In this document: one piece after another, positions 1 to 64,000 of the stretch
How positions within the stretch are numbered: position 1 is the stretch's first letter
How the letters are laid out: each line of letters starts with the position of its first letter
Origin: Methanocaldococcus infernus ME
GTDB lineage: Archaea > AGJL01 > Methanococci > Methanococcales > Methanocaldococcaceae
NCBI RefSeq assembly: GCF_000092305.1
Contig: NC_014122.1
Span: 1,227,390-1,291,389 of the forward strand
Reading direction: 5' to 3'
DNA length: 64,000 bases
The notes under the pieces: generated by a model
The model's input: the letters and a program-made list of their open reading frames with translations, nothing else
What the model was told of the DNA's origin: nothing
Databases searched by the model: none
Position numbers and translations under genes: made by a program

Positions 1-231
1 CTATCCTATGGTCCAGACTTTGGAGTTGTTAGAGCCACTGATCCAGTACATGAGAAATATGACTTTAACTTAAACTTAATTGTTAAAAGACTGATGGAAG
101 AGATTCCTGAAGCCTCTGTTGATGGAGGAGGACATGAGTGTGCTGGAAGTTTAAAGTTTGTTGAGGGTTATAGAGATAAGGTTATAGGTAGATTTATAGA
201 GATTATTAGAGAAATGAAACCAAGAAATTAA
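1..231 (+). CDS. DHH-family phosphoesterase, C-terminal fragment (5' end outside window)
   Basis: Open from the first base; 76 residues are visible before TAA. The fragment has the GGGHECAGSL motif, the DHHA1 signature found at the end of RecJ/NrnA/GdpP-like phosphoesterases, where the GGGH loop contacts the nucleic acid or dinucleotide substrate. The catalytic DHH domain lies upstream of the window, so I cannot say whether it is a RecJ-like exonuclease or a nanoRNase. It is followed by 81 bp containing a TATA-like element before the histone gene, so the two are probably separate transcripts. Confidence 0.75.
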   Translation, partial: LSYGPDFGVVRATDPVHEKYDFNLNLIVKRLMEEIPEASVDGGGHECAGSLKFVEGYRDKVIGRFIEIIREMKPRN

Positions 232-312
232 TAATATCTGTCTTTTTTAACATAAAGTTTTTTATAAATTAAAGATAAAACATTTTATTCAAAAAAGAGA
301 AGAGGTTTTTTA

Positions 313-606
313 ATGTTACCAAAAACAACTATTAAGAGAGTAATGAAAAATTATACAGACTTAAATATCTCATCAGAAGCTGTAGATGAGCTAATTAACC
401 TATTAGAAGAGATGATCAAGGTTACTACAGAAGTTGCAGAGAAGAATGCTAAAAGAGAGGGTAGGAAAACAATACTAAGGAGAGACATAAAGAACTGTGA
501 TGAAGAGAGGTTAAAAAGGAAAATTTTAGAGTTAAGTGAGAGAACTGATAAGATGCCAATAATAGTTAAGGAGATCTTAGCCATTATAACCTCTGAGTTA
601 GAGTGA
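313..606 (+). CDS. Archaeal histone with C-terminal extension (MJ1647-like)
   Basis: 97 residues. Residues 1-68 form a histone fold ending in the typical GRKTI...DI segment; canonical archaeal histones stop near residue 68, whereas this one continues for about 28 residues rich in charged and hydrophobic helix formers. The whole protein resembles the extended histone described in Methanocaldococcus jannaschii (MJ1647), whose tail mediates tetramerisation and DNA bridging rather than wrapping. ATG at 313 follows a purine-rich stretch. thpR begins 5 bp after its stop, so the two are likely co-transcribed. Identification rests on recognising the sequence; the bridging activity is family knowledge. 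Confidence 0.85.
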   Translation: MLPKTTIKRVMKNYTDLNISSEAVDELINLLEEMIKVTTEVAEKNAKREGRKTILRRDIKNCDEERLKRKILELSERTDKMPIIVKEILAIITSELE

Positions 607-611
607 TGGAG

Positions 612-1127
612 ATGAGAGCTTTCTTAGCTATAGACATTCCAAAAGATATAAAGGAAGAAATTTACAAATTCCAAAAAAATTTTAAGATAAGGGGGATTAA
701 GTTAGTGGAAAAACAAAATTTGCATATAACTGTTAAGTTCTTGGGAGAGATTGATGAGGAAACTCTCAATAAAATTCTTAACTTAGATTTAAGAATAGAG
801 CCAAGAACTGTTAAGTTAGAGGGCTTGGGGGTTTTTCCAAATCCTAATTATATAAGGGTTATCTGGATAGGAGTTCAGGGGTTGGTTGAGCTCTTTAAAG
901 AGATTGATGAGAAGTTACATAGCTTAGGCTTTGAGAAGGAGAAAAGTTATGTTCCTCATTTAACAATTGGTAGAGTTAAATTTATTGACAATAAGAAAGA
1001 GCTAAGGGAGAGGATAGAGAAGTTTGAAGATATTAACTTTGGAACCTTCACAGTAGATAAAATTAAGTTATATAAATCAACACTAACACCTATGGGGCCT
1101 ATATATGAAGTCATTAGAGAATGGTAG
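612..1127 (+). CDS. thpR: RNA 2',3'-cyclic phosphodiesterase / 2'-5' RNA ligase family
   Basis: A protein of 171 residues from the ATG at 612, chosen because GTGATGG upstream can act as SD and the product then starts MRAFLAIDIP like family members; GTG 603 and ATG 606 are alternatives. Two HxTx motifs (HITV near residue 40, HLTI near residue 120) are the paired catalytic motifs of the 2H phosphoesterase family. ThpR hydrolyses RNA 2',3'-cyclic phosphates and can ligate tRNA halves 2'-5' in vitro. The length is normal. The start region almost overlaps the histone stop, and the 3' end overlaps the next gene by 23 bp. Confidence 0.9.
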   Translation: MRAFLAIDIPKDIKEEIYKFQKNFKIRGIKLVEKQNLHITVKFLGEIDEETLNKILNLDLRIEPRTVKLEGLGVFPNPNYIRVIWIGVQGLVELFKEIDEKLHSLGFEKEKSYVPHLTIGRVKFIDNKKELRERIEKFEDINFGTFTVDKIKLYKSTLTPMGPIYEVIREW

Positions 1128-1623
1128 GTTAAGGAAGCTTTACTACACTATCCATATACTTACAGAAGGAGATAAAAGAAAATGGGTTAGGCAAGAAGTT
1201 TTAATAGCAATTCTTTACTATCTAACAAATAAAGGGATCTTTAGCTATCTCTTTTCTCCTTCTCCATATTACTGGTTAGATAGGATTAAGTTTATTAATT
1301 ATTCTTATGAAATCTTTGATGACTTGAATATTTTAGTTAATAATGAGATAGTAAATGAACTCTTAGTCTCTGTTAGAGGGCATGGAGAGTTTATAATTGG
1401 ATATAGTATAAATAAGATACTTGATGATGTCATCAATGATAAAGAATTGGAAGTTATTAAAAATCTTCTATTGGATGAGAATGGGAAGTTAAAAAAGATT
1501 AAGTTAGAAAGTGATGGCTTAATACTTGGAGATGAAAAAATTGAGATTACAAAATTAAAAAAGATTGATTATAGTACTAAACCATATAGGTTGAAGGTAT
1601 CACTATGGGTAACAAAGATTTGA
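1105..1623 (+). CDS. Conserved-looking hypothetical protein
   Basis: 172 residues, no family recognised. The only standard start in frame near the 5' end is ATG 1105, inside thpR and without an obvious SD, so translation is probably coupled or the start is wrong. The protein has an aromatic-rich N-terminal half (YYW, YLF) and a charged C-terminal half; there is no signal peptide or membrane segment. It overlaps the following gene by 19 bp, so it sits in a tight operon thpR-unknown-unknown-thiDN. Codon use and near absence of CG match the neighbouring core genes, which supports a real gene. Confidence 0.6.
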   Translation: MKSLENGRLRKLYYTIHILTEGDKRKWVRQEVLIAILYYLTNKGIFSYLFSPSPYYWLDRIKFINYSYEIFDDLNILVNNEIVNELLVSVRGHGEFIIGYSINKILDDVINDKELEVIKNLLLDENGKLKKIKLESDGLILGDEKIEITKLKKIDYSTKPYRLKVSLWVTKI

Positions 1624-2912
1624 TGTTAGAGAATCCAATTATTATATTAAATGAATGGATCCCTTTTGGTAAAAACTATATTACAGACTTTATAGATAGG
1701 ATAACTTTAAAGAGATATCAAAAGACTAAGAAGTATTTTACAGCTACAGATAGGATAGATGAGCCTATTTTTAAAATTGAGAAGTTCTACTCAAAGGTTG
1801 AAGTTCTACAATTTATTCCTGATGTCTCTATCCAATTTAGGGCAAACTATGAGAATGTAGATATGGTTATTTACACTGACTATTTGGGTAGAGTCATCTA
1901 CTCCTCAGAGATTCCTGAGAAGTTAAGTGTTAGAAAGCTTTCTTTTATTATTCCTGATCTAATTTTAAAGAGTTCTAAGCTAATCATTAACTTCATCTCT
2001 CCTTCTCAGAGATTTATTTTAGAAGGATTACATGGAGAAATTAAAATATATAAGCATATTTCTATACTTGTGAGAAACACCTTTGAGCTAAGCTCTGAGA
2101 ATTTGTCAGTTGTTAGCCAAGTTATAGGCACTATAAAAAATATTATTAGAGTAGATGATGGCTTTATCATCTTTGGAGACTATGGGTTGTTAATAGCTCA
2201 TAAAGAGCCTGAGAAGTTTGAAAAGTTTATCTATTACTATCCTTTTATAAGAAGCTTAACAGGAGTTTTAAAAGATGTTTTCTTAAAGATTAATGATATA
2301 GCTTCAAGGTTAGAAAATATTGGAGAGATGTTAGAGGAAAGTGTAGATTGGGACAATGTTGGGAAAATTAGAGGGGAGCTTAGTGAAATTGATAGAGAAA
2401 TGGCTATTATTGAAACAACCTTAGGTTACTTAGATGAAGTTATTGAAATTTTGTTAAAAAACTATCCTCCAAATTTTGATGAGTTTGAGCTAAATTTACT
2501 TGAGCTACTTGAAGCAAAAAGAAAGATTGAAAGGTTAAGCTATAGGTTAATTGAAATTAAAAATATCTTAAAGAGTAATGAGAATTTAGCCACAAGCTTA
2601 GCAAGGTTATTAACAACCATCTCAGAAGATTTAGAAAGGGAAATAGTTTCCCAGTTGGCATTAAATACTAAGTATCAAGTAGCCTTAGGAGAAGCTATGG
2701 AACTCTTAGAAATAGGAATCTTTGGGGTCTATGCCCTTGAAGCTGTTCATATTCTATTAATAACCTCTGGCTATGAGGATAAGGTTCATCATTTCTATTT
2801 CTTAAACTTCCCCTTAGACTTTTGGATTGTCCTATTCTCAACAGTCTTTGGAATTTTAGTAGGAACCTACTTAATTAAAAGAAAGAAAAGGAAAATCTTG
2901 CATGGGTGTTAA
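1605..2912 (+). CDS. Membrane-anchored coiled-coil protein of unknown function
   Basis: 435 residues. The first ~200 residues look like a beta-rich globular region; residues ~210-360 are long amphipathic helices with heptad-like Leu/Ile spacing (predicted coiled coil); the C-terminus has a hydrophobic segment (around FWIVLFSTVFGILVG) followed by KRKKRK, consistent with a tail anchor with the basic end in the cytoplasm. A second hydrophobic patch near residue 375 may be another helix. ATG 1605 overlaps the previous gene; ATG 1623 is an alternative start. No family recognised. It lies directly before thiDN, but nothing in it points to thiamine metabolism. Confidence 0.65.
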   Translation: MGNKDLMLENPIIILNEWIPFGKNYITDFIDRITLKRYQKTKKYFTATDRIDEPIFKIEKFYSKVEVLQFIPDVSIQFRANYENVDMVIYTDYLGRVIYSSEIPEKLSVRKLSFIIPDLILKSSKLIINFISPSQRFILEGLHGEIKIYKHISILVRNTFELSSENLSVVSQVIGTIKNIIRVDDGFIIFGDYGLLIAHKEPEKFEKFIYYYPFIRSLTGVLKDVFLKINDIASRLENIGEMLEESVDWDNVGKIRGELSEIDREMAIIETTLGYLDEVIEILLKNYPPNFDEFELNLLELLEAKRKIERLSYRLIEIKNILKSNENLATSLARLLTTISEDLEREIVSQLALNTKYQVALGEAMELLEIGIFGVYALEAVHILLITSGYEDKVHHFYFLNFPLDFWIVLFSTVFGILVGTYLIKRKKRKILHGC

Positions 2913-2916
2913 TTGG

Positions 2917-4230
2917 ATGATAAAAAAAGCTTTAACCATTGCTGGAAGTGATAGTGGCTCTGGAGCAGGGATAGAGGCTGATCTAAAAACCTTCTGTTCC
3001 TTTGGAGTTTATGGTTTAGTGGCTATAACAGCAATAACTGCTCAGAATACTTATGAGATTAGAGAGATTAGAGAGTTAGATGCTAAGATAGTTAGAGAGC
3101 AAATAATAGCTGTAGCTGAAGACTTTGGAGTTGATGCTGCTAAGACAGGGATGCTTTATAGTGGAGAAATTATTAAAGAGGTTAGGAAGGTTGTAAAAGA
3201 TTATCAATTTCCTTTAGTTGTTGATCCTGTCATGCTCTCTAAAACTAACACTTTATTATTAAAAGAAGATGCTATAGAAAAGCTTGAGAACCTATTTAAG
3301 ATTTCTACTTTAATAACTCCAAATATTAATGAGGCTGAATTTTTAAGCTCTAAGAAGATAACCAATTTAGATGATGCTATTGAAGTAGCTAAAACACTAT
3401 TTGAAAAATATAAAACTAACATATTAATTAAAGGAGGGCATTTAAAAGGAGAAGCTATTGATATTTTATATAATGGAGAGCTCAAATTATTTAAATCTCA
3501 AAGGGTTTCTGGCTGTACTCATGGAACAGGCTGTAGCTTTTCAGCAGCTATCACTGCCTGTTTAGCTAAAGGAGAGGAGTTAGAAGAAGCTATAAAGAAG
3601 GCTAAGGACTTTATTATAAAGAGTATAAGAAATAGTTATAGGATTGGAAAAAAATACTGCCCTGTTAATTCTCTCTCTATTTTAGAGGAAAAAGCTAAGA
3701 GATGGGAAACTTATAGGGAGTTAAAAGAAAGTGTAAAAGAACTTATCTCTTTAAATCCTCTTCATTTAATCCCAGAGGTTGGTAGTAACTTTGTCTATTC
3801 TCTACCATATCCTTACAATAAAGATATTAATGATGTTGCTGGGGTTGAAGGGAGGATAGTGAAAACTAAAAGAAGAGTTGTTCCTGTTGGAGATATAGAC
3901 TTTGGAGTTAGTGACCATTTAGCAAGAGCTATCTTAACCTACATGGAGTTTTATCCTGAAGTGAGAAGTTGCTTAAATATAAAATACTCAGAAAAAACCA
4001 TAGAGAAAGCTAAAAAGTATTTTAAGGTTTCCTTTTATGATAGAAGAAAGGAGCCTGAAGATGTTAAGAAGAGAGAAGGGGCTACAATCCCTTGGGGGGT
4101 TAGAGAAGCTTTAAAATTTGGGAAAGTTGATATCATTTATCATCTTGGAGACTATGGGAAAGAGCCAATGATCTTAATCTTTGGAAAAAATCCTAAGGAA
4201 GTTTTAGAGAAATTAAGGCTCTTAATCTAA
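2917..4230 (+). CDS. thiDN: Bifunctional HMP/HMP-P kinase and thiamine-phosphate synthase (ThiD-ThiN fusion)
   Basis: 437 residues from ATG 2917 (SD GGGTGTTA upstream; the in-frame ATG at 2902 would add five residues). Residues 1-~260 are a ribokinase-fold ThiD with the AGSDSGSGAGI start and the GTGCSFSAAI anion-hole motif, which phosphorylates hydroxymethylpyrimidine and its phosphate. Residues ~265-437 are an archaeal ThiN domain (VAGVEGRIV, VSDHLARAI, GATIPWGVREAL), which joins HMP-PP and thiazole phosphate into thiamine phosphate and replaces ThiE. The fusion is the usual form in methanococci. It is the last of a run of overlapping genes. Confidence 0.93.
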   Translation: MIKKALTIAGSDSGSGAGIEADLKTFCSFGVYGLVAITAITAQNTYEIREIRELDAKIVREQIIAVAEDFGVDAAKTGMLYSGEIIKEVRKVVKDYQFPLVVDPVMLSKTNTLLLKEDAIEKLENLFKISTLITPNINEAEFLSSKKITNLDDAIEVAKTLFEKYKTNILIKGGHLKGEAIDILYNGELKLFKSQRVSGCTHGTGCSFSAAITACLAKGEELEEAIKKAKDFIIKSIRNSYRIGKKYCPVNSLSILEEKAKRWETYRELKESVKELISLNPLHLIPEVGSNFVYSLPYPYNKDINDVAGVEGRIVKTKRRVVPVGDIDFGVSDHLARAILTYMEFYPEVRSCLNIKYSEKTIEKAKKYFKVSFYDRRKEPEDVKKREGATIPWGVREALKFGKVDIIYHLGDYGKEPMILIFGKNPKEVLEKLRLLI

Positions 4231-4243
4231 ATTTTGTGAGAGT

Positions 4244-5314
4244 ATGAAAATTGGAGTTGTAATTCATGGCCCAACAATTATAGACAGTGGCTGGGCTGAA
4301 AAAATTATTAAGATGTTAAAAAAACTTGGAGAAGTTAAGGCTAAGTTAGGGGGCACAATGGGAAGAGTGGCAGTTATAGACAATAACTTAGAAAACTTAA
4401 TAGACATCTCTGAGAAAATTATGCCATCTGAGAGTTTAAAAAGGCTTAGTGAAGAAGCTGATATCTTATTCTTACTTAACTATGGGAAGAGTAAAGAAAC
4501 TGGCCATACATTTGGTAAAATTGTTGTTAGTAGAGCAAATATTAAAAAGCCAGTTATTCAAATTGAGAGACCTGGAGAGAGGGATGGAAGTATAATAGTT
4601 TGGAACTACAGTGAAGAGCTTAACAATATCTTAGAGTTTTTAAAGGAACATTTAAATTTAAATATTGAGAAGTGTTCAAGTAAAGGCTTAGAGGTTTGGG
4701 AAGAGAATAATAAAGTTTTTAGGAAAGTTCATGGAGTTTCTCCTGGAGAAACTATCTTAGTTAATGGAGTTGTTGTAGGAAGAGCTAAAGAGAGGGAAGT
4801 TATCTTAGTAGCTGAAGATGGGAAAATAATTGATATTATAGGAGGAGAGCTTAAAGAGGAAGGAGTAGAAAGATTAAAGAATGTTGATTTAAATAAGGCT
4901 ATAATAAAAACTGGAATTTTAAGGAAAAAGGCTAATAAGTTAAGAGTGAAAGAAGGGAAAGATGAAGGCTATGTCTCAATTATAGACCATGCTGGAGAAG
5001 ATTGTATAGAAAAGGCTAAGGACTTTGTCATCACTATTGGAGATGACACTACACAGATCTGTGGAGACATATTATCAAGATTTGGAGTTAAAATTATTGG
5101 AGTTACTGATGGAGATGCTGATAAAATTATAGAAGAGCCAAAATTTACTGATGGCTCAGTTATCCTCTTGGTCAAGAATGTTAGAGATGACCATGCTGGA
5201 GAGATATTAAAGAAAAATTTAAAAGAAAGAAAGTATAAATTTGATGAGTTAGTTGAAGAAGTTGAAAAAATCTTTAAAAATTATGGAATAGAGTATGAAA
5301 AAATCAAAAAATAA
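4244..5314 (+). CDS. Methanogen protein, DUF2117-like
   Basis: 356 residues, soluble, no signal peptide. It starts with MKIGVVIHGP, has a glycine-rich segment (KLGGTMGRVAV) and a later DHAGEDC / GDDTTQICGDI region that looks like a nucleotide or metal site. I recognise it as a family confined to methanogens that I believe is catalogued as DUF2117; no reaction is established that I know of. It lies 13 bp after thiDN and 9 bp before engB, so it is likely in one operon. The family assignment is from memory of the sequence style and should be treated as tentative. Confidence 0.6.
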   Translation: MKIGVVIHGPTIIDSGWAEKIIKMLKKLGEVKAKLGGTMGRVAVIDNNLENLIDISEKIMPSESLKRLSEEADILFLLNYGKSKETGHTFGKIVVSRANIKKPVIQIERPGERDGSIIVWNYSEELNNILEFLKEHLNLNIEKCSSKGLEVWEENNKVFRKVHGVSPGETILVNGVVVGRAKEREVILVAEDGKIIDIIGGELKEEGVERLKNVDLNKAIIKTGILRKKANKLRVKEGKDEGYVSIIDHAGEDCIEKAKDFVITIGDDTTQICGDILSRFGVKIIGVTDGDADKIIEEPKFTDGSVILLVKNVRDDHAGEILKKNLKERKYKFDELVEEVEKIFKNYGIEYEKIKK

Positions 5315-5323
5315 GGATGAAAC

Positions 5324-5905
5324 ATGAAGCCCAAGGTTGTGGTTGTAGGAAGGAGTAATGTAGGAAAATCTACCTTAGTTAGACTACTTACAGGAGATAA
5401 GAGAGTTAGAGTTGGAAAGAGGCCAGGGGTTACATTAAGGATAAATGAGTATGAGCTAAAGAACTACACCTTAGTAGACATGCCTGGTTTTGGTTTTATA
5501 AAAGGAAGACCTAAAGAAATTGAAGAGAGAGTTAAAGATAATATAGTTAGATATTTAGAAGAGAATGCTGATCAGATAGCTACAGCTATTCAAATCATAG
5601 ACGGAAAATCCTTCATAGAGATAGTTGAAAGATGGAAAGATAAAGAGATTCCAATAGATATAGAGATGTTTGACTTCATCACAGAGTTAAAAATTTCTCC
5701 TATTTTAGTAGTGAATAAAATGGATAAGATAAAGAAAAATGAGAGAGATAAGATATTAAATTCTATCTGTGAGTATCTAAAAATGTCTCCACCCTGGCAT
5801 CAGTGGAAATTTATAGTGCCAGCATGCTTAAAGAAGGGAGAAGGATTAGATGAAATTAAAAGATTAATTAATAAGAGAGTTGAAGTATTTAAGAAATTAA
5901 AATGA
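5324..5905 (+). CDS. engB: Ribosome-biogenesis type GTPase EngB/YihA
   Basis: 193 residues. G1 is GRSNVGKST (residues 8-16), G2 the conserved T of RPGVTL, G3 DMPGFG, G4 NKMDK, G5 near PAC. This is the TrmE-Era-EngA-EngB class member EngB, needed for large-subunit assembly in bacteria and present in euryarchaea. The SD GGATGAAAC precedes ATG 5324. The stop is 1 bp before the ACA box of the candidate minus-strand RNA at 5907-5976. Confidence 0.93.
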
Positions 5906-5906
5906 G

Positions 5907-5976
5907 TGTCCCCTCTCCTATCCTACTCCTCCCTCATCTCTGGGCAAGATCAGGGGAGTGGGCCAGAGAGGGAAAA
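5907..5976 (-). ncRNA. Candidate H/ACA guide sRNA (pseudouridylation guide)
   Basis: A GC-rich island between AT-rich genes. Read on the minus strand it forms one H/ACA-like hairpin: lower stem CCCTCTC (5972-5966) with GAGAGGG (917-911 of the 5000s), left pocket TGGCCC, upper stem ACTC/GAGT with further C-G pairs, then CTGA...GATGA elements arranged like a K-turn, a UCU/AGA stem and a small loop. The right pocket is AGGATAG, and ACA (5909-5907) directly follows the stem. From ACA to the base of the upper stem is 15 nt, matching the 14-16 nt rule for H/ACA guides. A TATA-like element at about 5996-6005 lies ~25 nt upstream of the predicted 5' end. The plus strand folds too, but without ACA or K-turn. 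Confidence 0.6.
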
Positions 5977-6032
5977 TTATCTTTTAATTTGTGATAATAT
6001 ATAAAGGTAATCTTTTGTTGTAAGGTGAAACT

Positions 6033-7076
6033 ATGAAATTCTTTAATCGAGAAAAAGAAATTAGAGAGATTCTTTCTATTTTGGAGTTTGAGCCTAATTT
6101 TATCTATTTTATTTATGGGCCTATTAATAGTGGGAAAACAGCTTTAATTAACGAAGTTATCAATAAGCTTGATGAGAAATATGTGGTATTTTATTTTGAC
6201 TTGAGAGAGATTTTTATTTCTAAATATGAAGACTTTATAGAGGTTTTGTTTGAGGAGTATGAAGAAGATAAAAATCCTATAGAATTGGTTAAGAGCTTAG
6301 TTAAAGACTCTTCCGTTCTCTTTGGAATTCCTACACCAAAGAATACGTTAGAAACTTTACTGAGTAAAAAGAAACCTAAAAATGTTTTTAAATATATAAC
6401 TAATATTTTATTGGAGCTTAGGAAAGAAGGAAAACAACCAATTATTATCTTAGACGAGCTTCAGAAGATAGGAGATTTAAAAATTAACGGCTTTTTGATT
6501 TATGAGCTTTTTAATTACTTCATAAGTTTAACTAAGCATAAACACCTATGTCACGTCTTTTGCCTATCTTCAGATTCTTTATTTATTGAGAAGGTTTATA
6601 GTGAAGCAATGTTAAACGGTAGAGCTAAATATTTATTAGTTGATGACTTTGATAAAGAAACAGCTTTAAGATTTATGGATTTTTTAGCTAAAAACATTTT
6701 AAATAAAAAACTCTCAAATAAAGAAAAAGAATTAATTTATTCCTACGTTGGAGGGAAACCTGTAGATATAATTTACGTTATCCAAGAACTCAAAATTAAA
6801 AATCTAAAAGAGATTCTAAATTACTTATTAAGCGATGCTAAACAAAAACTAAAATACTTCTTAGAAGACGTTAAAGAGAAAAATGAAACTCTTTATAAAG
6901 AAATCTTGGACGCTTTAAAAGTATTTAAAGATAGTTATGAGGTTGAAGATATAACAATAAATAAAAAGGTTAGAGAGCTCTTAGTTAAGAGAAATATTCT
7001 ATTTTTGGATCCCATTAGAGGTACTTTAAAGCCCCAAAGCTTTTTAGTTTGGAGAGCTATAAAAAAGATTATATAA
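6033..7076 (+). CDS. Archaeal STAND-type AAA+ ATPase (MJ-type ATPase family)
   Basis: 347 residues. The N-terminal FNREKEI motif, Walker [10 protein letters not shown] (~residues 28-36), Walker [10 protein letters not shown] and a C-terminal winged-helix-like segment define the archaeal ATPase family abundant in Methanocaldococcus (COG1672-like). Functions are unknown; many members are linked to mobile DNA or stress. SD GGTGAAACT fits ATG 6033. It stands alone between the candidate sRNA and wtpA. It contains about a dozen CG dinucleotides, while neighbouring core genes have almost none, which suggests later acquisition. Confidence 0.85.
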
Positions 7077-7100
7077 ATTTCAAGAGAGAAAAATTATTAA

Positions 7101-8838
<1,738 letters not shown>

Positions 8839-9711
8839 ATGATCACTATAAAGAACTTATCCAAGAGATGGAAGGAGTTTCAGCTAAAGGACATAAGCTT
8901 TAGCTTAGATAAAGAATATTGTATTATCTTAGGCCCTTCTGGAAGTGGGAAGTCAGTTTTATTAAAGTGCATAGCTGGAATCTTAAAACCTGATGAGGGA
9001 AACATCTTTTTAGAGGGGGAGGAGATAACTAACAAAGCTCCAGAGGATAGAAATATTGGCTATGTTCCTCAAAATTATGCCCTCTTCCCACATCTAAATG
9101 TTTATAAAAATATAGCCTATGGCTTAACCATTAAAAAAGTTGATAAGCTAAAAATTGAGAGAAAAGTTAGAGAGATAGCTGAATTTTTAAATATTGCTCA
9201 TCTCCTTGATAGAGAGCCAAAAAGCTTAAGTGGTGGAGAGCAACAGAGAGTAGCTTTAGCAAGAGCCTTAGTTTTGGAGCCTAAACTTCTACTATTAGAT
9301 GAGCCAACATCTTCCTTAGATATAAGTATAAAGGAAGAAATTATAAAAGAGCTTAGCAAGATAGAGATAGCTGTTATCCATGTCACCCATGACTTGGTTG
9401 AAGCAAGAAGCTTAGCTGAAAAGTTGGGAATCTTTATAGATGGAAAACTCTTAGAGTTTGGAGATAAAAAAATATTGGATAAGCCAAAAAATAGAAAGGT
9501 TGCTAAATTTTTAGGGTTTAATGTTATTGATGACAAGATAGTAAGCCCTTGGGATGTTAAAGTAGAATTAGGAGGAGAATATAAAGTTTTAAATGTTTTA
9601 GACTATGGTTATTATAAAAAAATTTTAGTTGATTATAATGGAACTCTATTAAAGATTTTCACAAAAAAGAATATCTCAATAGGAGACAAGGTTAATGTTT
9701 ATATACAATAA
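8839..9711 (+). CDS. wtpC: Tungstate/molybdate ABC transporter ATP-binding protein
   Basis: 290 residues. Walker A GPSGSGKS (32-39), Q-loop at VPQNYAL, signature LSGGEQQ, Walker B LLLLDEPTSSLD and an H-loop in HVTHD are all intact. Residues ~230-290 form a small beta-rich TOBE-like domain, which in the archaeal family can bind oxyanion and inhibit transport. It follows wtpB with no gap. Its 3' end overlaps by 20 bp with the convergent PP2C gene. Confidence 0.92.
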   Translation: MITIKNLSKRWKEFQLKDISFSLDKEYCIILGPSGSGKSVLLKCIAGILKPDEGNIFLEGEEITNKAPEDRNIGYVPQNYALFPHLNVYKNIAYGLTIKKVDKLKIERKVREIAEFLNIAHLLDREPKSLSGGEQQRVALARALVLEPKLLLLDEPTSSLDISIKEEIIKELSKIEIAVIHVTHDLVEARSLAEKLGIFIDGKLLEFGDKKILDKPKNRKVAKFLGFNVIDDKIVSPWDVKVELGGEYKVLNVLDYGYYKKILVDYNGTLLKIFTKKNISIGDKVNVYIQ

Positions 9712-10408
9712 TACTTACATTATCCTTAGTTTTTTCTAAGGCCAACTCTAATAGAGAATTTACAATCTCCTTAACCTCTTTCTTTTCCCTAATCACATCT
9801 AAGATTTCTCTCTCCCTAACATAGTCATGAAGCCCATCAGAGCTTAACAGTAAGAGATCTCCTTCTTTTAACTCCAAATTATAGAGATCAACCTTAAGCT
9901 CCACTCCTAAAGCATGTGATATAATATTCTTCATCGGATGGGTTAAAGCTTCTTCCTCTGAAATGATTCCATTGTCTATTAAAGCTTGAACTAATGAATG
10001 ATCCTTAGTTTTAAAAACTATCTCTCCATTTCTAATTAAGTAAGCTCTACTGTCTCCACAGTTTGCTATATAACACTTATCTCCCCTAATAACAGCAGTT
10101 GTTAATGTTGTTCCCATTCCCTCTTTATCTCCAACAGCCTCTTCCAATATTCTTTTATGTGCCTCTTCATAGGCTTTTATTAATAAGCTCTCTATATCCT
10201 CATTGTTTGTTAAAAACACTTCTCTTAAGGTTTCTGTGGCTATCTTTGAAGCCACTTCTCCAGCATTATGCCCTCCAAGCCCATCAGCAACAGCTAAGAG
10301 GTAAATATCATTTATCTTTTCAACCAATATATTGTCTTCATTATTTTCTCTCTTCCCTTTGTGTGAAACTCCATAGGCTTTATCCACTTCCTTAGTGATG
10401 AATTCCAT
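9692..10408 (-). CDS. PP2C (PPM)-family protein serine/threonine phosphatase
   Basis: 238 residues from ATG 10408 (SD GGTG 8 nt upstream; GTG 10417 is possible but too close to the SD). The PPM motifs are complete: RENNEDN, ADGLGGHNAGEVAS, GTTL, GDSRAYLIR, KDHSLV, SSDGLHD and the final KDNVSII, so the metal-binding Asp residues are present. It is most like the bacterial Stp1/PrpC type that reverses Hanks-type kinase phosphorylation. No partner kinase is adjacent; the only kinase in the window is Rio2 at 22597. PP2C genes are uncommon in methanogens, so lateral origin is plausible, although CG content matches the host. Confidence 0.93.
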   Translation of the reverse strand: MEFITKEVDKAYGVSHKGKRENNEDNILVEKINDIYLLAVADGLGGHNAGEVASKIATETLREVFLTNNEDIESLLIKAYEEAHKRILEEAVGDKEGMGTTLTTAVIRGDKCYIANCGDSRAYLIRNGEIVFKTKDHSLVQALIDNGIISEEEALTHPMKNIISHALGVELKVDLYNLELKEGDLLLLSSDGLHDYVREREILDVIREKKEVKEIVNSLLELALEKTKDNVSIIVYKH

Positions 10409-10520
10409 AATTTTCACACCAAATAAGATTTTTTTCTGAATAACAAATTTTCTATAAGTCTCTAATATAAAAATTATTAATAAGTTGTTAAAATAAAGAT
10501 GCTAAAAAATGGGATCTAAC

Positions 10521-11594
10521 ATGATCATAGAGGAGGGAAAGGTTAAGATAGATATCCCAGATGATTTAACAATAACTAAGGATGATGAAGTTTTCTACAA
10601 TCCAAAAATGGAGACTTGTAGGGATATAAGTGTAGCTGTAATAAAGGCTTTTCTTGAAGGAAAAGAAGAATTTTATATAGCTGATGCTCTTGCTGGAACT
10701 GGAGTTAGAGGGCTAAGGTATGCTAAGGAAGTTGGAGGAGAAGTTTATCTAAATGATATAAATCCTAAGGCTTACAAAAGGATAATTGCAAATGCCAATT
10801 TAAATAATATAAAGAATATTAAGGTTTTTAATGAAGATGCCAATGTTTTTTTAGCCAAGCATTTTAGATTTTTCCATGTTGTTGATATAGATCCCTTTGG
10901 CTCTCCATCTCCATATATAGACATGGCTATAAGAGCATTAAAGCCTAAGAATGCTCTTCTCTGTTTAACAGCCACTGATACAGCTGCCCTATGTGGAAGG
11001 GCTAAAAAAGCTTGCCTTAGGAAGTACTTAGCTTATCCATTGCTAAGTAGAGATTGTCATGAGATGGCTTTAAGGATTTTAATAGGCTATGCTATGAGAA
11101 TGGCTACAAAGTATGAGATTCAACTAATGCCCATCTTTGCCCATGCCACTGATCACTATGTAAGGGTTTATCTAAAAACTGATAGAGGAGCTAAGAAAGC
11201 TGATGAAGTATTTAAATATCTTGGCTATGTAAGAGAGGTTAATGGCTTTAAAATTATCAAGCCCTACAATAAACCAGAGGAAAACTTTGCTGGCCCTTTA
11301 TATATAGGAAATTTGTATAATAAGGAAATTGTTGAAAAAGCCTTAAAATACTGTGAAGGTAGAGCTTATAAGATAGTCTCTAAAATAAAAGAAGAGGCAG
11401 AGATAGAGCAAGTTGGATGCTATGACACCCATCAATTGGGAAAGCTTTTAAAGGTTTCAGTTCCTCCTATAAACTATATAGTTGAAAGCCTAAAGGAGAA
11501 GGGTTATAAAGTAGCCATCCCTCACTATAATCCAAGGGGGATAAAAACCAATGCTCCACCTAGGGAGATTATAGATATTATGGTGAGAAAATGA
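10521..11594 (+). CDS. trm1: tRNA (guanine26-N2)-dimethyltransferase
   Basis: 357 residues from ATG 10521 (SD GGGATCT; ATG 10509 would add four residues). SAM-binding motif ALAGTGVRGLRYA, and the catalytic DPFGSPSPY motif of Trm1, which makes m2(2)G26 in tRNA. Full length for the archaeal enzyme, with the C-terminal domain (YDTHQLGKLL ... PHYNPRGIKTNAP). The last base pairs overlap the following lipoprotein gene as ATGA. Confidence 0.95.
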   Translation: MIIEEGKVKIDIPDDLTITKDDEVFYNPKMETCRDISVAVIKAFLEGKEEFYIADALAGTGVRGLRYAKEVGGEVYLNDINPKAYKRIIANANLNNIKNIKVFNEDANVFLAKHFRFFHVVDIDPFGSPSPYIDMAIRALKPKNALLCLTATDTAALCGRAKKACLRKYLAYPLLSRDCHEMALRILIGYAMRMATKYEIQLMPIFAHATDHYVRVYLKTDRGAKKADEVFKYLGYVREVNGFKIIKPYNKPEENFAGPLYIGNLYNKEIVEKALKYCEGRAYKIVSKIKEEAEIEQVGCYDTHQLGKLLKVSVPPINYIVESLKEKGYKVAIPHYNPRGIKTNAPPREIIDIMVRK

Positions 11595-12205
11595 TCAGAA
11601 AATTTCTCATTATTGTCTTAACCCTTGTTATCCTCTCTGGTTGTACTGTTGTTCCTAAATCTTTTCAGGATAATTTTGAAGAATACAATATAGGGCAAAA
11701 GGCACCATTTGGAAAGTGGAAGCTAAAGCAAGGAGAGTTTGTGATAACTGCAATCTTAAGTGAAGATAAGAAGAATTTAAATAAGGTTGCTGAATCCATA
11801 AATCATGGAGTTATTTATGTAGATGAAAACTTCTCTGATTTTATGTATAGTGTTGACATAAAAAGAAAAGAACCATCTGATCAGCCAAGGATTTACTTTG
11901 GATTACAAAATAATGCAAACTCTGGCTATTACATAGTTTTAGAACGTAATGATATGGGATATTCCCTTTATAAATTTAATGGCTCTGAAGTTAAGCTCTT
12001 AAATAGAAGTTACTCAGCAGCCCCTGCAGGCACTGACTTTTACAGATATCAAGTTGTAGTTAAGGGAAATCTAATAAAGTTCTTTGCCGGGGGACAATTA
12101 TATATAACTTATAGAGATAACAGTACTAAAGCCATTGTTGGAGGAATTGGAATAGGATATGGAAATGGTTACTATGACAATGTAAGGGTTGAGGTAATAA
12201 GTTAA
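11591..12205 (+). CDS. Lipoprotein with a probable jelly-roll (LamG/concanavalin-like) domain
   Basis: 204 residues. The signal peptide ends in the lipobox LSGC (Cys18), so the protein is anchored outside the membrane. The mature part (DNFEEYNIGQ..., IYFGLQNNANSGYYIVLERN, GGIGIGYGNGYYDNVRV) has the strand pattern of LamG/DUF1080-like beta-sandwiches that bind sugars or proteins; the ligand is unknown. It starts within an ATGA overlap with trm1, though no functional link is evident. One of three small lipoproteins of unknown role in the window. Confidence 0.7.
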   Translation: MIRKFLIIVLTLVILSGCTVVPKSFQDNFEEYNIGQKAPFGKWKLKQGEFVITAILSEDKKNLNKVAESINHGVIYVDENFSDFMYSVDIKRKEPSDQPRIYFGLQNNANSGYYIVLERNDMGYSLYKFNGSEVKLLNRSYSAAPAGTDFYRYQVVVKGNLIKFFAGGQLYITYRDNSTKAIVGGIGIGYGNGYYDNVRVEVIS

Positions 12206-12230
12206 TTTAAATTAACAAATTAGAAAAGTT

Positions 12231-12261
12231 TTTATATAACTTCTTTAAATTTTATCTTTGC
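12231..12261 (+). promoter_or_regulatory. tRNA-Ile promoter (box A and box B)
   Basis: TTTATATA at 12231-12238 is a good box A, and TGC at 12259-12261, about 25 nt further on, fits the TGC-type initiator (box B) described for methanogen stable-RNA promoters. It lies directly upstream of tRNA-Ile. Confidence 0.7.
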
Positions 12262-12269
12262 TCTTGTGT

Positions 12270-12344
12270 AGGGCGGTGGCTCAGCCTGGTTAGAGTGCTC
12301 GGCTGATAACCGAGTGGTCCGGGGTTCAAATCCCCGCCGCCCTA
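12270..12344 (+). tRNA. tRNA-Ile (GAT)
   Basis: Complete cloverleaf. Acceptor AGGGCGG pairs with CCGCCCT, anticodon stem CTCGG/CCGAG, loop CTGATAA with anticodon GAT at 12305-12307, T-loop TTCAAAT. Discriminator A at 12344. CCA is not encoded (TCA follows), so it must be added by the CCA enzyme. It stands alone with its own promoter. Confidence 0.95.
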
Positions 12345-12418
12345 TCATTTTTCTATTTTAGATAACTCAAATTAAATCTAAATTTAATTAAATCTTTAAT
12401 TTATGATTTTAAATATTT

Positions 12419-12802
12419 TTACTTATCTAAATTTTCCAATAAGAATTTTCTAAAAGAGTAAGAGATGTGATGAGCTATATTTATAGCCTCTAACTCTCCT
12501 CTTGTCTTTGGGAATATCACTTTCTTTCTTAGAACACCTTCAACAACATCCTTAGAAAGGTTAAAAAATTCTCCTCTTTCACAAAGGACATATTCAAAGT
12601 CTTCAAATTTATTTATAAACTCTTTTAATTCTCTTAAAATGTCCCTAACCTTCTGGCTCTTCTCTTCCTTAACCATCACATCTATCTTTTCCACATGGAC
12701 AATTCTGTCAGCTAAGATCTCTAAGAGTATGCCAGCATAAACCCTTAAATACCTATTCCCAATATTATGCCTTCCAGAGATGTCTATGGCTAAAACCTTT
12801 AT
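12419..12802 (-). CDS. DUF2209-like protein, apparently started at ATA
   Basis: Reading starts at ATA 12802 and gives 127 residues: the first part, KVLAIDISGRH followed by ..GNRYLRVYAGI, looks like the family N-terminus I associate with DUF2209 (archaeal, unknown function, ribonuclease-H-like start). No ATG, GTG or TTG occurs in frame upstream of GTG 12694, which would delete about 36 conserved-looking residues. GGTGG lies 4 nt before the ATA, ideal SD spacing. The ATA overlaps the taw3 stop as ATAA, where ATGA would be usual. Either AUA is used, or the start has been lost. Confidence 0.65.
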   Translation of the reverse strand: MKVLAIDISGRHNIGNRYLRVYAGILLEILADRIVHVEKIDVMVKEEKSQKVRDILRELKEFINKFEDFEYVLCERGEFFNLSKDVVEGVLRKKVIFPKTRGELEAINIAHHISYSFRKFLLENLDK

Positions 12803-13365
12803 CTTCCCACCTTCTCAGCCCATTTAAATAGTAATTCTCTTGCTCTCTTAAGTTTTAAAATACTATATTCTAATAAAAATTTTAAATATTCATCATCTAT
12901 AAAAATTCTCTTTCCCTCTCCTATTGGAGCATCTATTTTATAGGTGGTTAAGATCTCAACAATAACTCTTTTGTTGGAGATAGATTTAATAGATGAAGCC
13001 TTTAAGCCAGAGTGTATAGCTAAGTCTAATAAATACTTAGCCCTCTCAACATCTCTACAGGCAATATGTAAAATAGGAGAGTTCATAACAAAAATTAAAT
13101 AGCCATCAACTGGCCTAACTCTACTCTTAACCTCATCAAAGCTTGGATAGTTGTGCCACTTCCCTAACCATCTTGAGAACAGCTTAGGATTCTTATACTT
13201 TGGAATCTCCATGATGCCAATCCTTCCTATACAGCTTGATGTTGTATAATAATCCTTTAAAGAGTTAATCTTATCTAAGATTGGAATAATTTCTTCATCC
13301 ACCAAGCCCTCAGCTATGGCTAAGTTTAACTTCATCAAGGTTCTCTTCTTATCCTCATCAAACAT
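12799..13365 (-). CDS. taw3: tRNA(Phe) wybutosine N4-methyltransferase Taw3/Tyw3
   Basis: 188 residues. Recognised by the family segments YYTTSSCIGRIGIME, W-GKWH and DGYLIFVMNSPILHIACRD. Taw3 methylates N4 of the wyosine derivative at position 37 of tRNA-Phe, using S-adenosylmethionine. It starts 22 bp from the divergent PP-loop gene at 13388, so the promoters overlap. It ends in a 4-bp ATAA overlap with the DUF2209-like gene. Confidence 0.92.
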   Translation of the reverse strand: MFDEDKKRTLMKLNLAIAEGLVDEEIIPILDKINSLKDYYTTSSCIGRIGIMEIPKYKNPKLFSRWLGKWHNYPSFDEVKSRVRPVDGYLIFVMNSPILHIACRDVERAKYLLDLAIHSGLKASSIKSISNKRVIVEILTTYKIDAPIGEGKRIFIDDEYLKFLLEYSILKLKRARELLFKWAEKVGR

Positions 13366-13387
13366 TTTCTCACTTTTGGTGATATTA

Positions 13388-14203
13388 ATGGAGTGTTCCC
13401 TCTGTATTCACACAGAGAAGACTAAGAAAATTATTAATGGCCTGTGTGTTGATTGCCTAACTTATAAAAAGTATCCTCCAGACTTTGAGAAGATGAAGGA
13501 AGAGGTTGAAGAAAGATTAAGAAAGTTAAGAGGAACAAAGGATAAGTGTATTTTATCCTTCTCTGGTGGGAAAGATAGTGTCTCAGCCTTAAAGATGCTT
13601 GTTGAGGACTTTAAGATTAAGCCACTATGTGTTTTAGTAGATAATAAATATCTTGCAAGAGAAGCTATTGAAAATGCTTTAAACTTAGCTAAACACTATA
13701 ACTTAAACCTCCTAATTATTAATAAAGATTTTACAGAATTATTTAATGATGCTTTATCAAGAGGAGAAAGCCCTTGTAGGAGATGCTCAAGACTAATTAT
13801 GAGAAGTGTCTGGAAGGTGGCTAAGAGTTTAAATATTAAGTATATTATAACTGGCCATGAGCTACCCTTTGGCCACTCAGCTATAAGAAGGATGAAGGAA
13901 GGAGTAGAGATGATAAGGCTCTTAGCTCCCTATAGAATTAAAGAAGAAGATAAATATAAAATGATAGAACACTTAAATTTTAAAAAACCTAACCTTGCTG
14001 GATACACAACCAACTGCTTAGTTCTTGGTTTAGCTATACAAAGATTCTATGATAAATATGGGTTTAGCTTTGAGATTGATAGAATTGCTACAATGGTTAG
14101 GTTGGGCTTGTTAGATAAAGAGAGGGCTAAAAAACTTGTTGAGAGGCCAGAGGTTCCTTTAGAAGTTATATTAGAGCTAAGAAAAAGAGGGTTAAGAGTA
14201 TGA
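13388..14203 (+). CDS. PP-loop ATPase (adenine nucleotide alpha-hydrolase type), tRNA-thiolation-like
   Basis: 271 residues from ATG 13388, with SD GGTGAT; an upstream in-frame start at 13316 lies inside taw3 and is unlikely. N-terminal CSLC...CVDC zinc-ribbon, PP-loop SFSGGKDS (~residue 57), then SPCRRCSR and TGHELPFG. This architecture is that of TtuA/TtcA-like enzymes that adenylate tRNA uridine or cytidine for sulfur insertion; the substrate here is not certain. The divergent taw3 and nearby tRNA genes fit an RNA modification role. Ends with ATGA overlapping cobT. Confidence 0.78.
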   Translation: MECSLCIHTEKTKKIINGLCVDCLTYKKYPPDFEKMKEEVEERLRKLRGTKDKCILSFSGGKDSVSALKMLVEDFKIKPLCVLVDNKYLAREAIENALNLAKHYNLNLLIINKDFTELFNDALSRGESPCRRCSRLIMRSVWKVAKSLNIKYIITGHELPFGHSAIRRMKEGVEMIRLLAPYRIKEEDKYKMIEHLNFKKPNLAGYTTNCLVLGLAIQRFYDKYGFSFEIDRIATMVRLGLLDKERAKKLVERPEVPLEVILELRKRGLRV

Positions 14204-15228
14204 TTATAAGGATAAATGACAATAACTTTTTAGATAACTTTAACAATCCTCTTTTTTTATGTGTCATCTCTTCCATAGAGACAACTCTATACTACCCAAT
14301 CTCTGGAGTTCATAAAGATTTTATAAGATATACTCCAGCTGCTGATGTTGAATTAGTATTCTTGGGGAAAACCCTATCTATAAAAACTCCTCCCTTAGAC
14401 TCTTCTCTATCTCCATCTCCAGCAGTGATAAGTAGAGCTTGCATCTCTCTTTTAAATATAAAAAATCTTCATACAAATGCTGGCTCTTTTGTAAAGCCTA
14501 AGATCCCTCATATCTTAGTTGATGAAAAGCCCACTGGAAGGATAGAGTTAGGAAAAGCTATGAGTAATTCAAAAGAGCTCTTTAACCTTGGCTATCTCTT
14601 AGGGAAAAATCTTACTGCAGAGAGCTTAATCATTGGAGAATCTGTCCCTGGAGGAACAACAACAGCCTTAGGGGTTTTAAAGGGTCTTGGCTATGATGCT
14701 GAGCATAAGGTTAGCTCAGGCTCTATAAATAATCCTCATGAGCTAAAAATTAAGGTTGTTAATAGTGGCCTCTCCAAGGTTGAGAGGAGAGAGCTCTTTA
14801 ATATATTAAATGCTGTTGGAGACAAGATGATGCCAGTGGTTGCTGGCATTGTTAAGGGGTTTAAAGGAAATGTCTTATTAGCTGGAGGTACACAGATGGC
14901 TGCAGTTTTGGCTGTTATTAAAGAGATAGATAGAGAGTTATTAAAAAAGGTTGCTATTGGGACAACTGAATTTGTTTTAAATGATAAAAATAGTGATCTT
15001 ATAGGATTGGTTGAGCAAATAGGAGATGTTCCAATATATGGAGCTAAGTTAGGATTTGAAAAGAGTAGCTTAGAAGGTTTAAGGAAATACTGTGAAGGGG
15101 CTGTTAAAGAGGGTGTAGGAGCAGGAGGCTTGGCTGTTTATACACTGAGTAAGGGAATATCTAATGAGAAGATAAGGGAAGAGATTGAGAAGAATTTTAG
15201 TAAGTGGTATCCCAATACTCAGAGGTGA
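14200..15228 (+). CDS. cobT: CobT-like nicotinate-nucleotide phosphoribosyltransferase family protein (UPF0284)
   Basis: 342 residues, cytoplasmic. Archaeal branch of the CobT fold (GGTTTALGVLKGLGY, LAGGTQMAAV, GAGGLAVY), known as UPF0284. In this family the enzyme activates the lower-ligand base of cobamides by transferring ribose phosphate; the archaeal branch is less studied. It begins in an ATGA overlap with the PP-loop gene and its 3' end overlaps convergent comD by 32 bp. It may connect with the corrinoid island at 29858-48384. Confidence 0.85.
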   Translation: MIIRINDNNFLDNFNNPLFLCVISSIETTLYYPISGVHKDFIRYTPAADVELVFLGKTLSIKTPPLDSSLSPSPAVISRACISLLNIKNLHTNAGSFVKPKIPHILVDEKPTGRIELGKAMSNSKELFNLGYLLGKNLTAESLIIGESVPGGTTTALGVLKGLGYDAEHKVSSGSINNPHELKIKVVNSGLSKVERRELFNILNAVGDKMMPVVAGIVKGFKGNVLLAGGTQMAAVLAVIKEIDRELLKKVAIGTTEFVLNDKNSDLIGLVEQIGDVPIYGAKLGFEKSSLEGLRKYCEGAVKEGVGAGGLAVYTLSKGISNEKIREEIEKNFSKWYPNTQR

Positions 15229-15694
15229 AGAGAATAGCAACAGGATAGTTAATTTTTTCCATAAATTTAGAGCCTTCAACTATGTAATAGATAGCTTCTT
15301 CCCCATTCTTTGGAACAAAGTAAGGGATCTCACAAACCTCTAAAAGCTTTTTTGTCCACAACCCCATAGGAATCTGAGCAGGAATTTCCTCTTTTAGTAA
15401 GCCTCTATGGCTAATTATCAATAATGTAGGAATCTGATAAGTTTTATAAAGAGAAGCTATAGCATTTATTGAATTCCCTAAGCCAGAGTTTTGCATAATT
15501 ATACATGTTTTTTCTCCAGCTAAGTAGGCTCCAGCACAGATTCCAAAGGCTTCTTCCTCTCTTGTCACTGGAATATGTTTAATTTCTTTATCATTATTAA
15601 TTAACTCTAAAAGAGTTTTAAATTTGGCACAGGGAAGAGAGCAGATAAATTTAATGTTAGCCTTCTTAATCCCTCTATATATATGTTCAGCCAA
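15197..15694 (-). CDS. comD: Sulfopyruvate decarboxylase, alpha subunit
   Basis: 165 residues from TTG 15694 (SD GAGGAG; product begins MAEHIYRGIKK). Pyrimidine-binding domain of a thiamine-diphosphate enzyme: CSLPCAKFK, VTREEEAFGICAGAYLAG with the catalytic Glu, NSGLGNSINAIASL. ComD with ComE decarboxylates sulfopyruvate to sulfoacetaldehyde in coenzyme M synthesis. The beta subunit gene comE is not in the window; comE is often next to comD in relatives, so they may be split here. It is the last gene of the rps2 operon. Confidence 0.92.
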   Translation of the reverse strand: MAEHIYRGIKKANIKFICSLPCAKFKTLLELINNDKEIKHIPVTREEEAFGICAGAYLAGEKTCIIMQNSGLGNSINAIASLYKTYQIPTLLIISHRGLLKEEIPAQIPMGLWTKKLLEVCEIPYFVPKNGEEAIYYIVEGSKFMEKINYPVAILFTSEYWDTTY

Positions 15695-15695
15695 T

Positions 15696-16331
15696 TTACT
15701 CCTCCTCTTTTATGTAACCTTCATTCTCCTCTTTCTTAGCTAAGCTTAAAACCTCTGATTTATAGACAATAACATTTCTTATTGGGAATATTTTTTTACA
15801 CTCCTCTTTTATCTTCTCAGCCATCTCTCCAAAGAGCATAGCTTGGACATACTGAGGGAATGTTTTCTCTTTAGCCATATTCTTAATAATTTCTTCAGCC
15901 TTCTTTCTTATATCTGATTTCTGTCTTGTATGTGCTCTCCTTGCAGTTAAAACACTAACCTTAGTTCTAACCTTATAGTTGTCTTGTGTTGTCACATCTA
16001 AGATAACATCAACCTTACTCATTCTCCTTCTAACCTGTGCTTTCATAAACTCTCTTGTTGTGTCATGCCCATAGTATTGAGCTATAGCCTTATTTCCAGT
16101 AATCCCAAAGATTTTAAAGTATATTCTATGCATGTGCTTAGTAGGATCTCCTGTTAAATCTTTTAAGCTTGTTTCTGCAACTCTTCCTAAAACTAAGCTT
16201 GGATCATTTGCTGGAGTATAACCTATAAAGACACCACCAAACTCTGGAGTAGCATATATCTCATACCAAACCTTCTCCTTCCATTTATCTCTCACTTTTC
16301 TTACTTTTCTTCTTGCCCTTGCTGTAGCCAT
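15696..16331 (-). CDS. rps3ae: 30S ribosomal protein eS1 (S3ae)
   Basis: 211 residues; archaeal/eukaryotic eS1 with basic N-terminus (MATARARRKVRKVRDKWKEK) and the GNKAIAQYYGHDTTREFM segment. SD AAGGTGATTGA. Follows the zinc-ribbon gene by 4 bp and precedes comD by 1 bp, all on the minus strand behind rps2. Confidence 0.96.
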   Translation of the reverse strand: MATARARRKVRKVRDKWKEKVWYEIYATPEFGGVFIGYTPANDPSLVLGRVAETSLKDLTGDPTKHMHRIYFKIFGITGNKAIAQYYGHDTTREFMKAQVRRRMSKVDVILDVTTQDNYKVRTKVSVLTARRAHTRQKSDIRKKAEEIIKNMAKEKTFPQYVQAMLFGEMAEKIKEECKKIFPIRNVIVYKSEVLSLAKKEENEGYIKEEE

Positions 16332-16335
16332 TCAA

Positions 16336-16947
16336 TCACCTTTTAATATCTTTTAAATACTCTGTTAAATCTATTGAACTTCTTGAAAACTTTACAGGAT
16401 CTCCATAAATCCTTTTTATCTCAATAGCTTTAGCTTTCCTTCTATCTCCTTTCTCTGTTTTAATCTTCTTTATTTTAAAGAGTCCTTCATTTACTTTATA
16501 AACTTTATCAACTTCAAACTCAAAATCTGGAGGAACTATAAGATAAATGCTATATGTCTTACCCCTATCATTTATAGAGATTCCTATCTTCTTAGGAGCT
16601 GATAAAGATTTAGTCCATAAGTATTTTATCTCCTCTCCTTTAGCTTTATTGACACTCTCAGGAACCTCTATTTTAGTTATCCTTAAAGTTTCTCCATCAA
16701 CTTCAATTTCATCTCCAACTTTGTATTCAACATCATGAATTAAATTGATCATCTTAGCCTCTGACTTATCTTCTCTACTAATTATTAGCTTAGCTTGACT
16801 TAACTTAACCTTATCCTCAATCTCTTTAACATGTCCACAGTTTAAACATCTAACTAAGTAGTAAGCATATTTATTAGACTCTCTCTTTTTTAGCACTTCA
16901 AACTCCTCATTCCCACAGATCTCACACTTATCATAAATCTTTTCCAT
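16336..16947 (-). CDS. HVO_0476-family zinc-ribbon protein
   Basis: 203 residues. N-terminal zinc ribbon with CEICG and CLNCG (CxxC ... CxxC), followed by beta-rich domains including the VGDEIEVDGETLRI segment, similar to SH3-like barrels. This matches the archaeal HVO_0476 zinc-finger family (COG1326). The role is unknown; position between rps2 and rps3ae suggests something in translation or ribosome assembly. Confidence 0.8.
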   Translation of the reverse strand: MEKIYDKCEICGNEEFEVLKKRESNKYAYYLVRCLNCGHVKEIEDKVKLSQAKLIISREDKSEAKMINLIHDVEYKVGDEIEVDGETLRITKIEVPESVNKAKGEEIKYLWTKSLSAPKKIGISINDRGKTYSIYLIVPPDFEFEVDKVYKVNEGLFKIKKIKTEKGDRRKAKAIEIKRIYGDPVKFSRSSIDLTEYLKDIKR

Positions 16948-16956
16948 ACTATAACC

Positions 16957-17622
16957 TTACTTTCTTCTTCTCCTTCTTCTCTTATCCTTTGGCTGAATGA
17001 TAATTCTAACCTTTGGATTCATAGCCTTCTCTAAGAATTGCTCATAAGTAAATGGTACTTGATCTCCTTCCAATAAACCTTTATTCTTTAAGAACTCTCT
17101 TGTCATTAAGTAATAAATTAGAGCTACTGCCTTCTTCCCCTTATTGTTTGTTGGAATAACCAAGTCTATGAAAGTTGTTAAATGCTCTGTATCACAGAGG
17201 GAAACTATTGGAATTCCTATTTCTGTAGCCTCTCTTAAAGCCTGTCTGTCAACTCTTGGGTCACTTATGAAGATAACTTCAGGTTCAATAAAGTCTCTAT
17301 AAGCAGGGTTTGTTAGAGTTCCTGGGACAAATCTACCTATGACAGTTCTAACTCCTGTATATTTACCAAACTCTTCTAATGGACCCATGGTATAGATTCT
17401 CCTTGAAACAGCTAAAATATCCTCTGGCTCATACTTAGCCAAGAACTTAGCAGCTATTCTTAACCTTTCATCAGTTTTCCTAACATCCAAAACATAGAGC
17501 CCATCAGCTCTTACTCTGTAAATAAACCTCTCCATATCCTTAGTTTTGTGCTGTGTCCCTATGTGAATCCCTGCTGCTAAGTAAGTATCTAATGGAACCA
17601 ACAATTCATCAGTCCCTGTCAT
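16957..17622 (-). CDS. rps2: 30S ribosomal protein uS2
   Basis: 221 residues; standard archaeal uS2 ([43 protein letters not shown]). The C-terminus ends in a run of arginines (RRRRRRK). SD GGAGGATGG, 7 nt before ATG 17622. First gene of the minus-strand operon rps2-zinc ribbon-rps3ae-comD; a TATAAG-like promoter lies about 50 bp upstream. Confidence 0.97.
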
Positions 17623-17682
17623 CTTTTCCCATCCTCCTAAGCATTTTTAAATGGCTAAAAGAGTATTTATCTTATAAAATTA

Positions 17683-17805
17683 GGGGGTTTAAAATAGAGG
17701 TTTTCCCCCAACTCATTAAAATTGAATGAAGATATATAAACTTTTCTATGGATAAAGTTTAAATATAGAGAGTTAGATTATTAGCTAAGATTAAATTTTA
17801 ATCTT
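17683..17805. promoter_or_regulatory. Intergenic region between rps2 and rpl10e with two inverted repeats
   Basis: Between the divergent ribosomal genes (17623-17847) I see GGGGG(17683-17687)...CCCCC(17705-17709) with an inner AAAA/TTTT pair, outside either leader and so possibly an operator, and a near-perfect palindrome of 9-nt arms, AAGATTAAA/TTTAATCTT (17787-17805), in the leader of rpl10e. A TATA-like ATATATAAA at about 17732 serves rpl10e. Function of the repeats is unknown. Confidence 0.35.
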
Positions 17806-17847
17806 TTTATTGTCTCTTTTAAAACACTAAAAATAAGGTGGATAAAC

Positions 17848-18372
17848 ATGGCAAGTTTAAGACCAAATAGATGTTATAGAGATGTTGACAAACCACCATA
17901 CACAAGAAAAGAATATATAAAAGGGGTTCCACAGCCTAAGGTTGTGCACTTTATAATGGGTAATCTCTCAGCAGACTTTCCTGTTCAGCTTGACTTAGTC
18001 TCAACTAAGGCTATACAGATAAGACACAATGCCTTAGAGGCTGCAAGGGTTGCAGCTAACAAGTATTTAACTAAGCAATGTGGAAGAATGGGATACAAGT
18101 TTCAGATAAGAGTTTACCCTCATCAAGTTTTAAGAGAGCATAAAATGGCTACTGGAGCTGGAGCAGATAGAATTTCTGATGGAATGAGATTAGCATTTGG
18201 AAAACCTATAGGAACAGCTGCAAGAGTTAAGGAAGGGCAAGCTGTCATGAGTGTCTGGGTTAACCCTGATAAGTATGAAGCTGCAAAAGAAGCTTTAAGA
18301 AGGGCGGCTATGAAGTTACCAATGCCTTGTAAGATTGTAATAGCAAAAGGTAGAGAATTATTAAAGATTTAA
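17848..18372 (+). CDS. rpl10e: 50S ribosomal protein uL16 (L10e)
   Basis: 174 residues; archaeal L10e ([41 protein letters not shown]). Binds near the peptidyl-transferase centre and 5S rRNA. SD AAGGTGGATAAAC before ATG 17848. Its leader is about 85 nt if the TATA at ~17732 is used, longer than usual, and contains the palindrome at 17787-17805. tRNA-Ser follows 58 bp downstream with its own promoter. Confidence 0.97.
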
Positions 18373-18388
18373 ATCTTTAGAGAGTAAT

Positions 18389-18421
18389 TTTTATATATCA
18401 CTTAACATAATTTTTTAATGC
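18389..18421 (+). promoter_or_regulatory. tRNA-Ser promoter (box A and box B)
   Basis: TTTTATATAT at 18389-18398 is box A; TGC at 18419-18421 is box B, about 25 nt further on. Same arrangement as the tRNA-Ile promoter. Confidence 0.7.
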
Positions 18422-18430
18422 TATTTTTGA

Positions 18431-18519
18431 GCAGGGGTAGCCAAGCCCGGCTAAGGCGCTGGACTTGAGATCCAGTGGGGCCTTGCCCCGCCTGGGTTCA
18501 AATCCCAGCCCCTGCGCCA
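18431..18519 (+). tRNA. tRNA-Ser (TGA), CCA encoded
   Basis: Class II tRNA with a long variable arm (GGGGCCTTGCCCC). Acceptor GCAGGGG pairs with CCCCTGC, anticodon loop CTTGAGA with TGA at 18466-18468, discriminator G 18516, then CCA 18517-18519 in the gene. Confidence 0.96.
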
Positions 18520-18760
18520 TTGGTTTTTTCTCTTGTTTACTCTTTTTTGGTTAAGTCCAGTGGTAAAGTTAAGGAATATTTTAAAAAATCTTTGGTAAAT
18601 TCTCTTTTGGACTTCTGTTTTTAAGTACTAATTAATAAAGTTAAGTTTTTTAGGTTAAAATTTAGTTATATTTAAATTTGTTAATTTATGCTATATAAAA
18701 CTAAAGAGAGAAATACTTAACATTAAACATTTTTAATACAGACAATTTTTTGGTGGGAAG

Positions 18761-19804
18761 ATGAAGTTTATAGTAACCACTCAGAGAGGTTTAGAGAATA
18801 CAGTAGTTAACCTACTAAAAGAAAAATATAAAAAAGATTTTAAGTTTGAAACATCTCCTGATGGATTTCATGGAGTAGTTATTATTGAGGGAGATGAAGA
18901 TATAAAAGAGAAACTTTTAGAGATTCCTGAGGTTGAGAGAGTCTTAAAAGTAGATTTTGAAGTAGAGCCAAAGTTTGAGAGCATTGTAAATATGGCTGAG
19001 AAGATAAAGGATTTTATTAAAGAGGATGAGAGCTTTGCAATAGAAACCAAAAAAAGAGGAGAGCATGATTTCAACTCTATAGATGTTAATAGAGTATTAG
19101 GGGCTAAGATAAAGGATTTAACTAATGCCTCTGTTGACCTCATCTATCCTGACAAGGTTGTTTATGTTGAGATTTTTAAGAATAGGGCTTACATTTGTAT
19201 AGAGGGAAGAGATGAATTTAAAAATAGAAAGTACACAAAGGAGAAGGAGAATGCAAGGAAGTTATTTAAGAGGGTTGTGATTGTCCAACTTCCTTACTTA
19301 GGAGAAAAGAAAGTTTGTAGAAAGTTTGGAGAAGCTATAGGAAGAGCTGCTCAGGGGTTTGAGGTTAAGGAGTTAATTATAGCTCCTAAGGAAAAGGTTA
19401 ATGCCTTTGAGCTAATGGAGTTTATTAAAGGGGTTCAGATTGGGCAGAAGTCAAGGCATGAGATTCAGAAAAGGGCTTATCCATTTAAAGTTAAAGAAGT
19501 TCCTATTTCAGTTCAAGATATGTACCAAGTATTTAGAGAAAAGAAGAGGAAGAATAGGTTAATAATTGTCACTGATCCTAAGGGAGAGGATATAAATAAA
19601 ATTAAGGATAAGTTGGCTAAGGACATGAGAGGGAAAAGAGAAATTATTGTTTTCTGTGGATCAAGGGAAGGAATACCAAGGGGAATATTAAGATTAGCTG
19701 ACTATGTTATAGACTTAGCTCCACATATGACATTTGCTACAGAGCATGCTATTCCATCAGCTCTAATAGCTCTTTGGAGTGTATATAATGAAAAGAGAGA
19801 GTAA
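18761..19804 (+). CDS. THUMP-domain RNA-binding protein (COG1818-like)
   Basis: 347 residues. The N-terminal ~160 residues are a THUMP domain (FIVTTQRGLENTV..., VDLIYPDKVVYVEIFKNRAYI), an RNA-binding module of tRNA-modifying enzymes. The C-terminal half (VPISVQDMYQVF, FCGSREGIPRGILRLADYVIDLAP, HAIPSALIALWSVYNE) resembles a SPOUT-like fold, in which a deep knot binds SAM. I infer an RNA methyltransferase or RNA-binding factor; the target is unknown. SD GGTGGGAAG before ATG 18761. Confidence 0.8.
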   Translation: MKFIVTTQRGLENTVVNLLKEKYKKDFKFETSPDGFHGVVIIEGDEDIKEKLLEIPEVERVLKVDFEVEPKFESIVNMAEKIKDFIKEDESFAIETKKRGEHDFNSIDVNRVLGAKIKDLTNASVDLIYPDKVVYVEIFKNRAYICIEGRDEFKNRKYTKEKENARKLFKRVVIVQLPYLGEKKVCRKFGEAIGRAAQGFEVKELIIAPKEKVNAFELMEFIKGVQIGQKSRHEIQKRAYPFKVKEVPISVQDMYQVFREKKRKNRLIIVTDPKGEDINKIKDKLAKDMRGKREIIVFCGSREGIPRGILRLADYVIDLAPHMTFATEHAIPSALIALWSVYNEKRE

Positions 19805-19826
19805 TTTTTTGTTTTTAGAGTTTTGC

Positions 19827-19884
19827 ACTGCACCCACTATGGGGTGCAGTTTTGATATACACCCTTCCCACTATGGAGAAGGGT
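19827..19884. repeat. Two tandem hairpins sharing the loop CCACTATGG
   Basis: Hairpin 1: ACTGCACCC (19827-19835) and GGGTGCAGT (19842-19850). Hairpin 2: ACCCTTC (19861-19867) and GAAGGGT (19878-19884), with CC/GG continuing inside. The stems differ but both end in CCACTATGG. The pair lies 22 bp after the THUMP gene stop and ahead of the TATA-like element of tsr3 (~19914), so it is probably in the 3' UTR of the former or a separate small RNA. Confidence 0.6.
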
Positions 19885-19970
19885 AAAAATCTAATATTAA
19901 GTTTTTATGATAATGATATAAAAGCTTTTAAGTTTTAAGCTTTTAAATTAACAGTTGTTAGGTTTTGGTT

Positions 19971-20495
19971 ATGAAACTTTATATATATCATGCTAATCAA
20001 TGTCATCCTAAGAAATGTACTTCCCTAAAGATGAAGAAGTTAGGAAAAGCTATAATATTAAATAAGCCTAATCTAATTCCAAAGCACTCTTTAATTCTAA
20101 ATCCTTACTCAAAAAAAGCCCTCTCTCCAGAGGATAGGGAGATAGTTGAAAAATTTGGAATCACTGGATTAGACTGTTCTTGGAATGATGCTGAAAACAT
20201 CCTAAAAAAGTTTAGATTTAAGAATCAGAGAGCTCTCCCCTATTTAGTTGCCTGTAACCCTGTAAATTATGGAAAACCTTGCTTACTCTCAACCTTGGAA
20301 GCCTTTATAGCAGCTCTCTATATAACCAATTTTAAAGACTTGGCTTATGAATTAACAAAATGTTTTAAATGGGCAGAAACATTTATAAAGGTTAATTATA
20401 ATTTATTGGAAAGTTATTCTAAGGCTAAAGATTCCAAGGAAGTGGTTGAGATACAAAACAAATACTTAGAAAAAATAAGCCTTAAGGTGAAATAA
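19971..20495 (+). CDS. tsr3: 16S rRNA aminocarboxypropyltransferase Tsr3
   Basis: 174 residues from ATG 19971 (TTG 19965 is an alternative). Begins with the family motif [15 protein letters not shown] and contains GLDCSW and [12 protein letters not shown]...[12 protein letters not shown], as in DUF367/Tsr3. The enzyme transfers the 3-amino-3-carboxypropyl group of SAM to a pseudouridine of the small-subunit rRNA. Its TAA shares its last A with the ATG of eL40. Confidence 0.93.
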
Positions 20496-20638
20496 TGCCT
20501 TTTGAAGAAGCTATAAAGAGAATATTTATGAAAAAGATATGTATGAGATGTAATGCAAGAAATCCATGGAAAGCTGAGAAGTGTAGAAAGTGTGGCTATA
20601 AAGGGTTAAGACCAAAGGCTAAGGAGCCAAGAGGATAA
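20495..20638 (+). CDS. rpl40e: 50S ribosomal protein eL40
   Basis: 47 residues, a very small gene. CMRCNAR...CRKCG is the zinc-binding C4 set of eL40, with the basic surroundings expected ([23 protein letters not shown]). ATG 20495 overlaps the tsr3 stop by one base; the upstream GGTGA of the tsr3 end serves as SD. Archaeal eL40 has no ubiquitin fusion, as here. Confidence 0.95.
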
Positions 20639-20680
20639 CTTATTTATATCACTTTACTCTTTAATTATCTAAAACTTTTT

Positions 20681-20729
20681 AGGGGCAATACCTCCGGATT
20701 GCCCTATTTTTTAAATAGATGAAGGAGGG
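20681..20729 (+). promoter_or_regulatory. L7Ae leader hairpin able to pair with the SD
   Basis: GGGCAAT (20683-20689) pairs with ATTGCCC (20698-20704); the 8-nt loop is ACCTCCGG. The loop CCTCC (20691-20695) is exactly complementary to GGAGG (20724-20728), the SD of L7Ae, so an H-type pseudoknot could hide the ribosome binding site. A TATA-like TTTATATC at 20643-20650 places the transcription start before the hairpin. I see no K-turn in it. Confidence 0.5.
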
Positions 20730-20735
20730 ATAGAA

Positions 20736-21089
20736 ATGGCAATATATGTTAAGTTTAAAGTTCCAGAGGATTTACAAAAAGAGCTTTTAGATGCTGTAGC
20801 TAAAGCAGAGAAGATAAGAAAAGGAGCTAATGAGGTTACTAAAGCAGTTGAGAGGAAACAGGCTAAGCTTGTTATCATAGCTGAAGATGTCAAGCCAGAG
20901 GAGATAGTTGCTCACCTTCCAGTTTTATGTGAAGAAAAAGGAATTCCTTATGCTTATGTAGCTTCAAAACAAGATTTAGGAAAGGCTGCAGGAATTGAAG
21001 TTGCTGCCTCTTCAGTAGCTATTATAAAGCCAGCAAATGAAGAAGAGTTAAATGCACTAATTGAAAAAATAAATGCTCTTAAACAATAA
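20736..21089 (+). CDS. rpl7ae: Ribosomal protein L7Ae (eL8), K-turn binding protein
   Basis: 117 residues; classic L7Ae ([51 protein letters not shown]). It is a large-subunit protein and also a core protein of box C/D and H/ACA sRNPs and RNase P, through K-turn recognition; this makes it a partner for the guide RNA proposed at 5907-5976. SD GGAGGGA 6 nt before ATG 20736. First of an L7Ae-eS28-eL24 cluster. Confidence 0.97.
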
Positions 21090-21167
21090 ATTATTTATAT
21101 TCTTTTTATTTTATTTTAAGAATAATAAAATTAAAATTTTTTAAAATATTTTTAAGGTGTTTAAAAC

Positions 21168-21395
21168 ATGGAAGATGAATTTGTATATAAAGGAGCTGTA
21201 GCTGCTGAGGTTATAGAAATTGTTGGGAGAACAGGAGTTACAGGAGAGATTGTACAAGTTAGATGTAAAATCTTAGGAGGAAAAGATGCTGGTAGAGTTT
21301 TAGTTAGGAATGTTAAAGGTCCTGTTAAGGTTGGAGACATAATTATGCTAAGAGAAACAGAGAGAGAGGCAAGACCATTAGATAGAAGAAGATAA
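21168..21395 (+). CDS. rps28e: 30S ribosomal protein eS28
   Basis: 75 residues with [24 protein letters not shown] and the C-terminal [15 protein letters not shown], the hallmark end of eS28. SD AAGGTG before ATG 21168. Gene order after L7Ae and before eL24 is the usual archaeal one. Confidence 0.97.
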
Positions 21396-21410
21396 ATAAA
21401 AGGTGATGAA

Positions 21411-21620
21411 ATGCCAGAATGGAAAAAGTGTAGCTTTTGTGGCTATGAGATAGAGCCAGGAACTGGAAAGATGTATGTTGAGAAGGATGGAACAGTTCTT
21501 TACTTCTGTTCCTCAAAGTGTGAAAAGAACTATAGAATGGGAAGAAACCCAAGAAAGTTAAAATGGACTAAAATTTACCAAGACTTAAAAGCTGAGTTAA
21601 AGCAGGCTCAGCAAAAATAA
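21411..21620 (+). CDS. rpl24e: 50S ribosomal protein eL24
   Basis: 69 residues; zinc-ribbon C-x2-C ... C-x3-C ([23 protein letters not shown]) followed by NPRKLKWT, typical of eL24. SD AAAGGTGATG before ATG 21411, 15 bp after the eS28 stop. Confidence 0.96.
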
Positions 21621-21670
21621 ATTAAATTTTTTTATTATTAAATATTTATAAAACTAAATAAAGTGATATT

Positions 21671-22600
21671 ATGAACCTCATTGACCTCTTCTCTGGCTGT
21701 GGTGGCTTTAGCAAGGGTTTCTTAGATCAGGGATTTAATATCTTAGGAGCTATTGAAAACTTTAAACCAGCTGTAGAAACCTATATTTACAACATTAAAG
21801 CTAAGGTTTGGATGGAAGATATTAAAAGAGTTCCTCCTAAGGCATTTGACAAGTTTATAGGAGAGGAGAAAGTTGATCTTATCATTGGCTCTCCTCCCTG
21901 TGAGCCATTTACTAAGGCTAACCCACTTATAAGGGATAGGGTTGAAGATAGGCTATACAAAGATAAGAGAGGGATCTTAACCCTAACTTTTATAGAGTAT
22001 GTAAAATACTTCTCACAAAAAAATGAAGACTTAATTTTTATTATGGAGAATGTTCCACAAATTAAAGAGCTTAAAAGTGAGCTAAAGGAACTTTTTGGAG
22101 AAGTAGGATTTAAGATTTATTTTAATCTCTTAAGAGCTGAGCACTATGGAAATCCATCAATAAGGGCAAGGATGTTTATATCAAACATTAAATTAAAGCC
22201 TAAGAAAGGGAAGAAAGTTGTGGTGGAAGAAGCTTTAAAAGATATTCCAAAGGATGCTAAGAATCATGAGATAAAAAAGCTCTCTAAGGATAAGTTGGAG
22301 AAGATAAAAAGATTAAAGTGGGGAGAGGCACTATATAGATTTAGAGGGAAGAGTAAGGTTATGCAGAATTGGATAAGGCTACATCCTAAAAAGTTAGCTC
22401 CAACTGTGAAGGGGAAGGTTAGATTTATCCATCCATATGAAGATAGGTTACTAACTGTTAGAGAGCAGGCAAGGCTAATGAGTTATCCTGATGACTTTGT
22501 CTTCTTTGGAGGTAGAGAGGTTCAATATAACCAAATTGGTGAAAGTGTTCCTCCTTGTTTAAGTAGAGCTATAGCTAACTACCTTAAGGTGAGAGCATAA
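21671..22600 (+). CDS. DNA (cytosine-5)-methyltransferase, solitary
   Basis: 309 residues. Motif I DLFSGCGGFSKGF, motif IV GSPPCEPF with catalytic Cys, motif VI ENV, motif VIII-like SIRARMFI, and C-terminal motifs IX/X (APTVKG, REQARLMSYPDDF, QIGESVPP). Motif IV reads PPCE rather than the usual PPCQ. The target-recognition region is short. No restriction enzyme gene is near, so it is an orphan methyltransferase; it resembles the orphan C5 enzyme of M. jannaschii. It overlaps the proposed ATA start of rio2. Confidence 0.9.
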   Translation: MNLIDLFSGCGGFSKGFLDQGFNILGAIENFKPAVETYIYNIKAKVWMEDIKRVPPKAFDKFIGEEKVDLIIGSPPCEPFTKANPLIRDRVEDRLYKDKRGILTLTFIEYVKYFSQKNEDLIFIMENVPQIKELKSELKELFGEVGFKIYFNLLRAEHYGNPSIRARMFISNIKLKPKKGKKVVVEEALKDIPKDAKNHEIKKLSKDKLEKIKRLKWGEALYRFRGKSKVMQNWIRLHPKKLAPTVKGKVRFIHPYEDRLLTVREQARLMSYPDDFVFFGGREVQYNQIGESVPPCLSRAIANYLKVRA

Positions 22601-23478
22601 TAACTAAGTTATTAAAAGCTTTAAAGGAAGCTAAAGATGAAGACTTTAAAGTTTTAAGGGTTATAGAGTTACTAATGAGATATCATGAATGGGTTCCCTT
22701 GGATGAGATTGTTAGAAAGGCTAAGATGCCAGAGAAAGATGTTCTCTATAGGTTGAATAGGCTAAGTAAGTTTGAGTTTGTTGTTAGATCAACCTATGGC
22801 TATGCTGTTTCTATGGGAGGTTATGATGCCTTAGCAATTAATGCACTTGTTAAAAAAGGGATTCTAAAGGCTATAGGAAATAAGTTAGGGGTTGGAAAGG
22901 AAGGGGATGTTTATAATGTTCTTCTCAATGATGATAGAGTAGCTGTTCTAAAGTTTCATAAGCATGGAAGAACTTGCTTCACAAGGGGGAAGAGATATAG
23001 AGATTATTTAGCAGATAAGCATCATATAAGTTGGCTTTATGTTTCAAGATTGTCAGCTGAGAGAGAGTTTAATATTCTAAATGAGCTCTACCCATTGGTT
23101 AAGGTACCAGAGCCAATAGCTTGGAATAGACATGCTATCATTATGGGAAAGGTTGAAGGGGAAGAGCTTAAGAGAATAGATTTATCAGAGTTCTTATCAA
23201 GGGAAGAGATTGAAGAGCTATTTTGGAAGATTATTGAAGAGGTTAAAAAGGCTTATAAAATTGGTTATATTCATGGAGACTTAAGTGAGTTTAATATAAT
23301 CTACAATGGAGAGGACTTTGTTATCATAGACTGGCCTCAGGCTGTTCCAACCTATCATCCAGAGGCAAGGTTTTATTTAAAGAGAGATATAGAGAATGTT
23401 GTGAGATACTTTAAAAAGTATAAAGTGGAGAAGGATGTTGATGAACTTTTCAAGTATATAACTGAGGTGAAAGATTGA
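22597..23478 (+). CDS. rio2: RIO2 serine protein kinase, apparently started at ATA
   Basis: About 293 residues. N-terminal winged helix (LLKALKEAKDEDFKVLRVIELL onward in short form), glycine loop GVGKEGDVYNV, catalytic Lys in AVLKFHKHG, catalytic loop HGDLSEFNI and metal site IIDWPQA are all present. Rio2 acts in maturation of the small ribosomal subunit. The first standard start in frame is ATG 22675, which would cut 26 residues from the conserved winged helix. The open frame runs up to ATA 22597 and ATA 22600, 4 and 7 nt behind GGTGA; ATA 22597 overlaps the methyltransferase stop as ATAA. Confidence 0.88.
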   Translation: MITKLLKALKEAKDEDFKVLRVIELLMRYHEWVPLDEIVRKAKMPEKDVLYRLNRLSKFEFVVRSTYGYAVSMGGYDALAINALVKKGILKAIGNKLGVGKEGDVYNVLLNDDRVAVLKFHKHGRTCFTRGKRYRDYLADKHHISWLYVSRLSAEREFNILNELYPLVKVPEPIAWNRHAIIMGKVEGEELKRIDLSEFLSREEIEELFWKIIEEVKKAYKIGYIHGDLSEFNIIYNGEDFVIIDWPQAVPTYHPEARFYLKRDIENVVRYFKKYKVEKDVDELFKYITEVKD

Positions 23479-24383
23479 GAAAATTTTTACTTATTTTTTT
23501 AGCCTTCTTTATCATACTTTCAGGATGTACAACAACAAAGGAGGAAAAGGTTAGCTTAAATCTCTATCCATTAGATAAAATAGAGTCTTTAAAGTGTAAC
23601 ATTATTTTAGAGATGGGAGGGAAAAATATTAGTGGAGTTTGTGAATTTGATGACAATAGATACTATTTTTACAAAGATAATGTAACTTTAACATATTTCT
23701 ATAACAACACTTTCATTAAAAAGGGAGAAAATAGTAGTATAAAAATAATCTACATTAACTTTAAGCATGATTTAGATAAAATAAATGCTATTAAAAACCT
23801 TCTCCTTCCATTATATGACAATGAAACCTTTAAAACTGAGAAGGTTGAGAGGAAAGATAACTATATCTATGTCCTAAGGGTTAGAAAATATAGTAATGTA
23901 TCCATTGGATACTATATAAAAGATGGCTTGCCAGAGATTATAGACTTGGGTGGAGGAAATAAAATATATATCAAGTACATTGAGATAAATAAGGAGATAA
24001 AGCCAAAGATCTATGACATAAATGCCAGCACTTTGGTAGTTTATGCCAATGTATCCAACATATCAAAGATAAAGAAATATTTAGCCTTTAAACCTATCCT
24101 ATTTAATGTCTCTATAGAATCTTTAGTTTATGCTAATAGAGAGAATAAAAGTATGCTAAAAATAGCTGGTAAGTTTAAAAATAAAACTGTTGTAATTAGT
24201 GAGGAATATCCTTACAATGGCTCTATTTACCTCCCTTTATATGTGAATGTTAGCTATGACAATGTTGAAGCATACTACAATCCTTTAGGTGGCTATCTCC
24301 TCACCCTAATTAACAATACATTTATTAAGATCTATGCTGATAATGAAACTGCTATAGAACTTTTGAAAACCAAGATAGGGTGA
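23475..24383 (+). CDS. Lipoprotein of unknown function
   Basis: 302 residues from TTG 23475, which overlaps the rio2 stop as TTGA and has GGTGA upstream. Signal peptide with lipobox LSGC (Cys18). The mature part is beta-rich and asparagine-rich with many N-x-S/T sequons (possible N-glycosylation), and shows two loosely similar halves, suggesting a LolA/LppX-like carrier fold, but this is only an impression. No family recognised. Ends 5 bp before the chosen purE start. Confidence 0.65.
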
Positions 24384-24388
24384 AATCT

Positions 24389-24904
24389 TTGGCTAAAGTA
24401 GGAATAATCATGGGGAGTGACTCAGACCTTCCAATTTTAAAAGATGCTGCTAAAACCCTTGAAGAGCTTGGCATAGACTATATTATGACAATAGCTTCAG
24501 CACATAGAACTCCTGAGAGGGTTGTTAAGTGCATAAAAGAGTTTGAGGAGAAAGAGGTAGAAGTCATCATAGCTGGAGCTGGTGGAGCTGCTCATCTTCC
24601 AGGGGTTGTAGCTTCTCTAACTATTCTACCAGTTATAGGAGTTCCAATTAAATCAACCTTACAGGGACTTGACTCACTATTGTCTATTGTTCAAATGCCT
24701 TCTGGTATTCCAGTGGCTACAGTAGCCATAAATAATGCCAAAAATGCAGCTCTCTTGGCTGCTGAAATACTTGGAATAAAGTATGATGATGTAAGGGAGA
24801 AGTTGATTGAGTATAGAAAGAAAATGAAAGAGAGTGTAGAGAAAAAGGGCGAACTTTTAGAGAAGTTAGGTTATGAAGAATACTTAGAAAAATACAAGAA
24901 ATAA
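24389..24904 (+). CDS. purE: N5-carboxyaminoimidazole ribonucleotide mutase PurE
   Basis: 171 residues from TTG 24389, chosen because GGTGA lies 5 nt upstream and the product then starts [16 protein letters not shown] 24380 overlaps that SD. Motifs [32 protein letters not shown] and GVPI are the PurE active site. It acts in de novo purine synthesis (carboxylation step). Confidence 0.95.
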
Positions 24905-24931
24905 AATATTAAAATAAATAAAATAGAAAAC

Positions 24932-24964
24932 TTTATATACAACTTTTATAATTCTTTATTTTGC
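24932..24964 (+). promoter_or_regulatory. Promoter of the tRNA-Thr/Pro/Tyr cluster
   Basis: Box A TTTATATA at 24932-24939 and TGC (box B) at 24962-24964, within TTTGCTC as in the tRNA-Ile promoter. Drives the three closely spaced tRNAs that follow. Confidence 0.7.
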
Positions 24965-24975
24965 TCAGGTTCGGA

Positions 24976-25052
24976 GCCTCGGTGGCTCAGCCTGGTAGAG
25001 CGCCTGACTTGTAATCAGGTGGTCGGGGGTTCAAATCCCCCCCGGGGCTCCA
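24976..25052 (+). tRNA. tRNA-Thr (TGT), CCA encoded
   Basis: Acceptor GCCTCGG pairs with CCGGGGC (one G-T pair); anticodon stem CCTGA/TCAGG with loop CTTGTAA, anticodon TGT. Discriminator T at 25049, typical of archaeal tRNA-Thr, then CCA 25050-25052. Confidence 0.95.
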
Positions 25053-25066
25053 ATCCTTGCCCATGT

Positions 25067-25144
25067 GGGCCTGTGGGGTAGCCTGGTCTATCCTTTGGGA
25101 TTTGGGATCCTGAGACCCCAGTTCAAATCTGGGCAGGCCCACCA
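25067..25144 (+). tRNA. tRNA-Pro (TGG), CCA encoded
   Basis: Acceptor GGGCCTG pairs with CAGGCCC; anticodon loop TTTGGGA with anticodon TGG followed by G37. The anticodon stem has two wobble pairs. Discriminator A at 25141, CCA 25142-25144. 14 bp after tRNA-Thr. Confidence 0.93.
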
Positions 25145-25153
25145 TTTCCCTGT

Positions 25154-25230
25154 CCCGCGGTAGTTCAGCCTGGTAGAACGGGGGACTGTAGATCCCCATG
25201 TCGCTGGTTCAAATCCGGCCCGCGGGACCA
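25154..25230 (+). tRNA. tRNA-Tyr (GTA), CCA encoded
   Basis: Acceptor CCCGCGG pairs with CCGCGGG, starting with C1-G72 as in archaeal tRNA-Tyr; anticodon stem GGGGA/TCCCC with loop CTGTAGA, anticodon GTA. Discriminator A at 25227, CCA 25228-25230. Confidence 0.96.
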
Positions 25231-25252
25231 TTAAAATCCTTTCAACCGAAAA

Positions 25253-25291
25253 GTATATATATAACAAAAGCTTATTTGTTGTACCAACAAA
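25253..25291 (+). promoter_or_regulatory. tRNA-Lys/5S promoter with a palindrome at the start region
   Basis: TATATATATAAC at 25253-25264 is a strong box A. About 25 nt on lies a 17-nt inverted repeat, TTTGTTG-TAC-CAACAAA (25275-25291), just where transcription should begin, 9 bp ahead of tRNA-Lys. It may be an operator or part of leader processing. Confidence 0.5.
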
Positions 25292-25299
25292 CCTTAAGT

Positions 25300-25373
25300 G
25301 GGCCCGTAGCTCAGCCTGGCAGAGCGCCTGGCTTTTAACCAGGTGGTCGGGGGTTCAAATCCCCTCGGGCCCG
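25300..25373 (+). tRNA. tRNA-Lys (TTT)
   Basis: Acceptor GGGCCCG pairs with CGGGCCC; anticodon stem CCTGG/CCAGG with loop CTTTTAA, anticodon TTT. Discriminator G at 25373; CCA is not encoded. The 5S gene begins about 2 nt later, so both are cut from one transcript. Confidence 0.95.
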
Positions 25374-25375
25374 CT

Positions 25376-25496
25376 TGGTACGGCGGCCATAGCGGGGGGG
25401 CTACACCCGATCCCATTCCGAACTCGGAAGTTAAGCCCCCCAGCGATGCCCCGAGTACTGCCTTCTGGCGGGAAAGGGGCGACGCCGCCGGCCACC
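25376..25496 (+). rRNA. rrf: 5S ribosomal RNA
   Basis: About 121 nt. The 5' end TGGTACGGCGG pairs with the 3' end CCGCCGGCCA, and the interior has the conserved CCCATTCCGAACTCGGAAGTTAAGC-type loop B/helix III region (here split: positions ~25412-25436) and the GGGCGACGCC end. Linked to tRNAs rather than to 16S/23S, as in the separate 5S-tRNA cluster of M. jannaschii. Ends are estimated to within a few bases. Confidence 0.95.
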
Positions 25497-25540
25497 TTTT
25501 TATTATATTAATTATTCTCAAGGAAATCCTTGGCTTATAT

Positions 25541-25618
25541 GCCCTGGTGGTGTAGCCCGGCCTATCATACGGGACTGTCACTCCCGTGACTCGGGTTCAA
25601 ATCCCGGCCAGGGCGCCA
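25541..25618 (+). tRNA. tRNA-Asp (GTC), CCA encoded
   Basis: Acceptor GCCCTGG pairs with CCAGGGC; anticodon stem CGGGA/TCCCG with loop CTGTCAC, anticodon GTC. Discriminator G at 25615, CCA 25616-25618. Last gene of the stable-RNA cluster, 44 bp after 5S. Confidence 0.96.
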
Positions 25619-25671
25619 ATATTTTTTATTATTAATCATTATATCCATGAATTCTTTTATAGTGATTAACA

Positions 25672-26202
25672 ATGCTAAAGTTTCTTATTAAACACCTATT
25701 TTTTAACAACAATAATAAAGAGCCAACAGAAACTGAGAAAATTAAGTTAGATAACTGTATTTGCTGTGAACTCTGCTTATCAGTTTGCCCAACTGAAGCC
25801 ATTTCTCTTTTTAAATACTCTAAGGTTATTTGTGAATACTGTAAGCTCTGTGAAGATATTTGTAAAAAGAAATATTGTGAAAGCTGTGGCTACTGTTCTC
25901 TATTTTGTCCCCTCATCTATATAAAGAACTTAACCCCTAAGCCAAAAACTCCAGTTATTGATAAAAAATCTTGTGTAAGTTGTGGCCTATGTAGCTGTGA
26001 AGCCATAGACATTAAAAATAAAAAAATTGATGAAGATAAGTGTAACCTTTGCCTGTCCTGTGTAGAGAAGTGTCCTATGTTGGCTATAAAAACTCCTGAG
26101 GAGTATGTAAAAAGCTTATTTATAAAAGTTGATTATGATAAATGTATATTCTGTAGAGCATGTGAGGAAATATGTCCAATAAAGAATTTAGAGAAAGGAT
26201 AA
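25672..26202 (+). CDS. Polyferredoxin with multiple [4Fe-4S] motifs
   Basis: 176 residues with about six cysteine clusters: CICCELCLSVCP, CEYCKLCEDIC, CESCGYCSLFCP, an abbreviated CVSCGLCSCEA, CNLCLSCVEKCP and CIFCRACEEICP. It should carry electrons between redox enzymes. It resembles polyferredoxin subunits of energy-converting hydrogenase B (Ehb), but no hydrogenase genes are near, so I leave the symbol blank. Its last 31 bp overlap the start of bioF in another frame. Confidence 0.85.
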   Translation: MLKFLIKHLFFNNNNKEPTETEKIKLDNCICCELCLSVCPTEAISLFKYSKVICEYCKLCEDICKKKYCESCGYCSLFCPLIYIKNLTPKPKTPVIDKKSCVSCGLCSCEAIDIKNKKIDEDKCNLCLSCVEKCPMLAIKTPEEYVKSLFIKVDYDKCIFCRACEEICPIKNLEKG

Positions 26203-27296
26203 GAGAAGAGTTAGAGGAGATAAAAAAATTAGGTCTTTATAGAAAGCTTAGAACTGTTAAAGGCTTAAATTTCTCTTCAAATGACTACTTAGCTTTATCA
26301 AGTCATCCAAGGGTTGTTAAAGCTCTAAGCTATAGCTTAGCTGGAGCTACTGGATCAAGACTAACATCTGGAAATGTAAATCATGAAATACTTGAGGAGG
26401 AGATAGCTAAATTTAAAAATTTTCCTACCTCATTAATTTACCCTTCAGGATATCAGGCTAATCTTGGATTAATCTCTTCTCTATGTAAGAAAGGGGATTT
26501 AATACTAAGTGATGAGCTAAATCATGCTTCTATTATAGATGGATGTAGGCTAAGTAAGGCTGATAAGATAATTTATAAGCATAATGATATTAACTCTCTT
26601 TATGAGATTTTGGAGAAGAATCATAAAAATTATAAGAATATCTTTATAGTTACAGACTCAGTTTTTAGCATGGATGGAGATATAGCAAATTTAAAGGAGA
26701 TAAAAAAGATAGCTGATGAGTTCTCCTCAGTGTTGATAGTTGATGATGCCCATGCCACAGGAGTTTTAGGAGATAGAGGAAGAGGGAGCTTTGAGTACTT
26801 TAAAATTAGGCCTTCAGATAATACTATAGTGGTTGTAACCTTTTCCAAAGCCCTTGGTTGTCAGGGAGGAGCTGTTTGCTGTATAGAGGAAGTTAGAGAG
26901 TATTTAATAAATACATCAAGAGCCTTTATTTACTCAACAGCCCTCTCTCCAGCTTTGGTTAATGCTGTATTAGAATCTTTAAAAATTATTAAAGAAACAG
27001 ATATAGTTAAGAGGCTTAAAGATAAGGTAGAAGAGGCTAACAAGATACTTTTAAGATACAAACTAATAGAGGAAAGAAGAGAGGTTCCAATATTCCCAAT
27101 TATTTTAGGAGAGCTAACTATGAAGGTTTCAGAGGAGTTAATTAAAAATAATATCTTCTGTGTTGGGATTAGATATCCAACAGTTCCTAAGGGAAAGGAA
27201 AGAATTAGGGTTTCAATAACCTTAAACCATAAAAAAGAGGACATAGAGCTTTTAGCTAAGAAGATGAAAGAGAGTATTCTAAAATTCTCCTCTTAA
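26172..27296 (+). CDS. bioF: 8-amino-7-oxononanoate synthase (biotin synthesis)
   Basis: 374 residues, a fold-type I PLP enzyme. FSSNDYLALSSHP, the SGYQANLG region, DDAHATGVLG and the PLP-lysine motif TFSKALGCQGG are those of BioF, which condenses pimeloyl-CoA with alanine; 2-amino-3-ketobutyrate CoA ligase is a close paralogue and the main alternative. In relatives bioF lies with other bio genes, but none is here. The 3' end overlaps asnB (convergent) by 41 bp. Confidence 0.85.
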   Translation: MSNKEFRERIREELEEIKKLGLYRKLRTVKGLNFSSNDYLALSSHPRVVKALSYSLAGATGSRLTSGNVNHEILEEEIAKFKNFPTSLIYPSGYQANLGLISSLCKKGDLILSDELNHASIIDGCRLSKADKIIYKHNDINSLYEILEKNHKNYKNIFIVTDSVFSMDGDIANLKEIKKIADEFSSVLIVDDAHATGVLGDRGRGSFEYFKIRPSDNTIVVVTFSKALGCQGGAVCCIEEVREYLINTSRAFIYSTALSPALVNAVLESLKIIKETDIVKRLKDKVEEANKILLRYKLIEERREVPIFPIILGELTMKVSEELIKNNIFCVGIRYPTVPKGKERIRVSITLNHKKEDIELLAKKMKESILKFSS

Positions 27297-28743
27297 TTAA
27301 ATTTAAGAACTCATCTATTTTTCTTTTAGAGTAGCCATATCTCTTAGCCACTCTATAAATAATCTTTTCTCCTCCACTACTGTACTGAGCAGCCTTCTTA
27401 GGCCTTAAGGCTATCTCCTTTGGAAGATAGTTGAGAGCTATATCTCTCAATATTCTTTTCCTATCTTCAGATAGTTTAAATTCAATTGGCATTGAGAGGG
27501 AGGTTTTTACAACATTTAAGTCCAAGAAAGGAACCCTCAGCTCAACAGTGTTAGCCATTGTGCAATGGTCATCCCTCTCTAAATTAACCTTCCCAATATT
27601 TTTTAAATCCTCTAACATCTTCTTCTCTAACTCTTCTTTACTCATTTTATAGTATTTTGAATATCCTAAAAAGAGCTCATCAGCTCCCTGTCCAGAGAGG
27701 GCTACTTTATTTTTATCCTTGCTGATTAGCTCTGATGCCACATATATAGGTAAGCCAACCCCAAGGTTTAACATATTTATCTCATCAACAGCCTTAGCTG
27801 TCTTAAATAAATACTCCTCAAACTCATCCTCTTCAATAACCTTAACTTTAAGCTCAACTCCTAAGTGATCAGCCAACATCTGAGAGTATTTTAAATCTTC
27901 ACTTCCCTCCAAGCCTACAGAGTAGAGCTTAACATTCCTATTATACTTAACAGAAAGAGCTGCTACTAAAGAGCTGTCTAAACCTCCAGAGCAAATTATG
28001 GCTACTCTATTAAGCTCAGCCACTCTCTTAAACACAGCCTTTTTTAAATCTTCCTCCAAATATTTCTTAGCTTTTTCATAACTCTCTATCTTCATTCTTC
28101 CTAACTTAACTATCCCTCTAATTTCTCTAAACTTATTGGTGTCTAAATTATAAATTAATGCTGAATTTTGCTCAACTCTTTTGATATTTTTATTTAGAGT
28201 ATCTAAATCTTTTTCATAACCTTCTCTTATCAACAATTTCCATAGAGCCTTTCTCTCTGAGGCAAAGGCAAAGTATTTTTTAGTATCTATATAGAAGAGA
28301 GGCTTCACTCCAAAGGGATCCCTTGCTAAAAAGAGAAGGTTGTTTTTTGAGTCATATAGAGCAAGGGCATAGTCCCCATCTAAGATGTCAAAGCCCTCCT
28401 TATAAGCATAAAATATAGCTTCACAATCACAGTCAGTTTTAAACTCATACTGTTCCATAAGCTCTCTATAGTTGTAGATCTCACCATTACAAACTAAGCA
28501 TAGTTCATCATCATAGAGAGGCTGAGCAGTTTTCCCAACTATTGCTAATCTATTATGTCCAAGAGCTATACTTCTAATTTCAAAGTTATCAACATTGTTT
28601 AAGTCTTTTGTATATATTAATTCATTGTCATAGAATATTCCATGATTATCTCTTCCCCTATGCTCTATAGCCTTTAACATCTCTACTAAAAGAGAGCCTT
28701 CTAAGCTCTCATCCTTACAAACAATTCCTGCAATCCCACACAT
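27256..28743 (-). CDS. asnB: Asparagine synthetase (glutamine-hydrolysing)
   Basis: 495 residues. Cys2 after the initiator Met (MCGIAGIV) is the glutaminase nucleophile; residues to ~190 are the Ntn amidotransferase domain (GHNRLAIVG, CNGEIYNY). The synthetase domain has the PP-loop ICSGGLDSSLVAA and LSGQGADELFLGY. It converts aspartate to asphalt-free asparagine using ATP and glutamine, i.e. ordinary asparagine synthesis. It starts 2 bp after the M20 gene stop, so the two form an operon. Confidence 0.93.
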   Translation of the reverse strand: MCGIAGIVCKDESLEGSLLVEMLKAIEHRGRDNHGIFYDNELIYTKDLNNVDNFEIRSIALGHNRLAIVGKTAQPLYDDELCLVCNGEIYNYRELMEQYEFKTDCDCEAIFYAYKEGFDILDGDYALALYDSKNNLLFLARDPFGVKPLFYIDTKKYFAFASERKALWKLLIREGYEKDLDTLNKNIKRVEQNSALIYNLDTNKFREIRGIVKLGRMKIESYEKAKKYLEEDLKKAVFKRVAELNRVAIICSGGLDSSLVAALSVKYNRNVKLYSVGLEGSEDLKYSQMLADHLGVELKVKVIEEDEFEEYLFKTAKAVDEINMLNLGVGLPIYVASELISKDKNKVALSGQGADELFLGYSKYYKMSKEELEKKMLEDLKNIGKVNLERDDHCTMANTVELRVPFLDLNVVKTSLSMPIEFKLSEDRKRILRDIALNYLPKEIALRPKKAAQYSSGGEKIIYRVAKRYGYSKRKIDEFLNLIKRRILEYSLSSS

Positions 28744-28745
28744 CT

Positions 28746-29747
28746 TTACTCTCCCAGGTTTATAATCTTTCTTATCTCCTTCCTACCCTTCTCAAATTCC
28801 TTTAGATCTAAAAATTCATGTTTAGTATGGGCTAAATTTAAATCTCCAACTCCAAAAATTACAGCTTTAGCTTTTAAAATTTTATGGAAAAAATAAGCCT
28901 CTGCTGTAGCAGGAAAGAAGGAAACATTTTTTAACCTATTTATAAGCTCTTCATCCTTTAAAAGATAGAAGTCTGCAAAGTATTTATCTTCCTTTAAGAA
29001 GCCCTTAACATTCTCATAATCATTAATAACTTTCTCTATCTTTCCAATTATGTTATTTTCAACACTTCTAACATCTAAGATAACTTCAGCCTCTTCTGGA
29101 ATAATGTTACTTTCAACCCCTCCCCTTATGATGGTTGGAGTTATCTTAGAACTATAAATCTTATCAACCTTTATCTTTCCTAACTTTAAGCTTTTCAGCT
29201 TTAAAATAATCTCTGAGAGCTTCTCTATAGGATTGTCTCCTTCCTTTGAAGCATGCCTTGGCTCTCCAAAGGCTTTAATTATATATTCAAACCTTCCCTT
29301 ATGCCCAATACAAACCTTTAAGTTTGTTGGCTCCCCAACTATACAAAACACTCCCTCTTTTATCTTCCCTTTCATAGCTTGGCAAAAGCCATAAATTCCC
29401 TTGGAAGCCTTTTCTTCATCTGGAGAGATAACCAAAAGAGAGTTATCCAACTCTAAGAAAAGATCAGTTAATAGAGCTACTTGCCCCTTAGCATCTATTG
29501 CTCCAGTTCCATAGATTTTATTCCCTTCTATCCTTATAGGAGTTTGGAACTTAACAGTATCTATATGAGAATTTAATATTACATCCCAATCTCTCCCTTT
29601 ATAAGCCACAAAGCAGTTATTGATGATTGAACATTTTATATTTAATTCTTTAAAAAATCCCTCTAAGTACTTAAATGCTCTTTTAACTCCTTCTTCATGG
29701 TCAGTTCTTATCTTTAAAAGCTCCAATAGAAAGTTTTCTATTTTCAT
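28746..29747 (-). CDS. M20-family metal-dependent deacylase (LysK/ArgE-like)
   Basis: 333 residues. Dinuclear zinc ligands and catalytic residues appear in NSHIDTV, GAIDAKGQ, SPDEE, GEPT and the C-terminal LAHTKHEF. LysK-type enzymes release lysine or ornithine from an amino-group carrier, ArgE deacetylates acetylornithine, and succinyl-diaminopimelate desuccinylase is another relative; I cannot separate these here. No carrier protein gene (LysW-like) is nearby. First gene of the pair with asnB. Confidence 0.8.
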   Translation of the reverse strand: MKIENFLLELLKIRTDHEEGVKRAFKYLEGFFKELNIKCSIINNCFVAYKGRDWDVILNSHIDTVKFQTPIRIEGNKIYGTGAIDAKGQVALLTDLFLELDNSLLVISPDEEKASKGIYGFCQAMKGKIKEGVFCIVGEPTNLKVCIGHKGRFEYIIKAFGEPRHASKEGDNPIEKLSEIILKLKSLKLGKIKVDKIYSSKITPTIIRGGVESNIIPEEAEVILDVRSVENNIIGKIEKVINDYENVKGFLKEDKYFADFYLLKDEELINRLKNVSFFPATAEAYFFHKILKAKAVIFGVGDLNLAHTKHEFLDLKEFEKGRKEIRKIINLGE

Positions 29748-29857
29748 TTGAAATTACCCTTAATTAAATATTAATACAAAAACTAAAAAACTTTATGTTC
29801 TTTTAACAAAAATAATAAAAGACTTTAGATAAAAATAGAATAAAAAATAAAAAAGCC

Positions 29858-32575
29858 TTAAGGCTTCTCTATTCTAACGGCCTTTCCGTCTTTCCATTCT
29901 ACGAAGATTGGTTCCTCTGGAATATTATCAAGGGTTTTAAAGTACTCTACGGCAGCTTTAGTTCCCCATCTGTCTGAACCAGCTAAGAGTAGAACTTTAA
30001 CCTCTTTGTAGAGATGATCGGAGATCTTAACATTCAACTTGATCATTTCAATAACTCCCTTATTCTTTCCTGGATATTCATTAGTTACTTTAATCGGGAA
30101 CTTATCCATTAACTTCTTGGTTAATGGATTAGCTACAGGCCCTCCGATTAGGATAGTGTCTTTAGTTATCTTTTCATCTGTAGCTAAGATTGGATTTTTC
30201 TTTAATCCTTTAGCGAAGTTTAAGTCTATATCATTTCCAGCATAAACGTTAGAGACTTGAATAAATGTTTTTAATATGTATGACTTAACATCTTCGGCTA
30301 CATCATGATATCTTATAGCTGGAGAAGTTTTCCAAGTGTTTCTTCTTTCATAGGTTTCTTCTTTAGTTATATTTATCTCCTTAACAAATTCAACTTCTAA
30401 GATAGGATCCTTAACTAATGTTATCTCTAAGATTCCCTCTTGATAGACATACCATCCTAAGGAAGTATTAACCTCTGGATCGTTGAATTCTTTTAACTCT
30501 TTATTATCTACGGTAACATTTAGGCTAACAACGTTTCCTATTGGAATTATTATGGTTATGAACCCTTTCTTTGAAGTATTTACAACATTCATTGTTATTT
30601 TTCCTTTGACGATTTTTTTGTTATTAACTATTGTTTCATTAACATTTGTATCAGTCTTTGTTATATTAAACCCTTCTGAAGCTACAGCTACAGGCTTAAT
30701 ATACTCAGAAATATTTTCAACATCTACATCAACAACTTTTACAACATTTATCACTTTTTCGATAGCAGATTCGTTAATTTTTTCTAATACTTTATCTAAA
30801 GATACATTAACTAAAGGAATAGTTATATTTACAGGAATTTCTTTTAATGGAATAATTGAAACATTTATGTTCTTTTTCTTAATAGTTTTTATTTCTTCCT
30901 TACTATATGGTAATATTTCAGATACTTCTAATAATTCTAAGGTAAAGACTACATTTCCTGAGCAAGGTCCTGTAATTGGCCCTTCAACATTACCGGTATA
31001 ACTTCCTCTAATTGTATTATCACTTATATATCCGTTAAAGTCTCCAGAGATATTTACGGTGTAACCTTTTATAGAAATACTTCCTATAAACTTACCAACT
31101 ATTTTGTTATTATCTACAACTGTTCCATTAATTATTCCTTCAAATTTGGTATTGTATAGTGTTTCTTTTTCATTGATATTTAATTTAGCATTCCCTACAA
31201 TTTTTAGCATTACTTTTTTATCTTTAATTATTCCACTAACTTCTCCCTCAGAAATTGTTGCATGTATATTATACTCATTGTTTATATTTCCTGTAACATT
31301 TCCATTAACTAAACCGTGGATCTCTAAAGATTTATTTGAACTTATTATTTGTTCTAAAGTTATTGTGAAGATTTTTATATTTGCTTTATTTATAAATACT
31401 TTATTAAACTTATATCCATTAGCATCAGATACAACCAAGTTTGTTAGTTTAATATCTGAATTTCCATCATTTAAAGCCTTAAACTTGACAGTTGCAATAG
31501 TAAGAGAATGATTAATATTTCCATCCATTATCTTGAACAATACTTTACCTTTTTCGTAAGTTATATTTTCAAATAATATTCCATTCTCTTTAGACGCATT
31601 TATTAAAAATGTAAAGTTTTCGCACTCTAATACATTAGGATCATACACTAAAATACCTTCTATTGCCTTTACAGGCCTGTTAGCTGTTATATTATTTAAT
31701 ACTATATTTACTTCAAAAGTTTTTCCGGTTTTTATTATATTTGTTGAAGGTATTAAATTTACGCTTATAGGCTCTTCTATAGCATATAATTCAGTGACAT
31801 ATTTATTGTTGCTCTCATTACTTTCATCAATATTATTGTTACAATCAACTAAAATACACAGTACATAATTCCTCTCTTCTGTAGGTATGAACGTAAAGTT
31901 TATTTCTTTAGACTCTCCAACATTTAACCCATTAATTATAGATGATCCTACCTCATTTGTATCTACCAATAATTTAACTGAAAAATTATTTGTTATATTA
32001 CGTTCTCCAATATTTCTCACTAATACTGATACTGTATTATTTGCATACGCTTTAAGTAATTTTGGAGAAGTAATTTCTCCAACTAAGTCGGGTTTAATAG
32101 GAATAATAGTTACACTAGAGTTTTTCAATTTAACATTTTCATAAGCTATTCCTTCGTTGTTAGATATCTTAGTTCCTTTTAAATAAACTTCTGTTTTGGT
32201 AGAATTTAACGCTTTAAATCTCAAAGTTGCTATTGTAAAGTTTCCAGAAGGTTGATTATTAAACCATACTAAGCTAATCCAAACTTTACCATTTAAAACA
32301 CTAACGTCTTTTAGATTTGCACTATTTGCAATATTACTTAAAATAATATTATCTTTGGTTATATTTAATATACTTGAATTAAAGCATATATAAGTTTCAA
32401 GTCCTCCACATTTTGTATTATTTGGAATATTTTTCACATTTAATGTTAAATTAAAAGTGTCTCCAACTTTAGTATTTACATTAGAAGGATCTAACTCAAC
32501 TATAATATTATCCTCTCCATATATACTTACAATTGATAGTAACATTAGTATAAACATTATCACTTTCCATTTCAT
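29858..32575 (-). CDS. Surface protein with two cohesin-like domains and S-layer-type C-terminus
   Basis: 905 residues. Signal peptide 1-20; cohesin-like domain 1 ~22-155 (VGDTFNLTLNVKN, CGGLETYICF, FTIATLRFKAL); CARDB-like domain ~158-268 (DLVGEI..., NNNIDESNESNN); cohesin-like domain 2 ~272-400; Gly/Asn-rich repetitive beta region ~410-530; and a C-terminal ~150 residues (GGPVANPLTKKLMDKFP, LLLAGSDRWGTKAAVEYF, PIFVEWKDGKAV) that match the end of the Methanocaldococcus S-layer protein as I remember it. Many N-x-S/T sequons. I infer that it sits in the S-layer lattice and offers cohesins to the dockerin proteins at 32624 and 47062. Contains one arm of the 166-bp inverted repeat. Confidence 0.85.
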   Translation of the reverse strand: MKWKVIMFILMLLSIVSIYGEDNIIVELDPSNVNTKVGDTFNLTLNVKNIPNNTKCGGLETYICFNSSILNITKDNIILSNIANSANLKDVSVLNGKVWISLVWFNNQPSGNFTIATLRFKALNSTKTEVYLKGTKISNNEGIAYENVKLKNSSVTIIPIKPDLVGEITSPKLLKAYANNTVSVLVRNIGERNITNNFSVKLLVDTNEVGSSIINGLNVGESKEINFTFIPTEERNYVLCILVDCNNNIDESNESNNKYVTELYAIEEPISVNLIPSTNIIKTGKTFEVNIVLNNITANRPVKAIEGILVYDPNVLECENFTFLINASKENGILFENITYEKGKVLFKIMDGNINHSLTIATVKFKALNDGNSDIKLTNLVVSDANGYKFNKVFINKANIKIFTITLEQIISSNKSLEIHGLVNGNVTGNINNEYNIHATISEGEVSGIIKDKKVMLKIVGNAKLNINEKETLYNTKFEGIINGTVVDNNKIVGKFIGSISIKGYTVNISGDFNGYISDNTIRGSYTGNVEGPITGPCSGNVVFTLELLEVSEILPYSKEEIKTIKKKNINVSIIPLKEIPVNITIPLVNVSLDKVLEKINESAIEKVINVVKVVDVDVENISEYIKPVAVASEGFNITKTDTNVNETIVNNKKIVKGKITMNVVNTSKKGFITIIIPIGNVVSLNVTVDNKELKEFNDPEVNTSLGWYVYQEGILEITLVKDPILEVEFVKEINITKEETYERRNTWKTSPAIRYHDVAEDVKSYILKTFIQVSNVYAGNDIDLNFAKGLKKNPILATDEKITKDTILIGGPVANPLTKKLMDKFPIKVTNEYPGKNKGVIEMIKLNVKISDHLYKEVKVLLLAGSDRWGTKAAVEYFKTLDNIPEEPIFVEWKDGKAVRIEKP
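32204..32369 (-). repeat. 166-bp inverted repeat, arm A (in 905-residue cohesin gene)
   Basis: The reverse complement of this segment matches 35742-35907 with one difference in 166 bases. It encodes the second half of cohesin-like domain 1 (LNITKDNIILSN ... TLRFKALN). The flanks diverge at once, so it looks like recent gene conversion or a small duplication. Confidence 0.95.
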
Positions 32576-32623
32576 TCATTCTCACCCAAAATCTTTTAAT
32601 TAAAATGGAAAGAAAGAAAAAAT

Positions 32624-33976
32624 TTATTTAGCTATGTAAGGTACTGCTGTATTGTTATCTGGGTTATATTTTAAGAAATAGTGAGTAGTTCTTCCTTTGA
32701 ATACATCTGGGTGTAATATTGTTGCTAAATCCATTAACACCTCGTCAGTATTCATTAATCCAAGTTGCCAGTAATCTTCACTTATACAGAATAATCTCCC
32801 ATCTTTTACAGCTTTAAAGTTTTCATATCCAGGATGTTCCTCTTTGAAGTTTGACAACCACTTTGTGCTTGATGGAACAACCCATACATCTGCATTTCTT
32901 GCCCTTTCTGCAAAGGTTTCATAACTTATACATTCACTACCTGTTCCTGGAATATCTTTAAATATATAATCTCCTTTACAATATTCCATTATTCCTTTAG
33001 CAACATAGGATTGTGCTCTTGGAACATAAGTTCCTCCCCATTCTGGATAATTTTTACCCCATGCCACTAATGGTCTATCACAGTTTCTTGTCAATCTTTT
33101 GACGTTTAATGCCCTCTTTTCTATTCTTGTGAAGTATTTACTTGCGACATCTTCCTTGTTGTAAAATGCTGCAAACACCTTTACCCATTCACATCTTGCA
33201 AGATAGGAATCTTCCAAGTATTCTGCATCAGCAACGTAAGTTAAGTTCAATTCCTTGCATTTCTCAATTATTTTATCACCATCATATCCAGGATAAACAA
33301 ATATAACTTGTGGTGAAAGTTTAATAATTAGCTCATAATTTGGATTGTATGTTGAACCAACATCAATTATTGAGCCATTTTCAAGCCTTTTTTTAATGTC
33401 ATCAAAATACCACTCATATAACTTTCCCCACATTATTCCCTTTACTGAGCTAATTACTGATCCATCATCATCTATAGGCTCCATCAAGGCTATATGAGTT
33501 GAACTCATAACTACAACTCTTTTTAATGGAATATTGATTACTTTGTCATATTTTCCTTCAGCCCAAGAAGGAATTGGCTGACTTTCATTTTTTAATAAAA
33601 ATCTCTGCCCAGTGGCATCTTCAACTATTTTGTAGGCGTATTTTTCGCCATTGTATGGATTTACTTCGTTTCCGTATTCATCGTAGTACGTTATCTTTAT
33701 ATTTTTAGCATAATGAATAGGTTCTCTCATTTTTTGATAATTAACAAAGAGATAAACGACATCTGCAATATCTATGCTACCATCTGCGTTTAAATCACCA
33801 TCTTCTATTTCGAGGTTTCTGTGTTTGAAGAGATAAACGACATCTGCAATATCTATGGAACCGTCTTTATTTACATCACCCAATCTATGGTTGTAATCAC
33901 CTTCTGCATATACAGGCATCAATAGTAAGAGAACGGTAAGTAATATATACCCAATGATATTAATATTTTTCGGCAT
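32624..33976 (-). CDS. Dockerin-bearing ABC solute-binding protein (B12/ferric-siderophore type), copy 1
   Basis: 450 residues from ATG 33976 (33979 also possible). Signal peptide to ~25 with no lipobox cysteine. Residues ~31-80 are a type I dockerin: two 22-24-residue calcium-loop repeats, each containing D-x-N-x-DGSIDIADVVYLF, joined by a short linker; the DNA of the two repeats is also nearly identical. Residues ~85-450 form a Peripla_BP_2 (BtuF/FhuD-like) binding protein: VIFVYPGYD, the helical backbone around LARCEWVKVFAAFYN, and NADVWVVPS. A dockerin here would replace the lipid anchor of ordinary archaeal binding proteins. Next to four cohesin genes. Confidence 0.92.
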   Translation of the reverse strand: MPKNINIIGYILLTVLLLLMPVYAEGDYNHRLGDVNKDGSIDIADVVYLFKHRNLEIEDGDLNADGSIDIADVVYLFVNYQKMREPIHYAKNIKITYYDEYGNEVNPYNGEKYAYKIVEDATGQRFLLKNESQPIPSWAEGKYDKVINIPLKRVVVMSSTHIALMEPIDDDGSVISSVKGIMWGKLYEWYFDDIKKRLENGSIIDVGSTYNPNYELIIKLSPQVIFVYPGYDGDKIIEKCKELNLTYVADAEYLEDSYLARCEWVKVFAAFYNKEDVASKYFTRIEKRALNVKRLTRNCDRPLVAWGKNYPEWGGTYVPRAQSYVAKGIMEYCKGDYIFKDIPGTGSECISYETFAERARNADVWVVPSSTKWLSNFKEEHPGYENFKAVKDGRLFCISEDYWQLGLMNTDEVLMDLATILHPDVFKGRTTHYFLKYNPDNNTAVPYIAK

Positions 33977-34154
33977 CATACCACCATTTAATATTTATAA
34001 TTTAGTTTGATAGTTTATATTAGATTGTTATTATTTTAAACAAATAGTTAATTTTATTAAGAAAATCTTTAACAAAGATTAGTAGCAGCAATAGGTATAT
34101 ATGTTTTACGGTAATTTTTACTATTAATAAAGTAACCTTTAATTTGGTGATAGC

Positions 34155-34706
34155 ATGAAAAAGTTTGCTGCATTGTTGATTCTTCTTATACTTCCAACAT
34201 GCATAGCAATGGATATTTCAGTAAATGCTCCTTCTGAAGTTAAAAAAGGAGATTTATTTACTGTAGATATTTATGCAAATAATGTTTCAAATTGTGGAGG
34301 CTTAGAATGTAATATTTATCTTTCTGATAATCTTATAGTGGAAAATGTAATTCCATATGATGTTGGAGCTGATTATAATTTAACAATAAACAAAAATAAA
34401 AGTGCAGTAATACAATATGCTTTTTTAACTCATCCAAAAAATAACGACTTTAAAGTTGGGGAATTTAAGATTAGAGCTCTAAAATCTGGAAATGCTACAA
34501 TAGCAATTAAAGTAATAGCATCTGATAGTGAAGGAAATGCTATTAAAATTCCTAGGAAGGTAATAAATCTTAAAATAATTTCTAATAATAGTCAAGAAGT
34601 TAATAATACAAAAATAAAAAAAAATAAAATATTTTTATTCAACCCAATAATTTTTGTATCAATCATCATATTAATCGGTATAATAATATATATAATTAAA
34701 AAATAA
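34155..34706 (+). CDS. Membrane-anchored cohesin-like protein, small
   Basis: 183 residues. Signal peptide 1-18; one cohesin-like domain ~20-145 (VKKGDLFTVDIYANN, CGGLECNIYLSDN, FKVGEFKIRALKSGN); an Asn/Lys linker; one C-terminal membrane helix (~160-181) ending in KK. So a single cohesin displayed close to the membrane. SD GGTGATAGC before ATG 34155. First of three tandem cohesin genes and divergent from the dockerin protein at 33976, with a 178-bp shared promoter region. Confidence 0.85.
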   Translation: MKKFAALLILLILPTCIAMDISVNAPSEVKKGDLFTVDIYANNVSNCGGLECNIYLSDNLIVENVIPYDVGADYNLTINKNKSAVIQYAFLTHPKNNDFKVGEFKIRALKSGNATIAIKVIASDSEGNAIKIPRKVINLKIISNNSQEVNNTKIKKNKIFLFNPIIFVSIIILIGIIIYIIKK

Positions 34707-34717
34707 GGTGGTAGAGA

Positions 34718-35548
34718 GTGATTAAAAATTTTTTATTTATATATATTATGTTTCTAATTCTTGTTTTTTTTAATTATTCTTTTGCAAAAGAAGAAATTTA
34801 CGTTAAATTAGTCCCTAAAGAAGTTATCTCGAATGGAGAAATAGTTAAACTTAATATAACAATAGAAAATATACCAAAAATTGGTGAGATAAAATATGAC
34901 AACTATGAGAAAACAGAAGATGGTGGATGTGGAGGGGTAGAGATTTATATAAATTATTCCAATCACCTAAAACCATATGGGTTTAATTGGAGTAATATTT
35001 GTAAAAAAGAAAAATTAAAGTTTTACGAATTTAAAAACAATACTTTTAGGTTAGAAATATCTTTTAGCAAACCTATTGAGGAAGATTTCTGTATAGGGGA
35101 AATAATGTTTATTCCAGTAAAAGAAGGAGAAGCTCAATTAAATATATCAGGAGTTGTTAGCTCAGCATTAGGATATAAGTATGATGGAATTAATGAATAT
35201 TTAGATTATTACACAAAAACATTTAAAAAATACCCAGATACAAAATTTTTTGGAGCAAGAATAATAATAAAAAAGACTAAAAACATAACAAACACTACTA
35301 TGAAACTAAAAGAAGACATTGAAGAAACTAAAATATCATCATCAACAATAGTAAATAGAATTTATATAGCTCCAAACGCAAAGGAACCTAAAGTTATTGT
35401 TAAAGAAATTAATATAACTGAATATCAACCAATTGTTAAAATAATTTTAGAAAAAAAGAACAATTTTAAATTTCCATGGTTTAATCTTCTTTTTGGTATG
35501 TTATTTGGGATTTTTTTTGGTTTGATCATATCAAAATTTAAAAGATGA
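34718..35548 (+). CDS. Membrane-anchored cohesin-like protein
   Basis: 276 residues from GTG 34718. Signal peptide 1-23; a cohesin-like domain ~25-185 with insertions (VISNGEIVKLNITIENI, CGGVEIYINYSN, FCIGEIMFIPVKEGEAQL); a spacer of ~60 residues; C-terminal membrane helix (~252-272) ending in KFKR. Shares the CGG(L/V)E motif with its neighbours. It begins 11 bp after the previous stop, and its stop region overlaps the next gene, so the three cohesin genes are one transcript. Confidence 0.82.
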   Translation: MIKNFLFIYIMFLILVFFNYSFAKEEIYVKLVPKEVISNGEIVKLNITIENIPKIGEIKYDNYEKTEDGGCGGVEIYINYSNHLKPYGFNWSNICKKEKLKFYEFKNNTFRLEISFSKPIEEDFCIGEIMFIPVKEGEAQLNISGVVSSALGYKYDGINEYLDYYTKTFKKYPDTKFFGARIIIKKTKNITNTTMKLKEDIEETKISSSTIVNRIYIAPNAKEPKVIVKEINITEYQPIVKIILEKKNNFKFPWFNLLFGMLFGIFFGLIISKFKR

Positions 35549-35553
35549 TAACT

Positions 35554-37581
35554 ATGAAATTAAAATATTTATTAATATCGGTAGTATTAATATTTTTATT
35601 TTACACAGCTTTTGGTCATGAAGTTAAATTAACTCCTGAAAATGTTAGTGTAAATGAGTATGAATATTTTAATTTAACGTTAAGTGCTAATACATCAGAA
35701 AAATTAGGTGGATTTGAAGACATTATTTGTTTCCCAAATGCATTAAATATAACCAAAGATAATATTATTTTAAGTAATATTGCAAATAGTGCAGATCTAA
35801 AAGACGTTAGTGTTTTAAATGGTAAAGTTTGGATTAGCTTAGTATGGTTTAATAATCAACCTTCTGGAAACTTTACAATAGCAACTTTGAGATTTAAAGC
35901 GTTAAATGATGGAATATATCAAATAACTCAAAAACCCAAACTATCTGATATAGAAGGGCAGGTGTTGGATACAACATGTAATTCTGTTAGAGTAACTGTT
36001 AAGCCTCTAAACTTAACAATTGTTGAAATAAAGCCAATAAATCCTAAACTAAATAATAATTTTGATGTTGTTATTTCAATAGAAAATGCAAAAGAGCCTG
36101 TTTATAATATAACTGGAATAATTTACTATCCAAAAGACCTAAATGTAGTTGATCTAAACTTCTATTACTTAGAAAACAATATTTCAAATGTTAACTTAAA
36201 TTTTGATAATAATAGCATACAATTTTCTATTAATTTAAATACATCAAAGAAAGATTTTGACTTAATGAAACTAACCTTTTTTACTAATAAAGAAGGAACT
36301 TACTTAATTAATGCAACTATAAAAGTAAATGGACATAAAACAACAGTAAAACCAGCAAATTTTCCAATAGGTAAAAAAATTCCTTCAGAAAGGTTTGTTG
36401 GTTTTTCAACATTTGAAAAAAATGTTTCTTATGGTGATAAAGAATTTATTTATATTACTGCAAAAAATATAGACACAAATATATCAGAAATTAAGGGTAA
36501 AATAGAATATAATTCAACAATTCTTAAAATTAGTGATATATCTACAAGCTTAAATACTATAGAAAAAAATTGGACAGTTAAAAATAATTCAATAGATTTT
36601 TATATTAAAACAAATGGGACTGTAAGTAATAATTTCAATATTTTATCTTTTTGGGTAGAGCCTATAAAAAATGAGAATACAACAACAGAAATAAAGATTT
36701 CACAGATTTATTTATTTAATGAGAATGGGAGTATTAATGTTCCAATAAGGGATAAAATAATTATTCATATTATTCCAAAGGAAAATAATACATATATGAA
36801 AGAAAATAATACTTCACTAAAAGTATTTTTTGCTATAGAAATAATTGATGATTTTAAAGTTAATTTTTACTCCTTATGTAATGATAATAATACACATTAC
36901 TTTTGGACATTTGGGGACAATTCAAATTCAACAAGTGCAAATCCTTCTCATAAATATGAAAAAGAAGGATTGTACATAATTAAATTAAAAGTTAATAATT
37001 CATTTGGTGAAACATCATATGATGAGTGTTTACTAGAAATAAAAAAATTAAGGCCTATTAATATTACTTTTAGTAATAAAACAATACACTCAAACAAATC
37101 TAATGTAACTATATATTGTAACATTACTGTAAAGAACCCATTTTCCACAAAAATTTATGGGAATATTCAATTTATAGACTATAATGACTACAAACCAGAA
37201 AAAACATATATTCCATTTGAGTTGTTACCAAATGAAACAAAAGTATTTTCAATTCCTATAAATATCTCAAAAAGTACACAAATAAAAGGATATGTTGAAT
37301 ATTATATGCCCATTAAAAGATTAATTAAATATGTATGGAGTTTTAAAGAAAATATTGAGTTAATAAAACCAAAAGAAGTAAAATTTAACAACTACTATTA
37401 CAATCTAACCTTAAATCAATTAAAAATTATTATAAAAATAAATAAAATTAGAAAAAATTATACAATAACAAAAAAGATAGAAATTGAGGAAAATGAAGAA
37501 AACTTTATAAATTTAATAGTTTCTTTAATAGGATTTCTAATAGGACTAACATCAATTTATTTGAAGATTCATAAGTTTTAA
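35554..37581 (+). CDS. Large membrane-anchored protein with cohesin-like and PKD domains
   Basis: 675 residues from ATG 35554 (35545 possible). Signal peptide ~1-22; cohesin-like domain 1 ~25-150, containing the repeated segment shared with the 905-residue protein; two further cohesin-like stretches ~155-275 and ~290-410; a PKD domain ~430-500 (YFWTFGDNSNSTSANPSHKY, then LYIIKLKVNNSFGE); a CARDB-like domain ~510-600; C-terminal membrane helix ~650-672. Heavily loaded with N-x-S/T sequons. It looks like a long stalk that can hold several dockerin partners. Confidence 0.85.
   Translation: MKLKYLLISVVLIFLFYTAFGHEVKLTPENVSVNEYEYFNLTLSANTSEKLGGFEDIICFPNALNITKDNIILSNIANSADLKDVSVLNGKVWISLVWFNNQPSGNFTIATLRFKALNDGIYQITQKPKLSDIEGQVLDTTCNSVRVTVKPLNLTIVEIKPINPKLNNNFDVVISIENAKEPVYNITGIIYYPKDLNVVDLNFYYLENNISNVNLNFDNNSIQFSINLNTSKKDFDLMKLTFFTNKEGTYLINATIKVNGHKTTVKPANFPIGKKIPSERFVGFSTFEKNVSYGDKEFIYITAKNIDTNISEIKGKIEYNSTILKISDISTSLNTIEKNWTVKNNSIDFYIKTNGTVSNNFNILSFWVEPIKNENTTTEIKISQIYLFNENGSINVPIRDKIIIHIIPKENNTYMKENNTSLKVFFAIEIIDDFKVNFYSLCNDNNTHYFWTFGDNSNSTSANPSHKYEKEGLYIIKLKVNNSFGETSYDECLLEIKKLRPINITFSNKTIHSNKSNVTIYCNITVKNPFSTKIYGNIQFIDYNDYKPEKTYIPFELLPNETKVFSIPINISKSTQIKGYVEYYMPIKRLIKYVWSFKENIELIKPKEVKFNNYYYNLTLNQLKIIIKINKIRKNYTITKKIEIEENEENFINLIVSLIGFLIGLTSIYLKIHKF
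35742..35907 (+). repeat. 166-bp inverted repeat, arm B (in large cohesin gene)
   Basis: Matches the reverse complement of 32204-32369 at 165 of 166 positions; the single difference turns Asn to Asp (SAN vs SAD). The two arms are 3.4 kb apart in opposite genes, so recombination between them could invert the whole dockerin/cohesin segment. Confidence 0.95.
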
Positions 37582-37595
37582 TTTTTGGTGATTAA

Positions 37596-38735
37596 ATGTT
37601 AAAAACAGAGAATCTTGCAGTTGGATACAACAAAAGAATTATTATTGACAATATAAACTTAGAAATTAAAGAAGGAGAAATTCTAGCAATAATAGGGCCA
37701 AATGGTGTAGGAAAATCAACACTATTAAAGTGTATAGCATCTTATTTAGATCCTATAAAAGGTGTGGTTTACTTAGACTCAAATGTAATACATAAACTAA
37801 AACCTTCTCAACTTGCTAAAAAAATGGCTGTAGTTTTAACAGAGAGGGTAAATCCTGGAAATTTAACAGGATTTGATATAATTGCAATAGGTAGACATCC
37901 ATACACTGATCTATTTGGAAGGCTAACAGAAAAAGATAAAGAGATTATAATAGAATCTGCAAGAGCTGTTAATGCTTTACATTTACTTGAAAAAAACTTC
38001 TTTGAAATGAGTGATGGTGAAAGACAAAAAATTATGATCGCAAGAGCATTGGCACAAGAACCAAAGGTTTTAATTTTAGATGAACCAACATCATTCTTAG
38101 ATGCAAAACATAAAATAGAGCTTACATTACTATTAAGAAAATTAGCAATAGAAAAGAATTTAGCTATAGTTGTGACAATCCATGATATAGAACTTGCTTT
38201 AAGAATTGCTGATAAAATAGCTTTAATTAAAGATGGTAAAATAATAGGTTATGGTCACCCAGAGGATATTATGGATAAAGAAACTGTAAATAATTTATAT
38301 GATCTAAAGAGTGCAAATTTTAATGAGGAAATTGGATATTTTGAATTAAAAAATGAAAATACTATAGTTAAAAAAGTTTTTGTAGTTTGTGGTGGAGGTA
38401 GTGGAGCAAATGTTCTTAGATATTTAGTTAAAAATAGATATAAAGTTTATTGTGGAGTCTTACATGAGAATGATATTGATTATGTAATTGCTAAAACTAT
38501 GGAAACTGTAGTTGTTAGTGAAAAGCCATATCAACCAATATCTGAAGAAAAGTTTAATGAAGCCCTAAAATATATAAAAATGTGTGATGTTGTTATAGAA
38601 ACTAACTTTCCTATTGGAGAGATTAACAAGTTGAATTTAAAGCTTATAGGACTTACTAAAGAATATGGTAAAAAAGTCATTAAATTTAGTGGAAAAATTA
38701 AAGAATTAAACAAGCAATTATTAAGTTTATTTTAA
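37596..38735 (+). CDS. B12/iron-type ABC transporter ATPase with extra C-terminal domain
   Basis: 379 residues. Residues 1-~245 are a BtuD/FecE-type ATPase: Walker A GPNGVGKST, signature MSDGERQ (usually LSGGQ), Walker B VLILDEPTSFLD, H-loop TIHD. Residues ~255-379 are an added domain opening with VFVVCGGGSGANVLRYL, a Rossmann-like glycine loop, and ending with VIETNFPIGEIN; this is not part of ordinary transporter ATPases, which end near 255. It may sense a nucleotide or substrate. It starts 14 bp after the cohesin cluster and probably powers the permeases at 44907 and 45927. Confidence 0.9.
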   Translation: MLKTENLAVGYNKRIIIDNINLEIKEGEILAIIGPNGVGKSTLLKCIASYLDPIKGVVYLDSNVIHKLKPSQLAKKMAVVLTERVNPGNLTGFDIIAIGRHPYTDLFGRLTEKDKEIIIESARAVNALHLLEKNFFEMSDGERQKIMIARALAQEPKVLILDEPTSFLDAKHKIELTLLLRKLAIEKNLAIVVTIHDIELALRIADKIALIKDGKIIGYGHPEDIMDKETVNNLYDLKSANFNEEIGYFELKNENTIVKKVFVVCGGGSGANVLRYLVKNRYKVYCGVLHENDIDYVIAKTMETVVVSEKPYQPISEEKFNEALKYIKMCDVVIETNFPIGEINKLNLKLIGLTKEYGKKVIKFSGKIKELNKQLLSLF

Positions 38736-38736
38736 A

Positions 38737-39171
38737 TTATTCAACTCTATTTATTTTATTCTCTGGAAATATTATAGCATTGTTTCCACAACACATATAA
38801 GAACAGGCATTACTGTTAATTACACAGTTGTATGGATATTTAACAACAACTCTATTATTTTCTACATCATAAACACCCTTTGGACAGAAATCAACACATT
38901 TTTTACAATTTTTACATTTTTCATAGTCAATTTTTGGAAACCATGGGATTTCTTTCCTTTTCTTCCCACCAAATTCCTCATATTCTAACTCCATAACTAC
39001 ATCATAGAGCATTCTATATAGTTTTTTATTGGGTTCTCTAACAAGCTTTGTAATTTTTTCATAAGTATCATATATCTCTTTAATTCCTAATTCCTTTGAA
39101 AGTTTTTTAATCTCTAAATTCAAAATCATAAATTCCCTAATTTTCTTTAAAAGTTCTTTTTTCTTTTCCAT
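38737..39171 (-). CDS. Ferredoxin-like protein with an unusual second cysteine set
   Basis: 144 residues. N-terminal ~75 residues helical, then a canonical CKNCKKCVDFCP cluster and a second, irregular set CVINSNACSYMCCG instead of CxxCxxCxxxCP. One [4Fe-4S] cluster is secure; a second may be altered or absent. Helical N-terminus could dock to a partner. It sits alone on the minus strand between the ATPase and the cobN remnant. It could supply electrons for corrinoid reduction, but this is speculation. Confidence 0.7.
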   Translation of the reverse strand: MEKKKELLKKIREFMILNLEIKKLSKELGIKEIYDTYEKITKLVREPNKKLYRMLYDVVMELEYEEFGGKKRKEIPWFPKIDYEKCKNCKKCVDFCPKGVYDVENNRVVVKYPYNCVINSNACSYMCCGNNAIIFPENKINRVE

Positions 39172-39287
39172 GTTTTCACCTCATTTAAAATTACTTTACC
39201 ACATCCCAAAAAATTTTTAATATGCGTTAATATATAATTTATCAAAATTATTTGAAAGTTTTTTAACTTAATCTGAATGGTGAAAAT

Positions 39288-42200
39288 ATGATAAAAATAG
39301 GTTTTGTATCTACAGTAGATAGTGATGATTTGGTTTTTGAAGAGGCATATAAAGAAGTAAAAAAGTATGGGATTGAACTTAAAATATTGGATTATAAATG
39401 TAGTAAAGAAGAATTTAAAGAGTTTTTAGAGTTTATTAAAGATGCTAACATTGTATTTACAAAACTCATGGGAGGAAAAAATGCATTTAGGTATTTTGAT
39501 GAATTGAAGGCATTTGTTGATAAACATAACATTCCATTCCTTCCACTACCTACATTAAATGAAGTTCATCCAGATTTGGATGAGGCAACAACAGTGAGCG
39601 AGGATGTTAAATTAAAGGTTATCAAATATTTAGGTTATGAAGGAGTTGAAAATTATAAAAATCTCTTATTATATCTGGCAAATAAATTTGGAGACAAAAA
39701 CATTCCCTACGAGGAGCCAAAACCCATGCCATGGCAAGGAATTTATTACAAAAACAAATACTTTGAAACTTTGGATGATTATTTAGATTATTTAAAAGAA
39801 ATTGGTAAAGAAATAAATGGAAAACCAATAATAGGCATCCTATTTTACAGAATTGGTTTATTGCAAACAATATCGATTACCTCAACGACTTAATTGAAAT
39901 TGTTGAGGATAAAAGAGCAATACCTGTTGCCGTCTTCACATCCCATTTAAAAAATGAATTAGGGGCTATTGGGACATTAGGGGTGTTTAAGAAATTTTTC
40001 TATAAAGATGGCAAGCCATTCATCCATGCCTTAATAAATACAACTATGTTTACCTTATCCATGGGAGTTAAGGCAGATATCTTAAAGGATGAACCAGAAT
40101 TTTTGAAGGAATTAGATGTTCCAATTTTGCAGGGAATTATAAGCACTGGATTTATTGAAGATTGGGAAAAATCAATATCTGGGGTAAATCCAATTGATTT
40201 AGTAATTGGAATGGCCATACCTGAATTTGATGGAGCAATAATACATTCTCCAATAGGAGGAAAAGAAAAGGTTAAGGATGGAGAAATTGGAGTTCCAATT
40301 ATAAAATATAAAGCAATAAAAGATAGAGTAGAAAAAATTGTTGATTTATCACTAAAGTATGCAAATTTAAAGTTAAAACCAAACAATAAAAAAAGAATAG
40401 CCATAATTTTCCACAACTATCCACCAAGGAATGATAAAATAGCAAGTGCTTTTGGGTTAGATAGTCCTGAAAGTGTTTTAAATATATTAAAAGAGTTAAA
40501 AAAGAGAGGTTTTATTGTTGATGAACTCTATGAAAATGGAACTGAATTAATTAAAAAGATGTTAAATTACGCAACAAATGATAAGAGGTTTTTAACTGAG
40601 GAAATGATAAAGAAAGCTGTAGGAAAAGTTAAAAAAGAGGATTAAAGATGGTTTAATTCACTATCTGAGAAAGTAAAAAAGGAAATGATCAAAAATTGGG
40701 GGCAATTCCTGGAGAAGTTATGAATTTTGATGAGGAATTAATAATCCCAGGAATAATAAATGGAAATATATTTATCTCTGTTCAACCACCAAGAGGCTTT
40801 GGAGAAGATCCATTTGCTATTTATCACTCTCCAGATCTACCATCAACCCACTATGGGTGTTCCTATAAAAGGAGAGAAGTTAGTCAATATGATCTTTATG
40901 ATTATTAGATATCAATTTAATTATTTAGAAAAGTTAGCAAAGGTTTTAGGTTATGATTGGGATAGATTAAATAAAGAAAAAGGGAAAAACCACAAAATTA
41001 TAGATAGAATAAATGAGATTGGATTAAATTTACTGAAGGAATACATGAAATATAATTTTGATGAAAACAAAATTGATAAACTAAAAATTATAAAAATTAA
41101 TTCTGAAATAAGAGAGATTTTAAAAGTTGTTTCAAAAATCTATAGAAATTTAATGAAAGTAAATGAAGAAGTTGAAAATGCAGTAAATGCCTTGGAAGGA
41201 AGATATATTCCGCCAAAAATAGCAGGAGCCCCAACAAAGGATATAAATTGTCTCCCTACAGGAAGAAACTTTTATTCATACAATCCTCAAGAAATTCCAA
41301 CAAAAAGTGCCTATGAAATAGGAAAGAAATTAGCCGAAGACTTAATCAATAAATATTTAAAAGAAGAGGGAAAATATCCTGAGTATATTGGGATTGTTGT
41401 TTGGGGATCTCCTACAATGAGAACTAAAGGAGATGACATTGGAGAGATTTTATATTTATTGGGGGTTAAGCCTGTTTGGAACAAGATGGGAAGAGTTGTT
41501 GGCATAGAGGTTATTCCATTAGAGGAATTGGGAAGACCAAGGATAGATGTAACTTTAAGAATTAGTGGCTTATTTAGAGATACATTCCCACAAGTTATTG
41601 AGCTAATTGATGAAGCAATAAGAACTGTCGCAAATTTAGATGAACCAGACGAGATGAACTATGTGAAAAAACACTATAAGCAAGAAATTGAAGAAAAATT
41701 AAAAAAAGGAATTGATGAAAGGATAGCAAGAGAAACCTCTTTATATAGAATATTTGGATGTAAACCAGGATGTTATGGAGCAGGAGTTGCCGATTTATTA
41801 GAAAGTAAAAATTGGAAATCATTAGAGGATTTAGCAAAGGTTTATGTTGAGTGGGGAGGGTATGCTTATGGAAAAAATATTTATGGAGTTGAAGCAAAGG
41901 AAGAGTTTATTAAAAGACTCTCAAAGATTGAATTAACAGTTAAAAATGAAGATAGTCAAGAATGGACATCTTTGAGGGGGATGACTTCAACAGTTACCAT
42001 GGTGGAATGATTGCAGCTGTAACTTATTACTCAGGTAAGCAGCCAAAAAGTTATATTGGAGACACTTCAAATCCAAGTAAGATAAAAACAAAACATTTAA
42101 AGGAAGAAGGAAAACAAATATTTAGAACAAAAATAATAAATCCAAAGTGGATTGAAGGAATGAAAAAGCATGGATATAAAGGAGCATCTGACTTTTCAAA

Positions 42201-42462
42201 GTACATTGATCATATATTCCAATGGGATGCCACCTCAAATATAATAGACGATTGGATGTATGAAAAAATTGCTGAAAAATATATTTTTAATAAAGAAATG
42301 GAAAAATTCTTTAAAGAAAATAACCCTTATGCCTTGTTGAATATAACTGAGAGGTTATTGGAAGCAATAGAGAGGGGTATGTGGAAAGCAAATAAAGAAA
42401 TGAAAGAAAAATTAAGAAAGAAATATTTAGAAATTGAGGGAATGATAGAAGAAAAACTTTAA
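39288..42462 (+). pseudogene. cobN: Decayed cobN-like cobaltochelatase large subunit
   Basis: Pieces of one CobN/BchH-like protein occur in order in three frames. Lesions: (1) ~39852, one A missing after GILFYR, the frame resumes as NWFIANNIDYL; (2) ~40643, in-frame TAA after VKKED; (3) ~40700, one G missing in a G run before AIPGEV; (4) ~40850, an internal deletion joining SPDLP-THY to GVPIKGEKLVN, which removes ~200 codons including the HGxxEWLPGK region expected in the family; (5) ~41963, one G missing after QEW, then DIFEGDDFNSYHGG. The gene had a proper start (SD GGTGAAAAT, ATG 39288). Much is still well conserved, so decay is recent. Frames otherwise are intact throughout the window. 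Confidence 0.9.
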
Positions 42463-42491
42463 ATTTTTATGTTCTATTATATTTTTTTATT

Positions 42492-43377
42492 GTTATAGAG
42501 TTTAAATGTGAAATTATTAAATATCTAATCCTAAAAGTAACAAATAAATGTAATTTAAACTGTATTTATTGTTATGCATTTAATAAAAACAATAAAGATA
42601 TGGATTTTAAAACTGCAAAGAATGCAGTTGATTGTATTTTAGAAATGGATAATAAGTTAAAAATTCAATTTACTGGTGGGGAACCACTTTTGAATTTTAA
42701 TTTAATTGAAAGAATAATAAAATACTGTAATAAAAATTACTCTGATAAAGATATCTCTTATGCAATACAGACGAATGGAACTCTAATAAATAAAAAATTT
42801 GTTAAAAAAATTAAGGAATTAAATATAAAAATTGGCATTAGCATAGATGGTTTGGAAATAAATGACACACTAAGACCCTACAAAAACAAAAAACCTTCAA
42901 CAATAGACACGTTAAGAGGAATATATCTTTTATAAAGAATATAATATTCCTTTTGGTATAACAGTGGTTGTAACAAACAAAAATCTTCCAAACATAAAGG
43001 AATTCGTTGAATATTTAATTACTTTAGGGATTAAAAGTATAAGTTTTGATCTATTAAAGCCAAAGAGAAAAGAACATTTAAAATTAATGCCGAATGAAGA
43101 TGAATTTAATAAAATTTTAAATGAGTTGAGAAATTATCCAATATATATTAAGAACATATTAAGAAAAGAAAAACTAAAGGAAAGTAAAAAATATTGCTTT
43201 TTAAATAGTGGAGACTTACTCTTTGTCAATGAGTTTGGAAATATCTACCCCTGTCCTACATTAGAAGGGTATTTTTATATGGGTAATATAAATAAAATTG
43301 ATAAAGAAAATCTAAAATTATTTAAAATTAATTGTAATTACTGTTTTGCAAGGAAATTTTTAATAGATACTATATAG
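42492..43377 (+). pseudogene. Decayed radical SAM protein (SPASM-like C-terminus)
   Basis: CNLNCIYC (CxxxCxxC, SAM cluster) at ~42555-42580, then FTGGEPLLN and QTNGTLI, typical of radical SAM enzymes. The frame breaks at ~42934 (GIYLL, stop) and resumes one frame over as KEYNIPFGITVVVTN, going on to a C-terminal C...YPCP...CNYC set like SPASM/twitch domains. No ATG, GTG or TTG precedes the cluster in frame, so the start is also lost or non-standard. Function is unknown; SPASM enzymes often modify peptides. Directly follows the cobN remnant. Confidence 0.8.
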
Positions 43378-43385
43378 GAGATAAT

Positions 43386-44138
43386 ATGATAGGCGTCTCA
43401 ACAAGTATATTTGCAGATTCAAATACAAAGTTAGAAGATGCTTTATCAATTTTAGAAGATAAAACAAAATATGTTGAACTTATTTGTGATGGACGCTTAA
43501 ATGTTATGGAAAATATTGAAGTTCCACTTTCTTTTGATTTGAAATATACATTACATTGTCCACTTTCAGATATGAATTTATCGTCCTTTAGGGAAAAGGT
43601 TAGAAAAACAAGTATAGAAGTTGTTGAGGATATTTTAAAAGTTGCCGATAAAGCGAACGCTTCCTTAATAGTTCTTCATCCAGGTTATTGTATCTTTAAA
43701 GAAGATTATACAAAAGCATTAAATGCTTTAAAAAAGTCTATATTCGAGTTAAATAGACTTCAAAGTGAATATTCCATAAAAATAACAATAGAAAATATGC
43801 CATCTTATAGTATGTTTATGTTTAGGGAACCAACTGAGGAAATTATTGAAATTTTAGGAGATGTTGGAATAACCTTTGATATTGGACATTCTTTTTTAAA
43901 TAACAACATTAATGAATTTTTAAATGATAAAATCATTGATAAAATTTTCCATATCCACATTCATGATAACAATGGAGAGTTTGATGAACATCTATGTATA
44001 GGAAAGGGAAAGATTGAATTTGAAAAATATAAAAGAAAGTTAAAACGAATAAATTGTATAGAAATGATTGAAATGCAGTATAAGAGTATTAAAGATTTGG
44101 ATTTATGTATTGAAAGGGTTAAAAAGTTGTTTAGGTGA
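43386..44138 (+). CDS. Sugar phosphate isomerase/epimerase-like TIM-barrel protein
   Basis: 250 residues, intact. Xylose-isomerase-like/AP-endonuclease-2 fold: ELICDGR, LHCPLSD, VLHPGY, ITIENMPS, ITFDIGHS and HIHIHDNNGEFDEHLCIGKG hold the metal-binding His, Glu and Asp residues. Substrate unknown. SD AGGAGATAAT before ATG 43386. It is 8 bp after the radical SAM remnant and 4 bp before cbiZ, so it is in an operon with cbiZ and may share the corrinoid task. Confidence 0.82.
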   Translation: MIGVSTSIFADSNTKLEDALSILEDKTKYVELICDGRLNVMENIEVPLSFDLKYTLHCPLSDMNLSSFREKVRKTSIEVVEDILKVADKANASLIVLHPGYCIFKEDYTKALNALKKSIFELNRLQSEYSIKITIENMPSYSMFMFREPTEEIIEILGDVGITFDIGHSFLNNNINEFLNDKIIDKIFHIHIHDNNGEFDEHLCIGKGKIEFEKYKRKLKRINCIEMIEMQYKSIKDLDLCIERVKKLFR

Positions 44139-44142
44139 TAAT

Positions 44143-44910
44143 ATGGAAAGAATTTTAAATATGGATGATTGGGATGCATATAAAATTTCTCATACTGTTG
44201 ATGTTGATGGAGAAGTTGAAAAAACAAAATCCCTAATAATTGAATTTGGTAAAAAAAGAAGAGTTTTGTCAACAAGAGAGGGATTTAAGAAAGTTAAATA
44301 CGTTGGAAATCATTCAATCCCCGTACCATTTTGGGATAAGATTCACAACTACAAAGATTATGAAGATCATGTTTTAAGGAAGATTGGGATTAAAAAGGAG
44401 GATATTGCTTTACTATCAACTGGAGCTAATATGGATAATTTAGCTATTGCAAAAGAGGAATTTGATGAATTTTATGTAGTTGCTTTTACAACTGCTGGAG
44501 CAAAGTATAACGCAATAAGATTAGGAGATGAAGAAGCAGAGTATATTGAAAAAGATTTTAAAACTTACAAAATTGAAAATGGAAAATTAATCCCTAAAGA
44601 AGAAATTGGAACTGTTAATATTATTTTAATAACAAATGCAAGATTAACTGATGGAGCTATGGCAAGGGCTATAATAACCATTACAGAGGCAAAAACTAAT
44701 GCCTTTCAAGAGTTAAATATAAGAAGTACTAAACATTCTGAACTTCAAGCAACAGGAACAGGAACAGATAATGTTATAGTTGTTGGGGGTTTTGGTAAAG
44801 GAGTTAATTACACAGGAGGACATACAAAAATTGGAGAAATGATGGCCAAGGTTGTTAAAAGCTCTGTAATAGAAGCATTAATTAAACAAGATAACTTAAA
44901 AATAAACTAA
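44143..44910 (+). CDS. cbiZ: Adenosylcobinamide amidohydrolase CbiZ
   Basis: 255 residues from ATG 44143 (SD GGTGATA; in-frame starts further up lie inside the previous gene). CbiZ motifs: LSTGANMDNLAI, AFTTAGAKYNAIRLGD, TNARLTDGAMARAIITITEAKTNAF in part, TGTGTDNVIVVGG and TGGHTKIGEMMA. The enzyme cleaves the aminopropanol-linked nucleotide loop so that foreign cobamides can be rebuilt with the cell's own lower ligand. Its presence next to BtuCD-type genes is the best evidence that this island imports corrinoids. Ends 4 bp into the convergent permease gene. Confidence 0.92.
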   Translation: MERILNMDDWDAYKISHTVDVDGEVEKTKSLIIEFGKKRRVLSTREGFKKVKYVGNHSIPVPFWDKIHNYKDYEDHVLRKIGIKKEDIALLSTGANMDNLAIAKEEFDEFYVVAFTTAGAKYNAIRLGDEEAEYIEKDFKTYKIENGKLIPKEEIGTVNIILITNARLTDGAMARAIITITEAKTNAFQELNIRSTKHSELQATGTGTDNVIVVGGFGKGVNYTGGHTKIGEMMAKVVKSSVIEALIKQDNLKIN

Positions 44911-45926
44911 AGATCAATTTTCAAATGTTTTTCTGACTTATATATTAAATAAACTACTAATAATCCTCCAAATAAATCTAAAATTGATTTCACAGGAATT
45001 ACTTTTGGAGCAAATAATTTTATTGATATTAAATAACATAGTAGTGAAATAAACATTCCAACTAACATTGAGGCAGGAATAGTCCATCTATGATCAGAGG
45101 TTTTCATTATAATCCTTGCAATATATGGAGAGGCAATACCAATAAATGGTATTAAACCAACAAATGGTATTATTGTTCCAACAATAAAACTTGATAAGAA
45201 TAAAATTAATAATCTAACTTTTTTTATATTTAAACCAAAACTTTTTGCATAGTTTTCACCAAACAATAGAGCATTTAAATGTTTTGAAAGTAAATAAGAT
45301 ATTATCAAAAATATTATTGAGCAAGTCAATATTAATTTTAGATTTTCCCATCTTACACCTGTAAAATTACCTTGTAAATACATCCAAAACTCTTGGATTT
45401 CAATGTTATCTGCAAAGGTTATAAGATAGCTTTCTACTCCATAATAGAAGTAGGTAAATAATATTGTACAAACTAACACTCCACTTACATCTCTAATTCT
45501 TGAGGCAAGAAATAATAGAACAATTAGTGCTAAACTTGCTCCTATCCAGCCACCTATAACATGATCAGGAATATTTAGAAAGTTTGAAAATGAAAATCCA
45601 AGAAATATAGTAATTGCTACACCAAGAATAGCTCCACTTGAGATCCCAGTTGTGTATGGGGATGCCAAAAGATTTCTAAATAGTGTTTGGAGTTTTAATC
45701 CTGAAACAGACAAAACCATTCCAACAATTACAGCAGTCACCAATGGTGGAATTCTTACTTCCCATATTAATATATCTTTAAATTTATCTCCAGTGCTACC
45801 ATAAAATAAAAAATTTTTAACATCTTGAATTGTTATAGACTTTGCACTACCTCCTTTAAAAATTCCATAAATAAAAAGTGAAAATATTAATATTACTAAC
45901 AAAAAAATAATGAAAATTCTTCTCAT
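44907..45926 (-). CDS. B12/iron-type ABC transporter permease (BtuC/FecCD family), second
   Basis: 339 residues with about nine to ten membrane helices. FecCD/BtuC motifs are clear: RIPPLVTAVIVGMVLSVSGLKLQTLFRNLLASPYTTGISSGA near the start (pieces), the cytoplasmic coupling region around GENYAKSFGLNIKK and PFVGLIPFIGIASPYIARI. It begins one base after the stop of the other permease. Two non-identical permeases suggest a heterodimer, as in FecC/FecD. Confidence 0.92.
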   Translation of the reverse strand: MRRIFIIFLLVILIFSLFIYGIFKGGSAKSITIQDVKNFLFYGSTGDKFKDILIWEVRIPPLVTAVIVGMVLSVSGLKLQTLFRNLLASPYTTGISSGAILGVAITIFLGFSFSNFLNIPDHVIGGWIGASLALIVLLFLASRIRDVSGVLVCTILFTYFYYGVESYLITFADNIEIQEFWMYLQGNFTGVRWENLKLILTCSIIFLIISYLLSKHLNALLFGENYAKSFGLNIKKVRLLILFLSSFIVGTIIPFVGLIPFIGIASPYIARIIMKTSDHRWTIPASMLVGMFISLLCYLISIKLFAPKVIPVKSILDLFGGLLVVYLIYKSEKHLKIDL

Positions 45927-46970
45927 TTAAATCCCCATCTTTCCCCTTTTTATATATATTATTATTGCAATTGGTGATCCTATTATCGCTAAAGGGCACA
46001 TCAAAGTCAATTCTGAACTTGTTGTTGGAACTATAATACCAGGTCTTACAAGGATATCAGCTATTATCAAAAAAATTGCTCCAATTAGCATAGTAGTTGG
46101 GATCACATAGAGATGCTTTGATGTTCCACATAATAATCTTGCAACTATTGGACAAACTAATCCAACAAATCCAATAGGTCCAGAAAATGCTATAATGCTT
46201 GCTGTAATCATACAAGATATTAAAATAATTAAAATTCTTAATTTTTTAATATCAATTCCAACACTTCTTGCATAATTTTCGCCAAGTAAATATGCATCAA
46301 GAAATTTTGATAAAAAATATACCAAAAAACAGCAAATAATTATTATACTACTCATTATTAATGACTGCTTCATTGTTATAGAACTTAAAGATCCATATCC
46401 CCACATTATAAAACTGGCTAAGACATTATTATCAACACCAATAAAATCACTAAATGAAATAACAATTGTGATTAGCCCAGATGAAATATAACCTATCATT
46501 AGCCCAACAATCAGAAGAGTAGTAATTTGTCTAACTTTCTTTGCAAGGGATAAAACAACTAACATAGTTAATAATGAACCTAAATAAGCAGATGTAATAA
46601 AGCCCCATATAGAATGAGGAATGCCAAGCTTAAATAATAGAGATGTAAAAACATATAGTGCTACACCAAGAGACGCTCCACTTGATACTCCTATTAAGTA
46701 AGGATCAGCAAGAGGGTTTCTAAATAAACTTTGCATTAATAAACCTGCAACAGCTAATCCCATCCCTGCAAAGATTGCTCCAATTGTTCTTGGTAATCTA
46801 CATTTTTCAATTATTTTGTCATAGATAGGGTTTCCAGTAGTGCCCATTATTAAATAATTATAAAATTTTTTTGGCTCTATTTTAATGGTTCCATTTGTTA
46901 TACTTAATAATGATAAAAAGCCCAATATAAATAAAAGAAATAGTAAAAACAAACCTATCCTAATTTTCAA
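45927..46970 (-). CDS. B12/iron-type ABC transporter permease (BtuC/FecCD family), first
   Basis: 347 residues from TTG 46970 (SD GGTGATG upstream; no ATG in frame). About ten membrane helices; [42 protein letters not shown] and [17 protein letters not shown] are FecCD/BtuC signatures. Lies between the dockerin binding protein at 47062 and the second permease, all on the minus strand, so the natural operon is binding protein-permease-permease, with the ATPase elsewhere (37596). Confidence 0.92.
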
Positions 46971-47061
46971 AAATACATCACCTTATATTATTAATTAACT
47001 ATAATAATCTTGAAGAGATATAAAAATATTTTAAATTTATAAATCTAAAAAATAAAATATA

Positions 47062-48384
47062 TTATTTTAATTTCTTGAAGTAATGTAACTTACTATCTCC
47101 ATCATCAAAACATTCTGGATGTACCATTCTTGCAAAATCTTCAATTAATAAGTCCATATTTACATTCCCATCATATGAATAACTAAATTTTGTTGTATAC
47201 ACTCTCTTTGCACTATCTAAAACTGGAGCTAAGTCAGGTCTTCTTTCTTTTAATTCCTCAAGCGTATCCATTGGCTCTTTTAGTGAGTTCCAATTCATAT
47301 AGATAAATACATCACATCCCTTAATATGTTCTAAAGTAGTTTCTTTGTCAAGATTTACATAGGAAGTTCCTGGAATATCAAGGAAGCAGTAATCTCCTTT
47401 AACTTCTAATATCCACTTTGCACAGTAATTTTGAGCACAATACACCCAAGGTCCAGAATATGGTGACCAATAGAGCATGGCAACTTTTGGCCTATAAGTT
47501 GCCTTTCTTGTTTTTCTCACTAATTCATTTCTCTTTTTCCAAACTTTTTGTAGGAAATCATTTCCTTTCTTGTCTAAGTTATAGAATGCGGCATATACTT
47601 TTGCCCATTCTGCTTTTGCAAGGAAGTCGGGTTCATTTGATTCAATAGTTACAAGATAATTTATACCTAAATCACTTACTGTAGCAATGTCCTTAGCTAA
47701 ATAACTGTGTGTCCAAGGAATGAAAATGATGTCAGGGTTTATGTTCAATAACACTTCCTTGTTAATACTTCCCCATTTTCCAATAGGAACAATATCTCCA
47801 TTATCGACATAAGGTTTTAATTTAGGAAACACTCCATAATCTTTTATTTTAATGTATGTATATTCAGAAACGCCCTTAATAGACTTTCTTACATTATCGT
47901 CATCTAATGCCTCAAGCATGGCTATTTGAAATGCGTTTAATGTACATACTTTTTTTACAGGAGCATAAATAACTTTCACATCAGGAGGTAAATTACTTGG
48001 AAGTTTTTCTCCATCTTTTACAATACAGTATTTATTATACACTTTGTTATTATATTCTGTTGTTATAATTTTATATGCCCAGTTTTCGTTATAATTTACA
48101 GGATTTCCATTTGTATCATAATATTCTATTTTAAAGTTTTTCGCAAATACTACAGGCTCTCTCCATTTTTGATAGTTGTTAAATAAATATACGACATCTG
48201 CTATATCAACTGAATTATCACAATTTAAATCACCCTTTTCTAATCCAACGTCCCTGTGCTTAAAAAGATAAACTACATCTGCAATGTTAATTGACCCATC
48301 TCCATTTACATCTCCAATAACTTCTCCAAATACTATAGGACTTAATAAAATCATTATTACAAATAAAAACATTCTTCTTAACAT
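47062..48384 (-). CDS. Dockerin-bearing ABC solute-binding protein (B12/ferric-siderophore type), copy 2
   Basis: 440 residues from ATG 48384 (SD GGTGGATAAT; GTG 48396 overlaps the SD). Signal peptide ~1-20, no lipobox. Residues ~23-72: two dockerin calcium-loop repeats, DVNGDGSINIADVVYLF and DLNCDNSVDIADVVYLF; the second has DNS in place of DGS. The rest is a Peripla_BP_2 domain (NINPDIIFIPWTHSYLAK, AEWAKVYAAFYNLD, GCDVFIYMN). Clearly a divergent paralogue of the protein at 32624. Forms an operon with the two permeases downstream. Confidence 0.92.
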   Translation of the reverse strand: MLRRMFLFVIMILLSPIVFGEVIGDVNGDGSINIADVVYLFKHRDVGLEKGDLNCDNSVDIADVVYLFNNYQKWREPVVFAKNFKIEYYDTNGNPVNYNENWAYKIITTEYNNKVYNKYCIVKDGEKLPSNLPPDVKVIYAPVKKVCTLNAFQIAMLEALDDDNVRKSIKGVSEYTYIKIKDYGVFPKLKPYVDNGDIVPIGKWGSINKEVLLNINPDIIFIPWTHSYLAKDIATVSDLGINYLVTIESNEPDFLAKAEWAKVYAAFYNLDKKGNDFLQKVWKKRNELVRKTRKATYRPKVAMLYWSPYSGPWVYCAQNYCAKWILEVKGDYCFLDIPGTSYVNLDKETTLEHIKGCDVFIYMNWNSLKEPMDTLEELKERRPDLAPVLDSAKRVYTTKFSYSYDGNVNMDLLIEDFARMVHPECFDDGDSKLHYFKKLK

Positions 48385-48625
48385 ATTATCCACCAACTTA
48401 TAGTTAACAATTTTAATTAATAATTTTGTTATATTATATAGTACTTTAATAATATAAAACTTTCGAATTTTATTATTAAAAATTATTAACTATATAAAGT
48501 CTACCTCTACCAAACATAAAATACATTTAATTATAATTTAAATAATTATAATTAATATTATAAGAATTAAGACATATAAAAATAAGATAATCGCAATAAA
48601 AATTTAAATATTATTAGGTGATAAC

Positions 48626-49222
48626 TTGAAAAAGCTATTAATAATTTTTTCAATTTTAGCTTTAACTTTATTTTCTGGCTGTCTTGAAAAGCCAACAGTA
48701 GAGTTTAAAGGAGAGAAGGTTGAAAATTTAGGAGATCTAACCAAGGTTACAATAGACATTTATGTTAATAATCCTAACCCATTAGGAGTTAAGATTGATG
48801 AATTAACGTTAGATATTTACGCTCTTGCCAATGGAGATAAAATAAAGATTGGAGAAGCTGTAAAAAGAGATATTTCTATAAATCTAGGAGATAATAATAT
48901 AGAAATTCCTATTTTAATTAATAATAGTAGATTAATAGAATACTTCATAAAAACTAAAAGAACTAAAATTCCTGTAAAGGTTGAGGGAGAAATAAAAGTT
49001 AATCTGATGTTAATTTCAGTTCCAATTCCTATAAGTTATGAGACAGAAATTGATATAGGTAATTTAGCTAAAGAATATCTTAAAAGAGAAGCTATAAAGA
49101 ATATAGAATCTATCAGAGAAATAGTTAAGCAAAATAACTCCATAAATCAGGAAGAAATAAAAAAGCTTGCTGAAAAATATAATATAAGCCCAGATGAACT
49201 TAAACAATTAATTAATAAATAA
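48626..49222 (+). CDS. LEA14-like (WHy domain) lipoprotein
   Basis: 198 residues from TTG 48626 with SD GGTGATAAC. Lipobox FSGC (Cys19). Residues ~25-150 are a LEA type 2/WHy beta-sandwich (VTIDIYVNNPNPLGVKIDELTLDIY), known from LEA14 and archaeal homologues linked to stress or desiccation tolerance. The C-terminal ~45 residues are helical and charged. The 240-bp upstream region is extremely AT-rich and shared with the divergent dockerin operon. Confidence 0.82.
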   Translation: MKKLLIIFSILALTLFSGCLEKPTVEFKGEKVENLGDLTKVTIDIYVNNPNPLGVKIDELTLDIYALANGDKIKIGEAVKRDISINLGDNNIEIPILINNSRLIEYFIKTKRTKIPVKVEGEIKVNLMLISVPIPISYETEIDIGNLAKEYLKREAIKNIESIREIVKQNNSINQEEIKKLAEKYNISPDELKQLINK

Positions 49223-49317
49223 TTTTTAATTTTTCTTTTTTCTAACTATAAAAAGTTTTTATATAAATTTAAAATTAATATATAAAATTAAAATTTACAA
49301 AAGTTAAGGTGTTAAAT

Positions 49318-49989
49318 TTGGATCCAAAGATTGCTCTTAGGAAAGAGATGGTTGCTGAATTTACACTAAACAGATCTTTTAACACCTACAAGGGAAAGGT
49401 TGTTAAAGCTGAATTCACAAGTCCTTTAGAGGGGATTGTTGTAAAGAATAAAAAAGATCAGCTCTATTTTTATCCTCTTTTAGCTTTGCACATGGTTAAG
49501 CCCTTAAATTGTTTTCCCATAAATGTTATTCCTAAAACTTCTCTACCAACAAATCCTAAGAATATTCATATAAAAGAAGCCCTTTCAAGAATTGTTGGGA
49601 GAACTGTTAAGGTTTTCTATGAAAATCCAAAAACTTCTTACCTTGGAAGATTATTAGGCTTTAAAAGAGGAGTCTTTTCTTGGACTTTGGTTATGGAGAT
49701 ACATGGAGAAGTTGTTCTTCTTTTTAATCCTGATTACATTATTTATTATGGGACAAGATGGGACTTTTTAAAAAATAATCCTCCCTATAAGCCTCCTAAG
49801 TTGATGAATATAACTAAGACAGCTAACTATTTAAAGAGATGTTTATTAGAGGAGATAAAGATAGAGCCAGAGCATCCAAGGATAAATATTGAAGATAAAG
49901 TTTATGTTTATCCCTATGGGGTTGTTTATGAGGATGAATACTTAGGAGAAGTGGTTATAAACATCTTAAAAGAAAAAGAGTTTATTTAA
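49318..49989 (+). CDS. Conserved-looking hypothetical protein
   Basis: 223 residues from TTG 49318 (GGTG lies 6 nt upstream; GTG 49309 overlaps that SD). Soluble, beta-rich, with repeated small-barrel-like segments (YKGKVVKAEFTSPLEGIVV, YLGRLLGFKRGVFSWTLVMEIHGEVVLLF). No family recognised. Its last codons overlap the convergent top6A gene by 4 bp. Codon use and lack of CG match the core genes. Confidence 0.65.
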   Translation: MDPKIALRKEMVAEFTLNRSFNTYKGKVVKAEFTSPLEGIVVKNKKDQLYFYPLLALHMVKPLNCFPINVIPKTSLPTNPKNIHIKEALSRIVGRTVKVFYENPKTSYLGRLLGFKRGVFSWTLVMEIHGEVVLLFNPDYIIYYGTRWDFLKNNPPYKPPKLMNITKTANYLKRCLLEEIKIEPEHPRINIEDKVYVYPYGVVYEDEYLGEVVINILKEKEFI

Positions 49990-51095
49990 GGTAGCCAAGT
50001 GCTGTCATCTTTTAACTTCTCTGGCAAGTAAGTATTAACAACATACTTTAAACCATACTTAGCTAAGGACTGCTGTTCAGCCCTAACTCCCATCTCAAGC
50101 ATCTGCTTTAAAGCTTTTTGCCACTCAGGGAAGCTCTTAACAAAGTCATCATTCTTAAGCCCATCCTTTATTCTCTTTATATCTTGCTCTTTTAAAGGAT
50201 GTGTTGGAAGATCATAGTCAATAATATCCTGAGGAGTTATCCCTATCAACCTTGCAGCTGGGATAGATAGCTTATCAGCTAAGTGAATAGCTTTTCCACT
50301 ACCTACTTTTAAGGTTCTATATATATTGAGATATCCATAAGGATCTCCATCAGTAAAAACAAGAACTGGAAGTTCATATTCCTCATGTAACCTCTTTATA
50401 AACCTTCTTGTTGCTCTTGCAGGAACTCCTTTTAAAGAAACCAATATACAATTATGTTTATCCCAAAATCTCTCAGCATTTAACCTTGCAAACATCCCTG
50501 ATGTTTCTATGGCTAAGATGAAATCAGCATCAGTTTCAAAGTTCAGCTTAGTTATATCATTTGGAATATTGTAAGCACCAGTCCCTAACCTTCTACAGTC
50601 AACAACTAACTCTCCCTCTGGAGTTTCCTCAATAATCTTTAATGGCCCTACAACAGCTGAACCATCTTCCTCTGGGACAAAGCCAAGATGCTCTCTTAAA
50701 ACTCCTAATGCTGCTTCTAAATCCTCTATAACATTGTTAGATGCCTGCTGATCATCAAATCTTGCCTCTCCCCAGTTCTTGGAGACATAGTAAGCTTCCC
50801 TAAGTGTTGAGAAGTCATCATTCTCCAACAATTCCTTAGCAAATTCCATCATCTTAGTGGTTTGAGCAAAGATCTTAGCCTGGCTAACTGTTAAAGTTCT
50901 CTCCTTTTCCTTACCAACTAAAGTAAATGATCCCTTCTTCCTATCAAATAGAGCATTGCTTAAACTTCTTATAGGCATCTTTATCTTAGGCCTTTTTCCC
51001 TTCATCAAGTCATCATACATCTTCTTAGCAAGCTCTATAATTTTTTGTTTAGCTATTTCTCTTGGCTTCTTAGGAATCTTTGGAATTTTAACCAT
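49986..51095 (-). CDS. top6A: DNA topoisomerase VI subunit A
   Basis: 369 residues; Spo11/Top6A family. Catalytic tyrosine in REAYYVSKNW (Tyr102/103), in a winged-helix domain; Toprim acidic residues in ILAIETSGMF and VFTDGDPYGY. Makes the double-strand break in type IIB topoisomerisation. The partner top6B is not next to it, although the two are often adjacent in archaea. SD lies before ATG 51095; ycaO ends 14 bp upstream. Confidence 0.95.
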   Translation of the reverse strand: MVKIPKIPKKPREIAKQKIIELAKKMYDDLMKGKRPKIKMPIRSLSNALFDRKKGSFTLVGKEKERTLTVSQAKIFAQTTKMMEFAKELLENDDFSTLREAYYVSKNWGEARFDDQQASNNVIEDLEAALGVLREHLGFVPEEDGSAVVGPLKIIEETPEGELVVDCRRLGTGAYNIPNDITKLNFETDADFILAIETSGMFARLNAERFWDKHNCILVSLKGVPARATRRFIKRLHEEYELPVLVFTDGDPYGYLNIYRTLKVGSGKAIHLADKLSIPAARLIGITPQDIIDYDLPTHPLKEQDIKRIKDGLKNDDFVKSFPEWQKALKQMLEMGVRAEQQSLAKYGLKYVVNTYLPEKLKDDSTWLP

Positions 51096-51109
51096 GCTTA
51101 ATCACTCAT

Positions 51110-52255
51110 TTAAATGTTATACAATTTTTTAGCTCTCTCTATTCCTCTCCTTGATAACCTATCTCTATCCATAGTATAAACTTCTAAGCCAGGAATGATA
51201 ATTCTAACACAGTCCACTCCAACCTTATTTAAATTCACATATATAAGATTGTCAAAACTATGTTCCAATAACTTATTTATTACAAATTTTATATCTTTTT
51301 TTAAATCATAGCTTGCATGGTTTGGTAAATCACTAAGCTCAATTTTTTCCTCACTTTCAAACCACTTCTTATTTATCCTTTTTATTCTCTCATAATTTAC
51401 TCTATTTAAAAATCTTTCCCTTAACTTAGCATCTCTCCTTTTTTTATGAACCTGTGAAGCTCTACTCTGGGCTACTTCAGTTAAAGCTCTTATAATAGCT
51501 ATCTCAGGGTTGATATGACAGCCAACCCCTATACACATCATTAGAGGATCTTTATCATCACAAACTGCTGCTACAACAGGAATTTCAAATTCTGAAGTTA
51601 GATCTTTTAAAATTATATTAATTCCAGCCCTTTCAAATTTTTCAAGTAAGTTTTGAATAATTTCATTATTAATACTATCCTTATCTATCTCTCTTGGAAT
51701 TTTTGGAGAGAGATCCGCTAAGCTCCAAGCATCTCTTTCAATTACTTCAAAGGTTCCATGAACTATAGCTTCTTCTAAGCAGTTTCCACTTGCCAATCCA
51801 TTAGTGTGTCCTCTAAATAAATTAATTTCTTTTAGTGGGTAAAAGACAGCGTCAACAGGAACATCAATATAACTTTCTGAGATTAAGTCATAGCCTTGAA
51901 CCCATTCTTTAACCTTCCTTGATGAATATTTTGGAAGAATAAGCTTTTCAATATCTATTGGGTTCTCAGGATCCTTAATTAAGTTTTCATCATAAGCTGC
52001 TGAATATCTTTCAATAGCCTCCATACAGGCTGAAACCCTTGCCTGAATGTCAATGAAACCTTTTCCATAATGATAGACATAAGCTTCTTTCCCATCTAAA
52101 AAGACTTTTCTTTTGAGATAATAAACTGGAATTCCTACCTTATCTAAATGCTCTATACTTTTAATTTCAACAGTATTTATTTTCTTTAGAGCTTCTTCTA
52201 TATCTTTTAAAGTTTCTTCAGGTTTCTTAATTTTATAATAAAACTTAACCTTCAT
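51110..52255 (-). CDS. ycaO: YcaO-domain protein
   Basis: 381 residues from ATG 52255 (SD GGTTAAGT; ATG 52267 adds four). YcaO ATP-binding motifs: [37 protein letters not shown] and [10 protein letters not shown]. Methanogen YcaO works with a TfuA partner to make thioglycine in methyl-coenzyme M reductase subunit A; no tfuA is visible here, so the role is inferred from the family. Sequence is close to the structurally studied methanogen type. Probably co-transcribed with top6A. Confidence 0.87.
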
Positions 52256-52379
52256 ACTTAACCACATGTAAAAATTTGAAATTTTTAATTTTAGGGTTTA
52301 TCTGTAAATTACTATTTTAGCTTAATCTATAAAAAAAGTTACTTAAAATAAAAATTTAAAATATAAAAATTAAAAAAGT

Positions 52380-53522
52380 TTATTCTTTAATCATGTCAAC
52401 AGCTTTTAAGCCTATCTTAGCAACATCTTCTGGTAAGCCAACATATCCAGGAGCTAAGTGCTCTGGCTTCTGTCCTTCAGTTAAAACCCACTTTATGAAC
52501 TCTTTTATAGCCTTAGCCTTCTCTGGAGAGTAGTGCTTTCCATTCTTGTTTTCCCAGACTAAGAAGTGGGTGAATGCAACTATTGGGTAACTATTTTCTC
52601 CAGGAGCATTTAACATTTGCTTTAAGTCTTCCTTGTATCCCTCAGTTGGATCTGGGATATAAGCCTTAACTCCTGAAACAGCAGCCTTTATAGTTTCATC
52701 AGTTGGCTTAACAAAGTTTCCAGCCTTGTTTTTAAGAGCTGCTACTGGTAAGTTATTCTCAATAGCATAACTTAACTCTGTGTAAGCTATTGAATATGGA
52801 GTTTTTGTTAAAGCTGCTACAACTCCAGAGTTCCCTTTTTGTCCTATTCCTCTACCTTCTTTATCAACTGGCCAGTTAATTAATTTTCCAACTAAATCTT
52901 CTGGCCACTCTTTACTTGCTAAGCTTAAGTATGTTGTAAATATAGCAGTTGTACCACTTGAGTCACTTCTGTGTATAACAATTATTTTCTGATGAGGTAA
53001 GTTGAGATCTGGGTTTAAAGCTTTTATCTTTGGATCATCCCAATATTCTATTTTTCCTAAGAAAATTTCAGCTAAGGTATCTCCATCTAATTTTAAAGTT
53101 TTATCTCCTATCTCAGGAACATTGTAAGTTACAACAACAGCACCAACAATTTCAGGGAACTGTAATGGCTGATCTCCAGTTTCTAAGAATTTTTTCCACA
53201 TAGATTCTTTAACAGGAGGATCAGTTCTTCCAATGTCAGTTAAACCTTTTAAGAAAGCTTCTTGTCCATGTCCAGATCCTCCACCTTCATACTCAATCTT
53301 AACATTTGGATTTATCTTTTGATAATCTTCAATCCACTTTTGTATCTGATACTTTGGAAATGTAGCTCCTGTAGTCCTTATAACAATAACTTTGTTAGCA
53401 GTTTTTTCCTCTCCTGCAGTAGCAGGTTTCTCTTGCCCCTGGGTAGTTCCTTGACATCCTGCCAAAGAGATTATTGGAACTATCATTAATAGAGCCAAAA
53501 ATATGGCTAAATATTTCTTCAT
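52380..53522 (-). CDS. pstS: Phosphate ABC transporter substrate-binding lipoprotein PstS
   Basis: 380 residues. Signal with lipobox LAGC (Cys22), then a Gly/Thr/Lys-rich linker. PstS motifs: TTGATFPKYQIQKWI, GGGSGHGQEAFL, DIGRTDPP, the phosphate-binding RSDSSGTT and GNSGVVAALTKTPYSIAY. No pstCAB genes follow, so it stands alone here. A TATATA element at ~53583 gives a leader of about 33 nt; SD GGTGAGAG before ATG 53522. Confidence 0.93.
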   Translation of the reverse strand: MKKYLAIFLALLMIVPIISLAGCQGTTQGQEKPATAGEEKTANKVIVIRTTGATFPKYQIQKWIEDYQKINPNVKIEYEGGGSGHGQEAFLKGLTDIGRTDPPVKESMWKKFLETGDQPLQFPEIVGAVVVTYNVPEIGDKTLKLDGDTLAEIFLGKIEYWDDPKIKALNPDLNLPHQKIIVIHRSDSSGTTAIFTTYLSLASKEWPEDLVGKLINWPVDKEGRGIGQKGNSGVVAALTKTPYSIAYTELSYAIENNLPVAALKNKAGNFVKPTDETIKAAVSGVKAYIPDPTEGYKEDLKQMLNAPGENSYPIVAFTHFLVWENKNGKHYSPEKAKAIKEFIKWVLTEGQKPEHLAPGYVGLPEDVAKIGLKAVDMIKE

Positions 53523-53635
53523 TAGCTCTCACCTAAGATTTTTAAAGCTAAAATTTACAAATAAATCATAATCAAAAAGAGGTATATAAATGTTACTATT
53601 TAGCTAAAAATTTCACAATTTATGAACAAAATAGA

Positions 53636-54376
53636 TTATCTGAAAACATCTTCCTCTTTTTCTCTTATTAAATCTCTTCCTCTACCTTCTCCAAAGGGTA
53701 CGTTAGCTTTTCTTATAATCACTATAGGAATCCCTTCATTAGCCTCTCCCATTACTACATTAGCCATACTTGCAAGTTCATCAGCTATAGCTACTTCAGT
53801 GCTCTTAAGCTCTCTTCCAAATAAATCCTTCTCTCCCTTCCTATCCCATAGAGCAAGGATTCCACTAACTCCTATGGCTACTCCAACAGAGCCTTTTCTA
53901 AATGGCCTTCCAAAGCTGTCTGAGATTATAACTCCTACATCCTTTCCTGTTAATTCTTTAATCCTTCTTCTAATTCTTTCAGCACTTCTATCTGGATCCT
54001 CTGGCAATAATTTAATTCCTATAACATTACTTTCATCAACTCCACTATTTGCACAGACAAAGCCATGCTTAGTTTCAGTTATTATAAAGTTTTTTCCCAC
54101 CCTTACAATCTCTTTAGCCTCATCTAATATAGCTTGGACAACCTCAGGCTCTTTTCCAACCTTCTTAGCCAACTCTAAAGCTTCCTTAGAAACCTTAATT
54201 TCCTCTTTTTTCAAAATTCTTCCTTCTAACTTAGAAATTAGAGTCTCTGCTATAACCACTATATCTTTATCCTCAACAAAATCTTTTATAAGCTCAGCTA
54301 TATCTACTTCCTCCCCTCCCTTAAAAATAGGTAGCTCTAATCCAATAACCTCAACCTTTCTTTTAATTCTAACCAT
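53636..54376 (-). CDS. cofE: Coenzyme F420-0:L-glutamate ligase
   Basis: 246 residues from ATG 54376 (product begins MVRIKRKVEVIGL; the in-frame start at 54412 would run into proS). Motifs PIFKGGEEVDIAEL, ETKHGFVCANSGVDESN, LPEDPDRSAERIR and SDSFGRPFRKGSVGVAIG are those of CofE, which adds gamma-linked glutamates to F420-0 with GTP. F420 is the hydride carrier of methanogenesis. Begins 19 bp after the proS stop. Confidence 0.94.
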   Translation of the reverse strand: MVRIKRKVEVIGLELPIFKGGEEVDIAELIKDFVEDKDIVVIAETLISKLEGRILKKEEIKVSKEALELAKKVGKEPEVVQAILDEAKEIVRVGKNFIITETKHGFVCANSGVDESNVIGIKLLPEDPDRSAERIRRRIKELTGKDVGVIISDSFGRPFRKGSVGVAIGVSGILALWDRKGEKDLFGRELKSTEVAIADELASMANVVMGEANEGIPIVIIRKANVPFGEGRGRDLIREKEEDVFR

Positions 54377-54395
54377 AATTATAACCAAAAAATTT

Positions 54396-55751
54396 TTAGT
54401 AGGTTTTGGCAATAGCTATATACTTCTTTCCTTCATACTCTGTTTCTCCAAGAACCTTAGCATCAACCTTTTCTTCCAACTCCTCTTTATATATAGAGTT
54501 ATCATAAGGCACTAAAATAATCCCTCTCTTTTTCTCAAGCATTTCCTTAGCTTCTTCAACATCACAAATAGTTATGAACTTTTTAAACCTCTCCTTAGCA
54601 CTCTCCTTTAATCTCTTACTTATGTCTTCTAAGGTCTCTCTAACTTTCTCCTCTAACTCACTCTCCTCTATAACTATTTTCTCTCCTGTGTCTCTTCTAA
54701 CCAATGTTATCTTTCCCTCTTCTATATCCCTTGGTCCTATATCTATCCTTAGAGGAACTCCCTTTATCTCCCAATCATAATACTTCTTCCCAGGCCTAAT
54801 GTCTCTATCATCTATATGAACTCTATACTCCTTTAACCTCTCAGCCACTTCCTTAGCCTTATTTATAACCATCTCTTCCTTTCCTTTGAAGATTAGAGGG
54901 ATTATAACCACTTGAATAGGAGCCACTACAGGAGGTAGCTTTAAACCCTTCTCATCTCCATGGATGGCTATAATGGAAGCTATAGCCCTATCAGAGATTC
55001 CATAACATGTTTGATAAGCATAATCCTTATCTCCTGTTGGAGTTTCAAACTCTATCTCAAAGGTTTTTGAAAAATGTTGTCCTAAGTTATGGACAGTTCC
55101 TATTTGTATAGCCCTACCATCTGGGAAGATGGTGTCAAAGGCTATTGTATAATCAGCTCCAGGGAACTTATCCCACTCTGGTCTCTTTATTATTAAATAA
55201 GGAATTCCTAAGGTGTCAAAGAACTTCTTATATATTCCAATAGCTTCCTTAACTTGCTTTTCAGCCTCTTCCTTTGTAGCATGAGCTGTATGAGCCTCTT
55301 TAAAGGTCATTATCTCTCTTAGCCTTATTAATGGCCTTGTATGCTTGGTTTCATATCTGAAAGTATTGACTATCTGATATAACTTTATTGGTAAATCAGT
55401 ATGAACCTTAACCCAAAGCTTTAGCATATAATAAATAGCTGTTTCTGATGTTGGCCTTAAGGCTAATTTAACATCTAAAGGTGTTTTTCCACCATGGGTT
55501 ACCCAGTAAACCTCATCTTCAAATCCCTTTATATGCTCTCCTTCCTTAGCCAATAATGTCTCTGGGATTAATAAAGGAAAGAGCACTTGTTCATGCCCAC
55601 TTTCATCCAATAACTTGCTTAGAATTTCAAAAGTATATTTTCTAATTTTAAATCCATATGGTAGATAAACACCACATCCCTTTATTGGATATCTAACATC
55701 ATATATTTCAGCTCTCTCTAAGATTTCTGAGTACCACTCTGAAAACTCCAT
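54396..55751 (-). CDS. proS: Prolyl-tRNA synthetase, archaeal/eukaryotic type
   Basis: 451 residues. Class II motifs: motif 1 around [13 protein letters not shown], motif 2 [28 protein letters not shown], motif 3 near [20 protein letters not shown]; anticodon-binding domain ~280-380; zinc-like C-terminal domain ending in Tyr (AKTY), characteristic of the archaeal type. The CSC/CxxxC zinc set is reduced here, as far as I can see. It charges the tRNA-Pro at 25067. Confidence 0.95.
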
Positions 55752-55767
55752 ATTCTTTCACCATTTT

Positions 55768-56526
55768 TTATGTGTCTAAGGGAATTACTATAGGGATATT
55801 ATTTATTTTTTGTATAGTTACATCAATCTCATAAACCTCTCTTATAATATCAGGAGTCACACTATCCTTTTTTCTAACATCAACAATTTTACCATCTTTC
55901 ATAAATATGAGTGTGTCAGAATATCTTAAAGCTAAGTTTATGTCATGCATAACCATTATTGTAACTATATTCTTCTCCTTTGTAATTTTTCTAATCAACT
56001 TTAAAATTTCAATTTGGTTTTTTAGATCTAAGTTATTTGTGGGCTCATCCAATAGTAAAACCTTTGGCTCTTGGACTAAGGCTCTGGCTATAACAACCTT
56101 TTGTAACTCTCCTCCTGAAAGCTCATTTGTATATCTTAAAGTATAGTCCTCTAAGTTAAGTAATTTTATTATTTCATAGGTCTTTTTCAAGTCTTCTTTA
56201 GAAGGCTCCCATGTAATAAATGGCTTTCTTCCTAATAGTATGGTGTCAAATACTGTTAAATATGTACCATCAGACTTTTGTGGAACATAGCCTAAAAGTT
56301 TGGCCAAGCTTTTCCTATCTAAATTATTTAAATTTAAATTTTCTAATAAAATAGTTCCTTTCTTAGGTTTTAAAATCTTTGCTATACACTTTAATAGTGT
56401 TGATTTTCCAGCACCATTAACCCCTAATATAGAAACAAGCTCTCCCTTAGAGACATTAAATTTCACATTATCTAACACTTTTTTACTCTTATAATAAAAC
56501 TCTATACCCTCAACAGATAGGATCAT
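55768..56526 (-). CDS. B12/iron-type ABC transporter ATPase (second system)
   Basis: 252 residues. Walker A GVNGAGKST, signature LSGGELQ, Walker B VLLLDEPTNNLD, H-loop VMHD: an intact BtuD/FecE-type ATPase of normal length, without the extra domain of the ATPase at 37596. Last gene of the minus-strand operon binding protein-methyltransferase-permease-ATPase, 25 bp after the permease. Confidence 0.93.
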   Translation of the reverse strand: MILSVEGIEFYYKSKKVLDNVKFNVSKGELVSILGVNGAGKSTLLKCIAKILKPKKGTILLENLNLNNLDRKSLAKLLGYVPQKSDGTYLTVFDTILLGRKPFITWEPSKEDLKKTYEIIKLLNLEDYTLRYTNELSGGELQKVVIARALVQEPKVLLLDEPTNNLDLKNQIEILKLIRKITKEKNIVTIMVMHDINLALRYSDTLIFMKDGKIVDVRKKDSVTPDIIREVYEIDVTIQKINNIPIVIPLDT

Positions 56527-56551
56527 AATAAATTCCCCCCTAAAAAGAGAT

Positions 56552-57586
56552 TTATTTCATCTTTAGTAGGAGATATAAAAACATTGGAGCCCCTAAGAAT
56601 GAGGTTAGTATCCCAACAGGCAGAATAATTGGAGCCATAATGGTTCTTGCTAATGTATCTGAAACCAATAAAATGAGAGATCCTAATGTAGAAGTTAGAG
56701 GAATAAGAAATCTATCATCATCACCTATTAGTATCCTTGATATATGTGGAGAAATTAAACCTATAAAGCCAATGATTCCCAAAAAAGAAACTGTCACTGC
56801 AACCAGTAGAGAAGATAAAAATAACCCTATTAATCTTTCCCTTTCTACATCAACACCTAAAGATTTGGCTACATCCTCTCCAAGAGTTAGGGAAAGATAA
56901 TTCCATCTTTTGTAGTAAAAATATACTATAATAGATATAGTAACCAAAAACATTAGAAATAGCTCATTCCAAACAACCCTTCCTAAGTCTCCAAAGCTCC
57001 AATAAACTATAGCTGCTAACTGTAGTTCATCAGCAAAGTATTGTAGTAAGATGGTTCCAGCAGTAAATAAGGAACTTATGGCTACTCCAGACAAAATAAC
57101 TGCCTCTGGAGACAAATTTTTAATCTTAGATAAAATTAAAATTATTATTATGGCTAAAAATGCTCCTAAAAAAGCAAAGAGGGTTATAAAATAAGGATTG
57201 TTAATTATTATCCCAGCTTTTTTAATTTCTCCAAAACCAAATAAAATAATTGCCAAAGCAGCTCCAAACATGGCTCCATGAGATACTCCTAAGGTGAATG
57301 GGCTTGCCAATGGGTTTTTTAAGAGCCTTTGCATAACTAAACCAGACACTGATAAAGCTGCTCCTGCGATTATTGCTCCTATAACTCTTGGCATCCTTAA
57401 GTTCCAAACAACTACATTAACATATTTATTAGTATCCATAAAAAAGATTGCCCTTATAACCTCATCAAATTTTAAAGTGTAGTCTCCAACAGAAAGGGAA
57501 ACTATTATAAATATTATTAAAATAGCTGTGACAAAACATATAGTTAGTATTTTTCTTTTAATATATTCCTTATAATTAATGACCAT
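56552..57586 (-). CDS. B12/iron-type ABC transporter permease (second system)
   Basis: 344 residues, about ten membrane helices, with LRMPRVIGAIIAGAALSVSGLVMQ, NPLASPFTLGVSHGA, GEDVAKSLGVDVER and GFIGLISPHISRIL, all FecCD/BtuC hallmarks. Only one permease here, so a homodimer, unlike the island system with two. Its start shares a base with the methyltransferase stop. Confidence 0.93.
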   Translation of the reverse strand: MVINYKEYIKRKILTICFVTAILIIFIIVSLSVGDYTLKFDEVIRAIFFMDTNKYVNVVVWNLRMPRVIGAIIAGAALSVSGLVMQRLLKNPLASPFTLGVSHGAMFGAALAIILFGFGEIKKAGIIINNPYFITLFAFLGAFLAIIIILILSKIKNLSPEAVILSGVAISSLFTAGTILLQYFADELQLAAIVYWSFGDLGRVVWNELFLMFLVTISIIVYFYYKRWNYLSLTLGEDVAKSLGVDVERERLIGLFLSSLLVAVTVSFLGIIGFIGLISPHISRILIGDDDRFLIPLTSTLGSLILLVSDTLARTIMAPIILPVGILTSFLGAPMFLYLLLKMK

Positions 57587-58593
57587 TACTCCACCTTTTT
57601 AGAAATTATCATCTTACTTCCTCTATAGCACTTTAACTCTAAAAATTCCTTTAAATCTACAATATCTAAAATTTCAAAGCCTAAATTTTCTAAATAGTCT
57701 AAGTAATCATTAAAACTTAGATCTCCTTCAAAAGTAAATCTAATTGGACTTTTTCTTAAAATGTCTGATTTTCTCATTAGCCAATCAATATTATTTACAT
57801 AGAATTCTAAATCTTCTTCACCATCCCAAAAGAATTGTTTGTTAATAAACAAGCCTCCAATATTTAAGGCATCATATACTTTCCTAATTATCTCTGGATT
57901 TTTTCCTCCAGGATGATAAGAGCTAAAAATAATGTCATAGTTCTCTCCAATACTATCCTTCCAGAAATTTCCTTTTATAAGCTCTATATTTTTAGCTTTA
58001 TATTTTTCAATATATTTTCTTGTTTCTTCTATCACTTCTGGAAGATCAAAAACATAGCACTTTAAATTTTTATTCAACTTGCTAAAGTATATTGCATACA
58101 ATCCATGCCCTCCAGCTAAGTCTAAAAGCTTTTTAGCATTCTTAATTTCATTTTTAAATCTTAGTCTTATATACTCCATAATCCTTGGTAATTCCCAAAC
58201 CTTACACTCATTAGCCATTTTATGGATAACTTTAGTAAAGTTTAACCTTTTTTCTTTAAAATCCTTCCAATTCTCAATATCATTAAAATATTCATCCTCA
58301 AGATAAGGAATTATTGAGAATTCAGAATTCTCTCTTAGATATAGATCAGAAACTAAAGTATTTTTGTATTTTCCTCTTATTTTTTCAATTAGTTTCAACT
58401 CTAATAGAATTTTTAATATATATTCTAATATGTTTTTATCCAAATTTATTTTAATTAAAATTTCATCAAAAGTTTTAGGCTCTGATAGAATGTCAAAAAT
58501 TTTTAACTCAATAGCCTTTTTTAATATGTAAAATAGTTTTATATTTATATACAAATCATAAAAAATATCTAAAATATATGGTTTCTTAATCAT
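57586..58593 (-). CDS. SAM-dependent methyltransferase (O-methyltransferase family 2 type) in a transport operon
   Basis: 335 residues from ATG 58593, inside the 3' end of the binding protein gene. N-terminal ~95 residues are a winged-helix dimerisation domain ([20 protein letters not shown]); the SAM-binding motif is [16 protein letters not shown] (~residue 163), then [17 protein letters not shown]. Typical substrates in the family are hydroxylated small molecules; the true one is unknown. Its position between the binding protein and permease of an importer is notable: it could methylate the imported ligand or make a chelator. Confidence 0.85.
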
Positions 58594-59686
58594 TGCTCTC
58601 ACTTAAATTTAATCTCTTAAAACCTCCCCAAAATTGAGCCATTTCTTTATAAACAGGTTTTCCTACTAAAAATACATAAATTTCATCTGCTTTCTCCTCA
58701 GGGTTTATATCTTTAAATCTCTCTGGATAAAGAATTTTTCCAATATAGTAAGCATCTGCAAGTGCAGTTCCTATATTTGTTGTGTAAAAGTTGTAAGGAA
58801 GCAAGCCATACACATCTCCATTTTTAAATGCTTTTAGAGAGTTATAGAATTCCTTATTCCTCTTGTAGTCATTGATAACTAACTTTAATCCTCCTTCATC
58901 TATAAAGATAATGTCTGGATTCCACTTTAAGAGTTGTTCTTTACTTATAAACACATGTCCTGTTTTGTTTAACTGATCTACTACATTTCTTGCATGAACA
59001 GCTTCAAAGGGAGGATATTTGCACATTGTACTCTCAATTCCCCTCTGTCCTTTATATCCAATTCCCCCAACATAAACTGTTAGTTTTTTATCTTCTGGAA
59101 TATCTTTAGTTCTACTATTTAGATCATTTAAACAATTGTCAATAAATTTTATAACTTCTTTAGCCCTATCCTCTTTGTTTAGTATTTTTCCAGCTAATTC
59201 TAATGATGTATAAAGCTCTTCTTCATTAAATGTAGCTAACTTCCCATAACTTAAAACTACTACAGGAATTCCAGTTCTTTCTTGTATTTTATCAGCTTGC
59301 TCTTTGGTTATGTAGCATGCAAATATCACATCTGGCTCAACTTTTAATATTTCCTCTAAGTTAGGCTTTGGATTAGGTCCACCTTGTCCTATAGTAGGAA
59401 GTTTAGCTAATTCAGGATGTGCCAACCTATAAGGTCTCCCATATGGTGTCCATAACTTCTCAGCATCTTCAACTCCAACAACCTTGTCAGTGGCATTTAG
59501 ATAAACTATAAGTCTTAGACATCCTGGGCCAATGCACACAATTCTATTAACATCCTTTGGAACCTCTACATCTCTTCCTAAAAGGTCTTTAACCTTTACA
59601 TGCTCTTCTAAATTTTTATTATTGTTTATACATCCACATGTAAATATTAGTAACAAAAATACTAAAAATATTAATATTTTCCTCAT
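58586..59686 (-). CDS. B12/iron-type ABC solute-binding lipoprotein (second system)
   Basis: 366 residues. Lipobox TCGC (Cys near 18-19) gives lipid anchoring. Peripla_BP_2 domain: [30 protein letters not shown] in part, [22 protein letters not shown], and the [12 protein letters not shown] end seen in methanogen metal-complex binding proteins. It is the lipid-anchored counterpart of the dockerin-bearing proteins at 32624 and 47062. First gene of its operon; TATA-like element upstream at ~59730. Confidence 0.92.
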
Positions 59687-59870
59687 AAAATCACCTTATG
59701 GCATGAAAATTAGTATGAAGAATATATTAAAGAGTATTATTATATAAACCTAACTGCTTAAGTTATTCTGATAGAAATTATTAAAAATTTGCAGTTATAA
59801 ATTAAAAGAAAATCTTAAAATTAAATAAATCTAATTTTAGTTTTGGATAGTGAGGAGAATGGTGGAGAGC

Positions 59871-60182
59871 TTGAACATGAAAAAACTCTGGGAAGAATTA
59901 TTAGAGATAGCTAAAACATATCACAAAGAGAACAAATATTTTTACTCAAAAACAAAAAGAGGAGTTTATAAAATAAAGAGCTATGATAAAGATAAAATTG
60001 TAATAAAAAAGTTTAATGGGCTTGATGAAGTCCTAACAAAGAATAGGTTGTTTAGTAACATAGACAAGTTAATTTATGGAACTCCTTGGAAAATTTCTTC
60101 TTGCCTTAAAACTTTCCTCCTGCTCCACCCAAAAATTAAAGAAGAGAATGGAAATTTAAAGTTAGTTAATGAAGAAGATTAA
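59871..60182 (+). CDS. Small hypothetical protein
   Basis: 103 residues from TTG 59871, chosen because GGTGGAGAGC stands at good SD distance; ATG 59877, ATG 59859 and GTG 59850 are alternatives. Basic, helical, soluble; no family recognised. N-terminal part KLWEELLEIAKTYHKENKYFYSKT. It is short, but the SD and codon use support translation. Convergent with the gene at 60210. Confidence 0.55.
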   Translation: MNMKKLWEELLEIAKTYHKENKYFYSKTKRGVYKIKSYDKDKIVIKKFNGLDEVLTKNRLFSNIDKLIYGTPWKISSCLKTFLLLHPKIKEENGNLKLVNEED

Positions 60183-60209
60183 TTAATCTTTGAAAATTTT
60201 ATATATTCT

Positions 60210-60797
60210 TCATTTCATTAGAGATCCAAAAATGGAGAAGAATATGTAGTCAAACTTAGTTTCTTTAAATATCTCATCTAAAACACAGCTAACCCAAATA
60301 CTTGGAAGTCTCCTAAACTTAATTCCTACTAAGCCCTCAAGAATTCTAAGTTTATTTTTATGCAACATAGAACTTTTTAAGTTATCACATATAAAAATAT
60401 TTTTAAGTTTATTAGGTAATTTTTTATTTAAATTATTTCTTTTATATAATATCTTTTTAATATACTTTGGATCCTCTCCAAAGACTTCATAAAATCTTGG
60501 ATCCTCAGATTTTAACCAGTTAATAGCTGAATTTACAATAATTGAACATACAGCTCCTATATGAACATAACCATTATCAGGATATTCAGAGAAGTCATCA
60601 ATAACAGCCAACTTTCTTTTAGTTTTTGGAGCTATGATATAAAATTTTGAAAATTTTAAGTCATCATATTCAACATTAAAAGTTAGATATTTTATAAGTT
60701 TTTTAGCAAGATTGTTATCATATGGGCTAAAAATAGGGTATTTCTCTAAATATTTTTTAAGTTCATGCATATCTAAATTTCTTTCATGTTCATTCAT
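60210..60797 (-). CDS. Hypothetical protein
   Basis: 195 residues; SD GAGGTGGTTTT before ATG 60797. Soluble, with no signal or membrane segment. FYIIAPKTKRKLAVIDDFSEYPDNGYVHIGAVCSII in pieces is the most distinctive part. No family recognised. Divergent from the DUF2120-like gene; only 34 bp separate the two starts, so the promoters overlap. Confidence 0.6.
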   Translation of the reverse strand: MNEHERNLDMHELKKYLEKYPIFSPYDNNLAKKLIKYLTFNVEYDDLKFSKFYIIAPKTKRKLAVIDDFSEYPDNGYVHIGAVCSIIVNSAINWLKSEDPRFYEVFGEDPKYIKKILYKRNNLNKKLPNKLKNIFICDNLKSSMLHKNKLRILEGLVGIKFRRLPSIWVSCVLDEIFKETKFDYIFFSIFGSLMK

Positions 60798-60831
60798 AAA
60801 ACCACCTCAAAAAACCTTTTTAGGTGAGACT

Positions 60832-61119
60832 ATGAAAAAGCTGGCTGTTGATGCTGTCATTTATGTTAGAGAGGGATTTAACTTTGATGAAGCATTTAAT
60901 AAAGTTTTAGAAATATTAGGAGAGGATGTTAAAATTATCTCCTTGGAAAGGCCTGAATTAGCTTTATTTTATGATGACCAATACTTTTATAGATGTGGCT
61001 TTATGTTAGATAAGGAGCTAAAAGAAGAGGTGGATGTTGAAAAAATTAGAGAGAAGTTAAAAGATATTTTTAAGGATGAAATTATTTATACTTTAACATG
61101 TGAGATTTTAGGAGATTAA
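60832..61119 (+). CDS. Small methanogen protein, DUF2120-like
   Basis: 95 residues from ATG 60832 with SD GGTGAGAC. Ferredoxin-like alpha/beta pattern (KLAVDAVIYVREGFNFDEAFNKVLE, IISLERPELALFYDD). I associate it with DUF2120, a methanogen-restricted family of unknown function; the family call is tentative. 13 bp before cca, so probably co-transcribed. Confidence 0.65.
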   Translation: MKKLAVDAVIYVREGFNFDEAFNKVLEILGEDVKIISLERPELALFYDDQYFYRCGFMLDKELKEEVDVEKIREKLKDIFKDEIIYTLTCEILGD

Positions 61120-61132
61120 AAGGTGAAGAGCT

Positions 61133-62407
61133 TTGAAATTTTTAAAAAAGATCTTGGAAGAAGTGAAACCATCAGAGGAAGAGGTTAGGGAGTTAAAGGA
61201 AGTTGCCAACAAGGTTATAGATAAAATTAAAGAGTTCTCTGACAACTCTGTTTTAGAGGTTTTACACCTTGGCTCATCTGCAAGGAACACAAATTTAAAG
61301 AATGACTTTGATATTGATATATTTGTTTTATTTGATAAATCCCTTTCAATTGAAGAGTTAGAGAGAAAGGGCTTAGAACTTGGAAAAAAAGCCTTAGAGA
61401 GCTTAGGAGGCTCTTATGTAATAAGCTATGCCTCCCATCCTTATGTTAAGGGAAAGCTTGGGAAGTATAATATAGATATAGTTCCATGCTATAAAATAGA
61501 GTTTGGAGAGAAGATTATATCAGCTGTTGATAGAACTCCACTACACCACAAATTTTTAGTTGAGAGGTTAAATGAAAAGCTGTGTGATGAAGTTAGACTA
61601 TTAAAAGCTTTTTTAAAGAGCTTAAATATTTATGGCTCTGATGTAAAAACTAAGGGATTCTCTGGCTATCTCTGTGAGCTTCTAATTTTAAAATATGGCT
61701 CTTTTTTAAACCTCTTACAAGATGCTCAAAATTGGAGGTTAAGGAAAGTTATTATTTTAGATGACATCTATAAAATTTATGAGAATCCCAAATTTAAGGA
61801 GTTTGATGATCCTCTAATTGTCTATGATCCCACAGATTTAAATAGAAATGTAGCCTCTCCCCTTAGTAAAGAGAATTTTTGTAAATTTGTTTATTACTCA
61901 TGGCTCTTTTTAAGTGAGCCTAAGGAAGAGTTTTTCTACAACTACCATAAGAGGTTAGAAGAAGAGCTTAATGAGAGAGAACATGGGTTCATTGTAAAAT
62001 TGGAATTTCCAAAGGAAGAGGTTGATGATATTGTCTATCCTCAACTTGAAAAGTTAGAAAAAAGTATAAATAAGCATATTATAAAAAATGATTTTGTTCC
62101 AATAAGAAGTAAGTGCTACACCACTGATAACTATTGTTATATAGAGTGGGAATTTCTTGTTTATGAGCTTCCAAATGTTAAGGTTATTGAAGGTCCTCCA
62201 ATTTTTGCCAAGGAGAGGGTTAAATCTTTCATAAGGAAGCATAAAAAGACTTTTGTTAAGGATTGTAAGCTCTGCTGTTATGAGGAGAGGAAGTATAAGA
62301 ATGTCTTAGAGCTATTTAAAGATATTTTAAATAAGAAAGTTCCTATTGCAAAAACTAAGCATATTAGTTTAGAGAAAGGTAAATTGATATGGAGTCAAGT
62401 ACAATAA
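61133..62407 (+). CDS. cca: CCA tRNA nucleotidyltransferase, archaeal class I
   Basis: 424 residues from TTG 61133 (SD GGTGA). Nucleotidyltransferase motif LGSSARNTNLKNDFDIDIF, with catalytic Asp60 and Asp62; SYASHPYVKGKLGKYNIDIVPCY follows (in pieces). Adds or repairs the 3' CCA of tRNAs; needed at least for tRNA-Ile and tRNA-Lys in this window, which lack encoded CCA. Full length for the archaeal enzyme. Overlaps the next gene by 19 bp. Confidence 0.95.
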   Translation: MKFLKKILEEVKPSEEEVRELKEVANKVIDKIKEFSDNSVLEVLHLGSSARNTNLKNDFDIDIFVLFDKSLSIEELERKGLELGKKALESLGGSYVISYASHPYVKGKLGKYNIDIVPCYKIEFGEKIISAVDRTPLHHKFLVERLNEKLCDEVRLLKAFLKSLNIYGSDVKTKGFSGYLCELLILKYGSFLNLLQDAQNWRLRKVIILDDIYKIYENPKFKEFDDPLIVYDPTDLNRNVASPLSKENFCKFVYYSWLFLSEPKEEFFYNYHKRLEEELNEREHGFIVKLEFPKEEVDDIVYPQLEKLEKSINKHIIKNDFVPIRSKCYTTDNYCYIEWEFLVYELPNVKVIEGPPIFAKERVKSFIRKHKKTFVKDCKLCCYEERKYKNVLELFKDILNKKVPIAKTKHISLEKGKLIWSQVQ

Positions 62408-63810
62408 TAAAGAAGGTTAATGAATTCTTAGACTCTATAAAGAATATAAATAAAGAGATTGAAGAGGCTCTTAAGAAAAATAAAGTAGACAATATTATAA
62501 AAAAATTGAGGGAAAATTTAGAGATTTTACATGAATTTAAAGCTAAGATGGAATTTTTAGAATTTGACTCTCCTTATAAAAATATAGTTAAAATTAAAGC
62601 TGATTCAGAGAGTGCTCAAGAAATTTCCAACTTCTCAAGTTATTTGAGGAGAGTAGCCAATGAGAAAAAAGCCTCTCTGGAGAGGGTTAAGCATGCCTTA
62701 GCTTCTCATAAGATGGCTATAGCCCATCTAACTGATGACATTGGAAATAAAAAAATTGTTGTTCACTTGCCACTTGATGGCTCTTATAAGGAGAAGATAT
62801 TTACACTCCCAACTTATTTAATAGCTCTCTACAAAGATTTCTTAGATGTGCTTGAGCCTAAAGGTAGAGGGGTTTTAACCTCTTACACCATATCCTTCAT
62901 CTCATTTAAAGATGGGAAGAGAAGCTTTAATAGAGTTAAAGTAGAGGATCCAAACTATGAGAAGTACTTAAAGGAAAGATTTGGGAATGTGATAATTACA
63001 GGGATAAAGAAGAATTATTCAAAGAATAAGCTTATTGAAGACCAACATGTTAGGAAATGCTTAGCCATCTCATACATTTATGCTTACAAGGATGAGATAG
63101 AGGAAGAAATAGAGAGAAGGTTAAAAAATATTTTAAATGAGAAAGAGAGAAGAATTTTAAAGGAGTATTTGGAACTTTGTAAAGATTTTAAAGATGAGTG
63201 TGATGTCTTTGGTGGAATACTTGATGTTAGAGCCTTGGAAGAGAAGATGTTGAAAGAGCTTAATTTTAAAAAATTGTTGGAAGAGAGGGGCTTATATAAA
63301 GATGGAGAGCCAATAGAGGAGTTGAGAAAGGCTATAGAGGTTAAAGAAACAATTTCTAAGGAAGTTGGTAAAGACATAGTCCTTAGGAAGTTCTCAGAGG
63401 ATATATTTAAATTTTATTTATATAAAAATCCTGATGAGAGGAGTAGATCTTCTCTTTTCCCTTCAATCATTACAACTCCTAACATAAGTTATTTAAATTG
63501 GCTAAAATTGGACATTGATGGAAAGAAAGTTTTAGATATTAAATTTAAGCTTGAGCCAGAGTTTCCTAAGTATAACTTATCAACTAAATACCTTGGTGGA
63601 GCTATTTTATACTTACTTTATGACTGGGACACTGTTGAAAGATATGGATTTAAAAGGAAGGATGTTGAAGACCTTTTAAAAAAGATGGCTTTAGTTGAGC
63701 CAATTAAGGAGATGCTTAAAGATAAAGTTGATATTAAAAAGTTGGAGAGATTTGGAAAGGTTAAGAAGAAAAAGACTAAGAAGTTCTTAGAAGCCCTTGG
63801 AGGTTTATAA
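62389..63810 (+). CDS. Methanogen protein, DUF530-like
   Basis: 473 residues, highly charged and helical, with predicted coiled-coil stretches at ~15-60 and ~235-275. I associate it with the methanogen family DUF530; no function known. ATG 62389 lies in cca, and its stop TAA shares its last A with the ATG of the PHP gene, so cca, this gene and the PHP gene are translationally linked. The C-terminus is a lysine-rich KVKKKKTKKF tail, suggesting nucleic-acid contact. Confidence 0.7.
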   Translation: MESSTIIKKVNEFLDSIKNINKEIEEALKKNKVDNIIKKLRENLEILHEFKAKMEFLEFDSPYKNIVKIKADSESAQEISNFSSYLRRVANEKKASLERVKHALASHKMAIAHLTDDIGNKKIVVHLPLDGSYKEKIFTLPTYLIALYKDFLDVLEPKGRGVLTSYTISFISFKDGKRSFNRVKVEDPNYEKYLKERFGNVIITGIKKNYSKNKLIEDQHVRKCLAISYIYAYKDEIEEEIERRLKNILNEKERRILKEYLELCKDFKDECDVFGGILDVRALEEKMLKELNFKKLLEERGLYKDGEPIEELRKAIEVKETISKEVGKDIVLRKFSEDIFKFYLYKNPDERSRSSLFPSIITTPNISYLNWLKLDIDGKKVLDIKFKLEPEFPKYNLSTKYLGGAILYLLYDWDTVERYGFKRKDVEDLLKKMALVEPIKEMLKDKVDIKKLERFGKVKKKKTKKFLEALGGL

Positions 63811-64000
63811 TGATTGATGTAGATTTACACATTCATTCAAAGTATTCAGGTGGAACATCAAAAGATATGAATGTAGAGAATATCTTAAAATATAGTAAGG
63901 TTAAGGGCTTAGATGTTGTTGGAACAGGAGATTGTTTAAATCCTAAGTATTTAGAGGAAATAAAGGAATTTAAAGATAGAGAGTTAGTTTTAACTGTAGA
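63810..64000 (+). CDS. PHP-domain phosphoesterase, N-terminal fragment (3' end outside window)
   Basis: 63 codons before the window ends. MIDVDLHIHSKYSGGTS has the first PHP metal-binding motif (HIHSKYS), and LDVVGTGDCLNPKYLEEI the second. PHP domains hydrolyse phosphoesters (histidinol phosphatase, polymerase proofreading, and TIGR00375-type archaeal proteins); the last resembles this best. Confidence 0.8.
   Translation, partial: MIDVDLHIHSKYSGGTSKDMNVENILKYSKVKGLDVVGTGDCLNPKYLEEIKEFKDRELVLTV

Follow-up and report, generated by a model that had tools for sequence, protein, structure and literature searches.

The stretch between engB and an ATPase-like ORF in Methanocaldococcus infernus ME encodes, with a probability of about 95%, a guide RNA of the archaeal box H/ACA type with a single hairpin, on the minus strand as the sequence-only reading had proposed. 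It lies in a piece of DNA of 64,000 nucleotides (the window; C1:1227390-1291389 of the single-contig genome of 1,328,194 bases), and the case for it is made by its match to an H/ACA descriptor, a covariance model, covariation in its stems, and the retention of its ACA box, K-turn and pocket in 13 genomes. Among the genomes examined, the guide RNA family is, as judged from sequence searches, restricted to Methanocaldococcus. Its main substrate may be U26 of tRNA-Pro(UGG), which is the best-supported candidate and to which we give even odds.

Architecture and genomic setting of the hairpin

The hairpin core, delimited by a descriptor scan and by folding, comprises 67 nt (window 5907-5973, minus strand; Table 1). 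It consists of a lower stem of 9 bp, guide strands of 5 nt (5') and 6 nt (3'), and a GA stem of 10 steps if the two sheared G.A pairs are counted; this stem has one bulged A in M. infernus and one G.G mismatch in most relatives. The CUGA (5') and GAUGA (3') strands, previously described as K-turn-like, form a K-turn with tandem G.A pairs and the bulge G-A-U. The 15-nt distance proposed between the ACA and the top of the pocket is exact, since AGGAUAGGAGAGGGG spans 15 nt from the upper-stem closing pair to the ACA; in most relatives, 14 nt separate the ACA from the base of the GA stem. According to Toffano-Nioche et al. (PMC4652768), the '10/6/9' class, into which the M. infernus hairpin falls, is a productive architecture, and the productive distance from the ACA to the start of pairing is 14-15 nt. 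In what follows, guide nucleotides are numbered from window 5980 (minus strand) as 1, with the 5' guide at 17-21 and the 3' guide at 57-62.

Table 1. Features of the window discussed in the text; the hairpin elements are listed in their 5'-to-3' order on the minus strand.
Feature	Position in window	Strand	Basis or remark
engB (EngB GTPase)	5324-5905	+	NCBIfam match
Lower stem, 5' strand UCCCUCUCU	5965-5973	-	Descriptor; pairs with 5910-5918; compensatory changes across the genus
5' guide strand GGCCC	5960-5964	-	Descriptor, alignment; invariant in 13 homologs
GA stem, 5' strand ACUCCCCU + GA	5950-5959	-	Descriptor
Apical part UCUUGCCCAGA (two pairs and loop)	5939-5949	-	Descriptor, fold
K-turn bulge GAU (3 nt)	5936-5938	-	Descriptor; same bulge in homologs
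GA stem, 3' strand GAGGGAGGAGU, one bulged A	5925-5935	-	Descriptor
3' guide strand AGGAUA	5919-5924	-	Descriptor, alignment, target pairing
Lower stem, 3' strand GGAGAGGGG	5910-5918	-	Descriptor, covariation
ACA box	5907-5909	-	Descriptor, alignment; kept in 13/13 homologs
TTTATATA, possible promoter element	5998-6005	-	Weak evidence
ATPase-like ORF	6033-7076	+	
L7Ae gene	20745-21083	+	K-turn-binding protein of H/ACA RNPs
tRNA-Pro(UGG), best-supported candidate target	25067-25144	+	5' arm CUAUCCU 25088-25094; U26 at 25095; 3' arm GGG 25097-25099

When the two strands of the hairpin are compared, neither an ACA box nor a K-turn is present on the plus strand; only the minus strand, convergent with engB, has both. 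The minus strand also has the stronger fold, with z = -3.2 and 1 of 200 shuffles equally good, compared with z = -1.8 for the plus strand. The G+C content reaches up to 60% in the hairpin stretch in a genome of 34% G+C. The TTTATATA element, located about 25 nt upstream of the stem, had been taken as the guide's own TATA. It is indeed well placed (6005-5998), but TATATA is palindromic and may instead belong to the ORF that starts at 6033 on the plus strand, and its promoter score is nearly matched by that of an AT-rich control (9 vs 8). Because the flanks are AT-rich, the promoter comparison cannot separate the strands; thus, with TATATA the same on both strands and the flanks scoring similarly, TTTATATA is not counted as evidence.

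A strict H/ACA descriptor applied to both strands of all 1,328,194 bases gave three matches, and the hairpin shares the top score of 38. On 30 shuffled genomes (100-base blocks, dinucleotides kept), even a relaxed descriptor had a maximum of 34, reached once, and never attained 38. Further good matches in M. infernus are C1:51926-51992 (-), C1:680627-680697 (+) and the lower-scoring C1:534708-534779 (+), all of which have the same GAU bulge and CCCC/GGGG-ACA base as the hairpin. The guide at C1:680627-680697 matches 23S nt 2018 (E. coli 1915) in helix 69 and is the homolog of a reported M. jannaschii guide for position 2015; by finding this known target, it acts as the method's positive control. 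The other two are H/ACA-like hairpins with a GAU-GA K-turn and an ACA, and C1:51926-51992 has a likely ortholog in the relative G002 (C1:293091-293156). Elsewhere in the genome, GC-rich C1:848903-849041 looks like a tRNA carrying an intron in its anticodon loop, missed by ARAGORN without intron search, and C1:885966-886082 resembles a CRISPR array, with two copies of the GTAAAATAACGCCCCTAAGGGGATGGAAAC repeat around a GC-rich spacer.

Distribution and conservation within Methanocaldococcus

A nucleotide search of relatives with the M. infernus element did not retrieve any full-length homolog, the short matches that it gave being due to chance, and the family was reached by combining pattern search and a covariance model. 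Pattern searches identified two relatives with the same pocket, and the first covariance model was built from three sequences, with the M. infernus row trimmed by two nucleotides for alignment. The covariance search matched 13 of the 14 Methanocaldococcus genomes at E of about 1e-11 to 1e-19, the M. infernus copy at 4.5e-12, and a second model, built from the 13 sequences without trimming, agreed. Outside the genus, there was no covariance-model match with the GGCCC/AGGAU pocket, and the weaker matches inspected are the helix 69 guide. In G002, the guide was not detected by the covariance model, which covered all of the assembly, or by a local scan of about 68% of it.

The alignment of the 13 homologs shows what is preserved. 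The 3' guide reads [A/C]GGAU[A/G], and the K-turn is kept along with the ACA in all 13, so the retention in close relatives on which the sequence-only reading had made its proposal depend is borne out. Across the stems, 8 of 22 pairs are altered on both sides, including 4 of the 9 in the lower stem. The covariation score of 0.256 compares with 0.147 +/- 0.017 for shuffles, none of 500 of which came as high, and slid structures scored at most 0.131. In addition, neighbours are unrelated between genomes where compared: the hairpin is flanked by EngB and the ATPase-like ORF in M. infernus, by a GSA aminotransferase and a phosphatase-like ORF in G006, and by EF-2 in G007 and G008.

Candidate targets of the pocket

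For a site to be accepted as a target, pairing had to begin at the upper stem itself, without mismatches and with no more than a single G-U, and the search covered 1,085 uridines of 23S, 16S and 5S rRNA and the intronless tRNAs. The sole acceptable site is U26 of tRNA-Pro(UGG), encoded in the window, which the sequence-only reading had not considered. Its pairing, CUAUCCU-UU-GGG, comprises eight pairs (seven Watson-Crick) and three, starts 15 nt from the ACA in M. infernus and 14 nt in most relatives, and is equalled by 1% of shuffled guides. In all ten genomes having both sequences, the 3' guide makes 6/6 Watson-Crick pairs with tRNA-Pro, and in G006 a U-to-C change in the tRNA is accompanied by an A-to-G change in the guide, converting an A-U into a G-C pair. 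Furthermore, G002, which has no detectable guide, carries C26 in tRNA-Pro with G at position 44, where the others have A. In the 23S tree, G002 is nested in the genus beside M. infernus (100/99 support), thus the absence of both the guide and U26 is best read as derived. The 23S segment of another relative, G003, sits on a very long branch (0.26) and may be chimeric or from a partial assembly, so conclusions based on G003 are held loosely. In Sulfolobus, psi35 of tRNA-Tyr is guided by an H/ACA RNA, which is a precedent for a tRNA substrate (PMC4652768).

Several observations weigh against tRNA-Pro. G17 and G18, invariant in 13/13 homologs, have no useful pairing there, lying opposite A31 and U32, and G003 has C as its top 3' guide nucleotide and would lose the pair with U25. 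The covariation amounts to one event in ten genomes, expected by chance about 1 in 10 times, and the guide loss concerns one branch; tRNA-Pro(UGG) was not found in the assemblies of G003, G004 and G007, which limits the covariation test to ten genomes. Moreover, U26 is present in tRNA-Pro of Methanococcaceae, yet no such guide was found there.

If tRNA-Pro is the substrate, we infer from the sequence the following pathway. The guide RNA would be transcribed from the minus strand and assembled into an RNP, in which L7Ae would bind the K-turn and Cbf5-Nop10-Gar1 the stems and the ACA box; Cbf5, Nop10 and L7Ae are encoded in the genome, L7Ae within the window. The pocket would then present the bound RNA for isomerisation of one uridine. 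The 3' guide AGGAUA would pair with UAUCCU of tRNA-Pro, at the end of the D-loop and the 3' strand of the D-stem, and CCC of the 5' guide with G28-G30. This pairing would leave U26 and U27 free, so that U26 would become pseudouridine, strengthening the U26-A44 pair atop the anticodon stem.

The target originally proposed was a site in domain V of 23S rRNA, and the stretch CCAUCC-UG-GGCC does exist just 3' of the peptidyl-transferase ring (23S nt 2607-2622, CUUCCCAUCC-UG-GGCC, with the target U at nt 2617, E. coli U2522), but it fits only in another register, with two pocket nucleotides unpaired. That U2617 alone is the guide's target, the tRNA-Pro match being a chance likeness of D-arm AUCCUUUGGG to rRNA AUCCUGGGCC, is a tentative alternative that we hold to be rather doubtful. 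In its favour, U2617 ranks top once the two pocket-top nucleotides are omitted, and the joined guide strands GGCCCAGGAU are the perfect reverse complement of 23S AUCCUGGGCC, a match to rRNA found for 0.8% of shuffled 10-mers. The site forms 6+6 pairs in G006 and 6+5 in G007, GGCC and GGAU are invariant in the guide strands, and the invariant G17 and G18 pair only with 23S (C2526-C2527); the genus also has GGGCC in 23S, where the Methanococcaceae sequences seen have GGGUC. However, this register leaves C21 and A57, the top nucleotides of each guide strand, unpaired, would require an 11th, mismatched GA-stem step, and places the first pair 13 nt from the ACA in relatives, outside the range of 14-15 nt, and such folds are unproductive by published rules (PMC4652768). 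The permutation p is 0.08 for M. infernus, whose pairing has an A.C mismatch beyond four pairs; the sixth 3' guide nucleotide is A in most genomes, mismatched to C2517; and G002 retains the 23S site but not the guide. Since the tRNA-Pro and 23S sites are alike, their p-values are not independent. Among other candidates, 23S U135 drops out when mismatches are disallowed, as it has one within the 3' guide, and a genome-wide search with the pattern AUCCU-UN-GGGCC, restricted to Watson-Crick pairs, gave no match.

It is also conceivable, but unlikely, that one pocket serves both tRNA-Pro U26 and 23S U2522 in slightly different pairing registers. The conserved pocket nucleotides correspond to the union of what the two targets need, namely C21, A57 and position 62 for the tRNA and G17 and G18 for 23S, and one Haloferax pocket for both psi1956 and psi1958 is a proposed precedent (PMC2584109, PMC4652768). 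Nevertheless, given the likeness of the two sites, one match may be a by-product of the other, and the 23S register violates the published geometry rules. In its fullest and equally improbable form, dual modification would couple the tRNA and the peptidyl-transferase neighbourhood, with a guide derived from the helix 69 guide by duplication and pocket rewriting and lost where U26-A44 became C26-G44. Least of all do we credit a GC-rich hairpin without guide function, a terminator or chance fold in an AT-rich genome, which would suit the position at the 3' end of engB, a place where terminators are found, and the ease with which GC-rich islands catch the eye in such genomes, but which is opposed by the ACA, K-turn and pocket kept in 13 genomes in differing contexts, by stem covariation, and by homologs that, in the relatives inspected, do not follow engB. 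Riboswitch, terminator and coding readings were likewise rejected on the conserved pocket, K-turn and ACA, the stem covariation and the differing neighbour genes.

If tRNA-Pro U26, the preferred substrate, is the true one, the guide loss together with the change of U26-A44 to C26-G44 would show what the modification is worth, namely the stabilisation of one pair in a hyperthermophile tRNA. If 23S U2522 is the substrate, a pseudouridine would lie near the peptidyl-transferase ring; we know of none at this position in other organisms.

Relation to known guide RNAs

No family in Rfam 15 accepts the M. infernus copy or the relatives tested at its gathering score, and the hits to microRNA families and to Pab91 fall well short of their thresholds and are chance matches of GC-rich sequence. 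Earlier GC-content screens of M. jannaschii may already have picked up the transcript. The family is thus a new H/ACA guide RNA, absent from Rfam and possibly with an unusual substrate. It spans Methanocaldococcus, with a member at C1:986082-986151 of G008, the genome taken to be M. jannaschii, and is therefore testable in cultured organisms.

By scaffold, the nearest known RNAs are the third hairpin of HgcG/Pab40 (RF00064) and its M. jannaschii relative guiding psi2015-2016 in helix 69. The third HgcG/Pab40 hairpin and the new family have in common a CCCC/GGGG lower stem, a GA stem, a GAU-GA K-turn and a similar apical GGC..GCC loop. However, the M. infernus copy does not match RF00064, and the best family member (G003) reaches 38 bits where the gathering score is 77, a threshold that the helix 69 guide homolog also misses with 51.9 bits. 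The pockets differ as well, being GGCCC/AGGAU in the family and GGGUUA/GUUAC in the helix 69 guide, as compared with the third Pab40 hairpin. M. infernus has a separate helix 69 guide, the ortholog of this hairpin (C1:680627-680697, +), and the shared apical sequence suggests that this guide is a paralog of the family with another pocket.

Pab91 (RF02795), the P. abyssi guide for 23S psi2685, is alike in its single H/ACA hairpin, CCCUC-rich lower stem and ACA, but differs in pocket and target, and the M. infernus copy scores 15.5 bits against its gathering score of 71. The Sulfolobales tRNA-Tyr psi35 guide (Sso1), compared by description only, is likewise an archaeal H/ACA RNA with a tRNA substrate, although the tRNA and the target position are different (PMC4652768). 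If tRNA-Pro U26 is the substrate of the new family, RNA-guided tRNA pseudouridylation would extend from Sulfolobales to a euryarchaeon.
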